Of a DNA stretch of 64,000 bases, positions 1-64,000 are shown in pieces. Below the pieces are notes generated by a model that was not told the origin of the DNA, did not search any database, and saw only the letters and a program-made list of their open reading frames with translations. Location: the NCBI RefSeq assembly GCF_024362785.1, contig NZ_CP093301.1, forward strand, positions 3,906,001 through 3,970,000. The letters are read 5' to 3'. The position numbers were made by a program, and so were the translations under genes. The DNA is from Evansella sp. LMS18 (GTDB lineage Bacteria; Bacillota; Bacilli; Bacillales; Salisediminibacteriaceae). Every line of letters starts with the position of its first letter. Positions within the stretch are counted from its first letter, which is position 1.

Positions 1-420
1 GCATCTTATTTCAGCAGTGCGGAATCATTTGCCATGATCCGGGGAGGCCATATAAACCTGGCTATTCTGGGAGGAATGGAAGTTTCCGGGAAGGGTGACC
101 TGGCAAACTGGATGATTCCCGGAAAGATGATTAAAGGAATGGGAGGGGCAATGGACATTGTCCATGGTGCACAGAAGATCGTCATCATTATGGATCATGT
201 CAATAAGCACGGAGAACCGAAAATTTTAAAGGAATGCAGTCTTCCCCTCACTGGAAAAGGTGTAGTTGACCGAATCATTACAGACCGTGCTGTCATCGAT
301 GTGGAGGAAGAGGGACTCGTACTCGTAGAGACAGCGAAAGGTTTTACAAAAGAAGAAATAATTGAATCTACAGAAGCAGAACTGAAAATCAGCCCTGATT
401 TAAAAACCGAGGCATTTTAG
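1..420 (+). CDS. scoB: 3-oxoacid CoA-transferase, subunit B (C-terminal part, cut by window edge)
   Basis: The reading frame is open from base 1 and ends at 420, so only the last 139 residues are present. The visible part carries conserved subunit-B stretches, SFAMIRGGHINLAILGGMEV, GDLANWMIPGKM and GGAMDIVHGA, followed by CSLPLTGKGVVDRIITDRAV. This enzyme moves CoA between succinyl-CoA or acetyl-CoA and acetoacetate in the cytosol. The catalytic glutamate lies upstream of the window. The next genes encode 3-hydroxybutyrate dehydrogenase and a GntP permease, so the set fits uptake and oxidation of 3-hydroxybutyrate to acetoacetyl-CoA. Substrate range beyond acetoacetate cannot be told from the sequence. 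Confidence 0.9.
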   Translation, partial: ASYFSSAESFAMIRGGHINLAILGGMEVSGKGDLANWMIPGKMIKGMGGAMDIVHGAQKIVIIMDHVNKHGEPKILKECSLPLTGKGVVDRIITDRAVIDVEEEGLVLVETAKGFTKEEIIESTEAELKISPDLKTEAF

Positions 421-498
421 TTGTAGAAATGCTTTACGAGCAACGGAAGCAAGAATCACGGATGATTCTATTTGATATTAACCAGGAGGGGATACGAA

Positions 499-1275
499 AT
501 GGTAAAAGATAAGGTTGTTCTTATCACTGGAGCGGCGAGTGGTATTGGTTATGAAATTGGCCTGGAGTTTGTAAAAAACGGTGCAAAAACAGTTTTTACA
601 GATGTGAACGAAGAAAAAGTTCACGAAGTAACAGAAAAGCTGGCAGATGAAGGCTATGCATGCTTAGGGATCAAATGCGATGTTACAAACGAAGAGGACA
701 TCAAGCAGGCAGTTAATCAGACAGTGGAAAAGTACGGCCGGATTGATGTCTTGATTAATAATGCCGGTCTGCAGCATGTGGCAAATATCGAAGATTTCCC
801 TACCGAGAGGTTTGAGTTTTTAATAAAAGTTATGCTCGTTGCTCCTTTTGTGGCAACAAAACATGTTTTTCCGATAATGAAAAAACAAGGTGGAGGACGA
901 ATACTTAATATGGCTTCCATAAATGGTCTTATCGGATTTGCAGGCAAATCTGCATATAACAGTGCTAAGCACGGCGTAATCGGGTTTACGAAGGTTGCAG
1001 CGCTGGAAGGGGCAGAGCATGGAGTTACAGTCAATGCTATTTGCCCAGGGTATGTGGATACACCGCTTGTCAGGAACCAGCTGAAAGATCTCGCGGCAAC
1101 GAGAAATGTATCTCTGGATAAAGTTCTTGAGGACGTCATTTATCCCCTCGTACCGCAAAAACGTCTCCTGGATGTCCAGGAAATTGCGGAATATGCTATG
1201 TTTCTTGCCAGTGACAAAGCAAGGGGTGTTACTGGACAGGCGGCTGTGCTTGACGGCGGCTATACAGCGCAATAA
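499..1275 (+). CDS. bdhA: D-3-hydroxybutyrate dehydrogenase (SDR family)
   Basis: This is a 258-residue classical short-chain dehydrogenase. It has the cofactor motif TGAASGIG near residue 10, NNAG near 88, an active-site serine in NMASING and the YxxxK pair in AYNSAKHG, and it ends in LDGGYTAQ as 3-hydroxybutyrate dehydrogenases often do. It would oxidise 3-hydroxybutyrate to acetoacetate with NAD+. I chose the ATG at 499 because AGGAGGGG lies eight bases upstream; an in-frame start at 472 has no such site. It sits 78 bases after the CoA-transferase gene and about 100 bases before a GntP permease, consistent with one operon for ketone-body use. Confidence 0.88.
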   Translation: MVKDKVVLITGAASGIGYEIGLEFVKNGAKTVFTDVNEEKVHEVTEKLADEGYACLGIKCDVTNEEDIKQAVNQTVEKYGRIDVLINNAGLQHVANIEDFPTERFEFLIKVMLVAPFVATKHVFPIMKKQGGGRILNMASINGLIGFAGKSAYNSAKHGVIGFTKVAALEGAEHGVTVNAICPGYVDTPLVRNQLKDLAATRNVSLDKVLEDVIYPLVPQKRLLDVQEIAEYAMFLASDKARGVTGQAAVLDGGYTAQ

Positions 1276-1378
1276 GGAATTTACTGTTAGCCGCCTGCCG
1301 GCTGCAGCGAGAGAATAAAAAACTCATGCAGATATTCTAACAGAGAATACACTATTTTCGTGAAAAAGGAGGCCACAA

Positions 1379-2662
1379 ATGTTTGGTATATTACTAGGAC
1401 TTATTGTATTGATGGCATTAGCTTATTTAGGCTGGTCAATTATCTGGGTCGCACCGATTGCGGCAGGAGTTGTGGCCCTTACAGGAGGACTCGACCTCCT
1501 TGATGCTTATACAGATACGTATATGGGTGGATTTGTTGGTTTCGCCCGTGACTGGTTTCCAGTGTTCATGCTGGGGGCAATCTTCGGTAAACTGATGGAA
1601 GATACGGGGATGGCAAAATCTGTTGCCGTCGCGCTGACAAAATTAATAGGTACAAAACGGGCAATTCTTGGTGTAATTGTTGCCTGTGCGGTTTTAACAT
1701 ACGGTGGGGTGAGTCTGTTTGTCGTTGTTTTCGCAGTATATCCCCTGGCACTTTCATTGTTCAGGGAAGCGAACATCTCAAGGCGGCTTATGCCTGCGGC
1801 GGTGGCGCTGGGAGCCTTTACGTTTACGATGACTGCCATACCTGGCACACCGCAAATTCAGAACCTTATCCCGATTCCTTACTTTCAAACTTCCGCAACT
1901 GCTGCCCCTGTAATGGGGATTGTTGCAGCACTGGTGATGGGGGTGGGAGGTTACTATTATCTTCGCTGGCGTGAAAAGCAGCTTACTGAAAAAGGAGAAT
2001 TGTTTGCTGAACCTAAAGATCAGAAAATCGCGGGATTTGAAGGTGAAGCACCGAACTTTGTTTTATCCCTGCTGCCATTGATCACTGTTCTCGTAACTCT
2101 GAATATACTGGACTGGCACATAGTTGTTGCTCTTATTTCAGGAATAATCTTAATTTTGCTCCTTAATATCTCAAAATTCAAAAACTTCGTTAAAGCAATT
2201 AATGCGGGGGCTGTCGGATCGGTTACCGCTATCATTAACACAAGTGCAGCAGTCGGTTTCGGTACAGTTGTCAGGGAGGTTCCCGGGTTTGAAAGGCTCA
2301 CTGAACTTCTGTTAGGAATCCGTGGTAACCCGCTGATTTCAGAAGCAGTTGCCGTGAATATACTGGCAGGGGCAACCGGTTCTGCATCCGGGGGGATGGG
2401 TATTGCCCTGGAGGCACTAGGTGAGCGGTATTACCAGCTTGCCCTTGATACAGGGGTCAGTACAGAAGCATTCCACAGGGTTGCATCCCTTGCATCCGGC
2501 GGTCTGGACGCGCTGCCTCATAACGGGGCTGTCCTGACACTGCTCACAATTACAGGTCTTTCACATAAAGAGAGTTATAAAGATATTTTTGTAGTTGCAG
2601 TCGCTATTCCGATTGTAGCTACAGCTGTTGCTATTGCACTGGCCGCTGTTGGACTAGTGTAA
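1379..2662 (+). CDS. GntP-family permease, probable 3-hydroxybutyrate importer
   Basis: This 427-residue protein is almost wholly hydrophobic with about a dozen membrane segments. It shows GntP-family character, for example the stretch AGATGSASGGMGIALEALG and the LPHNGAVLTLL segment near the C-terminus. GntP carriers import gluconate or other carboxylates with protons. The genomic position next to 3-hydroxybutyrate dehydrogenase and CoA-transferase points to 3-hydroxybutyrate or a similar short acid as substrate, which is inference. AAGGAGG at 1366-1372 sets the start. A terminator follows at 2701. Confidence 0.82.
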   Translation: MFGILLGLIVLMALAYLGWSIIWVAPIAAGVVALTGGLDLLDAYTDTYMGGFVGFARDWFPVFMLGAIFGKLMEDTGMAKSVAVALTKLIGTKRAILGVIVACAVLTYGGVSLFVVVFAVYPLALSLFREANISRRLMPAAVALGAFTFTMTAIPGTPQIQNLIPIPYFQTSATAAPVMGIVAALVMGVGGYYYLRWREKQLTEKGELFAEPKDQKIAGFEGEAPNFVLSLLPLITVLVTLNILDWHIVVALISGIILILLLNISKFKNFVKAINAGAVGSVTAIINTSAAVGFGTVVREVPGFERLTELLLGIRGNPLISEAVAVNILAGATGSASGGMGIALEALGERYYQLALDTGVSTEAFHRVASLASGGLDALPHNGAVLTLLTITGLSHKESYKDIFVVAVAIPIVATAVAIALAAVGLV

Positions 2663-2700
2663 AAAACGAAGCATGCTCCATGGCATAGGTAACACTATCC

Positions 2701-2730
2701 GCACCTGCTGTATTTTCAGCGGGTGCTTCT
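2701..2730 (+). terminator. Rho-independent terminator of the ketone-body operon
   Basis: GCACCTGCTG (2701-2710) pairs with CAGCGGGTGC (2717-2726) around a six-base loop, with one G-U pair, and is followed by TTCTTT. It lies 38 bases after the permease stop. Confidence 0.75.
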
Positions 2731-2860
2731 TTAATATACTGGGGGACTAGTGATTGTTTGGCGGGGAATGTTTTTTTGCCGGGAAGAAGTGGTTTTATTT
2801 TAGTGAGGGTTCCGCGTTTTCAGGTGCTTTCTTAATTTTAAAGAAGCAAGCAATTGATTT

Positions 2861-3056
2861 AATAGTTAGACGGAAAAATTCCGCCTATTTAGTAATTATC
2901 ATAAAAAATCACTTAAATAGCCGGAGAGATTCCGCCTATTAACTTAAAAAAGACAAAAATGGGTGATTGATTTTTGCATAACCGGAATTCTTCCCCTAAT
3001 TCTACCCCAAAACGGCGCCCATTTGCATATAAGCGGAAAATCTCCGTTTATTTTGC
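2861..3056. repeat. Three dispersed ~27-bp palindromes (AATAG-N-CGGA...TCCG-N-CTATT)
   Basis: Three imperfect palindromes of the same design lie at 2861-2890, 2915-2940 and 3029-3052. Each has a CGGA arm and a TCCG arm flanked by AATAG/ATAAG and CTATT/TTTAT. A weaker relative, CCGGAATTCTTCCCC, sits near 2985. Arms are kept while the central bases vary, as in REP-like intergenic elements. No protein reading explains them. Confidence 0.6.
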
Positions 3057-3310
3057 TTTTGGGTAATTACTCAAAAAAGGACAAGCATATAATTTATTCA
3101 AAACCAAGATGCCCCTAAGAAGCATTGTGGTGATCTGGTTCAAAAAGTAAGACAGGTTCACTTTAAATCAAAATATTTCACATACCGTATTTAATATTAG
3201 GTAAACAAAGCAAATTAACATTTAGAAATATAACTTTTACAGGAGAATAACGCAACTGTTAAGTAAATAAAATATAAAATGTTTCAGTGTAAATTAGTTT
3301 AGTTTCACAG

Positions 3311-3382
3311 TTTATCCCGCTTGATTCAACTAACAATCAGTGGGGATGAATAAAACCCCCACACTGGTTGAAGGTTCACTTT
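3311..3382 (+). mobile_element. Internally deleted copy of the TTTATCCC/GGTTCAC element
   Basis: The copy begins with TTTATCCC, then jumps to the 3' part shared with the copies at 7801-7957 and 16542-16695: TTCAACTAACAATCAG, a G-run, an AT-rich loop, a C-run and GGTTGAAGGTTCACTTT. About 85 internal bases present in the other copies are missing. The subterminal hairpin is kept with a few mismatches. It looks like a decayed or deletion derivative of a non-autonomous element. Confidence 0.6.
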
Positions 3383-3621
3383 ATAACAAAGCTGGACAGT
3401 CGAGATGATGTATTTACAGCATGCAACCCCGATAAATTAATCACTGTCACTTTCTATGTACGATTCATACAGTAAAAAGGAGGGGGCAGTTGTCACGGTT
3501 TTTATCCAAGACGTTTTGGCCAGTTTTATGAACGGTACTGCAGCGCGCTGATTTTTACGTTTACTATTACGAAGGGAGGCTCCAGTCACTATCTTAAAAA
3601 AACATAAATGGCGGGGTTATA

Positions 3622-4377
3622 ATGAAAAATATTTTCTTTAAAGCTGTGCCTGGCTTGTTCAGAAAAAAAGAGATTAACAGCAGCAACCAGCATCACTTTT
3701 ACAGCAACAAAGTTTTAAAGTCAATTGCCAGCCTTGAGTCCACGAATACTTTAATCAAAGAGAACATCGATGGGCTTTTAAAGTCCACAGAAAAAATCGG
3801 TGAGCAAACAGAAGATTTGTATAGTGTTGCTTCAACACTTAAGGAATCTCAGGAAGAAGAATTAGGCAATCTGAATACAAGAGTGAACAGTTTAAGCACA
3901 CAGCAGCAAAAGTTGTTAGAAAAGTTGCAGCAGAACTTATACGAACTACAGAAAAAACAACAAAAGAAAATAGCCGGACAGATACGGATTATCCAAAATA
4001 AATTTGATGAACTAAAAGCAGATCAGGAAATATCAAAAATAAACATGAGCAATGAATACGAAATTTTAAAAGTAATTATGGAGAAATTAGACAGGAAAAT
4101 TGAAGATGTGCAGGAGGAGCAAAAGGAGGAAATAACTAATATCTTAAAGAAACTAAGTGAAACAAAGGCAGACATGGAAGAGTCGAATGATATACATCTT
4201 CAAAACAGCAGGGCAAACAACGATTTGCTGTTTAAATTACGTGAGCATTATATTGAAATGGAAGAAAGGCAGCTTGAAGAACAAAAACACCTTACAGCTA
4301 TGCTTGAGGAGCTTCGGGGGAATGTCACTTATCTCCAAAAACTGGTTGAATTAAACGAGGTGGCCAGTAAGCAATAA
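3622..4377 (+). CDS. Coiled-coil protein of unknown function
   Basis: I do not recognise this 251-residue protein. After a basic N-terminal 20 residues (KAVPGLFRKKE) it is almost entirely a charged, glutamine- and glutamate-rich heptad-like coiled coil from about residue 30 to 240, with no cysteine cluster, membrane segment or export signal. A weak GCGGGG lies 11 bases upstream of the ATG. It stands alone between repeat-rich DNA and the PRPP synthetase gene and ends in its own terminator. Structural or scaffold roles (spore or cell-surface assembly) are possible but unsupported. Confidence 0.65.
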   Translation: MKNIFFKAVPGLFRKKEINSSNQHHFYSNKVLKSIASLESTNTLIKENIDGLLKSTEKIGEQTEDLYSVASTLKESQEEELGNLNTRVNSLSTQQQKLLEKLQQNLYELQKKQQKKIAGQIRIIQNKFDELKADQEISKINMSNEYEILKVIMEKLDRKIEDVQEEQKEEITNILKKLSETKADMEESNDIHLQNSRANNDLLFKLREHYIEMEERQLEEQKHLTAMLEELRGNVTYLQKLVELNEVASKQ

Positions 4378-4387
4378 TCGACCGCCC

Positions 4388-4422
4388 AATACCATGTCTG
4401 TAGAGAGGCATGGTATTTTTAA
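4388..4422 (+). terminator. Terminator after the coiled-coil gene
   Basis: AATACCATG (4388-4396) pairs with CATGGTATT (4409-4417) and is followed by TTT. Confidence 0.75.
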
Positions 4423-4666
4423 TTTGTAGAAAAACAATGCGTGGTAATTCAATGGAGGAATGGATATTACTATCACGAGGTTACTTTTTATATTATAATT
4501 ACAACTAGCAAATAATTGCAGGTTCTTTAATTATTACATAATCTCTGCTCTGCCGAAAAATAGGAGATATTCCTTATAGCCTGCTTAATAACAGGATTGA
4601 TTTTAAAATCTTAAAGAACTTACAACTGAACAATTTTTGTAAATAATTCAAATTGGAGGCGTTATT

Positions 4667-5617
4667 ATGAGTTCAGATATTTCAAATATGCGGGTTTTTA
4701 CTTTGAACTCAAACCCAGCTCTCGCCAGGGAAATAGTAGACCATATAGGAATCAATATGGGTAAAAGCACGATAAAAAGATTCAGTGACGGGGAAATACA
4801 GATGAACATCGAGGAAAGTATCAGAGGATGTGATGTGTACTTAATTCAGTCCACTTCTGAGCCCGGCAATGAATATTTAATGGAATTATTGATCATGATT
4901 GATGCGGTTAAGCGGGCTTCTGCGAAAACTATTAATGTTGTAATCCCATATTACGGATATTCGAGGCAGGACAGGAAAGCCAGGTCCAGAGAACCTATCA
5001 CAGCTAAGCTCATCGCGAACTTAATCGAAGCAGCAGGTGCAGACCGGGTCATTTCCGTGGATATCCACGCACCACAAGTGCAGGGGTTCTTCAATATCCC
5101 GGTGGACAAGCTTGAAGTATTCCCGTTGATGGCCAAATATTTCAACGAAAAGAATCTGGAAGAGATTGTCGTGGTAGCTCCGGAAAATGCCGGAGTGACA
5201 CGGTCCAGGCAGCTTGCCAACCGTCTTGGTGCTTCCATTGCGTTTATAGACAAGAAGAGGTCGAACGATCCAAATATTATTGAAAGTATTGATATTATCG
5301 GTGAAATTAAAGGAAAGAGTGCGATTATCATCGATGATATGGTGGATACAGCAAGAACCATCACAACGGGTGCTGCGGCTCTGATGGAAAAGGGTGCGAA
5401 GGAAGTTTATGCTTGCTGTACTCATCCTGTGCTTTCCGGACCTGCTCCTGACTGGGTGCAGAATTCAGAACTTAAAGAGCTTGTCACAACGAACACTATC
5501 CATATTCCCGACCAGAAAAGGATAGAAAAACATACAGCTCTTTCCGTTGCGCCACTACTGGCAGAAGCAATTTTGAGAGTACAGCATAACAAATCTGTAA
5601 GCACTTTATTTGATTAG
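4667..5617 (+). CDS. prs: Ribose-phosphate pyrophosphokinase, divergent paralogue
   Basis: This 316-residue protein aligns end to end with bacterial PRPP synthetases, which make PRPP from ribose-5-phosphate and ATP. The flexible loop [14 protein letters not shown], the [12 protein letters not shown] histidine segment and the C-terminal [13 protein letters not shown] are all kept. Two usually invariant places differ: the PRPP loop reads [10 protein letters not shown] where DTAGTI is normal, and the ribose-phosphate segment reads [11 protein letters not shown] where SPDHGGVTRAR is usual. It stands alone, not beside glmU as in Bacillus, with AATTGGAGGCG upstream. It is therefore probably a second, specialised Prs (as in Listeria or Enterococcus) with altered activity or regulation; that is inference. 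Confidence 0.85.
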
Positions 5618-5623
5618 AAGAAA

Positions 5624-5673
5624 AGGCTGTCCTGTCATTCTGAAAAAGAGGAATGAAGGGCAGCCCTTTTTAT
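5624..5673. terminator. Terminator between convergent prs and MFS genes
   Basis: A long imperfect stem GGCTGTCCTGTCATTC...GAATGAAGGGCAGCC closes on a short loop and is followed by TTTTTATT. It sits between convergent genes and may serve both strands. Confidence 0.75.
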
Positions 5674-5717
5674 TATAGGGACAGACCATAATGGCAGGCC
5701 CTATAAAAAATAAAACG

Positions 5718-6998
5718 TTATGCGGAAGCTGCCTTTTTATCCATTTTCTTAATAAGGATGCTTCCTTTTCTAAGAAAGTAAAACCCGGCAAGGAAACTTG
5801 CGGCGGCACCGAAGAAGAGAGCTGGATGGGTGAATATATCCATCAGCAGCCCGAGAAATGCCGGCGCTATTATTGACGAAGCCATGGAGAATAAATAATA
5901 AAGACCTGTAAAATAACCAATTTTATTTTTTCCACCGAGATCAGCTACAAGAGGGTACGCCTGAACATTGATTAAAGCCCAGGCTATTCCCCCGGTGAAC
6001 AGAACAATCTGAAGTAAGAGTACCTGGTTCACAGCCGGGAAGGGAGAACTTAAAACTGGCAGGAAAGGTATGCAGACAAAAATAAGTGGAAGTACTATCA
6101 GACCCAGCAGCATGATTGGTGTTTTGCCAAGTTTACTGCCGAGCAGACCTGCAGGTACGGCAAAAATTACAAAGGCCAGGCTGAAAAATCCAAGCGTAAA
6201 GCCCGCTGCACTTTCTTCCATATTTAGATATTCTACGGCATACACCGTGAACTGTGCTTCTACTCCGGAATAACCGATAAAGTATAAAAAAATAGCTGTG
6301 AGAATGAAAAGATGGCCCCTGAATTCAGGTTTTTTCAAATGACTCAACCCTTTGAAGAACGACTCAGATGCCATTGTTTCTTCCATTTCATCTTTAGAAG
6401 ATCCTACATATGGCGGGTTTCTGTCCACAGTAAAATAAAGGAGCAGGAACGACAAAAAGAGAAGCAGGCCGGCAATGGCAAAAGGATATGCCCTGTCGAT
6501 ACCGTAGAGCGCTGACAGACCGAAAAGAGCAATGATTGCTCCAACACCGCCCATTAAATTTATTACACCGTTAGCTGTCGACCGCCTTTCCGTTGGAGTA
6601 TGATCGGGCATGAGGGCAATCACCGGTGCTCGATAAATTGTCATTGCTAGAAGGAATATAATATCAATAACAAGAAGTACCCACAGAGTTACCTGGGCTC
6701 CGTATGGGATAAGTATAAAAAATATAGCTGCAACAGGCATGCCGACGACAATAAACGGAAGCCTGTTGCCAATACGGGTTTCGACTTTGTCTGACCAGGC
6801 TCCGATTACGGGAATTAGCAACACCGCCAGGAGGTTATCAAGGCCCATAATAGCTCCGCGAATTGCACGGCTTTCGATAAAGTCACCAAGAATAAGTGGC
6901 ATATAGGCATTATAAAAGGTCCAGATTAACATTAAAGCAAAAAATCCGCTTCCAATCACAAAAATTTTCCCATAGGAAAAAGGCTGGTTCTCTTTCAA
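5718..6998 (-). CDS. MFS transporter, SLC45/sugar-type
   Basis: A 426-residue integral membrane protein with about 12 helices. Features include GAWSDKVETRIGNRLPF after helix 2 and RAPVIALMPDHTPTERRSTA after helix 4, both typical of the SLC45-like and related sugar carriers of the major facilitator superfamily. The likely start is TTG at 6998, eight bases after GGAGG; a GTG at 7013 overlaps that ribosome site. It lies 23 bases downstream of glpQ on the same strand, so the pair is probably one operon. The solute is unknown; a glycerophosphodiester or sugar product is a guess from the neighbour. Confidence 0.75.
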   Translation of the reverse strand: MKENQPFSYGKIFVIGSGFFALMLIWTFYNAYMPLILGDFIESRAIRGAIMGLDNLLAVLLIPVIGAWSDKVETRIGNRLPFIVVGMPVAAIFFILIPYGAQVTLWVLLVIDIIFLLAMTIYRAPVIALMPDHTPTERRSTANGVINLMGGVGAIIALFGLSALYGIDRAYPFAIAGLLLFLSFLLLYFTVDRNPPYVGSSKDEMEETMASESFFKGLSHLKKPEFRGHLFILTAIFLYFIGYSGVEAQFTVYAVEYLNMEESAAGFTLGFFSLAFVIFAVPAGLLGSKLGKTPIMLLGLIVLPLIFVCIPFLPVLSSPFPAVNQVLLLQIVLFTGGIAWALINVQAYPLVADLGGKNKIGYFTGLYYLFSMASSIIAPAFLGLLMDIFTHPALFFGAAASFLAGFYFLRKGSILIKKMDKKAASA

Positions 6999-7021
6999 GT
7001 GACACACCTCCACAATTTGTT

Positions 7022-7774
7022 TTAATCGGTTCCGGAGTGGGTGAGGTCTTGCCGTATGCTTACAGCTTTTTCAGGCCAGTCAGTAATAATAGCTGAACAG
7101 CCGGCTTTAATCAGTGAGTCTATATGTTTTTCTTCATTCACTGTAAACGGCCGGACAGGCATCCGGGCTTCTGCCGCGCCCGCCAGAAGTTCAGGAACAG
7201 CCACAGGAAGAAAACAATGAAGACCCTGGGCTTCCACTGTTTTTGCGTAATTCCATGGTTCATAGAGACCTTCCATAAACAACAAAGCGGTTTCTATTTC
7301 CTGGTCAAGCTTGCGGATTTCTTTTAAACTGTAATGGTTGAAAGAGGAGATAATCACTCTGTTTTTCAGCTGATATTTGTCTGCAAGCTGCAGAACAATT
7401 TTTTCCAGTCCCGGATAATGGACGATTCCGTTTTTAAGCTCAAGGTTTAGCAGAAGGCTTTTATCCACCGCCCACTCAAGGAACTCTTCCAGTGAGGGGA
7501 TCCTTTCGCCCTTAAAATCTTTATGAAAATTCGAACCAGCATCATATTCTTTCAGTTCTTCGTATGTAAAATCTCTCACCCAGCCTGTTCCGTCTGTAGT
7601 GCGGTCAATTGTTTCGTCATGGATAATTACTGGTATGCCGTCTTTAGTCAGCTGAATATCAAGCTCTATTCCATCTGCTCCCGCATCTGATGCAGCCTGG
7701 AAAGATACCATCGTGTTTTCGGGATGTGTACCAGCAGATCCCCTGTGTCCAAAAATCTGTGTTTTACCAGCCAA
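7022..7774 (-). CDS. glpQ: Glycerophosphodiester phosphodiesterase, cytosolic
   Basis: The roughly 250-residue protein carries the family core FGHRGSAGTHPENT, GADGIELDIQLTKDG and VIIHDETIDRTTDGTG, covering the catalytic histidines and the metal-binding Glu/Asp residues. These enzymes cut glycerophosphodiesters, including deacylated lipids and teichoic-acid units, to sn-glycerol-3-phosphate and an alcohol. No signal peptide is seen, so it acts inside the cell. The ATG at 7792 has no ribosome site; AAGGAG lies inside that frame nine bases before a TTG at 7774, which I take as the start. Its upstream region is occupied by a repeat element beginning at 7801, so its promoter must lie in or beyond that element. 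Confidence 0.86.
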   Translation of the reverse strand: MAGKTQIFGHRGSAGTHPENTMVSFQAASDAGADGIELDIQLTKDGIPVIIHDETIDRTTDGTGWVRDFTYEELKEYDAGSNFHKDFKGERIPSLEEFLEWAVDKSLLLNLELKNGIVHYPGLEKIVLQLADKYQLKNRVIISSFNHYSLKEIRKLDQEIETALLFMEGLYEPWNYAKTVEAQGLHCFLPVAVPELLAGAAEARMPVRPFTVNEEKHIDSLIKAGCSAIITDWPEKAVSIRQDLTHSGTD

Positions 7775-7800
7775 ATCAAGCAACTCCTTCATATAGAATA

Positions 7801-7957
7801 TTTATCCCACTGTAACCGTCCGTAAAACTCCGCCACAAAACAGGAGTGGAAGCGAAGATGTTCTTTATGCGTGAGATAACGGACGCTAACATCCCGATTG
7901 GTTCAACTAACAATCAGTGGGGGATGAATAATACCCCCACTGATTGAAGGTTCACTT
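7801..7957 (+). mobile_element. TTTATCCC...GGTTCACTT element, full copy (IS200/IS605-like non-autonomous element)
   Basis: This ~157-bp copy matches the reverse complement of 16542-16695 at both ends and in long internal blocks: TTTATCCC, TAACCGTCCGTAAAACTCC, GATAACGGACGCTAACATCC, TTCAACTAACAATCAG and a GGGGG/CCCCC hairpin ending TTGAAGGTTCACTT. The central ~40 bases differ between copies. A start at TTTAT and a strong hairpin just inside the right end are hallmarks of IS200/IS605-type and TnpB-associated elements. No transposase is present. It ends directly upstream of the glpQ-MFS operon. Confidence 0.6.
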
Positions 7958-8061
7958 GATACTATTCTATCACCTGGAATAGAATTCCTTTATCATTCAA
8001 AAAGAATGGAGACTTATGCTGAAATTTTACCATCGGTTATGTAAAGGAGAGGAAGAAGCAA

Positions 8062-8724
8062 ATGACCCGAAAAACTAAAATAATCAGACCGAAAATACCA
8101 AAGGCATTAAATTCTGCGTCGTTAAACAGTATGGAAGATAATACGATAAGCATGGCTAAGATTGAGGATACAGAAATTTATGGAGAGGAAATACATAAAC
8201 TAAGGGCATCCCAGGTCATATTCAGAAATGTTCAATTTACAGAAGTAAGCTTCCGGGGTATTGAATTAACGGATGTTATTTTTGAGAAGTGTGATTTATC
8301 TAATGCTGATTTTACAGAAGCACTTATTCACAGAACAGAATTCCTGGACTCTAAGTTAATAGGATTTAATGCAGCAGACAGTACTGTCAGGAATGTATTA
8401 TTCAGCAATTGTATGGCAAGGTATGGATCATTTGGTTATTCGGATATGAAGAACGTTATGTTTAAAGGCTGTCAGCTCAATCAGGCTGAATTTTATGAAG
8501 CGAATTTCAAGAATCTCTCATTTTTAAAGTGTGGTATAAACGACGTGAATTTTACCGGCACTTCCTTGGAAGAAGTTGATTTAAGCACCTGTGAGTTTGA
8601 GAGGCTTCATGTGTCGCTTGATAAGTTGACAGGCTGTACTGTAACGGCTGAACAGGCTGTCGGGTTTGCAAAGGCACTCGGTCTTAAAATTAATGGAGAA
8701 AACCATGGAGAAGATATGGCATAA
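8062..8724 (+). CDS. Pentapeptide-repeat protein
   Basis: From about residue 50 to 190 this 220-residue protein is built of five-residue units with a central Phe or Leu, as in VIFRNVQFTEVSF and CDLSNADFTEALI, which fold as a right-handed quadrilateral helix. It ends in an AEQAVGFAKALGL helix, as many Bacillus members do. No signal peptide or membrane segment is seen. AAAGGAG at 8043-8049 places the start. Some family members mimic DNA and bind gyrase, but nothing here shows this one does. It stands alone between the repeat element and the TPP riboswitch. Confidence 0.75.
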   Translation: MTRKTKIIRPKIPKALNSASLNSMEDNTISMAKIEDTEIYGEEIHKLRASQVIFRNVQFTEVSFRGIELTDVIFEKCDLSNADFTEALIHRTEFLDSKLIGFNAADSTVRNVLFSNCMARYGSFGYSDMKNVMFKGCQLNQAEFYEANFKNLSFLKCGINDVNFTGTSLEEVDLSTCEFERLHVSLDKLTGCTVTAEQAVGFAKALGLKINGENHGEDMA

Positions 8725-8771
8725 ATAGTTTGGAGCCGTGAGGTACACATCTGGTAGAAAAGGTCGGGGAA

Positions 8772-8800
8772 TTGTACAAAATATTCAGATATGCTACGAT
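8772..8800 (+). promoter_or_regulatory. Candidate sigma-A promoter for the tenA riboswitch transcript
   Basis: TTGTAC (8772-8777), 17 bases, TACGAT (8795-8800), placed about 36 bases before the riboswitch. Confidence 0.5.
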
Positions 8801-8835
8801 TTAACCAGCAGCTTCAAAATAATAGAATATATCAA

Positions 8836-8942
8836 GCCACTAGGGGAGCCTTTAGAGTATTTTTGCAGTGAAAGGCTGAGATCAAAGTAAGACTTTGAGA
8901 CTCTTATAACCTGATCTGGTTGAAACCAGCGGAGGGAAGTGG
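8836..8942 (+). promoter_or_regulatory. TPP riboswitch (THI box) controlling tenA
   Basis: The leader shows the TPP aptamer consensus: CCACTAGGGGAGCC, GGCTGAGA, an AGACTCTTATAACCTGATCTGG-type core (key parts ACCTGATCTGGTT and ACCAGCGGAGGGAAGTGG). The first and last segments (CCACT/AGTGG) pair as P1. The 3' strand AAGTGG can also pair with CCACTT in the terminator at 8967, giving a simple attenuation switch: thiamine pyrophosphate should stop transcription before tenA. Confidence 0.93.
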
Positions 8943-8966
8943 AAAAAGATTTCAGAAACCGGCAGT

Positions 8967-9006
8967 AAAACCACTTTCTTTTTCCTAAAAAAGAAGTGGT
9001 TTTCTT
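8967..9006 (+). terminator. Riboswitch-controlled terminator before tenA
   Basis: AAAACCACTTTCTT pairs with AAGAAGTGGTTTT (one bulge) and runs into TTTCTT, just before the tenA ribosome site. It competes with P1 of the TPP aptamer. Confidence 0.8.
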
Positions 9007-9037
9007 ACTCGCGAAAACTAAAGGAGGAAGTGTAAGG

Positions 9038-9733
9038 ATGAAATTTACAGAACGCCTCAGGAAAAAGGCAGACCCTGTTTGGCAGGCAAGTTTTGACCAT
9101 CCTTTTGTAAAAGGGATTGGCGAAGGAACACTGCCACTGGATAATTTTCGTTACTATGTGATGCAGGATGCGTATTACCTCTCTCACTTTGCCAGGGTTC
9201 AGGCCCTTGGAGGAGCAAAAGCGAATGATCTGGAGACAACTAACCGGATGGCTGTCCATGCACAGGGAACTTATGGGGCTGAGATGGAGCTTCACAAGAA
9301 ATTTTCGGCGCTCCTGAAAATCACTGATGAAGAGCAGGAAAATTTCAAGCCTTCTCCAACAGCTTATGCTTATACCTCCCATTTGTACCGTGCAGCGTAC
9401 AATGGAGATTTAGGGGAAACCATCGCAGCACTCCTTCCTTGCTACTGGCTGTACTACGAAATCGGGGAAAAACTGAAGGGCTCTTCTCCTGGAGAACCAA
9501 TTTACCAGGAATGGATCGCCGCCTATGGAGGTGACTGGTTTAAGGAGCTTGTGGAAGAACAGATAACCAGGCTGGATCATCTTGCGGAAGCTGCATCTGA
9601 AACAGGGCGTAAAAAAATGGAGGAAAACTTTTTAATCAGCAGCGAGTATGAATTTTCTTTCTGGGATATGGCATACAGACTGGAAAAGTGGCCGAATGAA
9701 GACAGGGTTACAATATATGGAGTAAGCAGATAA
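9038..9733 (+). CDS. tenA: Aminopyrimidine aminohydrolase / thiaminase II TenA
   Basis: The 231-residue protein has the TenA fold signatures: YVMQDAYYLSHFARVQA near residue 40 with the substrate-binding Asp, and LLPCYWLYYEIG near residue 133 with the active-site cysteine. Near the end, EYEFSFWDMAY holds the late glutamate. TenA hydrolyses aminopyrimidine breakdown products of thiamin so the pyrimidine can be reused. AAGGAGGAAG eight bases before the ATG at 9038 sets the start; a frame opening at 8996 overlaps the terminator. It is a single-gene unit under TPP control, separate from the tenI-thiOSGF operon at 49.3 kb. Confidence 0.92.
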   Translation: MKFTERLRKKADPVWQASFDHPFVKGIGEGTLPLDNFRYYVMQDAYYLSHFARVQALGGAKANDLETTNRMAVHAQGTYGAEMELHKKFSALLKITDEEQENFKPSPTAYAYTSHLYRAAYNGDLGETIAALLPCYWLYYEIGEKLKGSSPGEPIYQEWIAAYGGDWFKELVEEQITRLDHLAEAASETGRKKMEENFLISSEYEFSFWDMAYRLEKWPNEDRVTIYGVSR

Positions 9734-9745
9734 GCATAACTATTT

Positions 9746-9785
9746 ACAATGAAGGCCGGGATAACCCGGCCTTCATTGTAGTTTA
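9746..9785 (+). terminator. Terminator after tenA
   Basis: A perfect 15-bp stem, ACAATGAAGGCCGGG with CCCGGCCTTCATTGT, around a four-base loop, followed by AGTTT. Confidence 0.85.
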
Positions 9786-9909
9786 AATATCTTTTTTTAA
9801 TCAACAAACTCCATCTTTTTTTCCAGAATGTTTGTAACACAGGGAATGGCAGGTTATTTCAGCACGGTACCTCGCAACTGAAATTTTATTACAAAAATTT
9901 TTCTGAATA

Positions 9910-9938
9910 TTGACAAAAAATTTTAATGGTATTATACT
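9910..9938 (+). promoter_or_regulatory. Strong sigma-A promoter of the murK-murQ operon
   Basis: TTGACA (9910-9915), exactly 17 bases, TATACT (9933-9938), 37 bases before the murK ATG. The region just upstream is AT-rich with AAAAATTTTT tracts that could hold a MurR operator, but no clear dyad was identified. Confidence 0.8.
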
Positions 9939-9975
9939 TTCTTTAACATAAACAAATATTCTCTGGAGGATAATT

Positions 9976-10953
9976 ATGGAGTATTTTATTGGCATTGACG
10001 GTGGTGGCACAAAAACAGCCTGTTTGTTCAGTGCAGCTGGAGACAGCCATTTTTCTCCGGAAAATAGTAAGTTCACCATTAAAGGGGATGCCACTAATCC
10101 CCATGCAGTTAGTTTCCCTGAAATGAAAAACCGCCTGAAGCTAATGTTCCAGGAAGGAATGGAAAAATGGTCCTTATCCCCTCGGCATTGCGCTGGCATA
10201 TGCGCTGGCCTGGCAGGTGTGGGGAGACCGGATGATGAAAAGCAGGCAGCAGCCCTCATTCAGGAAGCTGCTGATGAATTGAAATTTCCTGAAGGTATTA
10301 CCATTTCTGTTTGTTCAGATACATATGTAGCTCTCCGTGGTGCACTTCCGCCAGATGCACAGGAAGGCATTCTTGTAATTTCAGGAACCGGCTCAAACTC
10401 TATGGGGATGGCTTCCTCCGGCAGGACGTTTAAAAGCGGTGGGTGGGGTCATATTCTCGGGGATGAAGGAGGAGGCTTTCAGATTGGCCTCAAAGCTTTG
10501 AACCATTTAACAAGAGCGTATGACTTACGTGGGGAACCAACGATTATGACTAAGATGGCACAGGAAAAATACGGCTGGACTGAGTTAGGGGAAATAAGAA
10601 ATTTTATTTATTCCCAACCACTGGATAAAAAAGTCATCGCTAACTTTGCTGAAGTAGTTATTGAAGCATCTTTAAAAAGAGATAAAGTGGCAACCGGCAT
10701 TTTAGAGGAAGCAGCTGAGGAACTGATTATTCATGTGGAAAGCCTGCATAAACAGTCGGAAGCCTTCAGTAAATCAACCCCTGTAATGGTTACAGGCTCC
10801 ATATTTACCTATTCGCCGATTGTAACAGAATATTTCAGGAAGCAGCTTCAGGTAAGAAACCTTGGACAGTTTTCAATACCCTGTAAAAGCCCTGCTGAGG
10901 GTGCGGTTGCAATTGCGAGAGAACAGTATAACAAGAACAGAAAAGTCAGGTGA
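9976..10953 (+). CDS. murK: BadF/BadG-type amino-sugar kinase, probable MurNAc/GlcNAc kinase
   Basis: A 325-residue ASKHA-fold kinase with DGGGTKT (residues 8-14, phosphate 1), a GTGS motif near 137 (phosphate 2) and GGWGHILGDEGGG near 155. This is the BadF/BadG/BcrA/BcrD family that includes eukaryotic GlcNAc kinase and clostridial MurK, which phosphorylates MurNAc and GlcNAc at O6. It starts 15 bases after CTGGAGGA and ends six bases before murQ, so the two are surely co-transcribed from the promoter at 9910. With no PTS transporter in the locus, this kinase is the natural source of MurNAc-6-phosphate. The exact sugar preference is inferred from context. Confidence 0.85.
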   Translation: MEYFIGIDGGGTKTACLFSAAGDSHFSPENSKFTIKGDATNPHAVSFPEMKNRLKLMFQEGMEKWSLSPRHCAGICAGLAGVGRPDDEKQAAALIQEAADELKFPEGITISVCSDTYVALRGALPPDAQEGILVISGTGSNSMGMASSGRTFKSGGWGHILGDEGGGFQIGLKALNHLTRAYDLRGEPTIMTKMAQEKYGWTELGEIRNFIYSQPLDKKVIANFAEVVIEASLKRDKVATGILEEAAEELIIHVESLHKQSEAFSKSTPVMVTGSIFTYSPIVTEYFRKQLQVRNLGQFSIPCKSPAEGAVAIAREQYNKNRKVR

Positions 10954-10959
10954 TGAGAC

Positions 10960-11874
10960 ATGGTGAAAGAGCTGTCAAGGCTTAAAACAGAGAGCAGGAA
11001 TCCAAACAGCATGAACCTGAGTGAAATGCCTACAACGGGGATCCTCAAAACGATCAATAAGGAAGATAAAAAGGTAGCTGCAGCAGTGGAAGATGTCCTT
11101 CCCTTTGTGGAACGAGCAGTAGAGCTGGTTTTTGAATCTTTGAAAAACGGCGGACGGTTATTTTATGTGGGAGCAGGTACCAGCGGGCGCCTTGGTGTGA
11201 TGGATGCTTCAGAATGCCCGCCTACATTTATGACACCGCCTGAAATGGTACAGACGGTCATGGCCGGGGGCAAAGGAGCTTTTACGAATGCGGTTGAAGG
11301 CTCAGAGGACGATGAAGAGCAGGCAATCCTGGAAATGAAAGCGAAAAATCTTAAGCAAAACGATGTTGTGGTGGGAATTACGGCAAGCGGCAGAACACCT
11401 TTCCCAATCGGAGCCTTGAAATATGCTAACAAGGCAGGAGCTAAGACTATTTCGTTAAGCTGCAACAGAGATTCCGAGATCAGCAGATTAGCAGATTGTC
11501 CAATTGAGGTACTGGTAGGTCCGGAAGTGCTTACAGGTTCTACAAGAATGAAAGCGGCTACAGCCCACAAAATGATACTGAATATGATCAGCACGACTGT
11601 GATGGTAAAGCTGGGAAAAGTACATGAGAACCTGATGGTGGACCTGCATGCGAGCAACCACAAGCTGAAAGAGCGGGCTAAATCTATACTGATGGAGCTT
11701 ACGGATATTACTTACCAGGAAGCACAGACCGTTCTGGAAGAAGCACAATGGAAAGTGAAACCTGCCATTGTAATGGTAGAAGCAAAGGTAAATCTCAGGG
11801 AAGCATTGAAAGCAATCGAACAAAACGACGGCTATGTTGGAGAGGCCATTCAGTTTGCAAGATTAAATACTTAA
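10960..11874 (+). CDS. murQ: N-acetylmuramic acid 6-phosphate etherase
   Basis: This 304-residue SIS-domain protein has the signature YVGAGTSGRLGVMDASECPPT (key part GTSGRLGVMDASE) with the catalytic Glu near 83, the second glutamate region NAVEGSEDD near 113, and ITASGRTPFPIGAL and GSTRMKAATAHK further on. It removes the lactyl ether from MurNAc-6-phosphate, giving GlcNAc-6-phosphate and D-lactate in the cytosol. It follows murK after six bases. GlcNAc-6-P deacetylase and deaminase genes are not in the window and must lie elsewhere. Confidence 0.95.
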   Translation: MVKELSRLKTESRNPNSMNLSEMPTTGILKTINKEDKKVAAAVEDVLPFVERAVELVFESLKNGGRLFYVGAGTSGRLGVMDASECPPTFMTPPEMVQTVMAGGKGAFTNAVEGSEDDEEQAILEMKAKNLKQNDVVVGITASGRTPFPIGALKYANKAGAKTISLSCNRDSEISRLADCPIEVLVGPEVLTGSTRMKAATAHKMILNMISTTVMVKLGKVHENLMVDLHASNHKLKERAKSILMELTDITYQEAQTVLEEAQWKVKPAIVMVEAKVNLREALKAIEQNDGYVGEAIQFARLNT

Positions 11875-11879
11875 CTTTT

Positions 11880-11893
11880 TGAAACCGCTTTAA
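11880..11893. promoter_or_regulatory. cre-like site before the ABC transporter genes
   Basis: TGAAACCGCTTTAA matches the catabolite-responsive element TGWAANCGNTNWCA at all but one position. It lies just after murQ and about 65 bases before the substrate-binding protein start, so CcpA could repress the transporter when glucose is present. Confidence 0.5.
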
Positions 11894-11956
11894 TTCTGAA
11901 AATTTAGAATTGGAGTGTTTCATAGATAACTAACTTTCAAAAGGGGGATAATAAAG

Positions 11957-13369
11957 TTGAAGAGATCATGGAAAAAATTGTTTACTGTAGCTTTTTCAGC
12001 TGGGTTGATGGCTGGTACATTAGCAGCATGCGGCGGGAATGATGAAACAGGCGGAGAGGAAAATAATGGTGGAAACAACAATGCCGTTAATAATGATTCT
12101 GATGCCAATAACAATGCAGATGACAACGCCAATGCAAATGCTGATACCGGAGGAGACGGAGAGATTTCGGGCGAACTGGAAATCCAGTACTTCGTAGGAG
12201 GTTACGGGGATTCCTGGTGGAAAGAAGTAATCAGTGATTTCCAGGAGCAATACCCTGATGTCACTATCGTTGAACATGCAGGCCCGAATATTAATGACGA
12301 AATGAGATCCCGCTGGGTTTCCGATAATCCACCTGATGTTGTTTACATCGATGGGGCAGGGTCCAGCGAAACGCAGATGGTGGAAGACGGACAGCTTATG
12401 AACTTAACGGAATGGCTTCAGGAAGTGGAAACTGCCGATGGTAATATGCTTGCTGACAGTTTTATTGTAGACCCTGCAACTTATGACGGGGAGATATACA
12501 GCCTCCCGCTCGTATTTGATACTTGGGGTACATGGTATAACCGAGCAAATTTTGAGGAACAAGGCTATGAAGTGCCTACCGGCTTTGACAGCTATATGAG
12601 TACGATGGGGGAAATCCAGGATAACGAGGGAATTGCACCGTTTGTTACAACTGGGCAGCATCCTTATTACTTCCTCCGCGGGGTATTAACACCTGCGTTT
12701 GGAGCTGCGGGCGGAGATGAACTACTTGCAGACATTGTAACAGGAGCTGAAGGAGTCTGGGAGAGAGACGAAGTTGTAGCACAAATGGAAAAGGTTGCTG
12801 AAATGCAGGAAGCAGGTTACATCTATGATGGCTTTGGTGCATATAACCATACGCAGTCACAAATGAACTTCCTCCTTGGCGACCATGCCTTTATCCCGGT
12901 TGGATTCTGGCTGCCTAATGAAATGGCCAATGATGTACCTGATGGATTTGAGTTTGGTTTTATCCCATCTCCTATTCAGGATGAGGGTGAGCCTTATGCT
13001 ATCGTTCCAGACCTTCGTCCTTTAGCAATAGCTGAAAATGCGGAAAACCCGGAAGCAGCTAAAGCGTTTGTCCAGTTTGTTTTCACACAGGAATATGCAA
13101 CATTGTTCTCTGAGCATACTGGAGCAATTATGAATCTGGAAGGTGTAGACCTTTCCGATAATGAAAATGTGCCGCCGTACTTAATAGAAGCTAATGCAAT
13201 GATCAATGACCCTGACCAGGTGCAAATTTACCATCGTCCGCACCCAATGAGTGCTGATCTTGAAACACCAATCGGCGATGCACTTATCGCCCTGATGCTT
13301 GGGAATTCTTCAGTGGAAGAATTTACTGAAAGAGCGGAAGCGGCTACAGCTGATTACAGGGGAGAATAA
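11957..13369 (+). CDS. Sugar ABC transporter substrate-binding lipoprotein
   Basis: A 470-residue extracytoplasmic solute-binding protein of the carbohydrate (MalE-like) class. The N-terminus is a lipoprotein signal ending LAAC around residue 25. A low-complexity Asn/Asp/Glu-rich linker of about 45 residues follows, then the binding domain (WWKEVISDFQEQYPDVTIVE, DVVYIDGAGS, AKAFVQFVFT). It starts with TTG after AAGGGGGA. Between the murK-murQ pair and two permease genes plus murR, its ligand is most likely MurNAc, GlcNAc or a small muropeptide. The acidic linker suits an alkaline or saline surface. Confidence 0.85.
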   Translation: MKRSWKKLFTVAFSAGLMAGTLAACGGNDETGGEENNGGNNNAVNNDSDANNNADDNANANADTGGDGEISGELEIQYFVGGYGDSWWKEVISDFQEQYPDVTIVEHAGPNINDEMRSRWVSDNPPDVVYIDGAGSSETQMVEDGQLMNLTEWLQEVETADGNMLADSFIVDPATYDGEIYSLPLVFDTWGTWYNRANFEEQGYEVPTGFDSYMSTMGEIQDNEGIAPFVTTGQHPYYFLRGVLTPAFGAAGGDELLADIVTGAEGVWERDEVVAQMEKVAEMQEAGYIYDGFGAYNHTQSQMNFLLGDHAFIPVGFWLPNEMANDVPDGFEFGFIPSPIQDEGEPYAIVPDLRPLAIAENAENPEAAKAFVQFVFTQEYATLFSEHTGAIMNLEGVDLSDNENVPPYLIEANAMINDPDQVQIYHRPHPMSADLETPIGDALIALMLGNSSVEEFTERAEAATADYRGE

Positions 13370-13379
13370 TACTTTTTAT

Positions 13380-13424
13380 GGAATGTAAAGGCAAAGTATC
13401 GTCTTTGCTTTTACATTCCTTCTT
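13380..13424 (+). terminator. Partial terminator / mRNA-stabilising hairpin after the binding-protein gene
   Basis: GGAATGTAAAGGCAAAG (13380-13396) pairs fully with CTTTGCTTTTACATTCC (13403-13419) apart from one G-T pair, followed by TTCTTT. Such hairpins between binding-protein and permease genes commonly keep the binding protein in excess. Confidence 0.75.
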
Positions 13425-13487
13425 TAATTTACTCGATTACCGGAAAGTTCCTTGAAAGTTGTGAGTCCGGAGAGGAGGGGAATTTTT

Positions 13488-14381
13488 ATGGTACAAACAA
13501 AAAAACAAAAATATTTATTTCTGGCATTTTGCTTAGTACCTACGTTTATTCTGTTTGCGGTTTTTACGCTGTACCCTTTGATCAGCGGGCTTTATTACTC
13601 TTTCTTCAGCTGGTCAGGTTCGGCTGCTAACAGAGAGTTTGTAGGTGTCGGCAACTATGTACGCCTTTTCAATGACGGAATTATCCCAAGAACCATCATG
13701 CATGATTACTTTTTAGTAGTAACAAAAGTATTTGGAATTATGATTCTTTCCATGTATTTTGCAGTAGCAATAATGCAGATGAAACTAAAAGAAGCCCCAT
13801 TTTACCGTATCATTTTCTTTTTCCCAAATATAATGTCCGTTGTGGTTATTGGTATATTATGGACGTTTATTTATAACCCGAGTCTAGGGCTTGTTAACTC
13901 AGCTCTTGAAGCCATCGGTCTGGAAAACTGGACACGTCCGTGGCTGGGCAGTGAGACCTGGGCCCTGCCATCATTAGTGCTCCCTTCCGTCTGGGCTGGT
14001 ATTGGTTTATTTATGCTTATGTTAATGGGTGGAATCGGAACCATTTCCAAGAGCTATTATGAAGCGGCTGAGCTTGACGGAGCCAGTGAATGGCAGCAGT
14101 TCTGGAAAGTTACAGTGCCATTGTTATGGCCGCAAATTAAAGTTTCCATTCTCTATATCGTCATCACAACATTAAACGGGTCATTCATTATCGTGCAGAT
14201 CATGACAGGGGGAGGCCCGAATAATTCTACACATGTCATGGGCTCTTATTTATACCAGCAGGCGTTTCAGCAATACAACTTCGGATACGGAGCAACGATC
14301 GGCGTTATGATTCTGGTAATCTCACTGCTGACTGTATTCATACTGCAAAAGCTTCTCAGGAGAGAGAAAGTGGATTACTAG
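13488..14381 (+). CDS. Sugar ABC transporter permease (MalF-type)
   Basis: This 297-residue protein has six predicted membrane helices. It carries the EAA-loop sequence YYEAAELDGASEWQQFWKVT near residue 190, which docks the ATPase. GAGGAGGGG precedes the ATG at 13488; an earlier in-frame start at 13452 lacks a ribosome site. It forms a heterodimer with the product of the gene at 14727. No ABC ATPase gene lies in the locus, so a shared MsmX-like ATPase probably powers it, as for several Bacillus sugar importers. Unusually, 345 non-coding bases separate it from its partner. Confidence 0.88.
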   Translation: MVQTKKQKYLFLAFCLVPTFILFAVFTLYPLISGLYYSFFSWSGSAANREFVGVGNYVRLFNDGIIPRTIMHDYFLVVTKVFGIMILSMYFAVAIMQMKLKEAPFYRIIFFFPNIMSVVVIGILWTFIYNPSLGLVNSALEAIGLENWTRPWLGSETWALPSLVLPSVWAGIGLFMLMLMGGIGTISKSYYEAAELDGASEWQQFWKVTVPLLWPQIKVSILYIVITTLNGSFIIVQIMTGGGPNNSTHVMGSYLYQQAFQQYNFGYGATIGVMILVISLLTVFILQKLLRREKVDY

Positions 14382-14439
14382 CTTACAGGACAGTGGAATT
14401 ATTGATTATATTGGCTCTGTTAAATTGAACGTTATCTTA

Positions 14440-14690
14440 AAAATAATATTGATTGTAGATAAAAATGTGAGACGCCTTCGGGAATAGCAACGAGCAAAAC
14501 ATCCTGAATACTCTGCGAGTTGTCTCGACGGATACAACTACAAAGCAATACTGGCAGAGGAAGAGACATGAATCCAGCAATGCCCGAGGCAAAGAAGACA
14601 CCGTGAATGCGAATGAAGTAATGCAGGAACGGATGTGGCCCTTGTACCCTTGCGGTGCAAGCGAGCATTTTTAGCGGAAATCAACAGCAA
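14440..14690 (+). other. Non-coding, apparently structured insert between the two permease genes
   Basis: The spacer between the permease genes is 345 bases, far longer than usual. Its central part has higher GC than its flanks and starts at GTGAGACGCCTTCGGGAATAG. It contains several short complementary blocks (for example GCGAGTTGTCTCGACGG, TTGCGGTGCAAGCGAGC) and no believable protein on either strand; a minus-strand frame at 14432-14668 lacks a ribosome site and recognisable composition. It may be a structured RNA, a fragment of a retroelement such as a group II intron 5' part, or a dispersed repeat. I cannot assign it. Confidence 0.4.
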
Positions 14691-14726
14691 ATTAACTAAG
14701 CAATTAAAATAAAGGAGGTTAACGCA

Positions 14727-15572
14727 GTGGACAGGAAACCAAAAGGCCATATATTAAAACGCACAGGTATCCGACTTCCTTTAATTATCTGGTCTGTTGC
14801 TGTATTATATCCTATTATATGGATGATCATTGGGTCTTTTAAATCGAATGCGGAAATTTATGCGAACCCGTGGGGCCTCCCGGCATCGTTCAACTTTCAG
14901 AACTTTATTGACGCCTGGAATAATTACAATATTGATTTAGGTGTGTTTAACAGCCTGTTTGTGACAGTAGTTGGCGCTCTGCTCACTCTTATACTGGCTG
15001 TTCCCACATCATACGCTCTGGAAAGACTGACCTTCAAAGGGAGCACAGTTTTATTTAATTTGTACATAGCGGCAATGATGATTCCTATGGTGCTCGGATG
15101 GATTCCTTTGTTTTTCCTGCTTATGAATATTGGCATGCTGGATAATTTATTTGGGCTGGCTATTGTATATGCTGTTTCTCAGCTGCCTTTCAGTATTTTT
15201 GTATTAACAACGTTCATGGGTTCCATTCCAAAAGAGCTGGAGGAAGCAGCTGCAATAGATGGCATGTCTCCATACCGGATTCTCTGGAAGATTATTACTC
15301 CTTTATCCATGTCAGGAATTATTACTGTTACAATCATGAACGCGATTCAATTCTGGAATGAATATTTCATGGCGCTGATTTTTCTGCAGACAAGGGAAAA
15401 TTACACTTTAGGTCTCGCAATCGACTTTATCAGCAGGGAGGCAGCTTATACAAATGCCTGGGGAACGCTGTTTGCCAGCTTGACAATCGCGATTATTCCG
15501 GTGATTATTCTGTACGCTATTTTCCAGCGCAGGATTTCAAAAGGGATGACAGAAGGTGCAATCAAAGGATAA
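14727..15572 (+). CDS. Sugar ABC transporter permease (MalG-type)
   Basis: A 281-residue six-helix permease of the carbohydrate class. The EAA loop reads IPKELEEAAAIDGMSPYRIL near residue 170. GTG start at 14727, with AAAGGAGGT nine bases upstream. It is the second half of the channel made with the product of 13488-14381. A C-terminal basic stretch RRISKGMTEGAIKG is typical for the family. murR follows 28 bases after its stop. Confidence 0.9.
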   Translation: MDRKPKGHILKRTGIRLPLIIWSVAVLYPIIWMIIGSFKSNAEIYANPWGLPASFNFQNFIDAWNNYNIDLGVFNSLFVTVVGALLTLILAVPTSYALERLTFKGSTVLFNLYIAAMMIPMVLGWIPLFFLLMNIGMLDNLFGLAIVYAVSQLPFSIFVLTTFMGSIPKELEEAAAIDGMSPYRILWKIITPLSMSGIITVTIMNAIQFWNEYFMALIFLQTRENYTLGLAIDFISREAAYTNAWGTLFASLTIAIIPVIILYAIFQRRISKGMTEGAIKG

Positions 15573-15600
15573 GAAGAAAAAGTAAATGAGGGAGATACAA

Positions 15601-16479
15601 GTGGGGACTACAGCTAACTCTTTTTCAGGTGGATTAATTATGTTAAATGAATATAAGCGCAAACTGCCTCCTTCAGAAAAAAAAGTGGCAGAATATATTA
15701 TCAAAAAGCCGCACCATGCAATTCAGCTTACTGCCACTTCTCTTGGAGAAGAAAGCGGTACGAGCAGTGCGGCAGTTATCAGACTTTGCAAATCTCTCGG
15801 ACTAAAAGGATTTCAGGAGTTGAAGCTCAGGGTCTCAGGGGATTTAATGAAATCCCCGGCTGTCCAGTACAGTAATATTGAACCAGGTGAAACGCAGGAA
15901 GCAATCGTGGAAAAGCTGACGAACAACGCTACTCAGGCACTGAAGGAAACTTCTGAGCTGGTGAATTATGAAGCGCTTGGCATGGCTGTGGAAGCCCTGA
16001 AAAAAGCTGACAGAATTCATTTCTTCGGGGTAGGCGCCTCCGGGATTATTGCACAGGATGCCCAGCAGAAATTCCTTCGTATGAACAAGTCTGTATCCTG
16101 TTTTACCGATATCCATAACGCTGCTATGTATATCGCAAATGTAAGCGAAAATGATGTTGTGTTCGTTATCTCTTTTTCAGGAGAAACACTGGAAACACTT
16201 AAAATTATTGAACTTGCTAACCAGAAAGGGGCTGCCACGATCAGTCTTACCCGCTATGGACAGTCAGCTATTTCAGATAGTGCGGACATCCCTTTATTTA
16301 TATCCGCTACAAGAGAGGTTCCTGCCCCATTCAGAAGCGGAGCCACTTCTTCCCGCCTCGCCCAGCTCCATATGATCGACATTCTTTTTGTATGCGTAGT
16401 TACGGACCAGTATGCATTGGCTTCTGACTATTTAAAAGAAATAAAAGAATCCATGGATTTTATAAAAAGCCGGAAATAA
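15601..16479 (+). CDS. murR: MurR/RpiR-family transcriptional regulator
   Basis: About 292 residues with an N-terminal helix-turn-helix domain (LPPSEKKVAEYI, then SSAAVIRLCKSLGLKGFQEL). A C-terminal SIS phosphosugar-binding domain follows from about residue 110 (FFGVGASGIIAQDAQQKFLR, VFVISFSGETLETLKI). In this family MurNAc-6-phosphate is the usual effector. I prefer GTG at 15601 because GAGGGAG lies six bases upstream; the ATG at 15586 overlaps that site, and an internal ATG at 15640 is also possible. It ends the murK-murQ-ABC block and probably controls it. Its terminator is split by an inserted element. Confidence 0.87.
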   Translation: MGTTANSFSGGLIMLNEYKRKLPPSEKKVAEYIIKKPHHAIQLTATSLGEESGTSSAAVIRLCKSLGLKGFQELKLRVSGDLMKSPAVQYSNIEPGETQEAIVEKLTNNATQALKETSELVNYEALGMAVEALKKADRIHFFGVGASGIIAQDAQQKFLRMNKSVSCFTDIHNAAMYIANVSENDVVFVISFSGETLETLKIIELANQKGAATISLTRYGQSAISDSADIPLFISATREVPAPFRSGATSSRLAQLHMIDILFVCVVTDQYALASDYLKEIKESMDFIKSRK

Positions 16480-16487
16480 GGTTTAAA

Positions 16488-16712
16488 AAAAGACATTCTT
16501 CTCTTTTTGGTGAAATGGTGGTTAGCACCCTCATTTCCATAAAGTGAACCTTCAATCAGTGGGGGTTTTATTCCTCCCCCACTGATTGTTAGTTGAACCA
16601 ATCGGGATGTTAGCGTCCGTTATCTCCCGCCTAAACCTATTCGTTTCACACCAGTTTGGAGGCGGGAGTTTTACGGACGGTTACATCGGGATAAAACAGA
16701 AGAATGTCTTTT
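16488..16712 (+). terminator. murR terminator split by an inserted element
   Basis: AAAAGACATTCTTCT (16488-16502) is the exact 15-base complement of AGAAGAATGTCTTTT (16698-16712), which is followed by GTTTTAG. The arms are now 195 bases apart, with the TTTATCCC element (16542-16695) and a small hairpin near 16511-16540 in the loop. The likeliest reading is that the element inserted into the loop of the original terminator. Confidence 0.6.
16542..16695 (-). mobile_element. TTTATCCC...GGTTCACTTT element, full copy in reverse orientation
   Basis: Read on the minus strand, this 154-bp copy begins TTTATCCCGATGTAACCGTC and ends in a perfect hairpin arm pair CAATCAGTGGGGG/CCCCCACTGATTG, then AAGGTTCACTT. 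An inner stem AACTCCCGCC...GGCGGGAG is also complete here. It shares both ends and most of the interior with 7801-7957. No protein is encoded. See the split terminator that flanks it. Confidence 0.65.
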
Positions 16713-17147
16713 GTTTTAGTGACCTTTCTTCATAAAGAGTTAAAAATAACGCAGACGAAGTAATATAAATGTGACTTTTCTGCATTGTTTTGCTAATATT
16801 CCGAAATTATTAGTTAGGCAGGTAAAAAGTATCATATGGAATACTTCAGCAGTGATAAGCTATGATGCGAGAAAAGAGGCTAATCACTTAATTGTGTTCA
16901 AAAAACAGTGTCCCACCGACTAAGTCTATGGAAGTGTTTTCCCTGTAATACTAAATTATTTTTTATGTTATAGTGTTTTAGTGGTATAGACAACTATACA
17001 AAATTTTATGTAAGTTATTATTAGGTTTTATAACATAGTTTACTAGTCATCTGTTTTGCAAAACCTCTTTCGTTCAGTTTTTTTAGGCGAATAAATTTGA
17101 AGGGAGGCCAGCTTTTCATTCAACCAAAAACAAAAGGAGGAATTTTT
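16713..17147. other. Leader region of nagZ
   Basis: About 430 bases without a gene, AT-rich. The only feature I can support is the NagR/DasR-like operator at 16980-16995. Promoter-like A+T tracts (TTATGTTATAGTG near 16964) lie directly before it. An AGGGAGG at 17100 is followed by no longer reading frame than nagZ itself. Confidence 0.5.
16980..16995. promoter_or_regulatory. NagR/DasR-type operator (dre-like) upstream of nagZ
   Basis: AGTGGTATAGACAACT matches the dre consensus AGTGGTCTAGACCACT at 14 of 16 positions and lies in a wider dyad GTATAG-ACAA-CTATAC (16984-16999). GntR-family NagR proteins bind such sites and are released by GlcNAc-6-phosphate. No nagR gene is in the window. Confidence 0.55.
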
Positions 17148-19271
17148 GTGAAAAGGCTACATAAGACGCTGATGGCAGCTATGCTCGCTTCCTTACTGAC
17201 AGTTTCTCAGCTATTTACAGGTGCGGCACTCAGTTATGCTGAAGCTGCTGAAGCAGAAGGCGTTAAAGACCTGGTGATTTTACAGAATGTACCGGAGGCA
17301 GTAATCGAGGTGGAGGAAGATCGGATTGATTTGAAAGCGCTTAATATTTATCATGAAGGGCATTTCACCAGCATCCAGGAGGGCCTGGGATGGCACTCTT
17401 CGAATACGAATGTAGCACAAGTTGATGAAGACGGAACTGTTACATTTACCGGACAGCCAGGAAGAACCTTTGTTTCCGTAACGAATGGGACTCATACTGA
17501 CAAGATTGCGCTGGATTATAAACCTGCGCGAGATGGAAGAAATACAAAAGGGCAGCCCGAACGTGTGCCGACTGTAGTAAAACAGCAGGGTGAAAAATAC
17601 GATATTATTGGACATGCGATAGATAATATGACTATCGAAGAAAAGATCGGCCAGATGCTTATGCCTGATTTCCGTAACTGGAATGGCAGTAATGTAACAG
17701 AAATGCTGCCTGAAATAGAGCAGCTTGTTAAAGACTATCATCTCGGGGGAGTAATTTTATTCAGGGAAAACGTAGTGACAACTGAGCAGACAGCCAAGTT
17801 AGTTTCCCAGTACCAGGATGCTGCTGAAAAATTTGGGCTCCTGCTTACCATTGACCAGGAGGGCGGAATCGTGACACGTCTTCAGTCTGGTACGGACATG
17901 CCTGGGAACATGGCGCTTGGCGCTACCCGGTCAGCGGAAATTACTTATGATGTAGGTCATGCAATCGGTGAGGAGCTTGCTTCATTGGGAATTAATATGA
18001 ACCTTGCTCCTGTGCTTGATGTAAATAATAATCCTGACAATCCGGTAATTGGGGTAAGGTCTTTCAGTGAAGATCCTGAACTTGTAGGCGAACTGGGAGT
18101 GGCTTATACTAATGGACTGCAGGATACAGGTGTAGCTGCAACAGCTAAGCACTTTCCGGGGCACGGGGACACAGATGTAGACTCTCACTTAGGCCTTCCA
18201 GAGGTGCCGCATGATAAAGAAAGACTTCTGGAAGTAGAGTTATATCCGTTCCAGCAGGCAATGGATGCTGGAATTGACGCGATTATGACAGCCCATGTCA
18301 CTTTCCCGCAAATCGACGGTACCAAAGCAATTTCACGGAAAACCGGTCAGGAAATTGCTTTACCGGCAACTCTTTCTTATACAGTGCTCACTGAGTTAAT
18401 GAGAGATGAAATGGAATATGAAGGTGTCATTATTACTGATGCTATGAATATGCAGGCCATCAGCGACCATTTCGGTCCAGTTGATGCAGCTATCCGAACA
18501 GTACAAGCTGGATCTGATATTGTTCTGATGCCAGTAGGCCTTCAGTCTGTGGCGGAAGGGCTGTACAACGCGGTAGACGAAGGGGAAATTACGGAAGAGC
18601 GGGTGGAAGCTTCTGTAAAACGAATTCTCACTCTAAAAATTGAGCGTGGTATTTTTAAAGAAGAAAGCCCGCAGCCTCTTGATGAAAAAATCGCGAATGC
18701 TGTCCAGGTAGTAGGTTCCGAGGAACACAGGCAGGTAGAGAAGGAAGCTTCTGAAAGATCTATTACTCTGGTTAAAAACGATAATGTTTTGCCATTAGAA
18801 GCTGGTGAAGATGAGAATATTGTTGTTATAGGCGGCAGCTATTATGCATCCTTGCTGAGTGCCATCAGAGAGTATCATCAGGATGCTGCAGGGATTAACG
18901 CCTCCTCAACTGGTCATATTAGTTCAGCTCAGTGGGACCAGATTAGAAATGCAGATAAAGTTATCGTTGGAACAACTACAGCAACGGTGGCTGCAAGATC
19001 TGCTTCCAACGCACAAATGGTTATGGTTCAGAACATAATCTCAGAAACAGAAGCACCGGTCATTGCAGTGGGAATCCGTAACCCGTATGACATTATGGCA
19101 TATCCGAATGTAGATGCCTATATCGCCCAGTACGGCTTCAGGCCATCCAGCTTTGCTGCAACAGCAGCGACGATTTTTGGTGAGAATGCACCAACAGGGC
19201 AGCTCCCGATCACAATTCCTGATTTTAACGGGAATATTCTTTACGAGTTTGGACATGGTTTAACGTATTAA
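17148..19271 (+). CDS. nagZ: Exported beta-N-acetylglucosaminidase NagZ (GH3)
   Basis: This 707-residue protein starts at GTG 17148 with AAGGAGG upstream; an in-frame TTG at 17097 is less likely. The signal peptide ends near SYAEA (about residue 33). A roughly 90-residue Ig-like (Big) domain comes first, then the GH3 TIM barrel from about 165, with KHFPGHGDTDVDSH near 335 (the acid/base dyad of bacterial NagZ) and the nucleophile Asp in ITDAMNM near 431, and a C-terminal GH3 domain. As in B. subtilis it should remove terminal GlcNAc from wall fragments outside the cell. The extra Ig-like domain is not in B. subtilis NagZ as I know it. A NagR-like site precedes it and a terminator follows. Confidence 0.92.
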   Translation: MKRLHKTLMAAMLASLLTVSQLFTGAALSYAEAAEAEGVKDLVILQNVPEAVIEVEEDRIDLKALNIYHEGHFTSIQEGLGWHSSNTNVAQVDEDGTVTFTGQPGRTFVSVTNGTHTDKIALDYKPARDGRNTKGQPERVPTVVKQQGEKYDIIGHAIDNMTIEEKIGQMLMPDFRNWNGSNVTEMLPEIEQLVKDYHLGGVILFRENVVTTEQTAKLVSQYQDAAEKFGLLLTIDQEGGIVTRLQSGTDMPGNMALGATRSAEITYDVGHAIGEELASLGINMNLAPVLDVNNNPDNPVIGVRSFSEDPELVGELGVAYTNGLQDTGVAATAKHFPGHGDTDVDSHLGLPEVPHDKERLLEVELYPFQQAMDAGIDAIMTAHVTFPQIDGTKAISRKTGQEIALPATLSYTVLTELMRDEMEYEGVIITDAMNMQAISDHFGPVDAAIRTVQAGSDIVLMPVGLQSVAEGLYNAVDEGEITEERVEASVKRILTLKIERGIFKEESPQPLDEKIANAVQVVGSEEHRQVEKEASERSITLVKNDNVLPLEAGEDENIVVIGGSYYASLLSAIREYHQDAAGINASSTGHISSAQWDQIRNADKVIVGTTTATVAARSASNAQMVMVQNIISETEAPVIAVGIRNPYDIMAYPNVDAYIAQYGFRPSSFAATAATIFGENAPTGQLPITIPDFNGNILYEFGHGLTY

Positions 19272-19294
19272 ATAATAGCTAAAAAATCTTATTG

Positions 19295-19325
19295 GACCCT
19301 CCTGAAGTTTCAGGAGGGTCTTTGC
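19295..19325 (+). terminator. Terminator after nagZ
   Basis: GACCCTCCTGAA pairs with TTCAGGAGGGTC around GT, followed by TTTGCTT. Confidence 0.88.
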
Positions 19326-19673
19326 TTGTTTGATATAAAGGTGAAGATGGTTGAAAAAACAGTGATGGCATGAAAACACAAATGCAAATTAAAATATTAT
19401 GAAAATTTAGATAAATTTACTAGACCATAAGTAATAAAAAATAGCAGAAATTTTTGAAAACATAACTTAACTCCCATATAAATATATTGGTTCACTATGT
19501 ATAGTTGTATTGAGGTCTAGTCCACTTTGGCATTTTTAAGTATTTGAGTTTGCTGTAAGTATTTTTTTAACTTTTCCATCTGCCGGGAGGTGAAATACAA
19601 AACCAAGTGTGTTAAGGCACAGTGGGCTAATCTTATCTGTGAAACTAAAATAATGATCGGGGTGGATTATCAA
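19326..19673. other. Leader region of namZ
   Basis: About 350 AT-rich bases without a gene. It contains the second NagR/DasR-like operator (19511-19526) and a weaker half-site, TACTAGACCATAAGT, near 19419. A frame from GTG 19590 is in phase with namZ, but I prefer the ATG at 19674. Confidence 0.5.
19511..19526. promoter_or_regulatory. Second NagR/DasR-type operator (dre-like) upstream of namZ
   Basis: TGAGGTCTAGTCCACT matches the dre consensus AGTGGTCTAGACCACT at 13 of 16 positions, including the central GGTCTAG. It lies about 160 bases before namZ, in a position comparable to the site before nagZ. Confidence 0.5.
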
Positions 19674-20942
19674 ATGAAAAGTAAGCGCTTTCTTGTTGTG
19701 TTTTTAACAATCGTTTTACTTATCTCTACTTACACCGTTGCCTTAGGCCAGGGGATCGGCAATGGAAGCACGCAGGGGCAGGGAAATAAAGAAGGTCATA
19801 AGAAACAATTTAAACTTGGTATTGAAATGCTCCTGGAAGAACAGTTTGATGTTATTGAAGGGAAAAACGTGGGTCTTATTACGAACCCGACTGGGGTAGA
19901 CCGTAACCTGAACAGCATTGTGGACCTGCTTCATAATGACGACCGGGTTAATCTTACAGCTCTTTACGGTCCTGAGCACGGTGTACGGGGGGACGCACAG
20001 GCAGGAGCTTATGTGCCATTTTATATTGATGAGGTAACTGACCTTCCTGTGTACAGCTTATACGGGCAGACAAGAAAGCCAACACCGGAAATGCTTGAAG
20101 ATGTGGATGTGCTGCTTTTTGATATCCAGGATGTAGGAACACGCTTCTACACTTATATTTACACAATGGCATACGCTATGGAAGCCGCCCAGGAAAATGA
20201 TATTGAATTTGTTGTGCTGGACAGGCCAAACCCATTAGGGGGACTTGATGTTGAAGGACCGGTGTTAGACCCGCAATACAGTTCATTTGTAGGTCTTTAT
20301 CCGATCCCGCTCCGCCACGGTATGACTGTAGGGGAGCTTGCGCTTTACTTTAATGAGGAGTTTGAAATTGGTGCAGATCTTACAGTTGTGGAAATGAAAA
20401 GATGGAACCGCTCCTTTAAATATGATGATCTTCCATTAGAATGGGTGCTTCCTTCACCAAACATGCCTACTCTGGAAACTGCATTAGTATACCCTGGTGC
20501 TGCTCTCATTGAAGGTACCACAAATGTCTCTGAGGGACGAGGAACTACAAAGCCTTTTGAACTGGTAGGAGCACCTTTTATAAACAGCACTGAACTGGCT
20601 GCAGAATTGAATGCTATAGGTCTGGATGGAGTTACCTTCCGGGCAGCGTCATTCACACCGACATTCTCAAAAAATGCAAACACGCTAAGCCATGGTGTAC
20701 AGATTCATGTGACAGACCCTGATAATTTTAACAGTGTGGAAATGGGTCTCCACTTGGTAAAGACAATTCACGACCTTTATCCGGAAGATATTATTTTCAG
20801 ATCTTTCTTTGACAACCTGATCGGCAACGGAGAAGTTCGCCAGCAGATCCTTGATGGCTATTCTGTAGCACAGATTATGGCGGGATGGGAAGAAGATCTG
20901 GAAGAGTTCATGACAAAGCGCGAAAACTATCTGCTGTATTAA
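19674..20942 (+). CDS. namZ: Exported exo-beta-N-acetylmuramidase NamZ (GH171, DUF1343)
   Basis: The 422-residue product starts with a signal peptide (MKSKRFLVVFLTIVLLI...) and then matches the YbbC/NamZ family. Marks are GIEMLLEEQFDVIEGKNVGL, LYGPEHGVRGDAQAG near residue 99, DIQDVGTRFYTYIYT, VLDRPNPLGG and NVSEGRGTTKPFE near 286. The glutamates in GPEHG and SEGRG are the proposed catalytic pair. NamZ releases MurNAc from non-reducing ends, working in turn with NagZ. GGGGTGG precedes the chosen ATG. It lies between nagZ and the AmiE-like gene, the same gene company as in B. subtilis. Confidence 0.93.
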   Translation: MKSKRFLVVFLTIVLLISTYTVALGQGIGNGSTQGQGNKEGHKKQFKLGIEMLLEEQFDVIEGKNVGLITNPTGVDRNLNSIVDLLHNDDRVNLTALYGPEHGVRGDAQAGAYVPFYIDEVTDLPVYSLYGQTRKPTPEMLEDVDVLLFDIQDVGTRFYTYIYTMAYAMEAAQENDIEFVVLDRPNPLGGLDVEGPVLDPQYSSFVGLYPIPLRHGMTVGELALYFNEEFEIGADLTVVEMKRWNRSFKYDDLPLEWVLPSPNMPTLETALVYPGAALIEGTTNVSEGRGTTKPFELVGAPFINSTELAAELNAIGLDGVTFRAASFTPTFSKNANTLSHGVQIHVTDPDNFNSVEMGLHLVKTIHDLYPEDIIFRSFFDNLIGNGEVRQQILDGYSVAQIMAGWEEDLEEFMTKRENYLLY

Positions 20943-20952
20943 GTAAGAGCAA

Positions 20953-20987
20953 GAACCGCCTTCCAGTAATCTGGCGGGCGGTTTCCT
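20953..20987 (+). terminator. Terminator after namZ
   Basis: GAACCGCC...CCAG and CTGG...GGCGGTTTC form a stem with a small internal loop, followed by CCT rather than a long T run, so termination may be partial. Confidence 0.55.
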
Positions 20988-21087
20988 GCTGTTGGAGACT
21001 TATCTTATAATTATTCCTTTCAAAATTCAGGAACAGTGAGTTTACAAGATTAGTAATTTAAGAGCTGAGGTTCATAAAGGAGGAAAT

Positions 21088-22794
21088 ATGAAAAAAATAA
21101 CTTTGTCCACACTGGCTGTAATATTAGGTTCATCACTCATGGTTCCGGGAGCAACGTTTGCCGGACCAGACGGAGAGCAGAGTTTTCAACCCACTTTGGA
21201 GGAGCAAGGGGATAAAAACTCATACGCAAAAGCCCACCCTGTTTTTTCCTGGGATTCTCCCGGTAAATTCTCTCCAGTGCTTCATCCTGGTTCTGTACGG
21301 GGAGCCGGGATGAGGCAGGAACCGCTCAATAGTATTGACCAGGCAATGGAAGGAATGATTCAAAATAATGTTACCCCTGGAGCAGTAACTTTTGTAGCTC
21401 GCAGAGGGCATATTGTACAGCATGAAGCATACGGGCATGCAACCTTGTATAGTGACAACTCCGGTTCAGTGATGGACGACCCTGTTCCGATGGAGAAGGA
21501 CACTATATTTGATATGGCTTCAATAAGCAAAATGTTTACTACTACAGCTGCTATGCAGCTCTACGAACAAAATTATTTTGACCTCGATGATCCTGTGTCA
21601 GACTACATCCCTGAATTCGCACAAAACGGGAAAGAAAATGTGACCATCAGCCAGCTGATGAACCATACATCCGGGTTCGCAGCATGGATACCGCTATACA
21701 GCTACGGAGAAACGAGAGAGGAAAGGATTCAGTATGTTAACGAGTACGGACTCCAGTCTCAGCCGGGAGCAGCACACAGATACAGTGATTTGAACATGAT
21801 CGCCCTTGCAACGTTAATTGAAACCCTCACAGGACAGCGGCTTGATGAATACGTGTATGAAAATATTACCGAACCCCTTGGTATGACAGATACGATGTAT
21901 AATCCCCCGGAATCCCTGAAACCTCGAATTGCAGCAGCGGAATACCAGTCGTTTCCTGCAAGAGGAATGGTCTGGGGAGAAGTACATGACGAAAATGCCT
22001 GGGCCCTTGATGGAGTAGCTGGACATGCTGGTATTTTCTCAACTGCAGGAGACCTGGCTGTATTCTCCCATATGTTCCTGAATGATGGCCGGTACGGCGG
22101 AAAACAAATCCTTGAGCCTGAAACTGTGGAAATAATGACCACAAACCAGACGGCAGAATTTCCAGGTGCCAACCGTGCGTTAGGCTGGCAGCTGGCACAG
22201 GGTTTTTATATGGACGCACTCTCGGAAGGAACAACTTTTGGACATACAGGCTTTACTGGGACCTCTCTTGTTATTAATAAAAATAATGGAACGATTGCGA
22301 TATTACTGACAAACCGGGTCCATCCTTCCCGATCCAACCCGTCCACTAATCCTGGCAGGCAGGATTTTGCCCGTGCTGTTGCAGACGCTATTCCGGTAGC
22401 TGTTCCTGGGAAAGAAGCGGCCTGGTTCTCAGGATATGGAAACAACCTGAATCGGTCGCTGTCAACGGAAGTAGAGTTGAATGGACCTGCTGTTCTTTCA
22501 TATGATACCTGGTACCGCACAGAAGCTGGCTATGACAGGGGCTATGTGGAAGTTTCTCCTGATGGGGAGAACTGGACATCTGCAGGTGCAGTGGCGGACG
22601 GAAGCAGCGGTACTTGGCTGGAAAAAGAAGTTATTATTCCTGAAGACACTAGTTTTGTAAGGTTCCGCTACAGTACTGACGGCGGAGTGAACGGCAGAGG
22701 CTGGTATCTTCATAATATTAAGCTTACACACTCTGAAGGTAAGGTGGAAGTACCTGAATTTTCAGGTGAGGGGTGGAGCAAGAGGAGTTATTAG
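21088..22794 (+). CDS. amiE: Exported serine beta-lactamase-fold hydrolase, AmiE-like (muropeptide amidase candidate)
   Basis: The protein has 568 residues, a signal peptide (cleavage near ATFAGP) and a class-C-like hydrolase domain. Motifs are SISK near 144 (nucleophile Ser and Lys), YSDLN near 231 (YxN) and HTG near 384. In B. subtilis the neighbour of nagZ/namZ is AmiE (YbbE), which splits MurNAc from its stem peptide; the same order and fold suggest that role here. It is longer than a bare catalytic domain: about 110 C-terminal residues (VLSYDTWYRTEAGYDRGYVE...) form a beta-sandwich-like module such as those that bind carbohydrate. An esterase or D-aminopeptidase activity is the alternative. 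Confidence 0.8.
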   Translation: MKKITLSTLAVILGSSLMVPGATFAGPDGEQSFQPTLEEQGDKNSYAKAHPVFSWDSPGKFSPVLHPGSVRGAGMRQEPLNSIDQAMEGMIQNNVTPGAVTFVARRGHIVQHEAYGHATLYSDNSGSVMDDPVPMEKDTIFDMASISKMFTTTAAMQLYEQNYFDLDDPVSDYIPEFAQNGKENVTISQLMNHTSGFAAWIPLYSYGETREERIQYVNEYGLQSQPGAAHRYSDLNMIALATLIETLTGQRLDEYVYENITEPLGMTDTMYNPPESLKPRIAAAEYQSFPARGMVWGEVHDENAWALDGVAGHAGIFSTAGDLAVFSHMFLNDGRYGGKQILEPETVEIMTTNQTAEFPGANRALGWQLAQGFYMDALSEGTTFGHTGFTGTSLVINKNNGTIAILLTNRVHPSRSNPSTNPGRQDFARAVADAIPVAVPGKEAAWFSGYGNNLNRSLSTEVELNGPAVLSYDTWYRTEAGYDRGYVEVSPDGENWTSAGAVADGSSGTWLEKEVIIPEDTSFVRFRYSTDGGVNGRGWYLHNIKLTHSEGKVEVPEFSGEGWSKRSY

Positions 22795-22821
22795 AATCTA
22801 TTAAATAATTCTTCTAAAGGC

Positions 22822-22857
22822 AGATCCGGCTGGAAAATGCAGAGCCGGATCTTTTTC
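22822..22857 (+). terminator. Terminator after the AmiE-like gene
   Basis: AGATCCGGC (22822-22830) pairs with GCCGGATCT (22843-22851) and is followed by TTTTCC. Confidence 0.85.
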
Positions 22858-22889
22858 CTACCTGCGTAATAAAATTAGGAGGTATTAAA

Positions 22890-25800
22890 ATGACAGGATA
22901 CAATAGCAAACGGATACTTTATGTCTTATTTGCTGTGCTGATTTTTCTTAGCGGTATACCGGCGTCTTCTGTGCAGACGATGGCGGCAGATACTCCATTA
23001 TCACTTGGCGAAATCATTGACGAATGGACAAGCCCTGTAGCACCGGGAGTCCTTCAGAGCACCCTGGAAGTGGAAAGTGAGGCAGGGAAGCAGCACCTCC
23101 ATATTCTTGATATAGAAGGTGGAAAGGAACACCTTTCTTTTGAAACCGGCCTTTCAAACGGCAAGGTGCTGGGGATGCAGAAAACTACTGAACAGGCTCA
23201 GTCAGTCAGCAGAGGCGGACACCGGGTTATCGGGGCCATTAACGGTGATTTTTATAATACATCCAATGGATTGCCAATTCATTTAATGATTCACAAAGGT
23301 GAAATTTATACGAGTCCGGTAAACCGGACCGCAATAGGCTTTAAAGAGAACGGGGAAGCAGTGATAGGCGTTCCACAGCTGGCAATGTCAATAAAGATAA
23401 ATGGTGAATACGAAGATGTTCCCGGCCAGTTTACTCTTAATAAGGGCCGTGGAGCAAATGATCTTGTATTGTATTCTGAAACATTCAGCGACAGTACAAA
23501 AACGAGTGATGAGGGGACGGAAGTAATTGTCAGGATTGACGAAGGAGAGATCCGTTCAGGAAATAAAATAGCAGGAACAGTGGTAAGCGTTGAAGAAAAT
23601 ACAGGTAATTCAGCGCTTGAGGAAGGATATATCATTTTGTCAGCAAGGGGAAATTCGGAAGCATTAATAACATCCTTGTCTGATAATGATCAATTGGAAA
23701 TCTCTTTTACTTTATCTGATGAATGGGGAGAAGTGCAGGAAGCGGTAGGAGGAAATCATCTTCTTGTTGATCAAGGAGAAGTAACTTCAGAAGCAGCTGG
23801 TGCAGGAAATGCGGTTGCACCGAGAACAGCCGCAGGTATCAGAGCTGACGGATCTGTCTTTTTTGCAGTTGTTGACGGAAGAAATCCAGGATACAGCGAA
23901 GGAGTAACAATAAAAGAAACAGCTCAGTTAATGAAAGAATATGGAGCTGAAAAGGCAGTGAATCTTGACGGCGGTGGATCCTCCACTATGCTTGCAAGGC
24001 AGCCTGGTGAAACGGAAGCAGATATTGTTAATGTCCCATCAGACGGGGTGGAACGGGAAGTTGCTAATTCTCTGCTGCTTGTGAGTAATGCCGAGGAAGG
24101 GCCGCTCAGCCAGCTGGCAGTTCTTCCACAGCAGCTGAGGATACTTTCAGGAAGCAGCTACAGCTTTACTGTAAAAGGGATGGATGAATTTCATAATCCA
24201 GCGGAAATAGAAGAGGAACCAGACTGGTCAGTTGAAAACCTCTCAGGCTCAATAACCGACGATGGAATTTTTACAGCCGGATCTGAAGCAGGCAGGGGAA
24301 GGGTTCATGCTTCAGCAGGAGAGGCATCAGGCATTTCAGCCATTGAAGTAGTGAATGAGCTGACAGACCTTGCTTTTCCTCAGTCAGAAATAACAGTGGA
24401 TCCTGCAGACACAATAGAACTTGAAGTATCTGCTTATAAAGACAGACAAAAGGTATACGCTGATAATGAACAATTCACCTGGAACGTGGACGGTGATATT
24501 GGAACAATTGACAATGATGGAGTTTTTACTGCTGCTGACAGGACAGGGAGCGGAACTATAACTGTTAGCTATGGATCAGTCGAGGCTTCTGTAAAGGTTG
24601 AAGTTGGAAAAGAACCAGTGATCCTGGAAGACTTTGAAAATGGAATTGACCACTGGTACGTTCACGGAGCCCGGTATACATCAATAGATATGAGCCTTGC
24701 CACAGCTCCGGAGGATCCTGTCAGGTTTGGAAATCACGCGATGCGCCTTGATTATGATTTTACCGGCCAGCAGGGAACTTCGGGAGTGTACGCTTCCCCG
24801 TATGAGCGGATCGAAGTGGAAGGGTATCCTGAAAGAATCGGCATGTGGGTATATGGTGACGGCAATAACCAATGGCTCAGAGCACAAATGCGGGACGGGG
24901 ACAATAACTGGTTTCCTGTAAACTTCACAGAAAACCATCCAGACGGGGTTACCTGGGAAGGCTGGAAATATGTCGAAGCTGATGTGCCAAAAGGGCGCCC
25001 TACCCCGCTGGAAATGGAAATACCAGTGCGGTATATGGCAACGTATGACGACAATAAAACTGCGGGCACTCTTTATATTGATCAAATCAGGGCAGTGTAC
25101 GGTGAAACAAATGAAGATTTAATAAACCCTTCGCTAACAGATATGAAACCGGAGGGCGGCAGCATTGTTAATACAAATACTCCCGAGATAAGCATAGTGG
25201 CAAGCGACGAAGAAGGAGGATCCGGAATTGATTCGGATTCTGTCGAGCTCTTAATAAATGGTGAGGCGGTGAATGCTTCGTTTGACGAAAGTACAGGGGA
25301 GATCAGCTACACCCCTGAAGAGTCCATAGCTGATGGTTACAATGTCGTTTATGCGGCAGTAAAAGACCTTTCCGGAAATCCTGCGTTTGCTGAGTGGTCT
25401 TTCCATGTAGAATCAGGAGGCCCTCAATACCGCTTTTCAGGACCTGAAGAAATATACGCGGGACTGGAATTTACCGTGGAACTTACAATTGATGAGCCTT
25501 CACAGCTTCAGGGAATGAATGCAGAATTAACATTCGATCCGGATATTGTCCAGGTAGTCGATGGGGACCCGGATCGTGAAGGCGTACAGGTTCTTATTGG
25601 GGAAAAGTTCGGGGATGAACAAATAATAACTAATGAAGCAGATAATGAAAATGGCCGTATATTCCTTGCTTTTGATAATTTAATGGAATTAGGGAATTTG
25701 GATATTCAAGAAACTGCTGCAGAAATTACTTTTTCAGTTAACAGAGAGGCTGCAGGTGATTTTGCACTAAATTTTGTTTATGGAGAATTGGCGTACAGTG

Positions 25801-27755
25801 ATGGAAGAAGCGTGACAACAAGACTTCTCCCTCACACATCAAAGGTGGGACAGCCGTTATCCTTGTCCGTGAAAGGACTATCCTATGGTTCCACAAGCGA
25901 AATTCAAGTCATAAACCAGCAGACAGACGAACCTGTTGAAGGAGCGGAAGTTCACATATTAGATCCGGACCTTAGTTTATTGACTATTGATGAGGATACA
26001 CCAGTTTACAGTGCTATTGGCGGAACTGTTACAGGAGAGGCGCTGGCAGGTGACCGTTATTTATTTAGCGAAACAAGACAAAATTATTACAGAATCTATT
26101 TGCCTGACGGCTCAAGAGGCTGGGTTTCTTCATCTGCTGCAAGCACAGAGGACTGGGGAACACCACTCGGCATCACGGACAATAATGGGGTGTTTATAAC
26201 AGATACACTGGCATTATCCGTTCTTACCTACAGGATCCAGGCCGTGAAAGATGAGCTTGTCAGCCAGATTGCAGAAATATCGATAGTTCCTCAGCTCGGG
26301 GGAAAAACACCTGAAAACCTTGTTTTAACATGGCAGCAGTCTCCTAAAACTACCCAGAGTTTCACATGGCGGACAGCTCCTCCTGTTGAGGGGAGTGTGG
26401 CAGAATTTGTGCCGGAAAGTGAGTTTACTGACTTTTCTGCTGATAATGTACAAAGAGCAGAAGGAAACAGCTTTTTATTTACTGATAATCTCGGAGAAAT
26501 GCGAATTCATGAAGCAGAAGCAACAGGCCTTGAACCAGGCACAACGTATATTTACCGGACAGGCAATGGTGAACCGGATGGCTGGAGTGAGTCTTATTCG
26601 TTTACAACTGAATCTGCCGGGGACGAAGCCTACACATTTTTATTCACCGCAGACAGTCAGGCTGTAACGAGAGAACAATTTAGTATATGGACAGAGCTGT
26701 TTAATAACGCACTCGTTAAACACCCGGATGCAAGATTTATGCTCCATGGGGGTGACATTGTGGAAAACGGAAATCTGCTGCAGGAATGGGAGTATTTCTT
26801 TGAGGCCTCTGAAGGATTAATTTCACGGATTCCATTCATGGCAGTCCTTGGCAACCATGATGTATACGGAGATGGAGAAGAAACCTTCCGCAGTGTGTTC
26901 CAGTATCCGCAAAACGGTCCGGAAGGCCAGGAGGAGTTTGTTTACTCATTTGAATACGGTGAGGCTAACTTTCTGATGCTTAATTCAGAATCAACAAGGG
27001 AAGAAATGGAACATCAGGCGGAATGGCTGAAAGAGGAAGTGGAAAAGTCCGACAAAACTTGGCAGATCGCAATGTTTCACAGGCCGCCTTATTTAAGTAA
27101 TCCTTTGCGCGGAGACGATTTGACGAAAGAAATCCTGGCTCCAGCACTCGAAGAAATGGGAGTGGATCTCGTGTTAGTCGGTCACGACCATGCGTATTCA
27201 CGTACTTATCCTATGTTTGACGGTGCGCCTGCGGAAGAAGGTACTGTATATATTACGGGAGGCTCTGCAGGACCAAAGTTTTACCCAGGGGAAGAGTATG
27301 ACTACATTGAAAAACTCTTTGATGAGGATATCCAGATTTTCTCAGCGTTAACAGTGGGCAGTAATGAAATCAGCCTTGAAGTAACTACAATAGACGGGCA
27401 TGTTGTAGATGTTGTGTCGTTTGAGAAGGATACAGAAGAACCGGTGAACAACCCTCCAACCATTAATAAGCCTGTTGAAAATCAAGTAAGCAATATTAAT
27501 CAACAGCTCGTTATCGATATAAGCGAAACATTTACAGACGAAGATGGGGACACTCTGGTATATTCAGTATCTTCAAGTCGTGAAGATATTGCCACAGCTG
27601 TAGTGGAAAATGAGAAATTAATAATAGACCCTGTATCCAAGGGCAGAACAGAGATTACTCTTACCGCTGATGACGGAAGAGGCGGAACTGCTGAAGACAG
27701 CTTCAATGCTGTTTTTGTCCCTGAGCAGGCGAGAGCGGGAAAGAAAAATAACTAA
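22890..27755 (+). CDS. Giant exported phosphodiester glycosidase / purple-acid-phosphatase-like fusion
   Basis: A 1621-residue exported protein. Order of parts by residue: signal peptide 1-33; NAGPA-type phosphodiester glycosidase about 110-400 (NGDFYN near 117, DGGGSSTM near 360); Ig-like repeats 405-575; a jelly-roll, carbohydrate-binding-like stretch 577-740 (EDFENGIDHWYVHG); an Ig-like segment 745-845; a cohesin-like segment 847-985; an SH3b-like segment near 1038-1085; a purple-acid-phosphatase FN3-like domain 1140-1245. Next is a metallophosphatase 1250-1505 with all five motifs (DSQ, GGDIVENG, GNHD, FHRPPY, GHDHAY), then a cadherin-like end. No anchor motif is seen. NAGPA domains cut sugar-1-phosphodiesters; together the two catalytic parts could strip GlcNAc-phosphate linkages or teichoic-acid phosphates from the wall. 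The substrate is inferred. Confidence 0.8.
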   Translation: MTGYNSKRILYVLFAVLIFLSGIPASSVQTMAADTPLSLGEIIDEWTSPVAPGVLQSTLEVESEAGKQHLHILDIEGGKEHLSFETGLSNGKVLGMQKTTEQAQSVSRGGHRVIGAINGDFYNTSNGLPIHLMIHKGEIYTSPVNRTAIGFKENGEAVIGVPQLAMSIKINGEYEDVPGQFTLNKGRGANDLVLYSETFSDSTKTSDEGTEVIVRIDEGEIRSGNKIAGTVVSVEENTGNSALEEGYIILSARGNSEALITSLSDNDQLEISFTLSDEWGEVQEAVGGNHLLVDQGEVTSEAAGAGNAVAPRTAAGIRADGSVFFAVVDGRNPGYSEGVTIKETAQLMKEYGAEKAVNLDGGGSSTMLARQPGETEADIVNVPSDGVEREVANSLLLVSNAEEGPLSQLAVLPQQLRILSGSSYSFTVKGMDEFHNPAEIEEEPDWSVENLSGSITDDGIFTAGSEAGRGRVHASAGEASGISAIEVVNELTDLAFPQSEITVDPADTIELEVSAYKDRQKVYADNEQFTWNVDGDIGTIDNDGVFTAADRTGSGTITVSYGSVEASVKVEVGKEPVILEDFENGIDHWYVHGARYTSIDMSLATAPEDPVRFGNHAMRLDYDFTGQQGTSGVYASPYERIEVEGYPERIGMWVYGDGNNQWLRAQMRDGDNNWFPVNFTENHPDGVTWEGWKYVEADVPKGRPTPLEMEIPVRYMATYDDNKTAGTLYIDQIRAVYGETNEDLINPSLTDMKPEGGSIVNTNTPEISIVASDEEGGSGIDSDSVELLINGEAVNASFDESTGEISYTPEESIADGYNVVYAAVKDLSGNPAFAEWSFHVESGGPQYRFSGPEEIYAGLEFTVELTIDEPSQLQGMNAELTFDPDIVQVVDGDPDREGVQVLIGEKFGDEQIITNEADNENGRIFLAFDNLMELGNLDIQETAAEITFSVNREAAGDFALNFVYGELAYSDGRSVTTRLLPHTSKVGQPLSLSVKGLSYGSTSEIQVINQQTDEPVEGAEVHILDPDLSLLTIDEDTPVYSAIGGTVTGEALAGDRYLFSETRQNYYRIYLPDGSRGWVSSSAASTEDWGTPLGITDNNGVFITDTLALSVLTYRIQAVKDELVSQIAEISIVPQLGGKTPENLVLTWQQSPKTTQSFTWRTAPPVEGSVAEFVPESEFTDFSADNVQRAEGNSFLFTDNLGEMRIHEAEATGLEPGTTYIYRTGNGEPDGWSESYSFTTESAGDEAYTFLFTADSQAVTREQFSIWTELFNNALVKHPDARFMLHGGDIVENGNLLQEWEYFFEASEGLISRIPFMAVLGNHDVYGDGEETFRSVFQYPQNGPEGQEEFVYSFEYGEANFLMLNSESTREEMEHQAEWLKEEVEKSDKTWQIAMFHRPPYLSNPLRGDDLTKEILAPALEEMGVDLVLVGHDHAYSRTYPMFDGAPAEEGTVYITGGSAGPKFYPGEEYDYIEKLFDEDIQIFSALTVGSNEISLEVTTIDGHVVDVVSFEKDTEEPVNNPPTINKPVENQVSNINQQLVIDISETFTDEDGDTLVYSVSSSREDIATAVVENEKLIIDPVSKGRTEITLTADDGRGGTAEDSFNAVFVPEQARAGKKNN

Positions 27756-27760
27756 TCAGC

Positions 27761-27790
27761 AGAAGGCAGCTTTCAAGCTGCCTTCTTTTA
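27761..27790 (+). terminator. Terminator after the giant exported enzyme
   Basis: AGAAGGCAGCTT and AAGCTGCCTTCT form a perfect 12-bp stem around TC, followed by TTTT. Confidence 0.9.
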
Positions 27791-28097
27791 ATAGTGGGCT
27801 GAAATGACTACGTCTTCGGACTAGTTTTTTATAGATAGTTATGAATATTCTGGAAACTAAGCATGATTTACCTATTGGCAAAAATGGTAGATTTTTAGAC
27901 TATTAAAGTAATAGAAATTTCGTCATTCAAAATAGTTTAAGAGGGGGGGAGAGACGTAAAGCCTGGAATGACGAAAATGTATATTTTGAAACTCCATTAG
28001 TATCGGGGGAGTACGTTTGTCCCCTCAAACAACACCTGTCTTTTCATAAGCAAATGAATAAATTTCTACTAATCTATTAAAAAAGAGGTGGAAGATT
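27791..28097. other. Spacer before the S15-type peptidase gene
   Basis: About 300 AT-rich bases with no gene. An 11-bp inverted repeat, TTTCGTCATTC (27918-27928) and GAATGACGAAA (27966-27976), with arms 37 bases apart, is the only notable feature. It could be an operator or a leader hairpin. Confidence 0.45.
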
Positions 28098-29984
28098 TTG
28101 CAAAAAACGAAGAAGAAGCTTATACTCGTCACTCTGATTTTTTCCTTGTTGTTCTCTGCTCCTTTCGCGGGTGGTTTTTCCGCTCTGGCCGATGATACCG
28201 GGACAGTACCTGCACATGTGGTGGAGGATGGGGTTACCCAGGAAGCCTTCTCTTATGAAGACGCAGTTAGAGAAAGTGTTTTTGTAGAAACAAACCTTGA
28301 TACAGACGGCGATGGGGTAAACGACCGTATTGCTGTGGATATCATCCGCCCTGCGGAAACAGAGGAAGGACTTGAAGTACCGGTAATTATGGTACCCAGC
28401 CCATATTACGAGAGACTTGGACGAGGAAATGAATCACAGCTGAAGGAATTTGAAGATGGTGTGCCTGTGAAGTTTCCTCTCTATTATGATAACTATTTCG
28501 TTCCGAGAGGCTATGCAGTAGCGCTTGTAGATATGATAGGCACAAACAACTCCGACGGCTGTCCAACGACTGGCGGCTACGAGGAAACAGAAGGGGTAAA
28601 AGCAGTCATCGACTGGCTTAACGGACGTGCTGATGCAGTGGACAGAGACGACAACGAAGCAGATGCATACTGGAGTACAGGTAAAGTTGGAATATACGGG
28701 AAATCGTATGATGGAACACTTGCAAATGCGGTTGCTGCTACAGGAGTAGACGGCCTTGAGACAATCGTACCGATCGTGGCTATCAGCAGCTGGTATAATT
28801 ACTACCGCCAGAATGGTGTTACCTTAAGAAACAATGGAGCAAGCGGGCTCGCCAACACAGTTGTTGCATCAGAGAGAAGAGATCTTTGCGCTCCTGTAAG
28901 AAGCGAGATTCTTGACTTAATGGATGACCCTTCCGGTAACTATAATGAGTTCTGGGACGAGCGAAACTATGTGAAAGACGTGGACAATGTAAAAGCAAGT
29001 GTATTTTTAGTACACGGATTAAACGACCTGAACGTGCAGACAAACCATTTCGGCGAGTGGTGGGAAGGTCTTGAAAAAAATGATGTGCCGAGAAAAATCT
29101 GGCTTACACAGACAGCACATACAGAGCCCTTTGATTTCCGCCGCGCGGAATGGGTAGATACGATTCACCGCTGGTTTGATCACTGGCTCCTCGGTATTGA
29201 TAACGGCATCATGGACGAGCCTATGGCAGATGTGGAAAGAGGTGCGAACGAATGGGAAACTTATGAAACGTGGCCTGCAGCTGATGCTAAGGATGTAAAC
29301 CTTCGTTTCGGTCCGGCGGCTGAAGATGGAGCTCCAGGTGTACTTACATCAGGGCCTGTACAGGGGAACAATGTGGACACGCTGGTGAACGACTGGACAA
29401 GGACTGAAACACAGCTTGTGACAAACCCGGAAGATCCAAGTGATAACAGACTAGTATTCCTCTCGGATGTTCTAACAGAGGACCTTCGAATAAGCGGAAC
29501 ACCTGAGCTTGATGTAAGGGCTACAATTAATGGGGAAGCAGCAAACCTTACAGCGTATCTTGTTGACTATGGAACAGATGAGCGTGTGAACCACCAGGGA
29601 GGCTCCAGCGGGCTGAGACAACTCGATGAGCGTGACTGCTGGGGACAAAGCACAGACAGAGACAGCGCATGCTATAGGCAGCATGAAATTCTTACACATA
29701 CAAGAGATTATGAAATCGTGACCCGCGGGTTTATGGATGCCCAAAACTATAAGAATTTCTGGGAAAGCAACCCTCTCCGTGACCATAAGCATTACCGGTT
29801 CCAGTGGGATGCGTATACGCACGACTATGTATTTAAAGAAGGCCACCGTATCGGTGTTGTCTTAGCAAGCAGCACAAGAAGCCGCACAGTACCAAACAGA
29901 GATGAAGTGGAAGTGGAAGTCCGTCTCGGCCAGAGCGGAATTACACTGCCAGTTTCCGGCGGTAAAAAAGCAGTGGATTTTTAA
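28098..29984 (+). CDS. Exported Xaa-Pro dipeptidyl-peptidase-like enzyme (S15/CocE family)
   Basis: A 628-residue protein starting at TTG 28098 after AAGAGGTGG, with a signal peptide ending near FSALA. The alpha/beta-hydrolase core shows the nucleophile in IYGKSYDGTLAN, the acid in VHGLNDLNV and the histidine in TQTAHTEPFDF, followed by the jelly-roll C-terminal domain typical of X-Pro dipeptidyl-peptidases (S15). The segment NLDTDGDGVNDRIAVDIIRP is usual for the family. It probably cuts X-Pro dipeptides from peptides outside the cell. It stands alone with its own terminator. Acyl-esterase activity (CocE type) cannot be excluded. Confidence 0.85.
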   Translation: MQKTKKKLILVTLIFSLLFSAPFAGGFSALADDTGTVPAHVVEDGVTQEAFSYEDAVRESVFVETNLDTDGDGVNDRIAVDIIRPAETEEGLEVPVIMVPSPYYERLGRGNESQLKEFEDGVPVKFPLYYDNYFVPRGYAVALVDMIGTNNSDGCPTTGGYEETEGVKAVIDWLNGRADAVDRDDNEADAYWSTGKVGIYGKSYDGTLANAVAATGVDGLETIVPIVAISSWYNYYRQNGVTLRNNGASGLANTVVASERRDLCAPVRSEILDLMDDPSGNYNEFWDERNYVKDVDNVKASVFLVHGLNDLNVQTNHFGEWWEGLEKNDVPRKIWLTQTAHTEPFDFRRAEWVDTIHRWFDHWLLGIDNGIMDEPMADVERGANEWETYETWPAADAKDVNLRFGPAAEDGAPGVLTSGPVQGNNVDTLVNDWTRTETQLVTNPEDPSDNRLVFLSDVLTEDLRISGTPELDVRATINGEAANLTAYLVDYGTDERVNHQGGSSGLRQLDERDCWGQSTDRDSACYRQHEILTHTRDYEIVTRGFMDAQNYKNFWESNPLRDHKHYRFQWDAYTHDYVFKEGHRIGVVLASSTRSRTVPNRDEVEVEVRLGQSGITLPVSGGKKAVDF

Positions 29985-29999
29985 ACATTATAATAGCAG

Positions 30000-30038
30000 A
30001 CACCTGGTCTCCATGAAAGAGGCCAGGTGTTGATTTTC
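30000..30038. terminator. Terminator between convergent genes
   Basis: ACACCTGGTCT pairs with AGGCCAGGTGT (one G-T pair) around a nine-base loop, followed by TGATTTTC. Confidence 0.8.
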
Positions 30039-30059
30039 TAATTGAATCATTTATTTTTA

Positions 30060-30689
30060 TTAAGGATGAGGCTGGATCCCGGAAGCTGCCTGCAGTTTTT
30101 CGGTGATGTCTTCGGAGTTTGAAACATGGGCCAGTAAGCCAAGGGTTGCCAGTGCTGCTTCATGGGCTTCCTGGCTGCCTGCGGAGCAGCAGTCTTCAGC
30201 AATAACTACATTATAGCCCATGTCAGAGAGAACTCTTGTCGCTGATGACACAACGATGTCAGTAGCCACGCCAAACAGAATAACGGTGTCCGCACCTGTA
30301 TCCTGAATTCTGGCAGCGAGATCAGTTCCTTCAAATGGACCCACACGCTGGCTTTCTATAACTACTTCCTTTTCCTGTGGGTGTACATCGCTAATAAAGT
30401 CAGCCCCCCATGTTCCTTTCACAAGAGCATCCGTCTGCTGGACCATCGAGAGTAACGGGCTGTTTGCGTGGAGGTCGGAATGGCCTTCTTTAAAGCATAC
30501 TGCTGCATGGATGACACATACATTATGTGTTCTTGCTTCATTTAACAAGTTCCTTGCCTTAACAACAACATTTCTCGTCTCCGCCTGTTCACCGAAAAAA
30601 TCACCGAATTTTCCATTTTTGAAAACAATATCATGCTGCATATGAAGCGACAACAAAACTGTTTTCGAAACGTCCAGGGTAAAGCTCAT
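30060..30689 (-). CDS. Isochorismatase-fold protein lacking the usual catalytic Asp and Cys
   Basis: This 209-residue protein has the cysteine-hydrolase/isochorismatase fold, with VLLSLHMQHDIVF at the start, VKGTWGADFI near the middle and the late motif LFGVATDIVVSSATR. In typical hydrolases the first motif holds an Asp (DMQ) and the last a Cys (T..CV). Here these read HMQ and TDIVV, so the standard triad is incomplete, although the lysine in VKGT is kept. It may be a divergent subfamily using other residues, or a non-hydrolytic member. The ATG at 30689 lies five bases after GGAGGG. It is monocistronic. Confidence 0.75.
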   Translation of the reverse strand: MSFTLDVSKTVLLSLHMQHDIVFKNGKFGDFFGEQAETRNVVVKARNLLNEARTHNVCVIHAAVCFKEGHSDLHANSPLLSMVQQTDALVKGTWGADFISDVHPQEKEVVIESQRVGPFEGTDLAARIQDTGADTVILFGVATDIVVSSATRVLSDMGYNVVIAEDCCSAGSQEAHEAALATLGLLAHVSNSEDITEKLQAASGIQPHP

Positions 30690-30851
30690 CAAATCCCTCC
30701 AGATTAATGTGGCTTTCAGTTAAGAGTCTAATGCAGGGGATTTATAAAGTCAAATATAATTTTAAATATTCAGAAATTTACAAAGGTGATAATAGAAGGT
30801 TTTTATATTTAGGATGGAATGGACTGAAAAACAGGACGGTAAGAATGAAAC

Positions 30852-31068
30852 AAAGGCTGGGACATTACTAAAGTGTTTAAATGAACATATCACTATAGCG
30901 GAGGAAATATACGCAGACTCCTTCGGGAGCAAAGGCAACGGTGAGACCCCGCAGGGCGAAGCCCGAGGAGGCTCACCAGCCGCCCGAGGAAAGCGAAGTA
31001 TATTTCCGTAGCGGTTTTTTATCCTTGTTCGGATTTTCAATCCATCAAAACCTTTTGTCCCAGCCTCT
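30852..31068. repeat. Dispersed Bacillaceae-type palindromic element
   Basis: Outer arms AGGCTGGGACA (30854-30864) and TGTCCCAGCCT (31056-31066) enclose inner arms GCGGAGGAAATATACGC and GCGAAGTATATTTCCGTAGC. The middle is GC-rich (GACTCCTTCGGGAGC, GTGAGACCCCGCAGGGCGAA, GAGGAGGCTCACC). I recall elements of this composition as scattered, non-coding repeats in many Bacillaceae genomes. A small plus-strand frame at 30814-31011 is a by-product. Confidence 0.65.
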
Positions 31069-31094
31069 GATTTTCTTAAATCGATTTAACTTGT

Positions 31095-31259
31095 CTACAT
31101 TGATTTTGCAGCCTCTTTAGCTGCATCTTTTCCTTTCCACAAAGCGAGGAAGGAAGAAGTAAGGAGTTTAATTTTGGCCAGAAACCCTAATTTACTCATG
31201 AGAACAAATAAACCGATTGGGAAAAATACAGCGAGAAACAGAATGTTATACCATTTCAT
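31095..31259 (-). CDS. Small membrane protein, 54 residues
   Basis: A short frame not usually reported because of its size. The ATG at 31259 is preceded by AGAGGTG at a good distance. The product opens with a hydrophobic helix (MKWYNILFLAVFFPIGLFVL) and continues with a basic amphipathic half (LAKIKLLTSSFLALWKGKD). It lies 56 bases downstream of the SpoIIAA-like gene on the same strand and may share its transcript. The function is unknown. Confidence 0.6.
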   Translation of the reverse strand: MKWYNILFLAVFFPIGLFVLMSKLGFLAKIKLLTSSFLALWKGKDAAKEAAKSM

Positions 31260-31315
31260 TGTTCTTCACCTCTTTCAGAAAGAATGTTTTGTATTTTGAC
31301 AGAGCTGAGTGTGGG

Positions 31316-31681
31316 CTATTCCAGGACCCAGTCGAGAGCCCTCTCCTCCTCACTTAGCTCAAATCTCTTAATTTCAGTGTCAGAAGCAGATCCAATGAGT
31401 TTAGCAGCCGCTTCAAAGGCTTTGCTGTCTCCGACAATTGCATATTTTTCAATGTGTTCCAGATTATCCTTCGCAAAACTGATCCTGTCAGTAATACTCG
31501 AAACTTCCCGTACCGGAAGCTCATGGAATTTAACTAATAACCTGATATTTCCGTGCTCGTCCATTCGGTTTTTCATAAGCTGTGCAGCTTCGTTGAATTC
31601 TTCTTCCGTGACATCTTCTTTTACTTCAAAAGCAGTCAGCTTGCCGCCGCTCACTGGAAGTTCTTTAATCAATACATTCAC
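31316..31681 (-). CDS. SpoIIAA/STAS-like protein
   Basis: A 121-residue cytosolic protein starting at GTG 31681 with GGAGGTG overlapping. The pattern LTAFEVKEDVTEEEFNEAA, then IRLLVKFHELP and a YAIVGDSKAFEAAAKL strand-helix, fits the SpoIIAA-like (STAS/SEC14) family of small lipid- or nucleotide-binding domains. No partner kinase is nearby. Its role is unknown. Confidence 0.7.
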   Translation of the reverse strand: MNVLIKELPVSGGKLTAFEVKEDVTEEEFNEAAQLMKNRMDEHGNIRLLVKFHELPVREVSSITDRISFAKDNLEHIEKYAIVGDSKAFEAAAKLIGSASDTEIKRFELSEEERALDWVLE

Positions 31682-31817
31682 CTCCGCTTTTTAATCTAAT
31701 ACCCTTAAGATTTATTTTTAAAAGGATTATTTTTATCATGGAACATGCTCTTTGCAGCTATGTTAAAATAATGGATTTTTCGGGAAAACCTAGTTGATAA
31801 GTGCAGGAGGTGGTATT

Positions 31818-32942
31818 TTGTCAGTTTTAAAAGATTTCGTTAATAAAAATAAAACACAAATTCAAGAAGACTTAATCAACGTAGTTAAGGCAGAGTCACC
31901 AACTCACGATAAAAAGCTTGTAGATGAGTGCGGTATTTTGCTTATTGATTTATTTAAAGAAAGACTTGGCGCAGATCCATATGTGCATGTACAAGTGGAG
32001 CGGGGGAATCACCTTTGCTTTACTATTGGAAAAGGAAGTAAAAAAATCCTCATCCTGGGCCACTTTGATACTGTCTGGGAAAAAGGCCAGCTGCCGATCC
32101 GGATTAAAGACGAAAAGTTCTACGGCCCGGGGGTGCTGGATATGAAAGCTGGAATTATCCAGTCCATGTGGGGCGTAAAAGCATTATGGGATAATGACTT
32201 GCTTCATGATAAAGAAATTACCTTTCTATTAACCTCGGACGAAGAGGTGGGAAGCGGAACTTCAAGAGAAATCATCGAGGAACGTGCAAAGGAAAATGAC
32301 GCAGTGTTAGTAATGGAGACACCGGATTCAGGGACAGGTGCCGCAAAAACAGGCAGAAAAGGTGTAGGCAATTATAAATTGAAGATTAAAGGAAAAAGTT
32401 CTCACTCTGGCGCCCACCATGAAGAAGGAATCAGCGCCATCAAGGAGCTGGCACAGCAGATTATACTTCTGGAAAATATGACAGATTATGAAAAAGGCAC
32501 CACTGTTAACACAGGCGTTATTAGCGGAGGGAGACGGTCAAATATAGTTCCTGACTATGCGGAAGCTACAGTGGATCTCCGGGTGAAAACAATGGAAGAA
32601 GCATACAGAATGGGGCAGTTACTAACTACATTAAAACCTTTTACGCCTGGCATTGAGCTGGAAGTGGAAGGAGGAATGAACAGGCCTCCTATGGAACGTA
32701 CAGAAACAAATGTTGAATTATTCCACAAAGCAAGGGAAGCTGCCCTTGAAACAGGATTTCAGCTGGAGGAGTCACAAGTAGGAGGGGCGAGTGACGGGAA
32801 CTTTACCGCTGCGCTGGGAGTTCCCACACTTGATGGATTAGGAGTTCCCGGGGAAGGCCCTCATGCCGAGTACGAACATATACTCATAAACGAGCTTCCG
32901 GGAAGAACAGAGTTTATAGCCAATTTTATAAAAAAGTTATAA
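31818..32942 (+). CDS. M20-family metallopeptidase (glutamate carboxypeptidase type)
   Basis: About 374 residues, cytosolic. Zinc-site motifs are all present: GHFDTVW, GPGVLDMKAGI, TSDEEVGS (the catalytic Glu), METPDSG and, at the end, GPHAEYEHI. The middle segment SSHSGAHHEEGISAI belongs to the lid domain. The start is TTG 31818, seven bases after AGGAGG; a TTG at 31794 has no ribosome site. CPG2-like M20 enzymes release C-terminal glutamate or act on acylated amino acids. In this neighbourhood, breakdown of imported wall peptides is conceivable but not shown. Confidence 0.87.
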   Translation: MSVLKDFVNKNKTQIQEDLINVVKAESPTHDKKLVDECGILLIDLFKERLGADPYVHVQVERGNHLCFTIGKGSKKILILGHFDTVWEKGQLPIRIKDEKFYGPGVLDMKAGIIQSMWGVKALWDNDLLHDKEITFLLTSDEEVGSGTSREIIEERAKENDAVLVMETPDSGTGAAKTGRKGVGNYKLKIKGKSSHSGAHHEEGISAIKELAQQIILLENMTDYEKGTTVNTGVISGGRRSNIVPDYAEATVDLRVKTMEEAYRMGQLLTTLKPFTPGIELEVEGGMNRPPMERTETNVELFHKAREAALETGFQLEESQVGGASDGNFTAALGVPTLDGLGVPGEGPHAEYEHILINELPGRTEFIANFIKKL

Positions 32943-32973
32943 TACTGGTACGCTGTCTGGAAAAAACCAGAGA

Positions 32974-33009
32974 AAAGGAACAGTGCAATTATACACTGTT
33001 CCTTTGTAA
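32974..33009. terminator. Bidirectional terminator between convergent peptidase genes
   Basis: AAAGGAACAGTG (32974-32985) pairs perfectly with CACTGTTCCTTT (32994-33005). The stem sits between convergent M20 and M14 genes and is flanked by A and T tracts usable on both strands. Confidence 0.85.
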
Positions 33010-33011
33010 CT

Positions 33012-34133
33012 TTAGTAACCAACAGGGACGAACCCGGAGTGGTCAGTGTTATAGCCGATAATATCCGGACGCGGGATTTCGTTCCAGCGCTCAGGATTTA
33101 CTTCGAAAATTTCTTCAGAAGCTAGTCCGTAGAGCCACTCGTGAATCCCATTGGCATTCAGCTGGATATTTCTTCCTCGGGCACGCTGGCCAAGGTTTCC
33201 GTCTCTTGTATTTCCGGAAGTTTCAAAGAATATCGCCGGGTTGCTGTGGCCTTCTGTATTCATTCCATCGTATTCTAGGCCCAGCATCATTGCGGAAACA
33301 ACACCGCCATGAATGTCGATTTCCTGGAAGCCCCAAGTGCTGCTACCAACTGTATAACGATCAATACTCATATAACCATAGTCTTTCAATCCATCATAAA
33401 CATAAACTTGCATCTGGCGTGTAATATCTTCATACAGGCCGTCTTTGATTCCTGGAAGTGTCGGACCTCCTGGAGCTAAAGAGATACCTAAAGACATAGT
33501 GATCGCGTCACCAGTTTCTGCATCGGTTTTCAGACCCTGATGGTGGATGTCAAGAGCGTAATCTGGCTGTATGTCAGACCAGTAGTTAAACCATGCTTTA
33601 GATTCAACTGCATTGAAAGCACCTGTAGCCCAGTCTCTGTTCAAGTCAATTCGTCGCCCATCTTCCTGTAAGACAGTCTGGCGTATGTTCATTTCACTGC
33701 CGTCTGGGTTATACATCGGAATAAAATACATCGTCAGTTCATCCATGATTTCCCGGTTTTCAGCTGACTGGTTATTCACATACATTTTTAAAAGGTGAAG
33801 GGTTGCTTCTGTTCCGTATGGCTCATCACCGTGGATTCGGCTTTGCACCCAAACTTCTTTGTCACCATTACCTAGTTTTGCAACATAAAGGTCGCGGCCT
33901 TGTTCACTTTTACTGTACTCATAGCCAAGATCATCGAGAGTGAAAACTTCAAGGGCACCTTTGCTTCTTCTCTCAAGGTTTTCCAGTTCCTTAATCATGT
34001 CATCATAGCTTATTATGCTTGATAGATTCGTATTACCTTCAGTTGATGGATGGTTTTTTACAGCAAAAGCAGAAGTGGAGAAAATAGACAGAAGCATCAG
34101 GATACTCAACAGGGATATTAACGTCTTCTTCAA
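33012..34133 (-). CDS. Exported M14-family zinc carboxypeptidase
   Basis: A 373-residue protein with a signal peptide ending STSAFA, starting at TTG 34133 after GGAGG. The M14 zinc ligands are visible as RIHGDEPYG (HxxE) and DIHHQG (the third ligand His), and the catalytic Glu lies in IFFETSGN. MYNPDGSEMNIRQT and RIDLNRDW are further family marks. The GDEPYG form belongs to the bacterial deacylase-like and gamma-D-glutamyl-peptidase-like groups, so it may trim wall peptides or proteins outside the cell. A cre-like site lies 23 bases upstream of the start. Confidence 0.86.
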   Translation of the reverse strand: MKKTLISLLSILMLLSIFSTSAFAVKNHPSTEGNTNLSSIISYDDMIKELENLERRSKGALEVFTLDDLGYEYSKSEQGRDLYVAKLGNGDKEVWVQSRIHGDEPYGTEATLHLLKMYVNNQSAENREIMDELTMYFIPMYNPDGSEMNIRQTVLQEDGRRIDLNRDWATGAFNAVESKAWFNYWSDIQPDYALDIHHQGLKTDAETGDAITMSLGISLAPGGPTLPGIKDGLYEDITRQMQVYVYDGLKDYGYMSIDRYTVGSSTWGFQEIDIHGGVVSAMMLGLEYDGMNTEGHSNPAIFFETSGNTRDGNLGQRARGRNIQLNANGIHEWLYGLASEEIFEVNPERWNEIPRPDIIGYNTDHSGFVPVGY

Positions 34134-34155
34134 AAAAACAGCCTCCTTTTAGTTT

Positions 34156-34169
34156 TGTAATCGCTTGCA
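34156..34169. promoter_or_regulatory. cre-like site upstream of the M14 peptidase gene
   Basis: TGTAATCGCTTGCA matches TGWAANCGNTNWCA at 13 of 14 positions. A TATAAT on the minus strand (34219-34224) could be the -10 box, which would put this site in the early transcribed region, a usual place for CcpA roadblock repression. Confidence 0.5.
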
Positions 34170-34761
34170 ATGTTCTTGATGTATGTAATTTTCACCTCCA
34201 TTTGTTTCGGTTGTCTAAATTATAGTAGAGGGAAAAAGGCTGAACATGCACCTATAGTTGGGCTTTTGTATATATGAAATTAAGTATGCGGCCGAACACC
34301 ATACTGGAGACCTAACTAACTTATAATTTTAAATATTAAGAATATTATAATAATAAAATTAACTAGAGGTTTGGAAAGTAGTTCCAAGATACGAGTGTTT
34401 CTTCCTTGATATTTTGAAGATAATGGAACACGGTTATATAAAAAAGGTTCTTTAATACTATTCAATAATATATGATTTAATATATTTTAAATCCTATATG
34501 AGCTTTATGGAGCTTAAGTGGAAGGGGTGTTGAAGGGGTTATGTGAGGAAAATACTATGACTTTAGTTATGTGTGGTGGCATGTTTAATGGAATAGCGGA
34601 ATAAGGAACCTATACGCTAAGACGCTCAATTATCTGTTTCTCCACCGTGTCTCAATACTCAATCTTAGATCATATTGTTTTCTTTTGTAAAATAAAGGTA
34701 TCCTCACTTTCCTGAGAGAATTATAAATTAGTATATACATTGTTTTTTAGGAGGAGTTTAA
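34170..34761. other. AT-rich spacer
   Basis: Nearly 600 bases between divergent genes with no credible protein apart from a 15-codon frame at 34557-34604 (MTLVMCGGMFNGIAE) behind GAGG, which I do not trust. Long A/T runs dominate 34310-34500. The promoters for both flanking genes presumably lie here. Confidence 0.45.
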
Positions 34762-35784
34762 GTGAGTGTAGATAAATATAATGCTGCAAAGCAGAATAAA
34801 AAGCCTGCAGAGATTTCAAAAGACGGAGCATTCAAGCGGCAGAAAAACAGGTTTACTACTCCGTTTGGAGAGAAACCTGGGGAACTGCCAGTAGAGGCAG
34901 GGAGGTACAGGCTTTTGTGGTCCGCTGCATGCCCATGGGCACACCGTGCAGTCATCGTCCGCAGACTTCTCGGGCTTGAGGAAGCAATCAGTCTTGGCAC
35001 AGCCAGCCCGATTCGCCCGGAAATTGACCGGGTAGATTGGAAGTTTTCTCTTGATGAAGCAGGCAGGGACCCAGTGTTAGGCATAAAGTACATAAGCGAA
35101 GTATATTTCAATGCTGACCCGGACTATTCCGGCCGCCCGACGGTGCCAGTTGTCGTGGATGAAAAGACAAAACAGGCTGTGAACAATGACTATCTTAAGC
35201 TGACTAACTATCTTGAAACAGTCTGGTCTCCATATTTTAAAAAGAATGCTCCTGATTTATATCCGAAAGATTTGCGGGATGAGATTGATAAGCTGAATGA
35301 AACTATTTTTCAAGACATAAATAATGGTGTTTACAAATGCGGGTTTGCACAGTCTCAGGAAGCTTATGAAACAGCTTTTGACAGGCTTTTTACAAGGCTG
35401 GATGAGTTAGAAGAGCGTCTGGATTCACGAAGGTTCCTGTTCGGTGATTATATTACCGACTCGGATATTCGGCTGTATTCAACACTGGTCCGTTTTGATG
35501 CAGCTTACTATAATGCTTTTAACACCAACAGGAATTTAATTAGGGAATACGAGAATCTCTGGGGCTATGCAAGGGACCTTTATCAGACTCCCGGGTTTGG
35601 AGATACGACAGATTTTCAGGCGATAAAGGAGCATTATCACTTATCCATTACTATTAACCCAAATAATAATGAAGAGAGAATATTGCCAAAGGGGCCTGAT
35701 TTATCAGTATGGAATACTGTACATGACAGGGAAAAGCTTAGTAATAAAAAGGAGAAGTTTCTTCTATTTAACGGTGAGGGATGA
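34762..35784 (+). CDS. Glutathionyl-hydroquinone reductase-like (Xi-class GST, YqjG type)
   Basis: A 340-residue cytosolic protein with an N-terminal thioredoxin-like half carrying the catalytic motif SAACPWAHRAVIVRRLLGLE and a helical C-terminal half (RRFLFGDYITDSDIRLYSTL) as in glutathionyl-hydroquinone reductases. These enzymes reduce glutathionyl-hydroquinones using the CPWA cysteine. Most Bacillaceae make bacillithiol, not glutathione, so the true thiol partner is an open question. GTG start at 34762 after AGGAGG. It leads a run of close genes (acetyltransferase, unknown membrane protein, ComB-like). Confidence 0.85.
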   Translation: MSVDKYNAAKQNKKPAEISKDGAFKRQKNRFTTPFGEKPGELPVEAGRYRLLWSAACPWAHRAVIVRRLLGLEEAISLGTASPIRPEIDRVDWKFSLDEAGRDPVLGIKYISEVYFNADPDYSGRPTVPVVVDEKTKQAVNNDYLKLTNYLETVWSPYFKKNAPDLYPKDLRDEIDKLNETIFQDINNGVYKCGFAQSQEAYETAFDRLFTRLDELEERLDSRRFLFGDYITDSDIRLYSTLVRFDAAYYNAFNTNRNLIREYENLWGYARDLYQTPGFGDTTDFQAIKEHYHLSITINPNNNEERILPKGPDLSVWNTVHDREKLSNKKEKFLLFNGEG

Positions 35785-35813
35785 AATGCGGAAGTGGAGG
35801 TTATTAGATCAGA

Positions 35814-36314
35814 ATGATAATACGTGATGCGAAAAAACAAGAATTAGAGTTAATCAGAAAACAGAGGGTTGATGCATATCGGGACCACGCGGATTCTGTT
35901 CCTTCTGCACACTGGGAGGCTCTCAAAGCTGCAATTTCCTCTGAGGCGGACAGTCAGCCGGAGGTGGAGGTCATCGTTGCTGAAATCGAGGGGACAATCG
36001 TCGGCAGTGTGGTTTTGTTTCCCGCTGAATCAGATGCCTATGATGGGCATGTGGATAAGCTTGGTTATCCGGAAATACGGATGCTTGCAGTCGACCAGAA
36101 AGCGAGAGGGAAAGGTGCAGCGTACGGACTTGTTGCAGAATGTATCAGCAGAGCGAAAAAGAAAGGTTACAAATACATTGGACTCCACACAGGGGAATTT
36201 ATGAAGGGTGCAATGAGATTATATGAACGGATGGGTTTTGAAAGGGTGCCTGAGAATGATTTTGTGCCAGCGGATGACGGAATCGTTGTAAAAGCATTCC
36301 GGAGGGCGGTATAA
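35814..36314 (+). CDS. GNAT-family N-acetyltransferase
   Basis: A 166-residue single-domain acetyltransferase. The acetyl-CoA loop is KARGKGAAYGLV, preceded by the strand PEIRMLAVD and followed by GLHTGEFMKGAMRLYERMGF, the usual C-terminal motif. GGAGG lies about 12 bases upstream. The substrate is unknown. It follows the reductase gene by 29 bases and precedes an uncharacterised membrane protein by 23. Confidence 0.85.
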   Translation: MIIRDAKKQELELIRKQRVDAYRDHADSVPSAHWEALKAAISSEADSQPEVEVIVAEIEGTIVGSVVLFPAESDAYDGHVDKLGYPEIRMLAVDQKARGKGAAYGLVAECISRAKKKGYKYIGLHTGEFMKGAMRLYERMGFERVPENDFVPADDGIVVKAFRRAV

Positions 36315-36337
36315 AAAGCGGGGGTGATGGAAAATCA

Positions 36338-36859
36338 ATGGGGCTAAAGTATTTCATCGCTGGTTTGGCAGTTATGCTATTTTTAACCTGGGGAATGATA
36401 TATTTTCAAAATTCTTCAATAGAAAAAGTTTCTGCGAGGAACGGGTCAATTGATATTTTAGAAATCATTGATACTAATGGGGGGAGTTTTTTTGTTCTTG
36501 CTGATACAGGTGATTTCTTAACCGGGGAAATATACGAAAAAGGTTTGCTCGGCTGGAAAGTTAAAGGCATCAGCCAGGCACTAAATGACCGGAAAAATGA
36601 AACAGTGATCCGGCCCGACAACATTGGTTATGTATCTAATGGAGATATTGGTTTTTATTATGGATATGCTGATGCAGGTAAAGTTGAAGCGGTGAAACTC
36701 ACCAGTGGAGGAAAGGAAATGAGCAGTAAAGTGAACGCCTATTACTGGGTGATTCCAGTTGCTTCAGACATAAATAACGGCAGTTTTTTTGCGAACCAGT
36801 TTAGTGCCGTACTGAAGGACGGTACGGAAGTATTTTATCCTTTTACGGAGATAAATTAG
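36338..36859 (+). CDS. Uncharacterised membrane-anchored protein
   Basis: I do not recognise this 173-residue protein. One N-terminal membrane helix (residues 4-22) is followed by an extracellular beta-rich domain of about 150 residues (FFVLADTGDFLTGEIYEKGL, IGFYYGYADAG) without cysteines. GGGGTGATGG upstream. It lies in a tight run with a GNAT gene before and a ComB-like gene after. Confidence 0.65.
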   Translation: MGLKYFIAGLAVMLFLTWGMIYFQNSSIEKVSARNGSIDILEIIDTNGGSFFVLADTGDFLTGEIYEKGLLGWKVKGISQALNDRKNETVIRPDNIGYVSNGDIGFYYGYADAGKVEAVKLTSGGKEMSSKVNAYYWVIPVASDINNGSFFANQFSAVLKDGTEVFYPFTEIN

Positions 36860-36886
36860 TAAGATTTTTGCCGGGGAGGCGGAGGA

Positions 36887-37657
36887 ATGTTCGATCAGGA
36901 ACCATTTAACTGCAGGATGGAATGGGGAAGACGGGGAGCGAGGGAAGCAACTGAACGTGGTGACATCATTATTATTACAGATGTTCTTAGTTTTTCCTCC
37001 ACTGTCATTACAGCTGTAAATTTTGGTTCTGTAATATATCCATTTCCTCCAGGCCCAGGAGGGAAGGCTTACGCTGAAAAAGAGGGGGCAGAGCTAATAT
37101 CAGGAAGGTCAGTGGCCGCAAAAGCCGGGAAGCCAACACTGTCTCCTGTCACTTTTAATGAAGAGCATGGTGGCAAAAAATATGTCCTGACTTCACAAAA
37201 TGGGGCTTTTTGTACCTGGATCGCTTCAAAGGTGCCAGCTTTGTTAATCGGCTCATTGCTGAATGCATCCTCAGTTGCTACTGCAGCCAACAGACTGGGA
37301 AAAAAGCTTGATAAACCTGTAACTGTCGTTGCCTGTGGCGAACGATGGGAGGATATTCAGGAAAATGAGGATGGACTGCGTCCGTCTGTGGAGGATTATT
37401 TAGGTACCGGGGCAGTACTCGCTAAGCTGGATGGAGATAAATCCCCTGAAGCTGAAGTGTGTGCAGCGGCTTTTATGAGCTCGGCGGACCGCCTTTCTGA
37501 ATTATTATGGGAATGCGGCAGTGGTAGAGAATTGAGAACCCGTGGTTTTAAAGCTGATGTGAAGCATTGCAGCCAGCTGGATGTTTATAAAATAGTACCG
37601 GTTTTGGAAAACGGTATTTTTGTCAACAGGAATTCTTCTGAAAGGCGGGGGAGCTGA
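36887..37657 (+). CDS. 2-phosphosulfolactate phosphatase-like protein (ComB family)
   Basis: A 256-residue protein with the ComB-family segments IIITDVLSFSSTVITA, LTSQNGAFC and ACGERWEDIQ...LRPSVEDYLGTGAVL. In methanogens ComB makes sulfolactate for coenzyme M. Bacillus spores contain sulfolactate and have a homologue (YitC), but phosphosulfolactate synthase is not seen here. The last base of its stop (TGA) overlaps the next ATG, so the two are translationally coupled. Activity on phosphosulfolactate is inferred. Confidence 0.8.
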   Translation: MFDQEPFNCRMEWGRRGAREATERGDIIIITDVLSFSSTVITAVNFGSVIYPFPPGPGGKAYAEKEGAELISGRSVAAKAGKPTLSPVTFNEEHGGKKYVLTSQNGAFCTWIASKVPALLIGSLLNASSVATAANRLGKKLDKPVTVVACGERWEDIQENEDGLRPSVEDYLGTGAVLAKLDGDKSPEAEVCAAAFMSSADRLSELLWECGSGRELRTRGFKADVKHCSQLDVYKIVPVLENGIFVNRNSSERRGS

Positions 37658-38205
37658 TGGATGACGGGCAGATGCAAAAAACTGTAACAGAAGGTAACAG
37701 AGAGAGTGCTTTCTCAGAAAGAAAGCTGAGACTGAATAACAAGTCAGGCTCCCCTCGGCGGACAGCAGTTATTGCATTGTTAGTGCTAATCACTGCAGCG
37801 GGTGTATTATGGTATTTGCTTTTTAATAATAAGGATATCACCAATGCCAGCTATGTTTTCAAAGGAGAAGGGGAATACTGGGCTGCAGAGATTTATTATG
37901 AAGGAAGGGATGTCTGGGAAACAGACTCAGATGGAATAACTACCTTATCTTCAAGCAGCAGCTATGATTTTTACCTGGAGTATAAGGGAGACATAGATGA
38001 ATTAAAGGGAATGGAAGAATTTAAATACACTTATGACTTCTGGCCGGATCAAAGCGGGAGCAGCGGGATAATTTCTTACGAGAGTCTGACCGCAAATCCG
38101 GTCTTTTCAAGAGGCTACAACACCAGGATGACAGCTGACACTGTTGTGACAGTGAACCTGGAATGGCTGGGAATCAACGATAACTTTGAAATGATTGCAG
38201 AATAA
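37657..38205 (+). CDS. Uncharacterised single-pass membrane protein
   Basis: A 182-residue product with a charged 35-residue cytosolic start, one membrane helix (TAVIALLVLITAAGVLWYLLF, residues 36-56 or so) and an extracellular acidic domain rich in Tyr, Ser and Glu (KGEGEYWAAEIYYEGRD). Its ATG overlaps the stop of the ComB-like gene in ATGA. No family is recognised; the outer domain resembles small beta-sandwich envelope domains only in general composition. Confidence 0.65.
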   Translation: MDDGQMQKTVTEGNRESAFSERKLRLNNKSGSPRRTAVIALLVLITAAGVLWYLLFNNKDITNASYVFKGEGEYWAAEIYYEGRDVWETDSDGITTLSSSSSYDFYLEYKGDIDELKGMEEFKYTYDFWPDQSGSSGIISYESLTANPVFSRGYNTRMTADTVVTVNLEWLGINDNFEMIAE

Positions 38206-38268
38206 ATAAACAAAGTGGGTAGCGGGAAGACTAGGCTGAATGAAAAACATTGCATAGGAGTGAGCATA

Positions 38269-38532
38269 ATGCAGGTTAACGGGCAGATTATTTCAGGAGA
38301 GTTCGATGAATCAGCCAATCAATTTGTGCTTCAGCAAATAAAACATTCACAGACCGAGTCTGCACTGACAGAAAAGCAGCTGAATACACTTTGTGACTAT
38401 TTAAATAAACATCGTGACGAGCCGGAAGGGCAGATTGTTACCCTTTATGACCAGCTGCTAGTTCCATTAAGCCAGGAGGAAGTCGTTCAGCTCCTTAGTG
38501 AATTGGAAGAGTTGAGAGGGATGTATCGTTAA
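38269..38532 (+). CDS. Small uncharacterised cytosolic protein
   Basis: An 87-residue soluble, acidic, mostly helical protein (ALTEKQLNTLCDYLNKHRDE, LSQEEVVQLLSELEELRGMY). ATAGGAG before the ATG at 38269 decides the start; a GTG 54 bases earlier is in frame but lacks a site. No family recognised. Confidence 0.65.
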   Translation: MQVNGQIISGEFDESANQFVLQQIKHSQTESALTEKQLNTLCDYLNKHRDEPEGQIVTLYDQLLVPLSQEEVVQLLSELEELRGMYR

Positions 38533-38710
38533 CTTCTGGTGCCTCTTGTGTTAATATACGCACTAATGAACATATTTTGTAATATTATGAATGACCGTCT
38601 GTATCCTGCTAAGCACAGGCCTATGTCTGTGTTTAGTAGTATATTTAATGTATAAAGCATTGCGGAAATTACCGAATTTTCGTACAATAGAAAGAAAAAG
38701 GATGGTACCC

Positions 38711-39631
38711 ATGCTTTTAAAACCTCGCCCAATTCCCCAGGAACTTCTTTTACTCCGCACATTAAGCCCACGAATGTTATTGCCCGAAGAACTCATGGAT
38801 CATTTAATAATTCTTGAAAAAGGCTATGAAGGTGAACTGAAATTTGATGCTATTGTCGATAATCATAAAAACAATTATGTGATAATAAGAGATTTATTAC
38901 TGGAATACAGTCAATCTGAGTTTCAGCTGGATAATTTATTACTTACACCTAAAGGTATTTACCAACTGGAAGTTAAGAATTTTGAAGGTGAACACTCTAT
39001 CGAAAATGATACATGGTACGCCTCCTCAGGAACAAAAATAAAGAACCCACTTCTGCAACTGAAAAGAAGTGAAAATCTTTTAAGTCAGTTATTATACAAA
39101 ATGAAAGCAAATATGAAGGTTCACTCCTTGCTGGTCTTTGTAAATACCGAATTTACTTTATATGGGTCCTCTCAAAACATGCCTATCATCCTCCCCTCCC
39201 AAATTAACAAACTCTTTACTAACCTTAACAGGGATTACGAAGGGGACAATTTCATCACTCCTCGGCTTAAAGCGATTTCAAATCAATTGGTAAAACTTCA
39301 TAAAAATGAATCTTCCTATAATCGCATCCCCGAATATAATTACCATCTACTTAAAAAAGGATTAGTGTGCAGCCATTGCTATAGTTGGATGATAAAAAGC
39401 ATGCAAGGGAGATTAGAGTGCCCATCCTGTAACAAAGAAGAGAATTATAGTTCAGCAATTCAAAGAAGTATTAATGAATTAACTCTTCTTTTTCCTAATA
39501 TAATACTCACTGCAGGTACACTATTCGAATGGTGCGGAGATATTATCTCCAGAAAAACTATACAAAGGTTCTTGTCCGAAAAGTATAAAATGAATGGAAG
39601 AGGGAAAAGCGCGTTTTATGAAAGAGTGTAA
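38711..39631 (+). CDS. NERD-domain protein with C-terminal zinc ribbon
   Basis: About 306 residues from the ATG at 38711, which has AAAGGATGG just upstream; an in-frame ATG at 38591 would add a hydrophobic helix but has no ribosome site. The NERD (nuclease-related) domain is clear: KGYEGELKFDAIV, EFQLDNLLLTPKGIYQLEVK and NDTWY. Near the end, CSHC and CPSC form a zinc ribbon, and a last basic helix (TIQRFLSEKYKMNGRGKSAF) follows. NERD proteins are proposed DNA-acting enzymes, often plasmid-borne. It stands next to a hairpin array. Confidence 0.75.
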   Translation: MLLKPRPIPQELLLLRTLSPRMLLPEELMDHLIILEKGYEGELKFDAIVDNHKNNYVIIRDLLLEYSQSEFQLDNLLLTPKGIYQLEVKNFEGEHSIENDTWYASSGTKIKNPLLQLKRSENLLSQLLYKMKANMKVHSLLVFVNTEFTLYGSSQNMPIILPSQINKLFTNLNRDYEGDNFITPRLKAISNQLVKLHKNESSYNRIPEYNYHLLKKGLVCSHCYSWMIKSMQGRLECPSCNKEENYSSAIQRSINELTLLFPNIILTAGTLFEWCGDIISRKTIQRFLSEKYKMNGRGKSAFYERV

Positions 39632-39707
39632 TTTATTATAATAATTTTATGAATCATTCAGTACAAATTTTTGTATGCTGCGGAGGATTTGTTCAGCAAA
39701 TGAAAAA

Positions 39708-40335
39708 TGCAGGCCAAATCTCTGTTCATAAGAGGAAATTTGTCCTGCAAAAAAGAAATTCAGGACAAATTATAAAAAGTAGAAAAGAATTTGTCCTGAA
39801 AAATAACAGTAAATAGTAATTTCGTTTAAAACATTTTATAATGCAGGCCAAATATATGGAAAGTCCTGAGAATTTGTCCAGCAAATGAAAAATGCAGGCC
39901 AAATCTCTGTTCATAAGAGGAAATTTGGCCTGCAAAAAAGAAATTCAGGACAAATTATAAAAAGTAGAAAAGAATTTGTCCTGGAAAATAACAGTAAATG
40001 GTAATAGAGGTTAGGACACTTATAATGCAGGCCAAATATATGGAAAGTCCTGAGAATTTGTCCTGCAAAATAACAGTAAATGGTAATAGAGGTTAGGACA
40101 TCTTATAATGCAGGACAAATATATGGAAAGTCCTGAGAATTTGTCCAGCAAATGAAAAATGCAGGCCAAATCTTGTTTGAACCGAGGAAATTTGTCCTGT
40201 AAAAAAGAAATGCAGGACAAATTATCAAAAGTGGAAAAGAATTTGTCCTGCAAAATAACAGTAAACGGTAATAGAGGTTAGGACATCTTATAATGCAGGA
40301 CAAATCCGTCGAGAAAGATGGAGATTTGTCTATCA
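39708..40335. repeat. Chain of about ten related hairpins (AGGACAAAT / ATTTGTCCT arms)
   Basis: Ten inverted repeats follow one another, each with arms like TGCAGGACAAAT and ATTTGTCCTGCA about 16-20 bases apart. Left arms begin at 39708, 39759, 39842, 39893, 39944, 40026, 40109, 40160, 40211 and 40294. Between them run conserved linkers (AAAATAACAGTAAATGGTAA, TAGAGGTTAGGACATCTTA). Left arms vary between GGACAAAT and GGCCAAAT. In the hairpin at 39893-39934 the right arm changes to ATTTGGCC as well, restoring pairing. There is no coding potential. Confidence 0.8.
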
Positions 40336-40469
40336 AACTTAAAAACATGGGACACCTCCTCCGCACCAAATCCCCAAAGTTGAATCCCTGACAAACCACC
40401 AGAGTTGAACCTGCGCTTCCTTATAACCTATAATAATGGAAACAGATACTAAGTGGAGGTACATTCATT

Positions 40470-40961
40470 ATGGCAAAGGATAGTTCATTTGATATTGTTT
40501 CACAGGTTGATTTTACGGAAGTGCAGAATGCGGTGACAATGGCAACAAAGGAAATTCAGAACCGTTATGATTTTAAAGGCAGTAAAAGCAGTCTTGCTCT
40601 TGAGAAAGAGGAGCTCGTTCTTGTTTCAGATGACGAGTATAAGCTGGAGCAGCTGAAGGATGTGCTTTTCAGCAAGCTGATTAAGCGGGGAGTATCCATG
40701 AAGAGTATGGATTACGGCAAGATCGAACCTGCATCCGGAGGTACGGTGCGCCAGCGGGCAAAGCTAATTCAGGGTATTGATAAGGAAAATGCTAAAAAGA
40801 TTAATAAAGTTATTAAAGACAGCGGTGTGAAGGTAAAGAGCCAGGTTCAGGATGACCAGGTGAGAGTCAGCGGCAAGAGCCGTGATGACCTCCAGAAGAT
40901 TATCGCTGCAATTAAAGAAGCTGATCTTCCTATTGATGTACAGTTCATCAATTACCGATAA
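40470..40961 (+). CDS. YajQ-family nucleotide-binding protein
   Basis: A 163-residue soluble protein with the full YajQ pattern: [18 protein letters not shown] at the start, [34 protein letters not shown] in the middle and [20 protein letters not shown], ending [12 protein letters not shown]. The family binds nucleotides or RNA, and some members bind cyclic di-GMP. It is preceded by AGTGGAGGT and has its own terminator. Its exact role in Bacillaceae is not known. Confidence 0.92.
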
Positions 40962-40973
40962 TTTCATTTATTA

Positions 40974-41010
40974 GCGCTCCTGCCAGGCTGCAAGGGGCGT
41001 TTTTATTTTA
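40974..41010 (+). terminator. Terminator after the yajQ-like gene
   Basis: GCGCTCCTGC and GCAAGGGGCGT form an imperfect stem followed by TTTTATTTT. Confidence 0.65.
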
Positions 41011-41087
41011 CGTCCTGCCGGAAAATTGTGTAACTTATAACCCCTCAAAGCGTATATATTGATAAATGGTAGTGGGGGGACTTCCTT

Positions 41088-41294
41088 ATGAAGCAAAAAG
41101 GCTGCATTAAATGCGGACACACGGAAGCAAAAACAAAGGAAATTGCAACTACGGGAACAGGCCTTTCAAAACTAATGGATATACAGCATAATAGATTTCT
41201 TGTTGTTTATTGTACAAACTGTGGTTACAGTGAGCTTTACAATAAACAAACATCCAGAACATCAAATGTTGTTGATTTCTTTTTTGGAGGATAG
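41088..41294 (+). CDS. Small zinc-ribbon protein
   Basis: 68 residues. CIKCG (5-9) and CTNCG (near 43-47) form a zinc ribbon with about 33 residues between. The linker EIATTGTGLSKLMDIQHNRF and the tail NVVDFFFGG are of a type common in small Bacillus proteins annotated as nucleic-acid-binding Zn ribbons. A GTGGGGGGA sequence precedes the ATG. Single-gene unit with a terminator. Confidence 0.78.
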   Translation: MKQKGCIKCGHTEAKTKEIATTGTGLSKLMDIQHNRFLVVYCTNCGYSELYNKQTSRTSNVVDFFFGG

Positions 41295-41335
41295 CATACC
41301 GCCAGTAAAATAAATACTCTTGTCTTATCTATCCA

Positions 41336-41366
41336 CCTCCCTGCTAAATTAGCAGGGGGTTTTTTG
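41336..41366 (+). terminator. Terminator after the zinc-ribbon gene
   Basis: CCTCCCTGCT and AGCAGGGGG around AAATT, followed by TTTTTTG. Confidence 0.88.
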
Positions 41367-41423
41367 TATAATAAAACTTTACTTTGGAAAATTAAGTAAA
41401 ACACTCTCGGACAGGAGCCCCAA

Positions 41424-42191
41424 ATGAATAACAGGACAATCACCCAGAATACTCGCTATTACAGAGCGTATGTCAGTTCCTTTAACACAAATATCATACA
41501 TAAGAAGAATCCCTGGGTGGCAGCCTGGTGGTCCGCAGCTTTTCCAGGGATGGGCCATCTGCTTCATGGTTCTTATATTAAGGGATTCATTTTTTTTGCC
41601 TGGGAGTTCATTATTAACATTGGCGCACGAATAAACGAAGCGATGGTTTATTCCTTTACAGGCCAGTTTGAACTTGCCAAAGCCACCCTGGATACGAGAT
41701 GGGTTCTCCTATACATAGCAGTTTATATTATTTCTATCTGGGACAGCTACAGGACGTCAGTGGAGATAAATAAGATTTATATATTAGCTAATAAAGATAA
41801 GACGCCTATTGTACCATTTAACTTAGGGCCATTAGGCCTGAACGCTCTCGATAAAAGGCAGCCATTGCTGGCGCTTATATGGTCAGTTTTGATGCCTGGG
41901 ATGGGCCATCTTTATCTGAAAAGAACCCCTAACGGTTTTGTAATACTATTTTGCTGGATAATTTCAAACTATTTTTCAAATTTCCTGACAGCATTTCACT
42001 TAACGCTTCTTGGAGACTTTGCAGGGGCAACAGAAGTTATAGACCCCCAATGGGCACTGTTTCTTCCTTCACTGGTTGGCTTTGCAATTTATGATTCATA
42101 CACAACCGCAGTGGAGTATAACAAATTATTTAATACAGAACAGGCAGAATACCTGGAAAAAGAGTATCAGCTTCTTGATCTTAAATTATAG
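41424..42191 (+). CDS. Membrane protein with two internal PGMGHL repeats
   Basis: I do not recognise this 255-residue protein by name. It contains an internal duplication: PWVAAWWSAAFPGMGHLLHG near residue 30 and PLLALIWSVLMPGMGHLYLK near 145, each followed by membrane helices (GFIFFAWEFIINIG, GFVILFCWIISNYF) and then a WDSY/YDSY segment with a TxxEYNK-like tail. The PGxGHL motif before a helix recalls TM2-type small membrane domains. The start has a weak site. It is followed after 21 bases by another membrane gene, so an operon is likely. Confidence 0.7.
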   Translation: MNNRTITQNTRYYRAYVSSFNTNIIHKKNPWVAAWWSAAFPGMGHLLHGSYIKGFIFFAWEFIINIGARINEAMVYSFTGQFELAKATLDTRWVLLYIAVYIISIWDSYRTSVEINKIYILANKDKTPIVPFNLGPLGLNALDKRQPLLALIWSVLMPGMGHLYLKRTPNGFVILFCWIISNYFSNFLTAFHLTLLGDFAGATEVIDPQWALFLPSLVGFAIYDSYTTAVEYNKLFNTEQAEYLEKEYQLLDLKL

Positions 42192-42212
42192 TGGAAAAGG
42201 TGGACGGGCCGA

Positions 42213-42686
42213 ATGCTTGTGGTTTCTTCCTTTGAATACACCGAATCAATTGAAATAGCTATCGCGATCCTGGAGGAAAATGGGGTGAGCAAGGAAAAAA
42301 TCCTTGCTGTTCCTTTTACAAAAAAAAGGGAGGAAATTAAACTATTTGACAGCATCCACTATTCGGATGGTGTCAGCCTCTTTGATCTTGCTGCAGCCCT
42401 GGGTACAGCTTTTTCGGTGCTGGGCGCCAGCTTCGGTTTCGTTTTAACCTGGGGCCCAATAATTTGGGGACTGCTCGGCTTCGCAATAGGTGCAGGGTTA
42501 GGTTTCATAATCGACTATTTCTGGACTAAGAATAAAATAAAAAAAAGAGCAAATGGACCAGCATCAAAAACAGAAGTTGTCCTGATAATAGAATGTGATG
42601 AGACCCTGGGGAAGACAGTGGAGGATATATTATGGAAAAACCTTGCTATTGGAGTAGCTAAAGTTAAAAAACAAAGTAATACCTGA
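42213..42686 (+). CDS. Uncharacterised membrane protein
   Basis: 157 residues. An N-terminal soluble stretch with a ferredoxin-like beta-alpha pattern (MLVVSSFEYTESIEIAIAIL) is followed by a glycine-rich hydrophobic region with two helices (residues 60-105: GTAFSVLGASFGFV, GLLGFAIGAGLGFIIDYF), then a basic patch and a second small soluble part. GTGGAAAAGGTGG lies upstream. It sits between the PGMGHL membrane protein and a DUF421 protein in the same direction. No function can be offered. Confidence 0.65.
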   Translation: MLVVSSFEYTESIEIAIAILEENGVSKEKILAVPFTKKREEIKLFDSIHYSDGVSLFDLAAALGTAFSVLGASFGFVLTWGPIIWGLLGFAIGAGLGFIIDYFWTKNKIKKRANGPASKTEVVLIIECDETLGKTVEDILWKNLAIGVAKVKKQSNT

Positions 42687-42719
42687 TATTTCAGGGTTCA
42701 TAGAAGGATGGAGAAGTAA

Positions 42720-43430
42720 ATGAGCCTAGGTATTGAAATAGTGTTCCGGACTGTTCTGGCTTTTTTTATGATGATTTCAATTGCTCATCTCCTTGGTAAA
42801 CAAACAATTTCCCAGATGACATACCATGATTTCATTGCGTCAGTGATGATTGGCGGGATTGCCGGCAACTTAACATTCAACACTCAGATAAATATAAGAC
42901 AATTTATTTATGCCCTCTTGTCATTAACAGTTTTACTGCTGCTGACAACGCTTCTGTCTTTAAAAAGCCGTAAAATCAGAACACTTACCGCAGGGGAGCC
43001 AACTGTAATCATTCAGGACGGTAAGATTCTTGAAAGGAATATGAAGAAGCTCAGAATGACATTTGACTCGCTGAATGAATCGCTGAGGGAAAAGAATATA
43101 TTTGATATAGAAGAAGTAGAACATGCAGTCATGGAAACTGACGGGCATGTGTCTGTATTAAAAAAGCCTGCTTATCGGACGATAAGAAGGAAGGATCTCG
43201 GACTTCTCACAGCAGGGAAGGCGAGTTTTCCTGTCGAGCTGATTATGGACGGAGAGATAGTGGAGAAAAACTTCAAGCAAAATTCCCTTACACAGGAATG
43301 GCTGCAAACAGAGATGTCGCAGCGCGGTATTAAGCTTGAAGATGTTTCTTACTGTGTAAGAGGCACGAATAATCAACTGTATTTTGATTTGTATGATGAT
43401 CAGATCCATTCCCCTATAGATAAAGAATGA
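42720..43430 (+). CDS. DUF421-family membrane protein (YetF/YdfS type)
   Basis: A 236-residue protein with three N-terminal membrane helices containing GKQTISQMTYHDFIASVMIG, a well-kept DUF421 mark, followed by a soluble domain with GEPTVIIQDGKILERNMKK and LRMTFDSLNESLREKNIFDI. The late segment FPVELIMDGEIVEKNFKQNS is also typical. Bacillus spores carry several such proteins in membranes; their function is uncertain. The gene is 33 bases after its upstream neighbour. Confidence 0.85.
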   Translation: MSLGIEIVFRTVLAFFMMISIAHLLGKQTISQMTYHDFIASVMIGGIAGNLTFNTQINIRQFIYALLSLTVLLLLTTLLSLKSRKIRTLTAGEPTVIIQDGKILERNMKKLRMTFDSLNESLREKNIFDIEEVEHAVMETDGHVSVLKKPAYRTIRRKDLGLLTAGKASFPVELIMDGEIVEKNFKQNSLTQEWLQTEMSQRGIKLEDVSYCVRGTNNQLYFDLYDDQIHSPIDKE

Positions 43431-43454
43431 ATTCAAGCAAAGGCTGGGATTTAT

Positions 43455-44579
43455 ATGAAAAAAATAATGTTCCTTCTGATATTTATCAGCTTTTTTCAGG
43501 CAGGGAGTGTTCTTGCTGAAATGAAAGATGGAGTGGTTTTTATAGTCAAGTCTTCAGGAGAAGCCGTAAATCAGTCGGTGCTCACCGCCGAGTCTCCAGC
43601 CTTACTGCAGGCAGTAAAGGAAGGGGTTCCATCGCAAAGAATAGAAAAGCTGCCGCCTGCAGACAGTTATATTTTGTATGAAGATGGGCCTGGGATAGTG
43701 AAAACGATAGTAAAAGATGAATCGGGAGGCTTCTTTGAATTACAGTCTGGAAGAAAAATTGAATTCCCTCCTGAAACGAGGAAGGAGATATTAAATTACC
43801 TAGGTTTTCTCCGTGAAAAACATTATGGAAAGTTCGTTAGCTGGGAAGAAGCCGAACAACTTTTTCCAAGGTATGCCAGCTTTAAAATCACTGACCTTGA
43901 AACAGGACGGAGTTTTCATGTGCAACGCAGAGCGGGAAGCCATCACGCAGATGTACAGCCACTTACGAAAGAAGATACGGAAATTATGAAAGAAATTTAT
44001 AACGGGAAATGGAGCTGGAAGCGGCGTGCAGTGCTTGTTCATGGGGAAGGGGAAGACTATGCAGGTTCTATGCACGGGATGCCTCACGGTGCAGGGGCAT
44101 TGAGCAACGGTTTTCCGGGACATTTTTGTATTCATTTCAAGGGAAGCACAACACATACATCCGGAAAAGAGGACCTGTCTCACCAGGCTATGGTCCATAA
44201 AGCAGGAGGTTCATTGTTTCAATTTGTGAGGGAGCTTCCAGCAGAAGAAGTTGTCAATTTATTTTTTATTTCATTAAACCAGAAGGATCTTGACTTACTC
44301 CGGTTAATTTATAACGGTGATGAGGATGTAGGCACACTAAAAGGCTTGGTTAGAGAAACTGAATCTGTAAGGATTATTGAACAAACTCCTATTGATGATA
44401 ATCAGCCTCTTGTCTATGAAACGACTGTTAAGTACAGAATTAAAAAAGCCGGCAGGGGAGAAGAAACAGAAACGTTTGCATTCCGTGCAGTAAGAGAGTC
44501 GCCGGCAAGTGAATGGAAGCTTGAAAAAGTCCCTTCACCTGACAATAGTGAAGAAACCTCACTCCATTTTTCGGAGTGA
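43455..44579 (+). CDS. Exported protein with a GHFCIHF motif (possible divergent transpeptidase-like fold)
   Basis: A 374-residue protein with a signal peptide ending near SVLAEM. The middle, about residues 145-235, holds ITDLETGRSFHVQRRAGSHH, KWSWKRRAVLVH, HGMPHGAGALSNGFPGHFCI and HFKGSTTH. The layout His-Gly, a spacer, then GHFCIHF loosely recalls the SHGC(I/V)R site of L,D-transpeptidases (YkuD), but the match is weak and the assignment is inference. The end (about 300-365) looks like an NTF2-like or DUF domain. AAGGCTGGG is a poor ribosome site. The terminator overlaps its 3' end. Confidence 0.6.
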   Translation: MKKIMFLLIFISFFQAGSVLAEMKDGVVFIVKSSGEAVNQSVLTAESPALLQAVKEGVPSQRIEKLPPADSYILYEDGPGIVKTIVKDESGGFFELQSGRKIEFPPETRKEILNYLGFLREKHYGKFVSWEEAEQLFPRYASFKITDLETGRSFHVQRRAGSHHADVQPLTKEDTEIMKEIYNGKWSWKRRAVLVHGEGEDYAGSMHGMPHGAGALSNGFPGHFCIHFKGSTTHTSGKEDLSHQAMVHKAGGSLFQFVRELPAEEVVNLFFISLNQKDLDLLRLIYNGDEDVGTLKGLVRETESVRIIEQTPIDDNQPLVYETTVKYRIKKAGRGEETETFAFRAVRESPASEWKLEKVPSPDNSEETSLHFSE

Positions 44580-44587
44580 GGCATTTT
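44557..44587 (+). terminator. Terminator overlapping the 3' end of the GHFCIHF gene
   Basis: CCTCACTCC (44557-44565) pairs with GGAGTGAGG (44573-44581) around ATTTTTC and is followed by CATTTT. The stop codon lies inside the right arm. Confidence 0.8.
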
Positions 44588-44640
44588 GACGGACAATTAA
44601 TCATGCGCTAATTCTTGACTGTTGTTTATTCTGTGTCATA

Positions 44641-45069
44641 TTACTGCAAGAGCTCTTTTAAATACAATACATGTTCCCGGTCCCTGTCGAGTATGTCTTC
44701 AATAAGCATCCTGCTTTCCGGGTCCAGGTCGCCTCTGACTATCTCTTCAGAAATTTCTATCCCGTAATGGCCTTCTCCCATAATCGCCTGTTCTAAAATT
44801 CCTTCCGGGTTATGGGGCATGGTGAATTCGCTCATTCGTCCCTGGATAGAACCCATGACACCTTCACTGTCGACAGGTCTGCCGCCCAGGTTCTGTATTC
44901 GTTCGGCTACTCTCATGGCATGCTGTTTATGTTCCTGCTGGATTGCCTGGAACTCTTTTTTCAGTTCCTCATCTTCCAGCCTCTGGATCAGCCGTTCATA
45001 TGAATGGATCCCCATGTACTGGCCTCTCAAAAATTCGTTAAGTGTATCGATGACATTATTTTTTCCCAT
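44641..45069 (-). CDS. Ferritin-like four-helix protein (DUF2383 type)
   Basis: 142 residues from the ATG at 45069, chosen because AAGGAAAGGAAA lies upstream; the frame extends to 45243 but that part runs through a palindromic repeat. Helices hold candidate metal ligands: RGQYMGIHSYERLIQ, FQAIQQEHKQHAMRV (ExxH) and GHYGIEISEEIV, then DREHVLYLKELL. This ferritin/rubrerythrin-like pattern suggests a di-metal site for storage or stress protection. It is monocistronic and convergent to the gene before. Confidence 0.75.
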   Translation of the reverse strand: MGKNNVIDTLNEFLRGQYMGIHSYERLIQRLEDEELKKEFQAIQQEHKQHAMRVAERIQNLGGRPVDSEGVMGSIQGRMSEFTMPHNPEGILEQAIMGEGHYGIEISEEIVRGDLDPESRMLIEDILDRDREHVLYLKELLQ

Positions 45070-45163
45070 TGCGATTTCCTTTCCTTGTACTTTAATAAGA
45101 TAATCTTTGTACCAGAATGAATTCCTTATATAGACTTTGCATAAAAAAAGACGAACATTACTT

Positions 45164-45296
45164 TTCGATTTGCAGCGTAAGACGGCGACTCTGGCGGTAG
45201 CAGCGCGAGCTGAAAATCCATTTTTGACGGCGTTAGTCGTCAAAAATTAGTTGAAGCCGTGCCCGCAGAACGCGTCCGTCTGTAGTGTAAATCGAA
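45164..45296. repeat. Second dispersed Bacillaceae-type palindromic element
   Basis: The ends TTCGATTTGCAGCG and TGTAGTGTAAATCGAA are near-complements. Inside are an exact stem TTTTTGACG/CGTCAAAAA (45220-45245) and GC-rich blocks (GACGGCGACTCTGGCGG, GCCGTGCCCGCAGAACGCG). Read in reverse it resembles a CACTACAGACG...GGAGTCGCCGTC repeat that I recall from several Bacillaceae. It sits upstream of the ferritin-like gene. Confidence 0.6.
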
Positions 45297-45427
45297 CAAT
45301 ATAGTAACATTTTGGAAAATGTTCGTATTAAAGATGAAAACATTGAATTATGAAATTGATTCACCTGTAAAGTATTTGCACAAATGAGATAAGCGATACG
45401 ATTTTCGGGTAAGATAATAGCAGGTGC

Positions 45428-45457
45428 TTGTTATTGCCCAACACTTTGTTGTATAAT
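45428..45457 (+). promoter_or_regulatory. Candidate sigma-A promoter for the rlmN-like gene
   Basis: TTGTTA (45428-45433), 18 bases, TATAAT (45452-45457), 36 bases before the chosen ATG. Confidence 0.6.
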
Positions 45458-45493
45458 GCTTAGATGAGTTTTCTGGAAATGAGGGGAAATATT

Positions 45494-46579
45494 ATGAGTA
45501 ACAATAAACCATCCATTTATGGATTAACATATGATCAGCTGACAGACTGGCTCGTAGAAAACGGGCATAAAAAATTCCGTGCCCAGCAGGTGTGGGACTG
45601 GCTATATAAAAAACGGGTAACCGAATTTTCACAAATGAAAAATGTAAACAAAGAGGTTCTGAAGATACTGGAAGAAAATTTCGTAATCCAGACGCTTGAG
45701 CTTCATACAAAACAGGAGTCCCGTGACGGAACGGTAAAATTTCTGTTTAAGCTCCAGGATGGCAACCTGATCGAAACGGTATTGATGAGGTTTGACTATG
45801 GAAATTCAGTCTGTGTTACGACACAGGTAGGATGTAATATTGGATGCAGTTTCTGCGCAAGCGGGCTGTTGAAGAAAAGCCGCGATCTGACAAGCGGAGA
45901 GATTGTGGAACAGATTATGAATGTTCAGCATCATTTTGACCAGAAGGGTAAGGAAGAACGTGTAAGCCATATCGTTGTCATGGGTATCGGCGAGCCGTTT
46001 GATAACTACGACAACCTGATGGATTTCCTATATATCGTTAATAATGACCGCGGTTTGGCAATCGGGGCAAGGCATATTACCGTGTCTACGAGCGGAATTA
46101 TTAAGAAGATATACGAATTCGCTGATTCCGGCCTGCAAGTTAACCTGGCGTTATCACTGCACGCTCCGAACAATGAGCTTCGTACTCGGATTATGAAAAT
46201 CAATAAGGCACAGCCGATTGAAAAGCTCATGGACGCTGTTGATTACTACTTGAAGAAAACGAACCGCCGGATCACGTTCGAGTATATTTTGCTGCAGGGT
46301 GTCAATGACAGTAAGGAAACGGCACGCCAGCTTGCTGATTTAATCCGGGATAAAAAGAAGCTTGCTTATGTTAACCTGATTCCTTATAATCCGGTAGACG
46401 AGCATATCCAGTATCAGCAAAGTGAGAAATCAGACATTCTCGCGTTTTATGATATTCTGAAGAAAAACGGCATCCAGTGCGGTATCCGCCATGAGCAGGG
46501 ATCTGACATTGATGCAGCATGCGGGCAGCTTCGCAGTAAGCAAATCAAAAAGGATAAAGAAAAAGCAGGTGTAAGATAA
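45494..46579 (+). CDS. rlmN: RlmN-type radical SAM 23S rRNA methyltransferase (paralogue type)
   Basis: 361 residues. The radical SAM cluster is CNIGCSFC near 115, followed by [37 protein letters not shown] and the methyl-carrying cysteine in [12 protein letters not shown] near the end. RlmN methylates C2 of A2503 in 23S rRNA and A37 of some tRNAs. Sequence details such as [19 protein letters not shown] and [13 protein letters not shown] resemble the Lactobacillales form more than the Bacillus form (FCASTLGGLKRHLEAGE). It stands alone, not in the fmt-rsmB cluster, so a second copy is likely. ATG 45494 follows GAGGGG; 45464 lacks a site. Confidence 0.87.
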
Positions 46580-46589
46580 CCTGCTGGTC

Positions 46590-46619
46590 AGAGCAGTCTC
46601 TCCAGAGGCTGCTCTTTTG
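46590..46619. terminator. Terminator after the rlmN-like gene
   Basis: AGAGCAGTCTC pairs with GAGGCTGCTCT around TCCA, followed by TTTGTG. Confidence 0.82.
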
Positions 46620-46645
46620 TGTTGATGGGGAGAAAAATTAGCCTT

Positions 46646-47590
46646 TTAGTTATTTTTAATAACTTCTTTGCTGAATTTCCACAGTTTTTCTCTGTTTTCC
46701 CGGTTATCAGCATATAAAGGATAAAAAGCTCCGCTGAAAAGCTGCCTGACCTGGGCAGAAAGCCCAGGGTCAGGAATTCCAGGCTTCATTATCTCTTTTT
46801 TATCATTAAATAATTTCCCTGTTGCATCACTGAACTCTTCCGCTGTGCAAAGCTCATGATAGAGATTACCTATTTTTTCTGGAGGCGGGAAATACAAATT
46901 CTGAACGAAAGCAATCGTTCTCCAGCCAGGTGTAACTTTTTGCAGGGTATTCTTTGACATTTTCGCTCCGTTTATTTGAAGCCCATTTACTCTTATTCCA
47001 TGCTGTTGGAATTCTTCAGCCAATGTAAAAGTAAGCATGACGAGCGCCATTTTCGAACTGCAATACATTTTATATACGCTGAAGGATTTGTCTTTTATGT
47101 TTTCCCCTTTCAGATTGTCCATCTCGATAACTCGTTTCGGATCAAAAAAGTGTTTAATGATATTGCTTGAAGCGTTAAGTATGCGTGGATCTTCTGATTT
47201 CTTAAGATGGGGGAGGAGCAGTTCAGTCATAAGTAACGGGCCGAAAACATTCGTTGCAAAAGTTAACTCCAGATGATCCAAACTCAGGCGGTATTTTTCT
47301 CCATGATTAAAATAGGCTGCATTGTGAATCAGTATATCAAGCCTGTCAAATCGGCTCTTGAAATCATGGCAAAAATTCCTAATGGATTGAAAAGAACTAA
47401 TATCGAGCTGCATGAGAGTGGTCTTCTCGTTTCCTGTCTTTGATATAATTTCTTCCAGAACAGGTTTGCTTCTTTCCATATTTCTGCAAGCCATCACCAC
47501 TGTGTGCCCTTCCGAAGCGAACCGATGTGCGGCAGCTTTTCCAATCCCTGAATTTGCGCCAGTAATAACGGTAATTCTTTGTTTTTTCAT
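46646..47590 (-). CDS. Short-chain dehydrogenase (retinol-dehydrogenase/WWOX-like)
   Basis: A 314-residue SDR with TGANSGIG near residue 10, HNAAYF in place of NNAG, the active Ser region LNASSN and YxxxK in YCSSKMAL. The long C-terminal part (about 90 residues after the catalytic region) is usual for the retinol-dehydrogenase-like group. ACRNMERSK after the second strand suggests NADP(H). The substrate is unknown. ATG at 47590 follows GGAGAAGGA. Single gene. Confidence 0.83.
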   Translation of the reverse strand: MKKQRITVITGANSGIGKAAAHRFASEGHTVVMACRNMERSKPVLEEIISKTGNEKTTLMQLDISSFQSIRNFCHDFKSRFDRLDILIHNAAYFNHGEKYRLSLDHLELTFATNVFGPLLMTELLLPHLKKSEDPRILNASSNIIKHFFDPKRVIEMDNLKGENIKDKSFSVYKMYCSSKMALVMLTFTLAEEFQQHGIRVNGLQINGAKMSKNTLQKVTPGWRTIAFVQNLYFPPPEKIGNLYHELCTAEEFSDATGKLFNDKKEIMKPGIPDPGLSAQVRQLFSGAFYPLYADNRENREKLWKFSKEVIKNN

Positions 47591-47847
47591 TTCCTTCTCC
47601 CCCCATCAGTTCGATTATAAAAAGTTTCTCTAAACAACCTCTGCTTTTATGCGGAGTGAAAAAGTTCTTCATCTTATACATATAATTAATTTCTCATAAT
47701 TACAATGGATAATTTGCGAACGATAGAGGGCAAGGGAGAAATTTCCTGGATAAATATATAGTAATTCAAAAATATATGCAAAAAATAAAAAGGACTTATA
47801 TAAGTGAGACGGAATATCGCCAATGCACATTGACTGGAGGACCTGTA

Positions 47848-48453
47848 ATGAACAAAACATTTTTCCTATCCATTCTTATATGTCTCCTTCTCGTTGTTTC
47901 GGCTTGCGGACAGGGAGAAGAGCCAGAGGTGGAAGAGCATACTGGAGGCGGCGCACAGCCTGATACTGACACGTTAAATGAAGAAGAATACGAAATTAGG
48001 GAATCGGAGGCAGGAACACTTACGATCCTGAGAGAAGAAACGGAGCTGGATATAACTGAGACGAGCGGGGAGATGACGCTCACAGTAAATGCCGTTCAGG
48101 TTGCTGATTTTGATATAAATGAGGAGTTCACAGATTTTTTCAACGGACTTTCAGAGGCAACAGTTTTTACTTTTCACATTGATGCAGAAAATATGTCGGA
48201 AGAAGACCTTGGTTTTTATCCTAATCAGTCCACAATTACTACCAACACTGGTCAGCAAATCAGCTCCAATTTGTTATTGTCAGATGATGTAGGAGGGGAA
48301 TTTTTCGGAAACGTGACGAAAAGTGGAGAAGTGTTTTTTCTTGCAGACAGAATTGATGAAAAAATCACCTCGATCAGATGGATTATCGATGGGCCTCACG
48401 ATGAAGATTACGAAACTGTTGGTGAGAGAATGGATTTTACTATTGATTTATAA
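47848..48453 (+). CDS. Acidic lipoprotein, DUF4352-like
   Basis: 201 residues starting at ATG 47848 after GGAGG. The signal ends in VVSAC with the lipidated cysteine near residue 20. An acidic linker (GEEPEVEEHTGGG) is followed by a beta-rich domain resembling the Ig-like DUF4352 fold (MTLTVNAVQVADFD, ATVFTFHIDAENMSEEDLGF). It is very poor in basic residues. A surface role is likely; no function is known. A 52-bp tandem repeat array lies directly downstream. Confidence 0.72.
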   Translation: MNKTFFLSILICLLLVVSACGQGEEPEVEEHTGGGAQPDTDTLNEEEYEIRESEAGTLTILREETELDITETSGEMTLTVNAVQVADFDINEEFTDFFNGLSEATVFTFHIDAENMSEEDLGFYPNQSTITTNTGQQISSNLLLSDDVGGEFFGNVTKSGEVFFLADRIDEKITSIRWIIDGPHDEDYETVGERMDFTIDL

Positions 48454-48586
48454 CATTAAAAAAAAGAGCAATTGTCATGGCATGAGCTCTGCCAGCATCA
48501 CTTCTGTGCGAAACCAGCGGCCTCATTTAGAAGTAAGGCATAATTTGGGGCATTGGAGCAGGCAAAGAATCAGCAGGAGATAGATC

Positions 48587-48887
48587 CGTTCCCAGAGGGA
48601 GTGGTTTAGGAGTTCTGAAGGAACGAAAGTGGGTGATTCGTTCCTTGAGGGAGTGTGTTAGGAGTTCTGAAGGAACGAAAGTGGGTGATTCGTTCCCAGA
48701 GGGAGTGGTTTAGGGGTTCTGAGGGAACGAAAGGTGGTGATTCGTTCCCAGAGGGAGTGGTTTAGGGGCTCTGAGGGAACGAAAGTGGGTGATTCGTTCC
48801 CAGAGGGAGTGGTTTAGGGGTTCTGAGGGAACGAAAGTGGGTGATTCGTTCCCTCAGAGTGGGGTTCAAATGTTCTGAGGGAACGAA
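48587..48887. repeat. 52-bp tandem repeat, five full units and a partial sixth
   Basis: CGTTCC recurs at 48587, 48639, 48691, 48743, 48795 and 48847, exactly 52 bases apart. Each unit reads as CGTTCCCAGAGGGAGTGG, then TTTAGGGGTTCTGAGGGAAC, then GAAAGTGGGTGATT. The GGGAACGAA and TTCGTTCCC parts of adjoining units are complementary, so hairpins form across unit borders. Units differ by a few point changes. There is no protein frame of note and no unique spacers. Confidence 0.9.
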
Positions 48888-49083
48888 TACGTTCAAGTCA
48901 CCTGTTCCAACGATAATCAATAACATTGACATTCCAACATGATAATCTCTCTAGTAACCTATGCTATTACAGCAATTCCACCATGGCAAGGGTAATAAGA
49001 TATGCCAGCAGATAATACTTTGATATTCACTAAAAACATGTTACTCTATTTTTATAAGAGCTTTAATAATTGAATAGAAACAT

Positions 49084-49202
49084 CCACTAGGGGTGCCTTA
49101 TTTAGCGCAAGCGTTTTACCGCTGTTGCGACAGGCTGAGATTAAAGAGCGACTTTAAGACCCTTTGAACCTGATCTGGTTTATGCCAGCGTAGGGAAGTG
49201 GA
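49084..49202 (+). promoter_or_regulatory. TPP riboswitch (THI box) controlling tenI-thiOSGF
   Basis: The aptamer consensus is clear: CCACTAGGGGTGCC, an extended P3 arm (GCGCAAGCG...CGCTGTTGCG), GGCTGAGA, GACCCTTTGAACCTGATCTG, GCCAGCGTAGGGAAGTGG. The P1 3' strand GAAGTGG can alternatively pair with CCACTTC in the terminator at 49239, as in the tenA leader. Confidence 0.95.
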
Positions 49203-49238
49203 GTTGCCGTAAATCTATCAGAACAGATTTTAACAGCA

Positions 49239-49278
49239 GCCACTTCCCAGCATGTAGTAATGGGAGGTGGCTTTTTTG
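49239..49278 (+). terminator. Riboswitch-controlled terminator before tenI
   Basis: GCCACTTCCCA (49239-49249) pairs with TGGGAGGTGGC (49261-49271), followed by TTTTTTG. Confidence 0.88.
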
Positions 49279-49315
49279 TTTTATATAAATGAGGCAGGAA
49301 TCAGGAGGAGTGAAA

Positions 49316-49984
49316 ATGGCCGGGAGTTTTAGAGAGATTCCCCTGAATGAAGTGGAATCTGGGGCCCAAGGACTCCACGTGATCTCCACAGGACGGCAGT
49401 CTGCGGAGGAATTGTCAGCAATATGCGGAGAAATTCATCCTTATTTAACCGCTGTCCACATTAGGGAGAAACAGAGAACAGCCATTGAAATTTACCAGCT
49501 TATCAGCCTTTTAGTACAACAGGGAGTGCCAAAAGGGAAGATTATAGTGAACGACAGGGTGGATGCAGCTGCAGCTGCTAAAGTGAAAGGTGTCCAGCTG
49601 GCATATCATTCTCTGGGCCCTTCCATTGTAAAAAAGGTATTTCCGGATTTACTTGCGGGGCGGTCTGTGCATTCACTGGAGGAAGCAGTTGACGCTGAAA
49701 AAGAAGGTTCAGATTATCTGTTGTTTGGTCATGTTTTCTCCACAAAATCCAAAGTAGGAGTCCAGCCGAGAGGAACAGAGCGATTAAAAGAAATCACCGA
49801 AAAAACACGACTCCCTGTTATCGCTATCGGAGGAATCACTCCGGAAAATACAAAACAGGTTATTGAAACGGGAGCAGCTGGGATAGCTGTCATGTCAGGA
49901 ATTTTAGAAGCTGCTGATCCGGTTGGAGCGGCCAGAAGATACAGGGAACAACTTGAACGAACATCAGGAGGTGACAGAGCTTGA
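49316..49984 (+). CDS. tenI: Thiazole tautomerase TenI
   Basis: 222 residues of the thiamin-phosphate-synthase/TenI TIM-barrel superfamily, beginning LHVISTGRQ and with IVNDRVDAAAAAKVKGVQL, GRSVHSLEEAVDAEKEGSDY, LFGHVFSTKSKVG and IAIGGITPENTKQV. The phosphate-binding end (GAAGIAVMSGI) is present. TenI aromatises the thiazole made by ThiG. ATG 49316 follows AGGAGG. It opens the thi operon and its end overlaps thiO by four bases. Confidence 0.9.
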   Translation: MAGSFREIPLNEVESGAQGLHVISTGRQSAEELSAICGEIHPYLTAVHIREKQRTAIEIYQLISLLVQQGVPKGKIIVNDRVDAAAAAKVKGVQLAYHSLGPSIVKKVFPDLLAGRSVHSLEEAVDAEKEGSDYLLFGHVFSTKSKVGVQPRGTERLKEITEKTRLPVIAIGGITPENTKQVIETGAAGIAVMSGILEAADPVGAARRYREQLERTSGGDRA

Positions 49985-51123
49985 AAAGGAATTATGAGGC
50001 AATCGTCGTAGGCGGAGGGATAATCGGCGGATCGATTGCATTTCATCTGGCTAAAAGAGGATATGATGTTCTTCTGCTGGATAAAGGACGAGCAGGGAAG
50101 AAAGCATCGAGTGCCGCAGCAGGAATGCTTGCCGCACAGGCTGAACTGGACGATTGCGGGCCCCTTTTTCAGCTGGCCCGAAAAAGCAGGGATATGTTTG
50201 GGAACCTTGCTGATGAACTTAAAGAGATTACTGGAATTGATATCGAGCTGAAAGATAAAGGGATGTACAAAATTGCACTTAACGAGAGGGAAGCCAGGGA
50301 GTATCAGAGAATCATAGAATTACAGAAACGTCTAGGCGACCAGGCGGAGTGGCTGGATCAGGATGAGCTGAGGAATCTGGAGCCAGCTTTATCGGAAGCG
50401 GTTACTGGAGCTATGTACATTGAAAAGGACGGGCATGTATCTGCGCCGGCCCTGACAGAAGCTTTCCTTAAAGCCTCCGCTGCACTCGGAGCTGATATAA
50501 AAGAGTTTACGGAGGTGCAGTCCCTTCAGTTTAGCGGCGGAAAAATAACCGGGGTTGTAACAGACAGCGGAGAGTATGCAAGTGACCATGTCGTTATTGC
50601 AGGCGGGGCATGGAGCAGTAAAGTGATGGCTGCATCTGGTCTTAACCTCGACACTTATCCTGTAAAAGGAGAATGCTTTAGCGTAATTACAGAACGCCCT
50701 CTGGTAACGGGCACGATCTTTTCCCATGGGTGCTACATTGTACCCAAAAAAGGCAACAGAATTGTTGTGGGTGCAACCGTTAAGCCCAATACTTTCAACG
50801 AAAAAGTCACGATGGACGGAATTTTAACTTTAATGGAAAAGGCGAGAAATATCATGCCGGCAATTACAGAGGGAGAACTGGAAAGCACGTGGGCCGGTAT
50901 TCGCCCCCAGACAGGTGACGGCCTGCCATACTTGGGAGAGCACCCTCTGTACCAAGGACTTTATGCGGCTACTGGACATTTTCGAAATGGAATATTACTT
51001 TCCCCTGTAACAGGGCAGGTAATGGCAGATTTAATCGAGGATGAACAGCCGGAAATTGACCTTTCTCCTTTCCTGCCTGGACGTGCTTATGAAAACAGGT
51101 ATGCGGCGGCAGCAAGAGATTAG
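49981..51123 (+). CDS. thiO: Glycine oxidase ThiO
   Basis: 380-residue FAD-dependent oxidase with VVGGGIIGGSIAFHLAKRG at the N-terminus and WAGIRPQTGDGLPYLGEH and ATGHFRNGILLSPVTG near the C-terminus, as in Bacillus ThiO. It turns glycine into iminoglycine (dehydroglycine) for thiazole synthesis. The TTG start overlaps the tenI stop (TTGA) behind AGGAGGTGA, so translation is coupled. Confidence 0.93.
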   Translation: MKRNYEAIVVGGGIIGGSIAFHLAKRGYDVLLLDKGRAGKKASSAAAGMLAAQAELDDCGPLFQLARKSRDMFGNLADELKEITGIDIELKDKGMYKIALNEREAREYQRIIELQKRLGDQAEWLDQDELRNLEPALSEAVTGAMYIEKDGHVSAPALTEAFLKASAALGADIKEFTEVQSLQFSGGKITGVVTDSGEYASDHVVIAGGAWSSKVMAASGLNLDTYPVKGECFSVITERPLVTGTIFSHGCYIVPKKGNRIVVGATVKPNTFNEKVTMDGILTLMEKARNIMPAITEGELESTWAGIRPQTGDGLPYLGEHPLYQGLYAATGHFRNGILLSPVTGQVMADLIEDEQPEIDLSPFLPGRAYENRYAAAARD

Positions 51124-51153
51124 CTTACCAGCTTATAACAGGAGGTGAACAAC

Positions 51154-51357
51154 ATGGAACTGATTGTGAACGGGGATAAAATTGAAGTTCCCGGCAGTGT
51201 GTCAACAGTGACAAATCTTCTCGAGCACTTCGATATTGATAAAAAGGTAGTAATCGTGGAAGTGAATGGGGATATTCTTGAAAAAGATAACCATCAGGAG
51301 AGAAAGATCTCTGATGGAGACAAAATTGAGCTTGTACACTTTGTAGGAGGCGGATAA
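51154..51357 (+). CDS. thiS: Sulfur carrier protein ThiS
   Basis: 67 residues with a beta-grasp pattern and the C-terminal VGGG, the Gly-Gly end that ThiF adenylates and that becomes a thiocarboxylate. AGGAGGTG lies eight bases before the ATG at 51154; a GTG at 51145 overlaps this site. It lies between thiO and thiG, one base before thiG. Confidence 0.92.
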
Positions 51358-51358
51358 T

Positions 51359-52126
51359 ATGTTAAAAATTGGATCGCAAGAATTTAAATCAAGATTACTA
51401 TTAGGTACAGGAAAATATCCTGACTTTGATATACAGAAGAAAGCAGTTGATGTTTCAGAAACAGAGATTCTTACATTCTCAGTACGGAGAATGAATATTT
51501 TTGAATCCAGCCAGCCAAATTTTCTTGAGAAATTAGATACAGAAAAATATACACTGCTCCCAAATACTGCAGGGGCGAAAACAGCGGAGGAAGCAGTACG
51601 TACAGCGAAGCTTGCAAAAGCATCCGGTCTTTGCGACATGATCAAAGTTGAAGTGATCGGCTGCCAGAAAACGCTGCTTCCTGATCCTGTAGAAACATTA
51701 AAGGCTTCGGAAGAACTCCTAAAGGAAGGATTTATTGTGCTTCCATATACTTCTGATGATGTACTCCTGGCTCGGCGCCTGGAAGAGATGGGGTGCCATG
51801 CGATTATGCCAGGGGCGTCGCCAATCGGCTCCGGGCAGGGAATCATTAACCCGCTCAACTTGAGCTTTATTATTGAACAGACGAGCGTACCTGTGATTGT
51901 AGATGCAGGGATCGGAAGCCCGTCTGACGCTGCCATCGCCATGGAAATGGGAGCGGACGGTGTCCTCTTAAATACGGCAGTTTCCGGTGCAAAGGATCCG
52001 GTGAAAATGGCAGAAGCCATGAAGCTGGCCATTGAAGCAGGGCGTCTTGGCTTTGAAGCTGGAAGAATTCCTAAAAAGCGTTATGCTACTGCGAGCAGCC
52101 CGATGGAAGGAATGAGTATCGGGTGA
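51359..52126 (+). CDS. thiG: Thiazole synthase ThiG
   Basis: 255-residue TIM barrel with [13 protein letters not shown] at the start, the Schiff-base lysine in MIKVEVIG, the phosphate region [23 protein letters not shown] (key part [11 protein letters not shown]) and a [20 protein letters not shown] tail. It builds thiazole phosphate from DXP, dehydroglycine and ThiS-thiocarboxylate. Its last four bases overlap thiF. Confidence 0.95.
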
Positions 52127-53148
52127 GCGTAAACGGACGTTATTCACGTCAGGAGCTGTTTTCGCCTATCGGGGCGGAAGGGCAGCAGCAGATCATGGAA
52201 AAACATGTCCTTGTTATAGGTGCAGGGGCCCTGGGGACAGGAAGTGCAGAGGCTCTCGTCCGTGCCGGGGTCGGCAAACTTACCATAGTTGACCGTGACT
52301 ATGTGGAATGGAGCAATCTTCAGCGCCAGCAGCTGTATGTGGAAGCTGACGCGGAAGAGCGGATTCCTAAAGCTGCCGCAGCAGAAAAACGGCTGAAGCA
52401 AATTAACTCAGAGGTTGATATCGAGGCAAAAATCATGGATGTGTCAGTTGGGGAAATAGAAGAGCTTGTTCGCGGTGTGGATCTTATCATGGATGCAACT
52501 GACAATTTTGACACGCGAATGATCATTAATGATATTTCACAGAAGGCAGGCATACCCTGGATATACGGCGCCTGTGTCAGCAGTTACGGAATCAGCTATA
52601 CTGTTCTGCCAGGAGAAACACCATGCCTGAATTGTCTTCTGGAAACAGTGCCAATGGGCGGAATGACTTGTGATACGGCAGGCATTATCAGCCCTGCGGT
52701 GCAAATGGTAGTCGCTTATCAAACCTCTGAAGCTTTGAAAATTCTTTCAGGTGATAATGCAGCAATCCGGAGGAAGCTCGTTTCCTTTGATTTATGGAGA
52801 AATCATCATGCAGCGATCAATGTGGAAAAAATGAAAAAAACTGGCTGCTTATCATGCGGCGAGAATCGGGAGTATCCTTATCTGGATACAGCTAACCAAA
52901 CAAAAACGGCTGTATTATGCGGAAGGGATACCGTTCAGCTACGTCCTCCGGAACGGCAGGAGCTGGATCTTGAAAGAACAGCTGGCCTTCTGGAAAAACA
53001 GGGCGGGAAAATTGTGAAAAATGATTTTCTGCTTTCTTTTACAGCTGGTGAACAGAGACTCGTAGTTTTCCAGGACGGACGTGTCCTTGTCCATGGAACA
53101 AAGGATATTAGTGAAGCGAGGACACTCTACCATCGTTATTTAGGATAA
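52123..53148 (+). CDS. thiF: ThiF/MoeB-type adenylyltransferase
   Basis: 341 residues. The nucleotide site is [20 protein letters not shown], followed by [17 protein letters not shown] and [15 protein letters not shown]. Two CxxC pairs (CLNC near 168 and CLSC near 245) bind zinc. About 90 extra residues follow the core and resemble a small ThiS-like or rhodanese-less tail as in Bacillus ThiF/MoeB. It activates ThiS by adenylation. GTG start within the thiG end. It closes the operon; thiC, thiD and thiE are not here. Confidence 0.92.
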
Positions 53149-53251
53149 TAATTTTCAGGATCCGGAGCACCCTCATGGTATCTACAGCATAATTGCAAAA
53201 AATTTAGTTAACGAGTGTATGATGCTATTAAAATTACAGGAGATGAAGCAA

Positions 53252-54016
53252 ATGCAGATCAGTGACCAGATTGTATTAGTTACAGGGGGCAGCAGAGGTC
53301 TTGGAGCAGCCATAGCCAAAGCTTTTGGACGTGAAGGTGCAAAAGTCGTCGTAAACTACTACTCAAACAAAGAGCTCGCTGAAGAAGCAGCAGCAGAAAT
53401 TGGCAAGGAACAGGCGGTTGCGATTCAGGGCGATGTACGAGTAAAGGAAGAAGTAGAAGAGATTTTTCGGGAAGCAGAGAAGCATTTTGGCGGACCGGTG
53501 ACTACGGTAATAAACAACGCTCTCGTTGGCTTTAAGTTTGATGCAGCTAACAGAAAAGACAGCAGTGCAATTTCATGGGAAGACTATCACGTGCAGCTGG
53601 AGGGGAGTGTTAAGGCTTCCTTGAATACTGTTCAGGCAGCGAGGAAAGGGATGGTGGAAGCTGGGTTCGGCAGAGTGGTTAATATTGGAACTAACCTTGT
53701 CCAGAACCCTGTCGTAGCCTACCATGATTACAATACCGGTAAAGCAGCGCTTCTCGGTTTCACGAGAAGTATGGCAAAGGACCTAGGTCCCGACAATATA
53801 ACCGTTAATATGGTCTCCGGAGGACTATTGGAAAAAACGGACGCCAGTGCAGCTACTCCTGATGAAGTTTTCCAGATTATTAAAGACAGTACACCTCTTC
53901 AGAAAGTGACAACTCCTGAAGATATGGCGGATGCGGTCCTGTTCTTCGCGTCGCCGTGGAGCCGCTCTGTTACAGGGCAGAATCTTGTGGTAGATGGCGG
54001 CCTTGTGATGGATTAG
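53252..54016 (+). CDS. 3-oxoacyl-ACP reductase-like SDR
   Basis: 254 residues with TGGSRGLG, an NNAL variant of NNAG, and the catalytic Tyr/Lys in YNTGKAAL; the C-terminus GQNLVVDGGLVMD is usual for FabG-like reductases. ATG 53252 is preceded by CAGGAGATG; an in-frame ATG at 53219 lacks a site. About 100 bases separate it from thiF, so it may be partly read through from the thi operon, but its substrate is unknown. Confidence 0.83.
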   Translation: MQISDQIVLVTGGSRGLGAAIAKAFGREGAKVVVNYYSNKELAEEAAAEIGKEQAVAIQGDVRVKEEVEEIFREAEKHFGGPVTTVINNALVGFKFDAANRKDSSAISWEDYHVQLEGSVKASLNTVQAARKGMVEAGFGRVVNIGTNLVQNPVVAYHDYNTGKAALLGFTRSMAKDLGPDNITVNMVSGGLLEKTDASAATPDEVFQIIKDSTPLQKVTTPEDMADAVLFFASPWSRSVTGQNLVVDGGLVMD

Positions 54017-54030
54017 GTAAATATCATTTT

Positions 54031-54068
54031 AAACCCCCTTTCCTTATGCAGAGAAAGGGGGTTTTTTT
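54031..54068 (+). terminator. Terminator after the FabG-like gene
   Basis: AAACCCCCTTTC pairs with GAAAGGGGGTTT, followed by a run of T. Confidence 0.9.
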
Positions 54069-54357
54069 ATGCTCCTTAGTAGGTATTTTCCCTCTGAATT
54101 TTATGCAGTAAAGGGAATTGGGTAAACTTCCCTGTACCATTCGCCCGCCAAACAGTTATGATTTTGCAGAAACCCTCTTAAGATTAGGGATAAACACAAA
54201 ATTTTCCATTCTATAACCAAGTATCGGCCTATTGTTCAACAATTTCCATTGATAGAGAATAACAGTGTAGAAACAAAAAATTGGAAGGAGGTAAAAACAG
54301 AAAGATCCAGACCCTGGGTTATTTTAAACCAATAAATAAAGAGGAGAGGATTTAGAA
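54069..54357. other. Spacer before the C45-like gene
   Basis: About 290 bases without a gene. Apart from a GGAAGGAGGT at 54283 that is followed by no useful frame, and the real ribosome site GAGGAGAGG near 54341, I see nothing specific. Confidence 0.4.
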
Positions 54358-55599
54358 ATGAAAAAGACTATTTTAAGATTATTAATGATCATTTTAATAG
54401 GTGTCGCACCACTGGCTTTTTTATTTAATGGAGAAGCTGAAGCAGAGAAAAATAATGACGAATCAGTCCTTTATCTGAGAGGAAGCCACGAAGAAATCGG
54501 CAGTCAATATGGCGAGCAGGCAAAGAGACAGATACAGCAAAATTTGTCTTTATTTTACTCGATGGCAGAGCAGACAGGTTTTACTGAGGAAATATTGAGT
54601 GAGGCTGCCGTGGAATATGAAGACTTCTTAATCAAGGCAAACCCAGCGATGCTGGAACAGCTGAAAGCAATGGCGGAAAGTGCGGAGGCGGATTACAGAG
54701 ACTTACTCGCCTTTAACGCCCTCGAAGAAGAAATAATCGGTGATGGCTGTACGACGGTTATAGCTACTGGTTCGGCCACAAGAAGCGGTAACGCATATTA
54801 CCACAAAAACCGGGATGCGAGCAGGGGAGCTGCACAAGTAGTGGTTCAGGCAGAGCCGGAAGATGGCTACAGCTACATTGGCATTACCAGTGCAGGTTCC
54901 ACAGGGCTTGCTATGGGAGTGAATGAGCATGGTGTCTCTGTAGGTAACAATGTACTATCAACATGGGATACTTCCCGAAACGGGTACGGAAACCTGACAG
55001 TGATCCGCATGGCTCTTGAAGCAGCAGCTGACGCAAGAGAAGGGGTGCAGTTTATCGAAGAGCTTCCGAGAGCTTCAGGCTCCGCTTATGGAGTGACTGA
55101 CAGTGAAGAAGGAGCCTGGGTGGAAACTACTGCAAACCATTCAGCGGTCTATTGGGTAGTGGATGAAGCGATGGCTCACACAAATCATTACATCCTGCCG
55201 GGAATGGAGCAATTTGATACTCTTACTGAAAACAGCTCTAATGAACGGTGGAGCTGGTATGTTTCAACAGAAGAGCGTCTGGACCGGGCGCAGAGCCTTC
55301 TGGATGATCAGTCCGGCAAATTAAATGTCCAGCGTATTGTAAAGATATCTGAAGATCAGGAACCTGGTCTGGAGAGCACTTACTGGATAGATTCAGATGC
55401 GGTTATTAATGGTATCCCAATGGGCTCTGTTTCAGCAGCTACATTTGACGGCAGTAAAAAGAGAATGTGGTCTCAATTAGGGCAGCCAAGCACTGCGCCT
55501 GCCATCCCATTTGACACAGACCGCCCTCATATACCAGAGCCTTTCGGTTCCGGCTCTCAAAGCGAGAGAATTGAGAAAACAGCAGCAAACAGAAACTGA
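54358..55599 (+). CDS. Exported C45-family (acyl-CoA:6-APA acyltransferase-like) Ntn-hydrolase
   Basis: 413 residues with a signal peptide (MKKTILRLLMIILIGVAPLA, cleavage near 30). The N-terminal helper motif RGSHEEIGSQYGEQAK and the candidate N-terminal nucleophile Cys in IGDGCTTVIATG near 127 match the C45/choloylglycine-hydrolase class, as do GNAYYHKNRDAS, VNEHGVSVGNNVLS and ASGSAYGVTDSEEGAWVE. Such enzymes cut or transfer acyl groups on amides, including acyl-homoserine lactones or bile-acid conjugates in relatives. An intervening propeptide would have to be removed. The substrate here is unknown. Confidence 0.8.
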   Translation: MKKTILRLLMIILIGVAPLAFLFNGEAEAEKNNDESVLYLRGSHEEIGSQYGEQAKRQIQQNLSLFYSMAEQTGFTEEILSEAAVEYEDFLIKANPAMLEQLKAMAESAEADYRDLLAFNALEEEIIGDGCTTVIATGSATRSGNAYYHKNRDASRGAAQVVVQAEPEDGYSYIGITSAGSTGLAMGVNEHGVSVGNNVLSTWDTSRNGYGNLTVIRMALEAAADAREGVQFIEELPRASGSAYGVTDSEEGAWVETTANHSAVYWVVDEAMAHTNHYILPGMEQFDTLTENSSNERWSWYVSTEERLDRAQSLLDDQSGKLNVQRIVKISEDQEPGLESTYWIDSDAVINGIPMGSVSAATFDGSKKRMWSQLGQPSTAPAIPFDTDRPHIPEPFGSGSQSERIEKTAANRN

Positions 55600-55684
55600 C
55601 AGCAACTTGATTGACAATAAAGGCAGTTAAGAAGAAAGGTATGGATTGAAAAGAAGGACTATTTCGTTTTTTCAGACAAAATCC

Positions 55685-55713
55685 TTGACGAATAAAAATA
55701 GAAGAATTAAACT
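55685..55713 (+). promoter_or_regulatory. Sigma-A promoter of the S-box leader
   Basis: TTGACG (55685-55690), exactly 17 bases, TAAACT (55708-55713), about 30 bases before the SAM riboswitch. Confidence 0.65.
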
Positions 55714-55741
55714 GAGTTTAATTATCAATTTAATAGGTTTT

Positions 55742-55849
55742 CTTATCAAGAGAGGCGGAGGGACTGACCCTGTGAAGCCTCGGCAACCAGTACGAAGGTA
55801 CATGGTGCCAATTTCAGAGGAATAATAGTAATTATTCCAAAGATGAGAA
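55742..55849 (+). promoter_or_regulatory. SAM-I riboswitch (S box) controlling the SfnG-type gene
   Basis: The leader carries the S-box core: CTTATCAAGAGAGGCGGAGG, GACTGACCCTGTGAAGCCTC, GGCAACC, GGTGCCAATTTC and AAAGATGAG. The first and last parts pair as P1 (CTTATC/GATGAG). The ATGAG strand can also pair with CTCAT in the terminator at 55883. High S-adenosylmethionine should stop transcription, so the gene is expressed when sulfur amino acids are short. Confidence 0.95.
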
Positions 55850-55882
55850 ATAGTGGACAGAATTCTTTTTTCTGAATTTCAG

Positions 55883-55919
55883 CCCCTTTTCTCATTCATT
55901 TTGAGAAGAGGGGTTTTTT
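55883..55919 (+). terminator. Riboswitch-controlled terminator before the SfnG-type gene
   Basis: CCCCTTTTCTC (55883-55893) pairs with GAGAAGAGGGG (55903-55913) with one G-T pair, followed by TTTTTTG. It competes with P1 of the SAM aptamer. Confidence 0.88.
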
Positions 55920-56087
55920 GTTCGGGCAAGGAGGCGGATCAAAAACAAAAAATGAGAAAAAGGTGCGGCAACACCTTCTTCTCAAGGAACCAGACTATTC
56001 ACTTCACCAGCATGACGAAAAGAAGCCTGGCAGAATTCATTATACCACAGGCCTTTCGTCCAAATTATTTATCAGGAGGACGATAAT

Positions 56088-57185
56088 ATGGGAGACTTAA
56101 AATTTGCATACTGGGTACCGAATGTTAGTGGAGGGCTTGTAGTTTCGAATCTACCCCAGAAAACAGGCTGGGATTTCGAATCTAATAAAAGATACGCACA
56201 AATAGCGGAAGAAGCAGGCTATGATTATGCTTTGCTGCAGACAAGATTTATTGCGAGTTATGGTGCGGAAAATCAGCTGGAGGCTATTACGCTGGCTGCT
56301 GCACTGGCAAGCGTAACTAAGAAAATAAACCTTATATCAGCTGTACATCCTGGTCTCTGGCATCCGGGAGTATATGCGAAAATGATTGCAACGCTTGATA
56401 ATATAAGTAACGGGCGCGCAGCATTAAATGTTGTGAGCGGGTGGTTGAAGCAGGAGTTTACTGGCTACGGAGAGCCCTGGCTTGAACATGATGAAAGATA
56501 TCGGAGAGCGGAAGAATTCATTCAGGTGCTTAAATCAATGTGGACAGAGGAGAAGACTACATTTAAAGGGGACTTTTACCGTATTAATGAAGCTCCTTTG
56601 ATGCCAAAGCCTGTCAATGGAAGGCCACCAGTCTTCCAGGGCGGGAACTCTAAAGCTGCCAGAAGGATGGCTGCTAAATATTCCGACTGGTATTTTATGA
56701 ACGGCAATACACTGGAAGGTTTTAAGGAGCAAATGGAGGATGTTAAATCTCTTGCCAGAGATGAAGGAAGAGAGAATGAGATAAAGTTTGCGGTAAACGG
56801 CTTCGCAATCATTCGCGATACAGAGGAAGAAGCTGTGCAGCTGTTGAGGGATATAGTATCCAACGCGGATACTAAAGCAGTGGAAGGCTTTAAAGAGGCG
56901 GTAAAAGAAGCTGGGCAATCATCGAAAGAAAAGGAAGGTATGTGGGCAAATTCCAGCTTCGAAGATCTTGTTCAGTATAATGACGGCTTTAAAACAGGTT
57001 TGATAGGTACGGCAGAACAGGTCTCCGACCGGATTATTGAACTTAAAAAAATTGGAATAGATTTGGTGCTAACCGGACATTTCCACTATGAGGAAGATTT
57101 AAAAAGATTTGGGGAAGAAGTTATCCCTCTTGTGAAAAAGAAAGAATCAGAGCTGGAAATCAAGACACCTTCAGCTACTTATTAA
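56088..57185 (+). CDS. sfnG: FMNH2-dependent sulfone/sulfonate monooxygenase (SfnG-type, LLM class)
   Basis: 365-residue luciferase-like TIM barrel. Segments FAYWVPNVSGGLVVS, LLQTRFIASYGAE, AVHPGLWHPGVYAK, NVVSGWLKQEFTGYGEPWLE and SDWYFMNGNTLEGF match dimethylsulfone monooxygenase SfnG closely; the SsuD family is the next best. It would free sulfur from dimethylsulfone (to methanesulfinate) or an alkanesulfonate with FMNH2 and O2. The S-box before it supports a sulfur-scavenging role. GGAGG lies nine bases before the ATG. No flavin reductase or transporter gene is adjacent, so these must be supplied elsewhere. Confidence 0.88.
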   Translation: MGDLKFAYWVPNVSGGLVVSNLPQKTGWDFESNKRYAQIAEEAGYDYALLQTRFIASYGAENQLEAITLAAALASVTKKINLISAVHPGLWHPGVYAKMIATLDNISNGRAALNVVSGWLKQEFTGYGEPWLEHDERYRRAEEFIQVLKSMWTEEKTTFKGDFYRINEAPLMPKPVNGRPPVFQGGNSKAARRMAAKYSDWYFMNGNTLEGFKEQMEDVKSLARDEGRENEIKFAVNGFAIIRDTEEEAVQLLRDIVSNADTKAVEGFKEAVKEAGQSSKEKEGMWANSSFEDLVQYNDGFKTGLIGTAEQVSDRIIELKKIGIDLVLTGHFHYEEDLKRFGEEVIPLVKKKESELEIKTPSATY

Positions 57186-57425
57186 TCTCCAATAAATATT
57201 TTCTTAAAATAATGATATAAAATTTGAGGAATAACTAAAAAGGCGAGTTGAAGCAGGCTGCTCTTGAAATATTAAGTATAATTACCTAGTATTTTTCTAT
57301 ATTCCTCCAAATGTTTTAGAGTTATTGATTGACGTTTAGCTGAAAATGTTATATAAATATCTTTGTGGTTATTGGAATAGTATCCAATTTCATAAAAAAT
57401 CTCACTTATTTTGGAGGAATTACAT

Positions 57426-57722
57426 ATGAAGAAACTAGTTACAGCTCTATCTTTATCAACAGTTTTAGTACTTGCTGCTTGCGGCGACAACGGCAACAAC
57501 GATGCGAACGAAAACACTGACAACAACGGAAACGTTGACGTAGAAGTGGAAGAGAACAACAACGCTGACGTTGAAGTGGAAGAAAACAACGACGCTGACG
57601 TTGAAGTAGAAGAAAACAACGATGCGGATGTTGAAGTAGAAGAAAACAATGATGCTGATGTTGACGTTGAAGAAAACGACGAAGCAGCTGACAACAACGT
57701 AGACGCTGAAGATAACAACTAA
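57426..57722 (+). CDS. Very acidic repeat lipoprotein
   Basis: 98 residues from ATG 57426 after TTGGAGG. The lipoprotein signal ends LAAC (cysteine at 19). Nearly the whole mature part is Asp/Glu/Asn/Val: ten-residue units of the form DVEVEENNDA are repeated five times and there is no basic residue after the signal. The mature protein would be a highly negative surface polymer. It may bind cations or protons at the membrane face at high pH, which is speculation. The DNA repeat is exactly 30 bp. Its own terminator follows. Confidence 0.75.
   Translation: MKKLVTALSLSTVLVLAACGDNGNNDANENTDNNGNVDVEVEENNNADVEVEENNDADVEVEENNDADVEVEENNDADVDVEENDEAADNNVDAEDNN
57537..57686 (+). repeat. 30-bp in-frame tandem repeat inside the acidic lipoprotein gene
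   Basis: Units begin at 57537, 57567, 57597, 57627 and 57657 with GACG or GATG and encode DVEVEENN(D/N)A. Differences are mostly synonymous. Confidence 0.88.
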
Positions 57723-57736
57723 TCTTTTAAACTTAA

Positions 57737-57774
57737 AAAGAGTTTTCCTGGACAACCGGGAAGCTCTTTTTTTC
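57737..57774 (+). terminator. Terminator after the acidic lipoprotein gene
   Basis: AAAGAGTTTTCCTGG and CCGGGAAGCTCTTT form an imperfect stem followed by TTTTC. Confidence 0.78.
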
Positions 57775-57887
57775 TGCTTTCTAATTGCAAGCAAAATACA
57801 GAATATTTTGTTATACTTTTAATGTCAGCAATGTTTTTAGCAAGAGAGTACATATTTATTACCAGATTCAAAACAGGGAGGTATACG

Positions 57888-58334
57888 ATGGCAAAAGCAG
57901 AAGAAAAACTCAGTCCGGAGTTAGTGGAATCGTTACAGGGAGAGAAAATAGTTTCATTGGTAACTATCGATGCAGAGACAAATGAACCTGATTTAAGTGT
58001 TATCTCCTGGCTGCTTGCACACGAAGATGGGAAAACAATTAAATTTGCTGTTGGCCATAACGCCAATACTGCAAAGAATATCGAGGAAAATCCAGATGTT
58101 ATTCTTGGAGTGACAGGAGCAGGCAGCTGTTTTTCAGTAAAAGGTAAAGGCTCTGTGTCTGACGTGATTTCTAAAACGATGAAATACCGAGTTGTGACGG
58201 TCGTAGTGGACTCTGTGAAAGACGTTATTTTCTACGGAGGAAAAATAACAGCCGAAGCACAATATGAAAAGACTTACGATCCAAAACTGGCAGAAAAGCT
58301 GGACGAAGAAGTTTACAGTTTGCTAAAAGAATAA
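57888..58334 (+). CDS. Pyridoxamine-5'-phosphate-oxidase-like flavin-binding protein
   Basis: 148 residues with a split-barrel pattern: KIVSLVTIDAETNEPDLSVI, KTIKFAVGHNANTAKNIEEN and PDVILGVTGAGSCFSVKGKG. This fits small PNPOx-like proteins that bind FMN or a similar cofactor. GGGAGGT lies before the ATG at 57888; an earlier in-frame start at 57822 has no ribosome site. The substrate is unknown. Confidence 0.8.
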   Translation: MAKAEEKLSPELVESLQGEKIVSLVTIDAETNEPDLSVISWLLAHEDGKTIKFAVGHNANTAKNIEENPDVILGVTGAGSCFSVKGKGSVSDVISKTMKYRVVTVVVDSVKDVIFYGGKITAEAQYEKTYDPKLAEKLDEEVYSLLKE

Positions 58335-58535
58335 AAAATAGAAGGGCGGTTTTCGGTAATTGTTTGTCCATCCGGAGCCGTCTTTTGTTATGCCTTCTTC
58401 AGTTACCTTTCCTGTTTTTTCTTCAGGAAATTCCTAAATATCCCGTTCCTTTTAAAGAGAAGCTTCCTGCAGGAAAACAGAAACAACTTATAGAACTAAA
58501 GTGGTTAATTAATAGTCATTCGAGAGGGGGCGATT

Positions 58536-58646
58536 GCGAAGAGGAAACCAACCTGCGAAATCGGAGGGTCAATCAGCGAACGAGGTGATCCAACCTACGA
58601 AAAAAGGTGCCCAACTTGCGAAGAGGAAACTAACCTGCAAAATGGA
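58536..58646. repeat. Degenerate 19/21-bp tandem repeat (GCGAA...CCAACCT)
   Basis: GCGAA-type cores begin at 58536, 58555, 58576, 58597, 58618 and 58637, so spacings are 19, 21, 21, 21 and 19 bases, about two helical turns. Each unit ends in CAACCT, CAATCA or TAACCT. It lies just before the methyltransferase gene. Confidence 0.75.
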
Positions 58647-58668
58647 GTAAAGAAGGGAGATGGATAAT

Positions 58669-59370
58669 ATGGAAGAAAGATTCCCGCTATCAGGACAATA
58701 CGACAGGAACTGGATTGATGAGAATAAAATGGGGCCTAACCCGCTATGGCTACTGGAAGACTTAATGGAAAATATGCAGCTCAAAAAAGGCATGAGGGTC
58801 CTCGACATGGGTTGTGGTAAAGCAATCACTTCTATTTTTCTGGCTAAAGAATTCGGCGTGCAGGTCTGGGCAAATGACCTTTGGATTAACCCTGATGAAA
58901 ATGCTCTGAGAATAAAGGAGGCAGGCGCAGAGGACCTCGTTTTTCCAATTAAGGCAGAGGCCCATTCACTGCCGTACTCCGAGAGTTTTTTTGACGCAAT
59001 CATCAGCATCGACGCTTACCATTATTTTGGGACAAGTGATCTTTATCTGCCATGGTATTTTCAAAAGCTTGTAAAAAAGGGCGGAGAAATTGGGATAGTC
59101 GTACCCGCAGTTAAAAAGGAAGTCAGAAATGAAGAAGATATTCCGGAGAAATTAAGAGAATACTGGGACGCAGATTTTTATACCTTTCATACTTCAGAAT
59201 GGTGGGCAAACCACTGGAGAAAGAGTAAGGCAGTAGATATAAAACTGGCAGAATATATTAAGGCAGGACGAGAAATATGGCTGAATTCCAAGGTAGACTT
59301 AGAGGCTCTTGCTGCTGATGAAGAGCAGATTTTATCATTTGTTAAAATGATTGGTAAAAGAAAGCAGTAG
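58669..59370 (+). CDS. SAM-dependent methyltransferase (class I)
   Basis: 233 residues. The SAM site is VLDMGCGKAITSIFLAKEFG with the acidic residue WANDLWI at the end of strand 2, then AHSLPYSESFFDAIISIDAY and LVKKGGEIGIVVPAV. A tryptophan-rich part (TSEWWANHWRKS) follows. AGGGAG is nine bases before the ATG at 58669; the ATG at 58660 touches the ribosome site. The substrate is unknown; small-molecule methylation is the usual role of this group. Confidence 0.8.
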   Translation: MEERFPLSGQYDRNWIDENKMGPNPLWLLEDLMENMQLKKGMRVLDMGCGKAITSIFLAKEFGVQVWANDLWINPDENALRIKEAGAEDLVFPIKAEAHSLPYSESFFDAIISIDAYHYFGTSDLYLPWYFQKLVKKGGEIGIVVPAVKKEVRNEEDIPEKLREYWDADFYTFHTSEWWANHWRKSKAVDIKLAEYIKAGREIWLNSKVDLEALAADEEQILSFVKMIGKRKQ

Positions 59371-59409
59371 CACATTGCTGGCACATCTTGTTTGTTCAGC
59401 CTACGTAAA

Positions 59410-59442
59410 ATAAGGGCTGCATACAGCTGCAGCCCTTATAAT
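59410..59442. terminator. Bidirectional terminator between convergent genes
   Basis: ATAAGGGCTGCA (59410-59421) pairs perfectly with TGCAGCCCTTAT (59428-59439). Confidence 0.85.
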
Positions 59443-59452
59443 AACGTGAGCT

Positions 59453-59845
59453 CTACTCACTGGTTATGATTAGTTGTTCCAGACTTCCATGCTGTGGATC
59501 TGAATCTTCAACTTCCCCTTCTACCCATGCTTCTGTTTCAAGTCCTATTCTTAAATCGCTTAAAGAATAGTGTTCCCCGGCCTCATCGACTATTTCCCCA
59601 TCCCCAACTGTAAGCCATATGCTTACATCATCGCCGGACCAGGTTTCCTGCCCCTCAAGCAAAATTCTGTTTTCCTCTTCGTCAATTTCAGAGATTTCAC
59701 CGATATACCCGGTCTGTTCCTCTTCAGTAAGTTCATTGTCTGTATTCTCCATCATAATATCATTCTCATCTGTCTCCTCAGGGGTCCCACAAGCCCCAAG
59801 TAATAAAAGAAGGATGAATAGTACTGCATTCAGTTTAGCCATCAT
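59453..59845 (-). CDS. Acidic lipoprotein (DUF3221-like)
   Basis: 130 residues with a lipobox LGAC (cysteine near 19), an acidic linker and a small beta-barrel-like domain (TGYIGEISEIDEEENRILLE, SIWLTVGDGEIVDEAGEHYS). This OB-like layout resembles the DUF3221 lipoproteins of Bacillus. The mature part is extremely acidic, with a single Arg pair as its main positive charge. GAGGAGGTAAC lies before the ATG at 59845. The function is unknown. Confidence 0.75.
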   Translation of the reverse strand: MMAKLNAVLFILLLLLGACGTPEETDENDIMMENTDNELTEEEQTGYIGEISEIDEEENRILLEGQETWSGDDVSIWLTVGDGEIVDEAGEHYSLSDLRIGLETEAWVEGEVEDSDPQHGSLEQLIITSE

Positions 59846-59940
59846 GTTACCTCCTCAACTATATTTTTATCTGGAAAAAATTATCTGTCCTTCCCCTATA
59901 CCCTTATTGATAATAATTTTAAATAATTTATGCAAAATAC

Positions 59941-60002
59941 TTGAAAGTCAAAAAAGGTCAAAGTATAATATGGGCATAAGGTCAAATATAGTCAAAGTCA
60001 AA
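59941..60002 (+). promoter_or_regulatory. CtsR-controlled promoter of clpE
   Basis: TTGAAA (59941-59946), 17 bases, TATAAT (59964-59969) forms a sigma-A promoter. Two direct-heptad CtsR boxes cover it: AGTCAAAAAAGGTCAAA (59946-59962) and GGTCAAATATAGTCAAA (59980-59996), with a third heptad AGTCAAA at 59996-60002. CtsR should repress at normal temperature and release on heat or thiol stress. Confidence 0.9.
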
Positions 60003-60146
60003 CAATGTACCAACTACTGTTTACTTTTCCTGATAAATACAATACAGGTAAGAGCAGTAGTAGTTGAAAGAGTGCGGGAAGCCCCGTGCGGTATCCATCC
60101 AATTATAAAGAATAGCTAACAAAATAAATTTAAGGGGGCAGATACT

Positions 60147-62306
60147 ATGAAATGCCAAATGTGTGAGCAAAGACATGCAAATGTAAACTTAAATGTACAG
60201 ATTAATAATTCAAAGCATCATGTACAGCTTTGCCATGTATGCTATCAGGAACTGAAGGCAGGAAATAAAATGCCTTCTGGTTTCGAAGGTAGTTTATCTG
60301 ACAGCCTGTTCAACAATTTCTTCAAACAGTTTGGACAGTCTCACATGGGAGGACAGGGAGCACCTCACGGGCAAATGGCATCTCCGCCACAAACAGAGCA
60401 GGGTGGCGGCAACCGTGGAGGCGGTATTCTTGATGAATTGGGAAGAAATGTAACCCATGCGGCAAAAGCCGGATTAATCGATCCTGTAATTGGCCGTGAT
60501 GATGAAGTTGAGCGCGTCATTGAGATACTGAACCGCCGCAATAAAAATAATCCTGTGCTGATTGGTGAACCAGGGGTTGGTAAAACAGCAATTGTTGAAG
60601 GTCTCGCACTGAAGATTAGTGAAGGAGATGTGCCATCCAAGCTCCTGAATAAAGAGGTGTACTTGCTTGATGTTGCTTCTCTCGTGGCGAATACAGGGAT
60701 TCGCGGGCAATTTGAAGAGAGAATGAAGCAGATTATCGCTGAACTGCAGCAGCGGAAGAATATTATTCTGTTTATCGACGAAATCCATCAGTTAGTTGGT
60801 GCAGGTTCTGCAGAGGGCTCCATGGATGCAGGTAACATTCTTAAACCAGCGCTTGCAAGAGGCGAGCTGCAGGTAGTTGGTGCCACAACACTGAAAGAAT
60901 ACCGTCAGATTGAGAAAGACGCTGCTCTGGAGCGTCGTTTCCAGCCAGTCATGGTTAACGAGCCTTCAGTAGATGAAGCAGTGGAAATCCTGAAAGGTAT
61001 ACAAAATAAATATGAAGATTATCATGAAGTTAAATTTACGAATGAAGCCATCCAGGCATGTGTAACTTTATCTCACCGATACATTCAGGACCGCTTCCTT
61101 CCGGATAAAGCGATTGACCTGCTGGACGAAGCAGGCGCAAAGATAAACCTGAAGTCTGGCGGAACAAGCCATGGTGATGTGGAAGAACGCCTGGCGGCAA
61201 TTATGAAGGAGAAAGAAGCAGCCCTTAAAGAAGAAAAATATGAGGTGGCTGCAAAACTGCGAGACGAAGAAGAAGCACTTGAGAAGCGTCTTGAAAACAA
61301 AAACGAGGATAAAACTGTTATTGATGTGGACGTTATTCAGTCCATTATTGAAAAGAAAACAGGAATTCCAGTTGGCAGGCTTCAGGAAAATGAAGCTTCA
61401 AAAATGAAGAACCTGGCTGGAAACCTGAACGGTAAAGTAATTGGACAGGAAGACGCTGTGAAAAAAGTAGCGAAGGCAGTCCGCCGTTCCCGTGCCGGGT
61501 TAAAGCCGAAACAGCGCCCGATTGGATCCTTCCTGTTCGTTGGACCAACTGGTGTGGGTAAAACAGAGCTTACAAAATCACTTGCTGAAGAAATGTTCGG
61601 TTCAAAAGATGCTATGATTCGTCTTGATATGAGTGAATATATGGAAAAACATGCCGTATCCAAGCTGATCGGTTCACCTCCTGGTTATGTGGGGCACGAA
61701 GAAGCCGGCCAGCTGACAGAAAAGGTGCGCCGGAACCCATACTCCATCATTCTCCTTGATGAAATCGAGAAAGCTCACCCGGATGTTCAGCATATGTTCC
61801 TGCAGATTATGGAGGACGGCCGCCTGACAGACAGCCAGGGAAGAACTGTAAGTTTCAAAGATACAGTTATTATCATGACAAGTAACGCTGGAGCGGGTGC
61901 AGCGAAAAAAACAACAGTAGGCTTCGGGGCGGAAAGTGAATCAGTAAAAGAAGAGTCCGTTCTTGAATCATTATCAAACTACTTTAAACCAGAGTTTCTG
62001 AACCGTTTTGATGCAATCATAGAGTTCAATCACCTAAGCAAAGATAATCTTGTTCAAATTGTTGAACTCATGCTCGGTGACCTGGAAGAAACACTGGCAG
62101 AACAAGGCATGACAATCAAAGTGTCAGATGAAGCAAAAGAAAAACTGGCTGAACTTGGCTATCATAAAGCCTTTGGTGCCCGCCCGCTCCGACGCACAAT
62201 CCAGGAGCAGCTGGAAGACCGTATTACCGACCTGATTCTTGACCAGGATGGAGAAATAAAACAAATCAACATCACTCTGGAAGACGGAAAAATCGTATTG
62301 AAGTAA
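60147..62306 (+). CDS. clpE: AAA+ unfoldase ClpE
   Basis: 719 residues. The N-terminal zinc finger (CQMCEQRH and LCHVCYQEL) is the mark of ClpE. The first AAA+ module has the Walker [10 protein letters not shown] and Walker B LFIDEIH. A short coiled middle domain ([23 protein letters not shown]-like) follows. The second module has [23 protein letters not shown] and FLNRFD. ClpE works with ClpP in stress proteolysis. The CtsR boxes upstream fit regulation in Bacillus. GGGGGC lies before the ATG. The gene is monocistronic. Confidence 0.96.
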
Positions 62307-62316
62307 GCTGATAAGT

Positions 62317-62356
62317 AAAACCGGCTGTATGGGATAAAACCAGCAGCCGGTTTTTA
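62317..62356. terminator. Terminator between clpE and the convergent antiporter gene
   Basis: AAAACCGGCTG (62317-62327) pairs with CAGCCGGTTTTT (62344-62355). Confidence 0.82.
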
Positions 62357-62360
62357 TTTG

Positions 62361-63326
62361 CTAATTTCTGAAGATGATATATATCAGATAGATGACATAA
62401 GCAGCAGCTAAAACAGACCCTTCATATTTTCCAACTGCGTAATTGGTTCGGGAAAAAACAAGGATAACTATTGTTAACAGAATCATGAAAACGACATCCA
62501 GTAATATTCTGCTGTCTACAGCCAGGGGAGTTATAACGGAAGCGGCACCCAGGACGAAAAAAATATTGAATATATTACTTCCGATTATATTCCCTAGCGC
62601 TATTTCACTCTGTTTTTTTAAAGCTGCAGTAATGGAAGTCACTAATTCCGGCAGCGACGTCCCTAGGGCAACAATCGTCAAACCGACCAATGTTTCACTC
62701 ATACCGAAAGAATAGGCTATTTCCGTACTGCTTCTAACAACAAGGTTACCGCCGATGATAATGGCTGTAATACCTGCTAATGTAAGCAGGATTTGCTTAG
62801 CCCAGCCTTCTTTGAAGCCTGGGGACTCCTGTTGATTTGATGAACTATTTTCTGAACGGTTTTTACGTGCAGCTTCGAATATATAATAGAGAAACACGGC
62901 GAAAAACAGGAGTAAAATAAGCCCTTCACTTCGGGAAATTTCATTAATTCCTGCATGCTGCAGGAAGGTGTCGCTGATAAAAATAAGTAAAGCTGTCCCT
63001 GCTAAAAGGGTAAATGGGATTTCTTTTCGGATCGTATCATTCTGCACAGTTAACGGATACAGTACAGCGGTTAAACCAACAACAAAAGTAATGTTAAAAA
63101 TATTGCTTCCTACCACATTTCCAATGGCTACATCGGCTGAAGCATCCAGCGCGGCAATTATACTGACGACTGCTTCAGGAGAGCTCGTTCCGAACGCCAC
63201 AATCGTCAGACCGATAAGGAGGGGAGAAATACGAAGCAGTCTGGCGATGGAGGAGGAACCGTCCACAAAATAGCCAGCTCCTTTTATAAGGAGAGCAAAC
63301 CCCAGAATAAGTAAAAGATAAACCAT
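62361..63326 (-). CDS. Ca2+/cation antiporter (CaCA family, YrbG/CaxA type)
   Basis: About 321 residues with ten or so membrane helices in two inverted halves. The alpha-repeats are visible twice: VAFGTSSPEAVVSIIAAL with GNVVGSNIFN, and VALGTSLPELVTSITAAL with GNIIGSNIFN. Such proteins exchange Na+ or K+ or H+ for Ca2+. A soluble Ser/Asn-rich loop (ENSSSNQQESPGF) joins the halves. The start is ATG 63326 after GGTGG, or GTG 63344 which is in frame. In an alkaliphile it may help Na+/Ca2+ balance. Single gene. Confidence 0.87.
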   Translation of the reverse strand: MVYLLLILGFALLIKGAGYFVDGSSSIARLLRISPLLIGLTIVAFGTSSPEAVVSIIAALDASADVAIGNVVGSNIFNITFVVGLTAVLYPLTVQNDTIRKEIPFTLLAGTALLIFISDTFLQHAGINEISRSEGLILLLFFAVFLYYIFEAARKNRSENSSSNQQESPGFKEGWAKQILLTLAGITAIIIGGNLVVRSSTEIAYSFGMSETLVGLTIVALGTSLPELVTSITAALKKQSEIALGNIIGSNIFNIFFVLGAASVITPLAVDSRILLDVVFMILLTIVILVFSRTNYAVGKYEGSVLAAAYVIYLIYIIFRN

Positions 63327-63528
63327 GTGGCCACCAGCTTTCACTTTAGAATATTACATATACTGTTAAAACAATAAGAAGGTTTCAGCATTTTACTGTT
63401 GATTTTTCAGTTCATTTTTTTTTAAACAGGATCGCCGTCAATGGGTTTTATTTTGTAAAGATAAGTGAAATTAACGGTATGCTACAATAAAGTCATAATT
63501 CAGCAGAATAAGGAAGGGGGTGTCATAC

Positions 63529-63759
63529 ATGCGGATTATTGGTTTTATAACTTCATTACTGGCCGCATTACTCGCAGGCTTTATGTTATTTAATGATAAT
63601 TTTGTTTTAATGCCTGCTGTGCTTTTTTTACTCAGTATTTCTTTAGTTTTTACTGGGATTTATTATACCCGGAGCAGCAAGTACAGAACCATGGGTTTGA
63701 TGAATATTTGTTTATCATTGTTTGTCCTTTTTACAGCTATATACATATTAGTTAGTTAG
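63529..63759 (+). CDS. Small membrane protein, DUF3953-like
   Basis: 76 residues with three hydrophobic segments (MRIIGFITSLLAALLAGFML, LMPAVLFLLSISLVFTGI, MGLMNICLSLFVLFTAIYIL) and a basic loop YYTRSSKYRT. This matches short Bacillus membrane proteins of the DUF3953 type. AAGGGGGTG lies before the ATG at 63529; a GTG at 63520 overlaps that site. The function is unknown. Confidence 0.7.
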   Translation: MRIIGFITSLLAALLAGFMLFNDNFVLMPAVLFLLSISLVFTGIYYTRSSKYRTMGLMNICLSLFVLFTAIYILVS

Positions 63760-63868
63760 GAAGTGCCTATCTGGCAAAATTGCAAAAATGTTACAAATAA
63801 ACCCTGCTAATCTGTTAAACTAGCACATGGGAGATCCTTAAATAGAATTTTTGCAAGGATGTGAAGGA

Positions 63869-64000
63869 ATGAGTGAGAGAGCATTAAAATTTAAATATCA
63901 TTACCTGGTGATAATTTTATCAGTAGTATTCCTGTTCAGTGCCTGTGGACAGGCCGATGAAAACAACCAGCTAATTAATGATGAAAACGGTTCTGCTACA
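63869..64000 (+). CDS. Lipoprotein, N-terminal part (cut by window edge)
   Basis: The frame is open from ATG 63869 to the window end (44 codons). It begins with a basic stretch (MSERALKFKYHY), a hydrophobic core (LVIILSVVFLF) and a lipobox FSAC with the lipidated cysteine at 26, then an acidic and Asn-rich linker (GQADENNQLINDENGS). AAGGATGTG lies upstream. The folded domain is outside the window, so the function is unknown. Confidence 0.65.
   Translation, partial: MSERALKFKYHYLVIILSVVFLFSACGQADENNQLINDENGSAT

What the first reader, a model, noticed from the sequence alone, without database searches (positions are those of the whole stretch)
22890..27755. 1621-residue exported fusion of phosphodiester glycosidase and purple-acid-phosphatase-like enzyme
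One polypeptide has a NAGPA-type domain (cuts sugar-1-phosphodiesters), binding-type modules (jelly-roll, cohesin-like, SH3b-like, Ig-like) and a complete metallophosphatase with all five metal motifs. It sits directly downstream of nagZ-namZ-amiE. A joint action, first removing GlcNAc or splitting a sugar-phosphate bond and then taking the phosphate, would suit the teichoic acid linkage unit or glycosylated teichoic acid. It could thus supply both GlcNAc and phosphate. This domain pairing within a muropeptide cluster looks new to me.
Basis: partly seen in the sequence, partly recalled or inferred. Interest (0 to 1): 0.8.

Follow-up and report, generated by a model that had tools for sequence, protein, structure and literature searches.

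The report
Two-step secreted phosphate-harvesting enzyme
A bacterium close to Evansella clarkii encodes a large exported protein that joins an enzyme type able to free sugars from sugar-phosphate links to a second type able to release phosphate; it belongs to a scattered, already noticed protein family, many of whose members carry a DNA mark suggesting they are switched on when phosphate runs short.

Summary
One 1621-aa ORF (22890-27755 +) has a full NAGPA domain, Ig, jelly-roll and cohesin-type modules, and a purple-acid-phosphatase-fold metallophosphatase with the metal-ligand motifs. The PAP tyrosine is replaced, so it is not a true purple acid phosphatase.

The pairing is not new. It is mentioned in print (Updegrove 2024, PMC11488536) and found here in at least 24 of 397 genomes of the order.

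The muropeptide link is weak. Of 19 fusion-bearing genomes with namZ, only this one and Evansella clarkii have the two adjacent. TagB/F-type wall-teichoic-acid polymerases occur in 7 of 25 fusion genomes against 15 of 25 hand-picked comparators.

A new result: PhoP-box-like repeats lie upstream of 19 of 28 fusions against 43 of 368 control genes (p 9e-11); the pstS positive control gives 25 of 30. The window's own copy and that of E. clarkii lack them.

Best reading: a two-step extracellular enzyme, phosphodiester glycosidase then phosphomonoesterase, that mines phosphate from sugar-1-phosphodiesters, Pho-controlled in most carriers examined but not visibly in Evansella. Substrate and activities unproven.

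The parts
22890..27755 (+). Gene for the 1621-aa exported NAGPA / PAP-like fusion
22890..22988 (+). Signal-peptide-like N-terminus (about residues 1-33), judged by eye
   Evidence: no predictor run
22986..24089 (+). Phosphodiester glycosidase (NAGPA/DUF2233) domain, about residues 33-400
   Evidence: Pfam 6e-40; VIA Z 37.4 to 6ozd, 31.3 to 3ohg, 25.2 to 6pku; motifs N118/D120, P311RT, D329GR, N358xDGGGS conserved
24090..24614 (+). Ig-like (Big_2-type) modules, about residues 401-575
   Evidence: Big_2 below cut-off; LigA matches
24600..25124 (+). Jelly-roll, carbohydrate-binding-type module, about residues 571-745
   Evidence: FlaA1 9cyn Z 18.3, CBM27 1of4 Z 13.5
25218..25406 (+). Ig-like module (Big_13), residues 777-839
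   Evidence: below cut-off here, matched by 13 of 19 aligned members
25446..25811 (+). Cohesin-like module, residues 853-974
   Evidence: 24.9 bits against cut-off 24.1; type II cohesins in Foldseek
26019..26135 (+). Possible SH3b-like module, residues 1044-1082
   Evidence: SH3_3 E 0.009, below cut-off; 4 of 19 aligned members match
26310..26609 (+). Pur_ac_phosph_N (FN3-like) domain, residues 1141-1240
   Evidence: Pfam 5e-19
26634..27434 (+). Metallophosphatase domain, about residues 1249-1515, metal-ligand motifs present, PAP tyrosine replaced by Glu1292
   Evidence: Pfam 3e-21; 6hwr Z 42.6
27447..27701 (+). C-terminal Ig-like (Big_9) stretch, residues 1520-1604, below cut-off and modelled with low confidence
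22822..22852 (+). Hairpin followed by a T run (terminator-like) between the amiE-like gene and the fusion gene
   Evidence: dG -18.8 for 22815-22862, z -3.5; not listed by the scan, whose loop limit it exceeds
27761..27786 (+). Hairpin with a short T run (terminator-like) after the fusion gene
   Evidence: dG -18.6 for 27757-27795, z -5.45; not listed by the scan
17097..22794 (+). Upstream muropeptide genes: nagZ-like 17097-19271, namZ 19590-20942, amiE-like 21088-22794 (context, not shown to be functionally linked)

Best explanation
It is a secreted two-enzyme phosphate-scavenging protein. The N-terminal NAGPA domain hydrolyses the sugar C1-O-P bond of a sugar-1-phosphodiester (for example a sugar-phosphate joining surface or extracellular glycopolymers), giving a free sugar end and a phosphomonoester. 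The jelly-roll, Ig and cohesin-type modules hold the protein on a glycan matrix. The C-terminal PAP-fold binuclear metallophosphatase then frees the phosphate. In most of the carriers examined the gene appears to be a PhoP-controlled, stand-alone member of the Pho response, a partner of PhoD and GlpQ rather than of NamZ. In Evansella the gene sits behind the MurNAc-recycling genes, has lost or never had the Pho box, and is probably its own transcription unit. Shown: domains, motifs, predicted folds, distribution, absence of conserved context, Pho-box-like repeats in relatives. Inferred: activities, reaction order, substrate, glycan binding, PhoP binding.
For: Domain and fold matches and near-invariant motifs in a 23-row alignment (20 fusions, 2 jelly-roll-PAP, 1 NAGPA-jelly-roll). 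Pho-box-like four-repeat arrays: 19 of 28 fusions against 43 of 368 control genes from the same loci, Fisher 9e-11; 2.8 expected in dinucleotide shuffles. The same score finds 25 of 30 pstS-family genes. Exact hexamer pairs at 11 nt (12) and 22 nt (9) on the coding strand, against 0 and 1 on the other strand. A pstS-derived matrix puts 17 of 28 fusions above the control 95th percentile, p 5e-10. Worst member per group: 8 of 16 groups still pass, p 3e-4. No neighbour family is shared by more than 4 of 22 loci compared (19 of them fusions).
Against: The window copy and E. clarkii score 18 and have no Pho box, although pstS in both scores 23, so the regulatory argument comes from relatives and not from the window. 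9 of 28 fusions miss the threshold. I know of no assayed bacterial NAGPA-PAP fusion. Trees show repeated domain gain or loss, and phosphatase-only relatives also show some Pho-box excess (4 of 8), so the two activities need not be coupled. The motif was first noticed in an exploratory scan of seven patterns.
Confidence: 0.55

Rival explanations
1. One reading: the enzyme strips the GlcNAc-1-phosphate linkage unit or glycosylated wall teichoic acid as part of the nagZ-namZ-amiE muropeptide programme.
For: Gene order murR-nagZ-namZ-amiE-fusion is kept in Evansella clarkii. The linkage-unit bond (sugar-1-P to O6 of MurNAc, recalled) is the NAGPA type of bond. LCP transferases, which make such bonds (recalled), occur in 25 of 25 fusion genomes (no background run). 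Hairpins also separate nagZ, namZ and the amiE-like gene from each other, so the hairpin before the fusion does not set it apart.
Against: namZ adjacent in only 2 of 19 fusion genomes that have namZ, two near-sister species. TagB/F-type polymerase in 7 of 25 fusion genomes against 15 of 25 comparators.
Confidence: 0.14
2. ShfP-like role: a sporulation-stage phosphoesterase that releases glycerol or another signal from (lipo)teichoic acid.
For: The phosphatase part fits the description of the extracellular calcineurin-like radiation around ShfP (YvnB), in which NAGPA fusions are named. Spo0A occurs in 25 of 25 fusion genomes.
Against: Spo0A occurs in 388 of 394 genomes of the order, so this says nothing. 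SigG-like sites in 1 of 23 upstream regions, SigF/E/K in 0 of 23 (strict recalled patterns); Pho-box-like repeats instead.
Confidence: 0.1
3. Predatory, competitive or matrix-remodelling enzyme that cuts phosphodiester-linked glycans of other organisms; phosphate release is secondary.
For: NAGPA is paired with a TelC-like enzyme and varied binding domains in large proteins of spore-forming Bacillota, read as conflict proteins (PMC12419801, passages). The accessory modules vary between relatives.
Against: Pho-box-like repeats upstream of most fusions examined.
Confidence: 0.13

Closest known systems
ShfP (YvnB)-type extracellular calcineurin-like phosphoesterases, B. subtilis (Updegrove 2024)
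   Same: Secreted, Ig modules and a calcineurin-like catalytic domain; Pur_ac_phosph_N-type FN3 and NAGPA fusions are named in that radiation
   Different: ShfP itself has a lamin-tail domain and no NAGPA is described for it; a putative SigG site there, Pho-box-like repeats here in relatives. Direct sequence comparison with ShfP was not made.
PhoD phosphodiesterase of B. subtilis
   Same: PAP-related fold (2yeq Z 27.6), extracellular, Pho regulon, proposed release of phosphate from teichoic acid
   Different: PhoD has a tyrosinate-ligated iron, the equivalent position here is Glu/Asp in 23 of 23 rows; no glycosidase partner
Vertebrate NAGPA ('uncovering enzyme')
   Same: Fold (6pku Z 25.2) and RTA.G / NLDGGGS motifs
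   Different: 21-22% identity over the aligned part, no phosphatase partner, other substrate (lysosomal glycans, recalled)
Metabacillus dongyingensis WP_243551320.1 and Pseudobutyrivibrio WP_151625912.1 (plasmid-borne fusions)
   Same: NAGPA and PAP-like domains in one protein
   Different: About 28-33% identity, no namZ among the listed neighbours (the gene tables are incomplete)

Membership tests
Phosphodiester glycosidase (NAGPA, PF09992) | Domain score over the curated cut-off | tested here: met
   137.6 bits against 25; 19 of 19 aligned members match at E 0.001
Phosphodiester glycosidase (NAGPA, PF09992) | NAGPA fold and conserved motifs | tested here: met
   6pku Z 25.2, 3ohg Z 31.3; N118, D120, R312, D329, D360 in 20-21 of the 21-22 rows with a letter
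Phosphodiester glycosidase (NAGPA, PF09992) | Cleavage of a sugar-1-phosphodiester | not testable with these tools
   needs an assay
Purple acid phosphatase | PAP fold with N-terminal FN3-like domain | tested here: met
   6hwr Z 42.6, 2.3 A over 360; Pur_ac_phosph_N
Purple acid phosphatase | Metal ligands Asp, Asp, Asn, His, His, His | tested here: met
   D1255, D1289, N1322, H1397, H1432, H1434; 22-23 of 23 rows
Purple acid phosphatase | Tyrosine ligand to Fe(III) (GDxxY), cause of the colour | tested here: not met
   Glu or Asp in 23 of 23 rows, so not filed as a purple acid phosphatase
ShfP-like extracellular calcineurin-like phosphoesterases | Secreted calcineurin-like domain with adhesion or carbohydrate-binding modules | tested here: met
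   against the description; secretion judged by eye
ShfP-like extracellular calcineurin-like phosphoesterases | Placement in the ShfP tree | not tested
   I did not obtain the ShfP sequence or the published alignment
Pho regulon (PhoP-controlled genes) | Pho-box repeats upstream in the window | tested here: not met
   score 18, below the control mean of 19.1; no matrix hit within 2 bits of the control 99th percentile in the 64-kb window
Pho regulon (PhoP-controlled genes) | Pho-box repeats upstream in relatives | tested here: met
   19 of 28 fusions (window and E. clarkii included as misses) against 43 of 368 controls
Muropeptide recycling (nagZ-namZ-amiE) cluster member | Conserved linkage with namZ | tested here: not met
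   2 of 19 fusion genomes that have namZ, near-sister species

The most novel reading that the evidence does not exclude
A dedicated branch of the Pho response in Bacillaceae-type bacteria: a single secreted protein mines phosphate from sugar-1-phosphodiester bonds that tie wall, capsular or matrix glycopolymers together (including the LCP-made sugar-1-P-6-MurNAc anchor), a route beside GlpQ and PhoD that needs no classical teichoic acid. In Evansella the gene has been moved next to MurNAc recycling and out of Pho control, where phosphate removal from MurNAc could help NamZ and NagZ.
Probability: 0.3. Interest if true: 0.62.

Novelty: new member of a known kind. Interest (0 to 1): 0.42.

Why it matters
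If true, bacteria have an unstudied enzyme route to phosphate locked in sugar-phosphate links of cell-surface and matrix glycans, in genomes that often (18 of 25) lack a TagB/F-type teichoic acid polymerase. It would give the mostly uncharacterised bacterial 'phosphodiester glycosidase' family a testable physiological setting (phosphate starvation), and it warns against reading the window's gene order as a pathway.

Tried and rejected
Muropeptide-cluster reading: set back mainly by the lack of conserved linkage and of shared neighbours. The hairpin between the amiE-like gene and the fusion is only weak support, because hairpins of similar strength lie between nagZ and namZ and between namZ and the amiE-like gene, and because the terminator scan listed neither hairpin that flanks the fusion. 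On checking I therefore raised this rival from 0.12 to 0.14.

Teichoic-acid-only reading: weakened by PF04464 in 7 of 25 fusion genomes against 15 of 25 comparators. The comparators were chosen by hand from genomes already listed (same genus, same family, first rows of the order list, and two genomes with jelly-roll-PAP proteins but no NAGPA in them), so this is not a random sample; 3 of the 15 have only weak matches (best E 6e-9 to 1e-5).

Sporulation: Spo0A in 25 of 25 carriers but also in 388 of 394 genomes of the order, so uninformative. Sigma-factor patterns no better than chance (consensus strings recalled).

LCP co-occurrence, 25 of 25, was run without a background and is not counted as evidence.

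Literature: 'yvnB' 8 papers, 'phosphodiester glycosidase' 10, NAGPA+bacteria+teichoic 107, mostly chance word hits, DUF2233 6, three of four of uncovering enzyme/NAGPA/crystal structure/catalytic 386, Pho regulon+purple acid phosphatase+Bacillus 6, NamZ+muramidase+NagZ 0, three of four of PhoP/Pho box/TTAACA/Bacillus subtilis 37, phosphate starvation+NAGPA+phosphodiester+Bacillus 3. I opened 7 papers, by passages or one section only; none of what I read there reports Pho control of a NAGPA-PAP fusion. Das 2013 and Myers 2016 were not held and are not relied on.

Rows dropped: the Pho-box test left out L068 (same genome as L048), L058 (G109, gene runs to the contig end) and L082 (relative cut by the contig end, not classed). 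G237 (L093), where the fusion reads as two overlapping ORFs, was not counted as a fusion. L053 and L069 are the same contig, so one of the 10 jelly-roll-PAP rows and some control rows are counted twice there. One control, L073's 161-aa ORF, may be the front of a jelly-roll-PAP gene.

Full report
WHAT IS THERE. The ORF at 22890-27755 (+) encodes 1621 aa (protein P0001). Pfam finds NAGPA at 228-397 (6e-40), Cohesin at 853-974, Pur_ac_phosph_N at 1141-1240 and Metallophos at 1249-1436, with weaker Ig-type and SH3-type matches. AlphaFold models of residues 32-775 and 776-1621, built on 19 aligned sequences each, have mean pLDDT 87.7 and 84.6. VIA-align gives Z 37.4 to 6ozd, 31.3 to 3ohg and 25.2 to guinea-pig NAGPA (6pku) for the first part; the jelly roll matches FlaA1 (Z 18.3) and CBM27 modules (Z about 13.5). 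The second part matches kidney-bean purple acid phosphatase (Z 42.6, 2.3 A over 360 residues), wheat phytase (37.2), PhoD (27.6) and GpdQ (23.9). In a 23-row alignment (the window protein, 19 other fusions, 2 jelly-roll-PAP proteins and 1 NAGPA-jelly-roll protein) the NAGPA motifs (N118, D120, PRT 311-313, DGR 329-331, NxDGGGS 358-364) and the metallophosphatase ligands (D1255, D1289, N1322, H1397, H1432, H1434) are near-invariant, while the PAP tyrosine position is Glu or Asp in all 23.

NOT A NEW PAIRING. Updegrove et al. 2024 (PMC11488536; passages and section 7 read) describe a 'vast radiation' of extracellular calcineurin-like phosphoesterases around B. subtilis ShfP and say that they may be fused to the phosphodiester glycosidase (Pfam NAGPA). 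A 2025 survey pairs NAGPA with TelC-like enzymes in large proteins of spore-forming Bacillota (PMC12419801, passages). Fusions also occur on plasmids of Metabacillus and Pseudobutyrivibrio and in contigs named as Lachnospiraceae and Clostridia. Jelly-roll-PAP and NAGPA-jelly-roll proteins lacking the partner also occur, and the fusion label needs 7 changes on the tree of the phosphatase part and 4 on that of the NAGPA part, so parts have been gained or lost repeatedly.

HOST AND SETTING. The nearest named relative is Evansella clarkii (95% over the full length). In the genus only 2 of 9 genomes, the window's and E. clarkii's (G017), carry the full fusion. The window's genome has one NAGPA and one Pur_ac_phosph_N protein, both this one. 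The upstream genes are nagZ-like, namZ and an amiE-like beta-lactamase-fold protein. A 10-bp hairpin with a T run lies between the amiE-like gene and the fusion (dG -18.8, z -3.5) and another follows the fusion (dG -18.6, z -5.45). This suggests a separate transcription unit, but only weakly: the terminator scan listed neither (loop too long, T run too short), and hairpins also lie between nagZ and namZ (dG -22.6, z -5.2) and between namZ and the amiE-like gene (dG -22.9, z -3.5). Of 25 fusion genomes, 19 have namZ; only the window and E. clarkii have it next to the fusion. In the other 17 it is on another contig or 0.39 to 3.24 Mb away by contig coordinates. Close namZ relatives are also restricted to these two species within the 9 genomes of the genus, so the adjacency may be one event. 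No gene family is shared by the neighbourhoods of more than 4 of 22 loci compared (19 fusions, 3 partial relatives; mostly 20-kb stretches).

TEICHOIC ACID. TagB/F-type polymerases (PF04464) occur in 7 of 25 fusion genomes and in 15 of 25 hand-picked comparators, so classical wall teichoic acid is not a condition for having the enzyme. LCP proteins occur in 25 of 25 (no background run), so an LCP-made sugar-1-phosphate anchor remains possible.

PHO BOXES. A first scan of seven promoter patterns upstream of 23 genes (20 fusions, 3 partial relatives) showed one clear excess, TTHAHA pairs (11 of 23 against 0.9 in mononucleotide shuffles; 9 of the 11 are fusions). I then scored four such hexamers at 10-12 nt steps in 250 nt upstream (plus 60 nt of gene). 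Result: 19 of 28 fusions reach 21 of 24, against 43 of 368 other genes of the same loci that have at least 100 nt free upstream (Fisher 9e-11; Mann-Whitney 9e-9); dinucleotide shuffles expect 2.8 of 28. pstS-family genes of the fusion genomes as positive control: 25 of 30. Exact hexamers pair at 11 nt (12 pairs) and 22 nt (9 pairs) on the coding strand and hardly on the other (0 and 1); in the 368 controls these distances do not stand out (13 and 12 pairs, against up to 16 at other distances). A matrix built from 23 pstS sites gives 17 of 28 fusions above the 95th and 7 above the 99th percentile of 367 controls (p 5e-10). Of 9 fusion loci first looked at after the motif was noticed (L080, L083, L086-L092), 6 reach 21, though most are kin of earlier ones. 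Taking the worst member of each of 16 family-level groups, 8 reach 21 (p 3e-4). Partial relatives: jelly-roll-PAP 4 of 10 (p 0.008; one row doubled), phosphatase-only 4 of 8 (p 0.005, but p 0.10 with the matrix), NAGPA-jelly-roll 2 of 8 (p 0.09). The mark may thus follow the phosphatase part as much as the fusion. Against: the window's gene and that of E. clarkii score 18, although pstS in both scores 23, and the 64-kb window has no matrix hit within 2 bits of the control 99th percentile. The 11-nt repeat form of PHO boxes, said to be seen also in B. subtilis, is described in PMC4415409 (passages); the hexamer string itself is recalled.

MECHANISM. NAGPA chemistry turns a sugar-1-phosphodiester into a free sugar end and a phosphomonoester; a PAP-fold enzyme turns a phosphomonoester into Pi (both from knowledge of the families). 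Joined in one secreted chain with glycan-binding-type modules and, in most fusions examined, Pho-box-like repeats, this makes a phosphate-scavenging two-step enzyme the most likely reading (0.55). PhoD and GlpQ give the known parallel in B. subtilis, where they take phosphate from wall teichoic acid under PhoPR control (PMC6232261, PMC4223295; passages). Which glycan is cut is unknown. Steps shown: sequence, predicted folds, motifs, distribution, upstream repeats in relatives. Steps inferred: both activities, their order, PhoP binding, substrate.

VERDICT. Observation confirmed; interpretation partly supported (phosphate supply yes; muropeptide or teichoic-acid tie and novelty of the pairing no). 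A new member of a known kind, with one finding that I did not meet in the parts of papers I read, the probable Pho control of much of the fusion family.

Noticed in passing
window 21088-22794: The amiE-like beta-lactamase-fold gene carries an extra C-terminal InhA-like MAM domain (PF20773, 2e-12).
   Followed up: no
window 28098-29984: A Xaa-Pro dipeptidyl-peptidase gene follows the fusion and keeps this place in E. clarkii.
   Followed up: no
L050 4704-19901: Next to the fusion in G209 lie four mutually related ORFs (604, 924, 542 and 249 aa, the last cut by the end of the stretch), an array of paralogues of unknown kind.
   Followed up: no
L073 9568-13255: A locus named 'Roseburia sp. 1XD42-34' holds a jelly-roll-PAP gene that groups with Siminovitchia, so the assembly may be misnamed. 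A 161-aa ORF overlapping its start has the best Pho-box matrix score of all controls and may be the front part of the same gene.
   Followed up: partly
L093 6297-10408: In G237 the fusion reads as two overlapping ORFs (658 and 777 aa), NAGPA half and phosphatase half.
   Followed up: no
L048 2614-3737: The M20 peptidase gene that is whole in the window (31794-32942) is split into two ORFs in E. clarkii.
   Followed up: no
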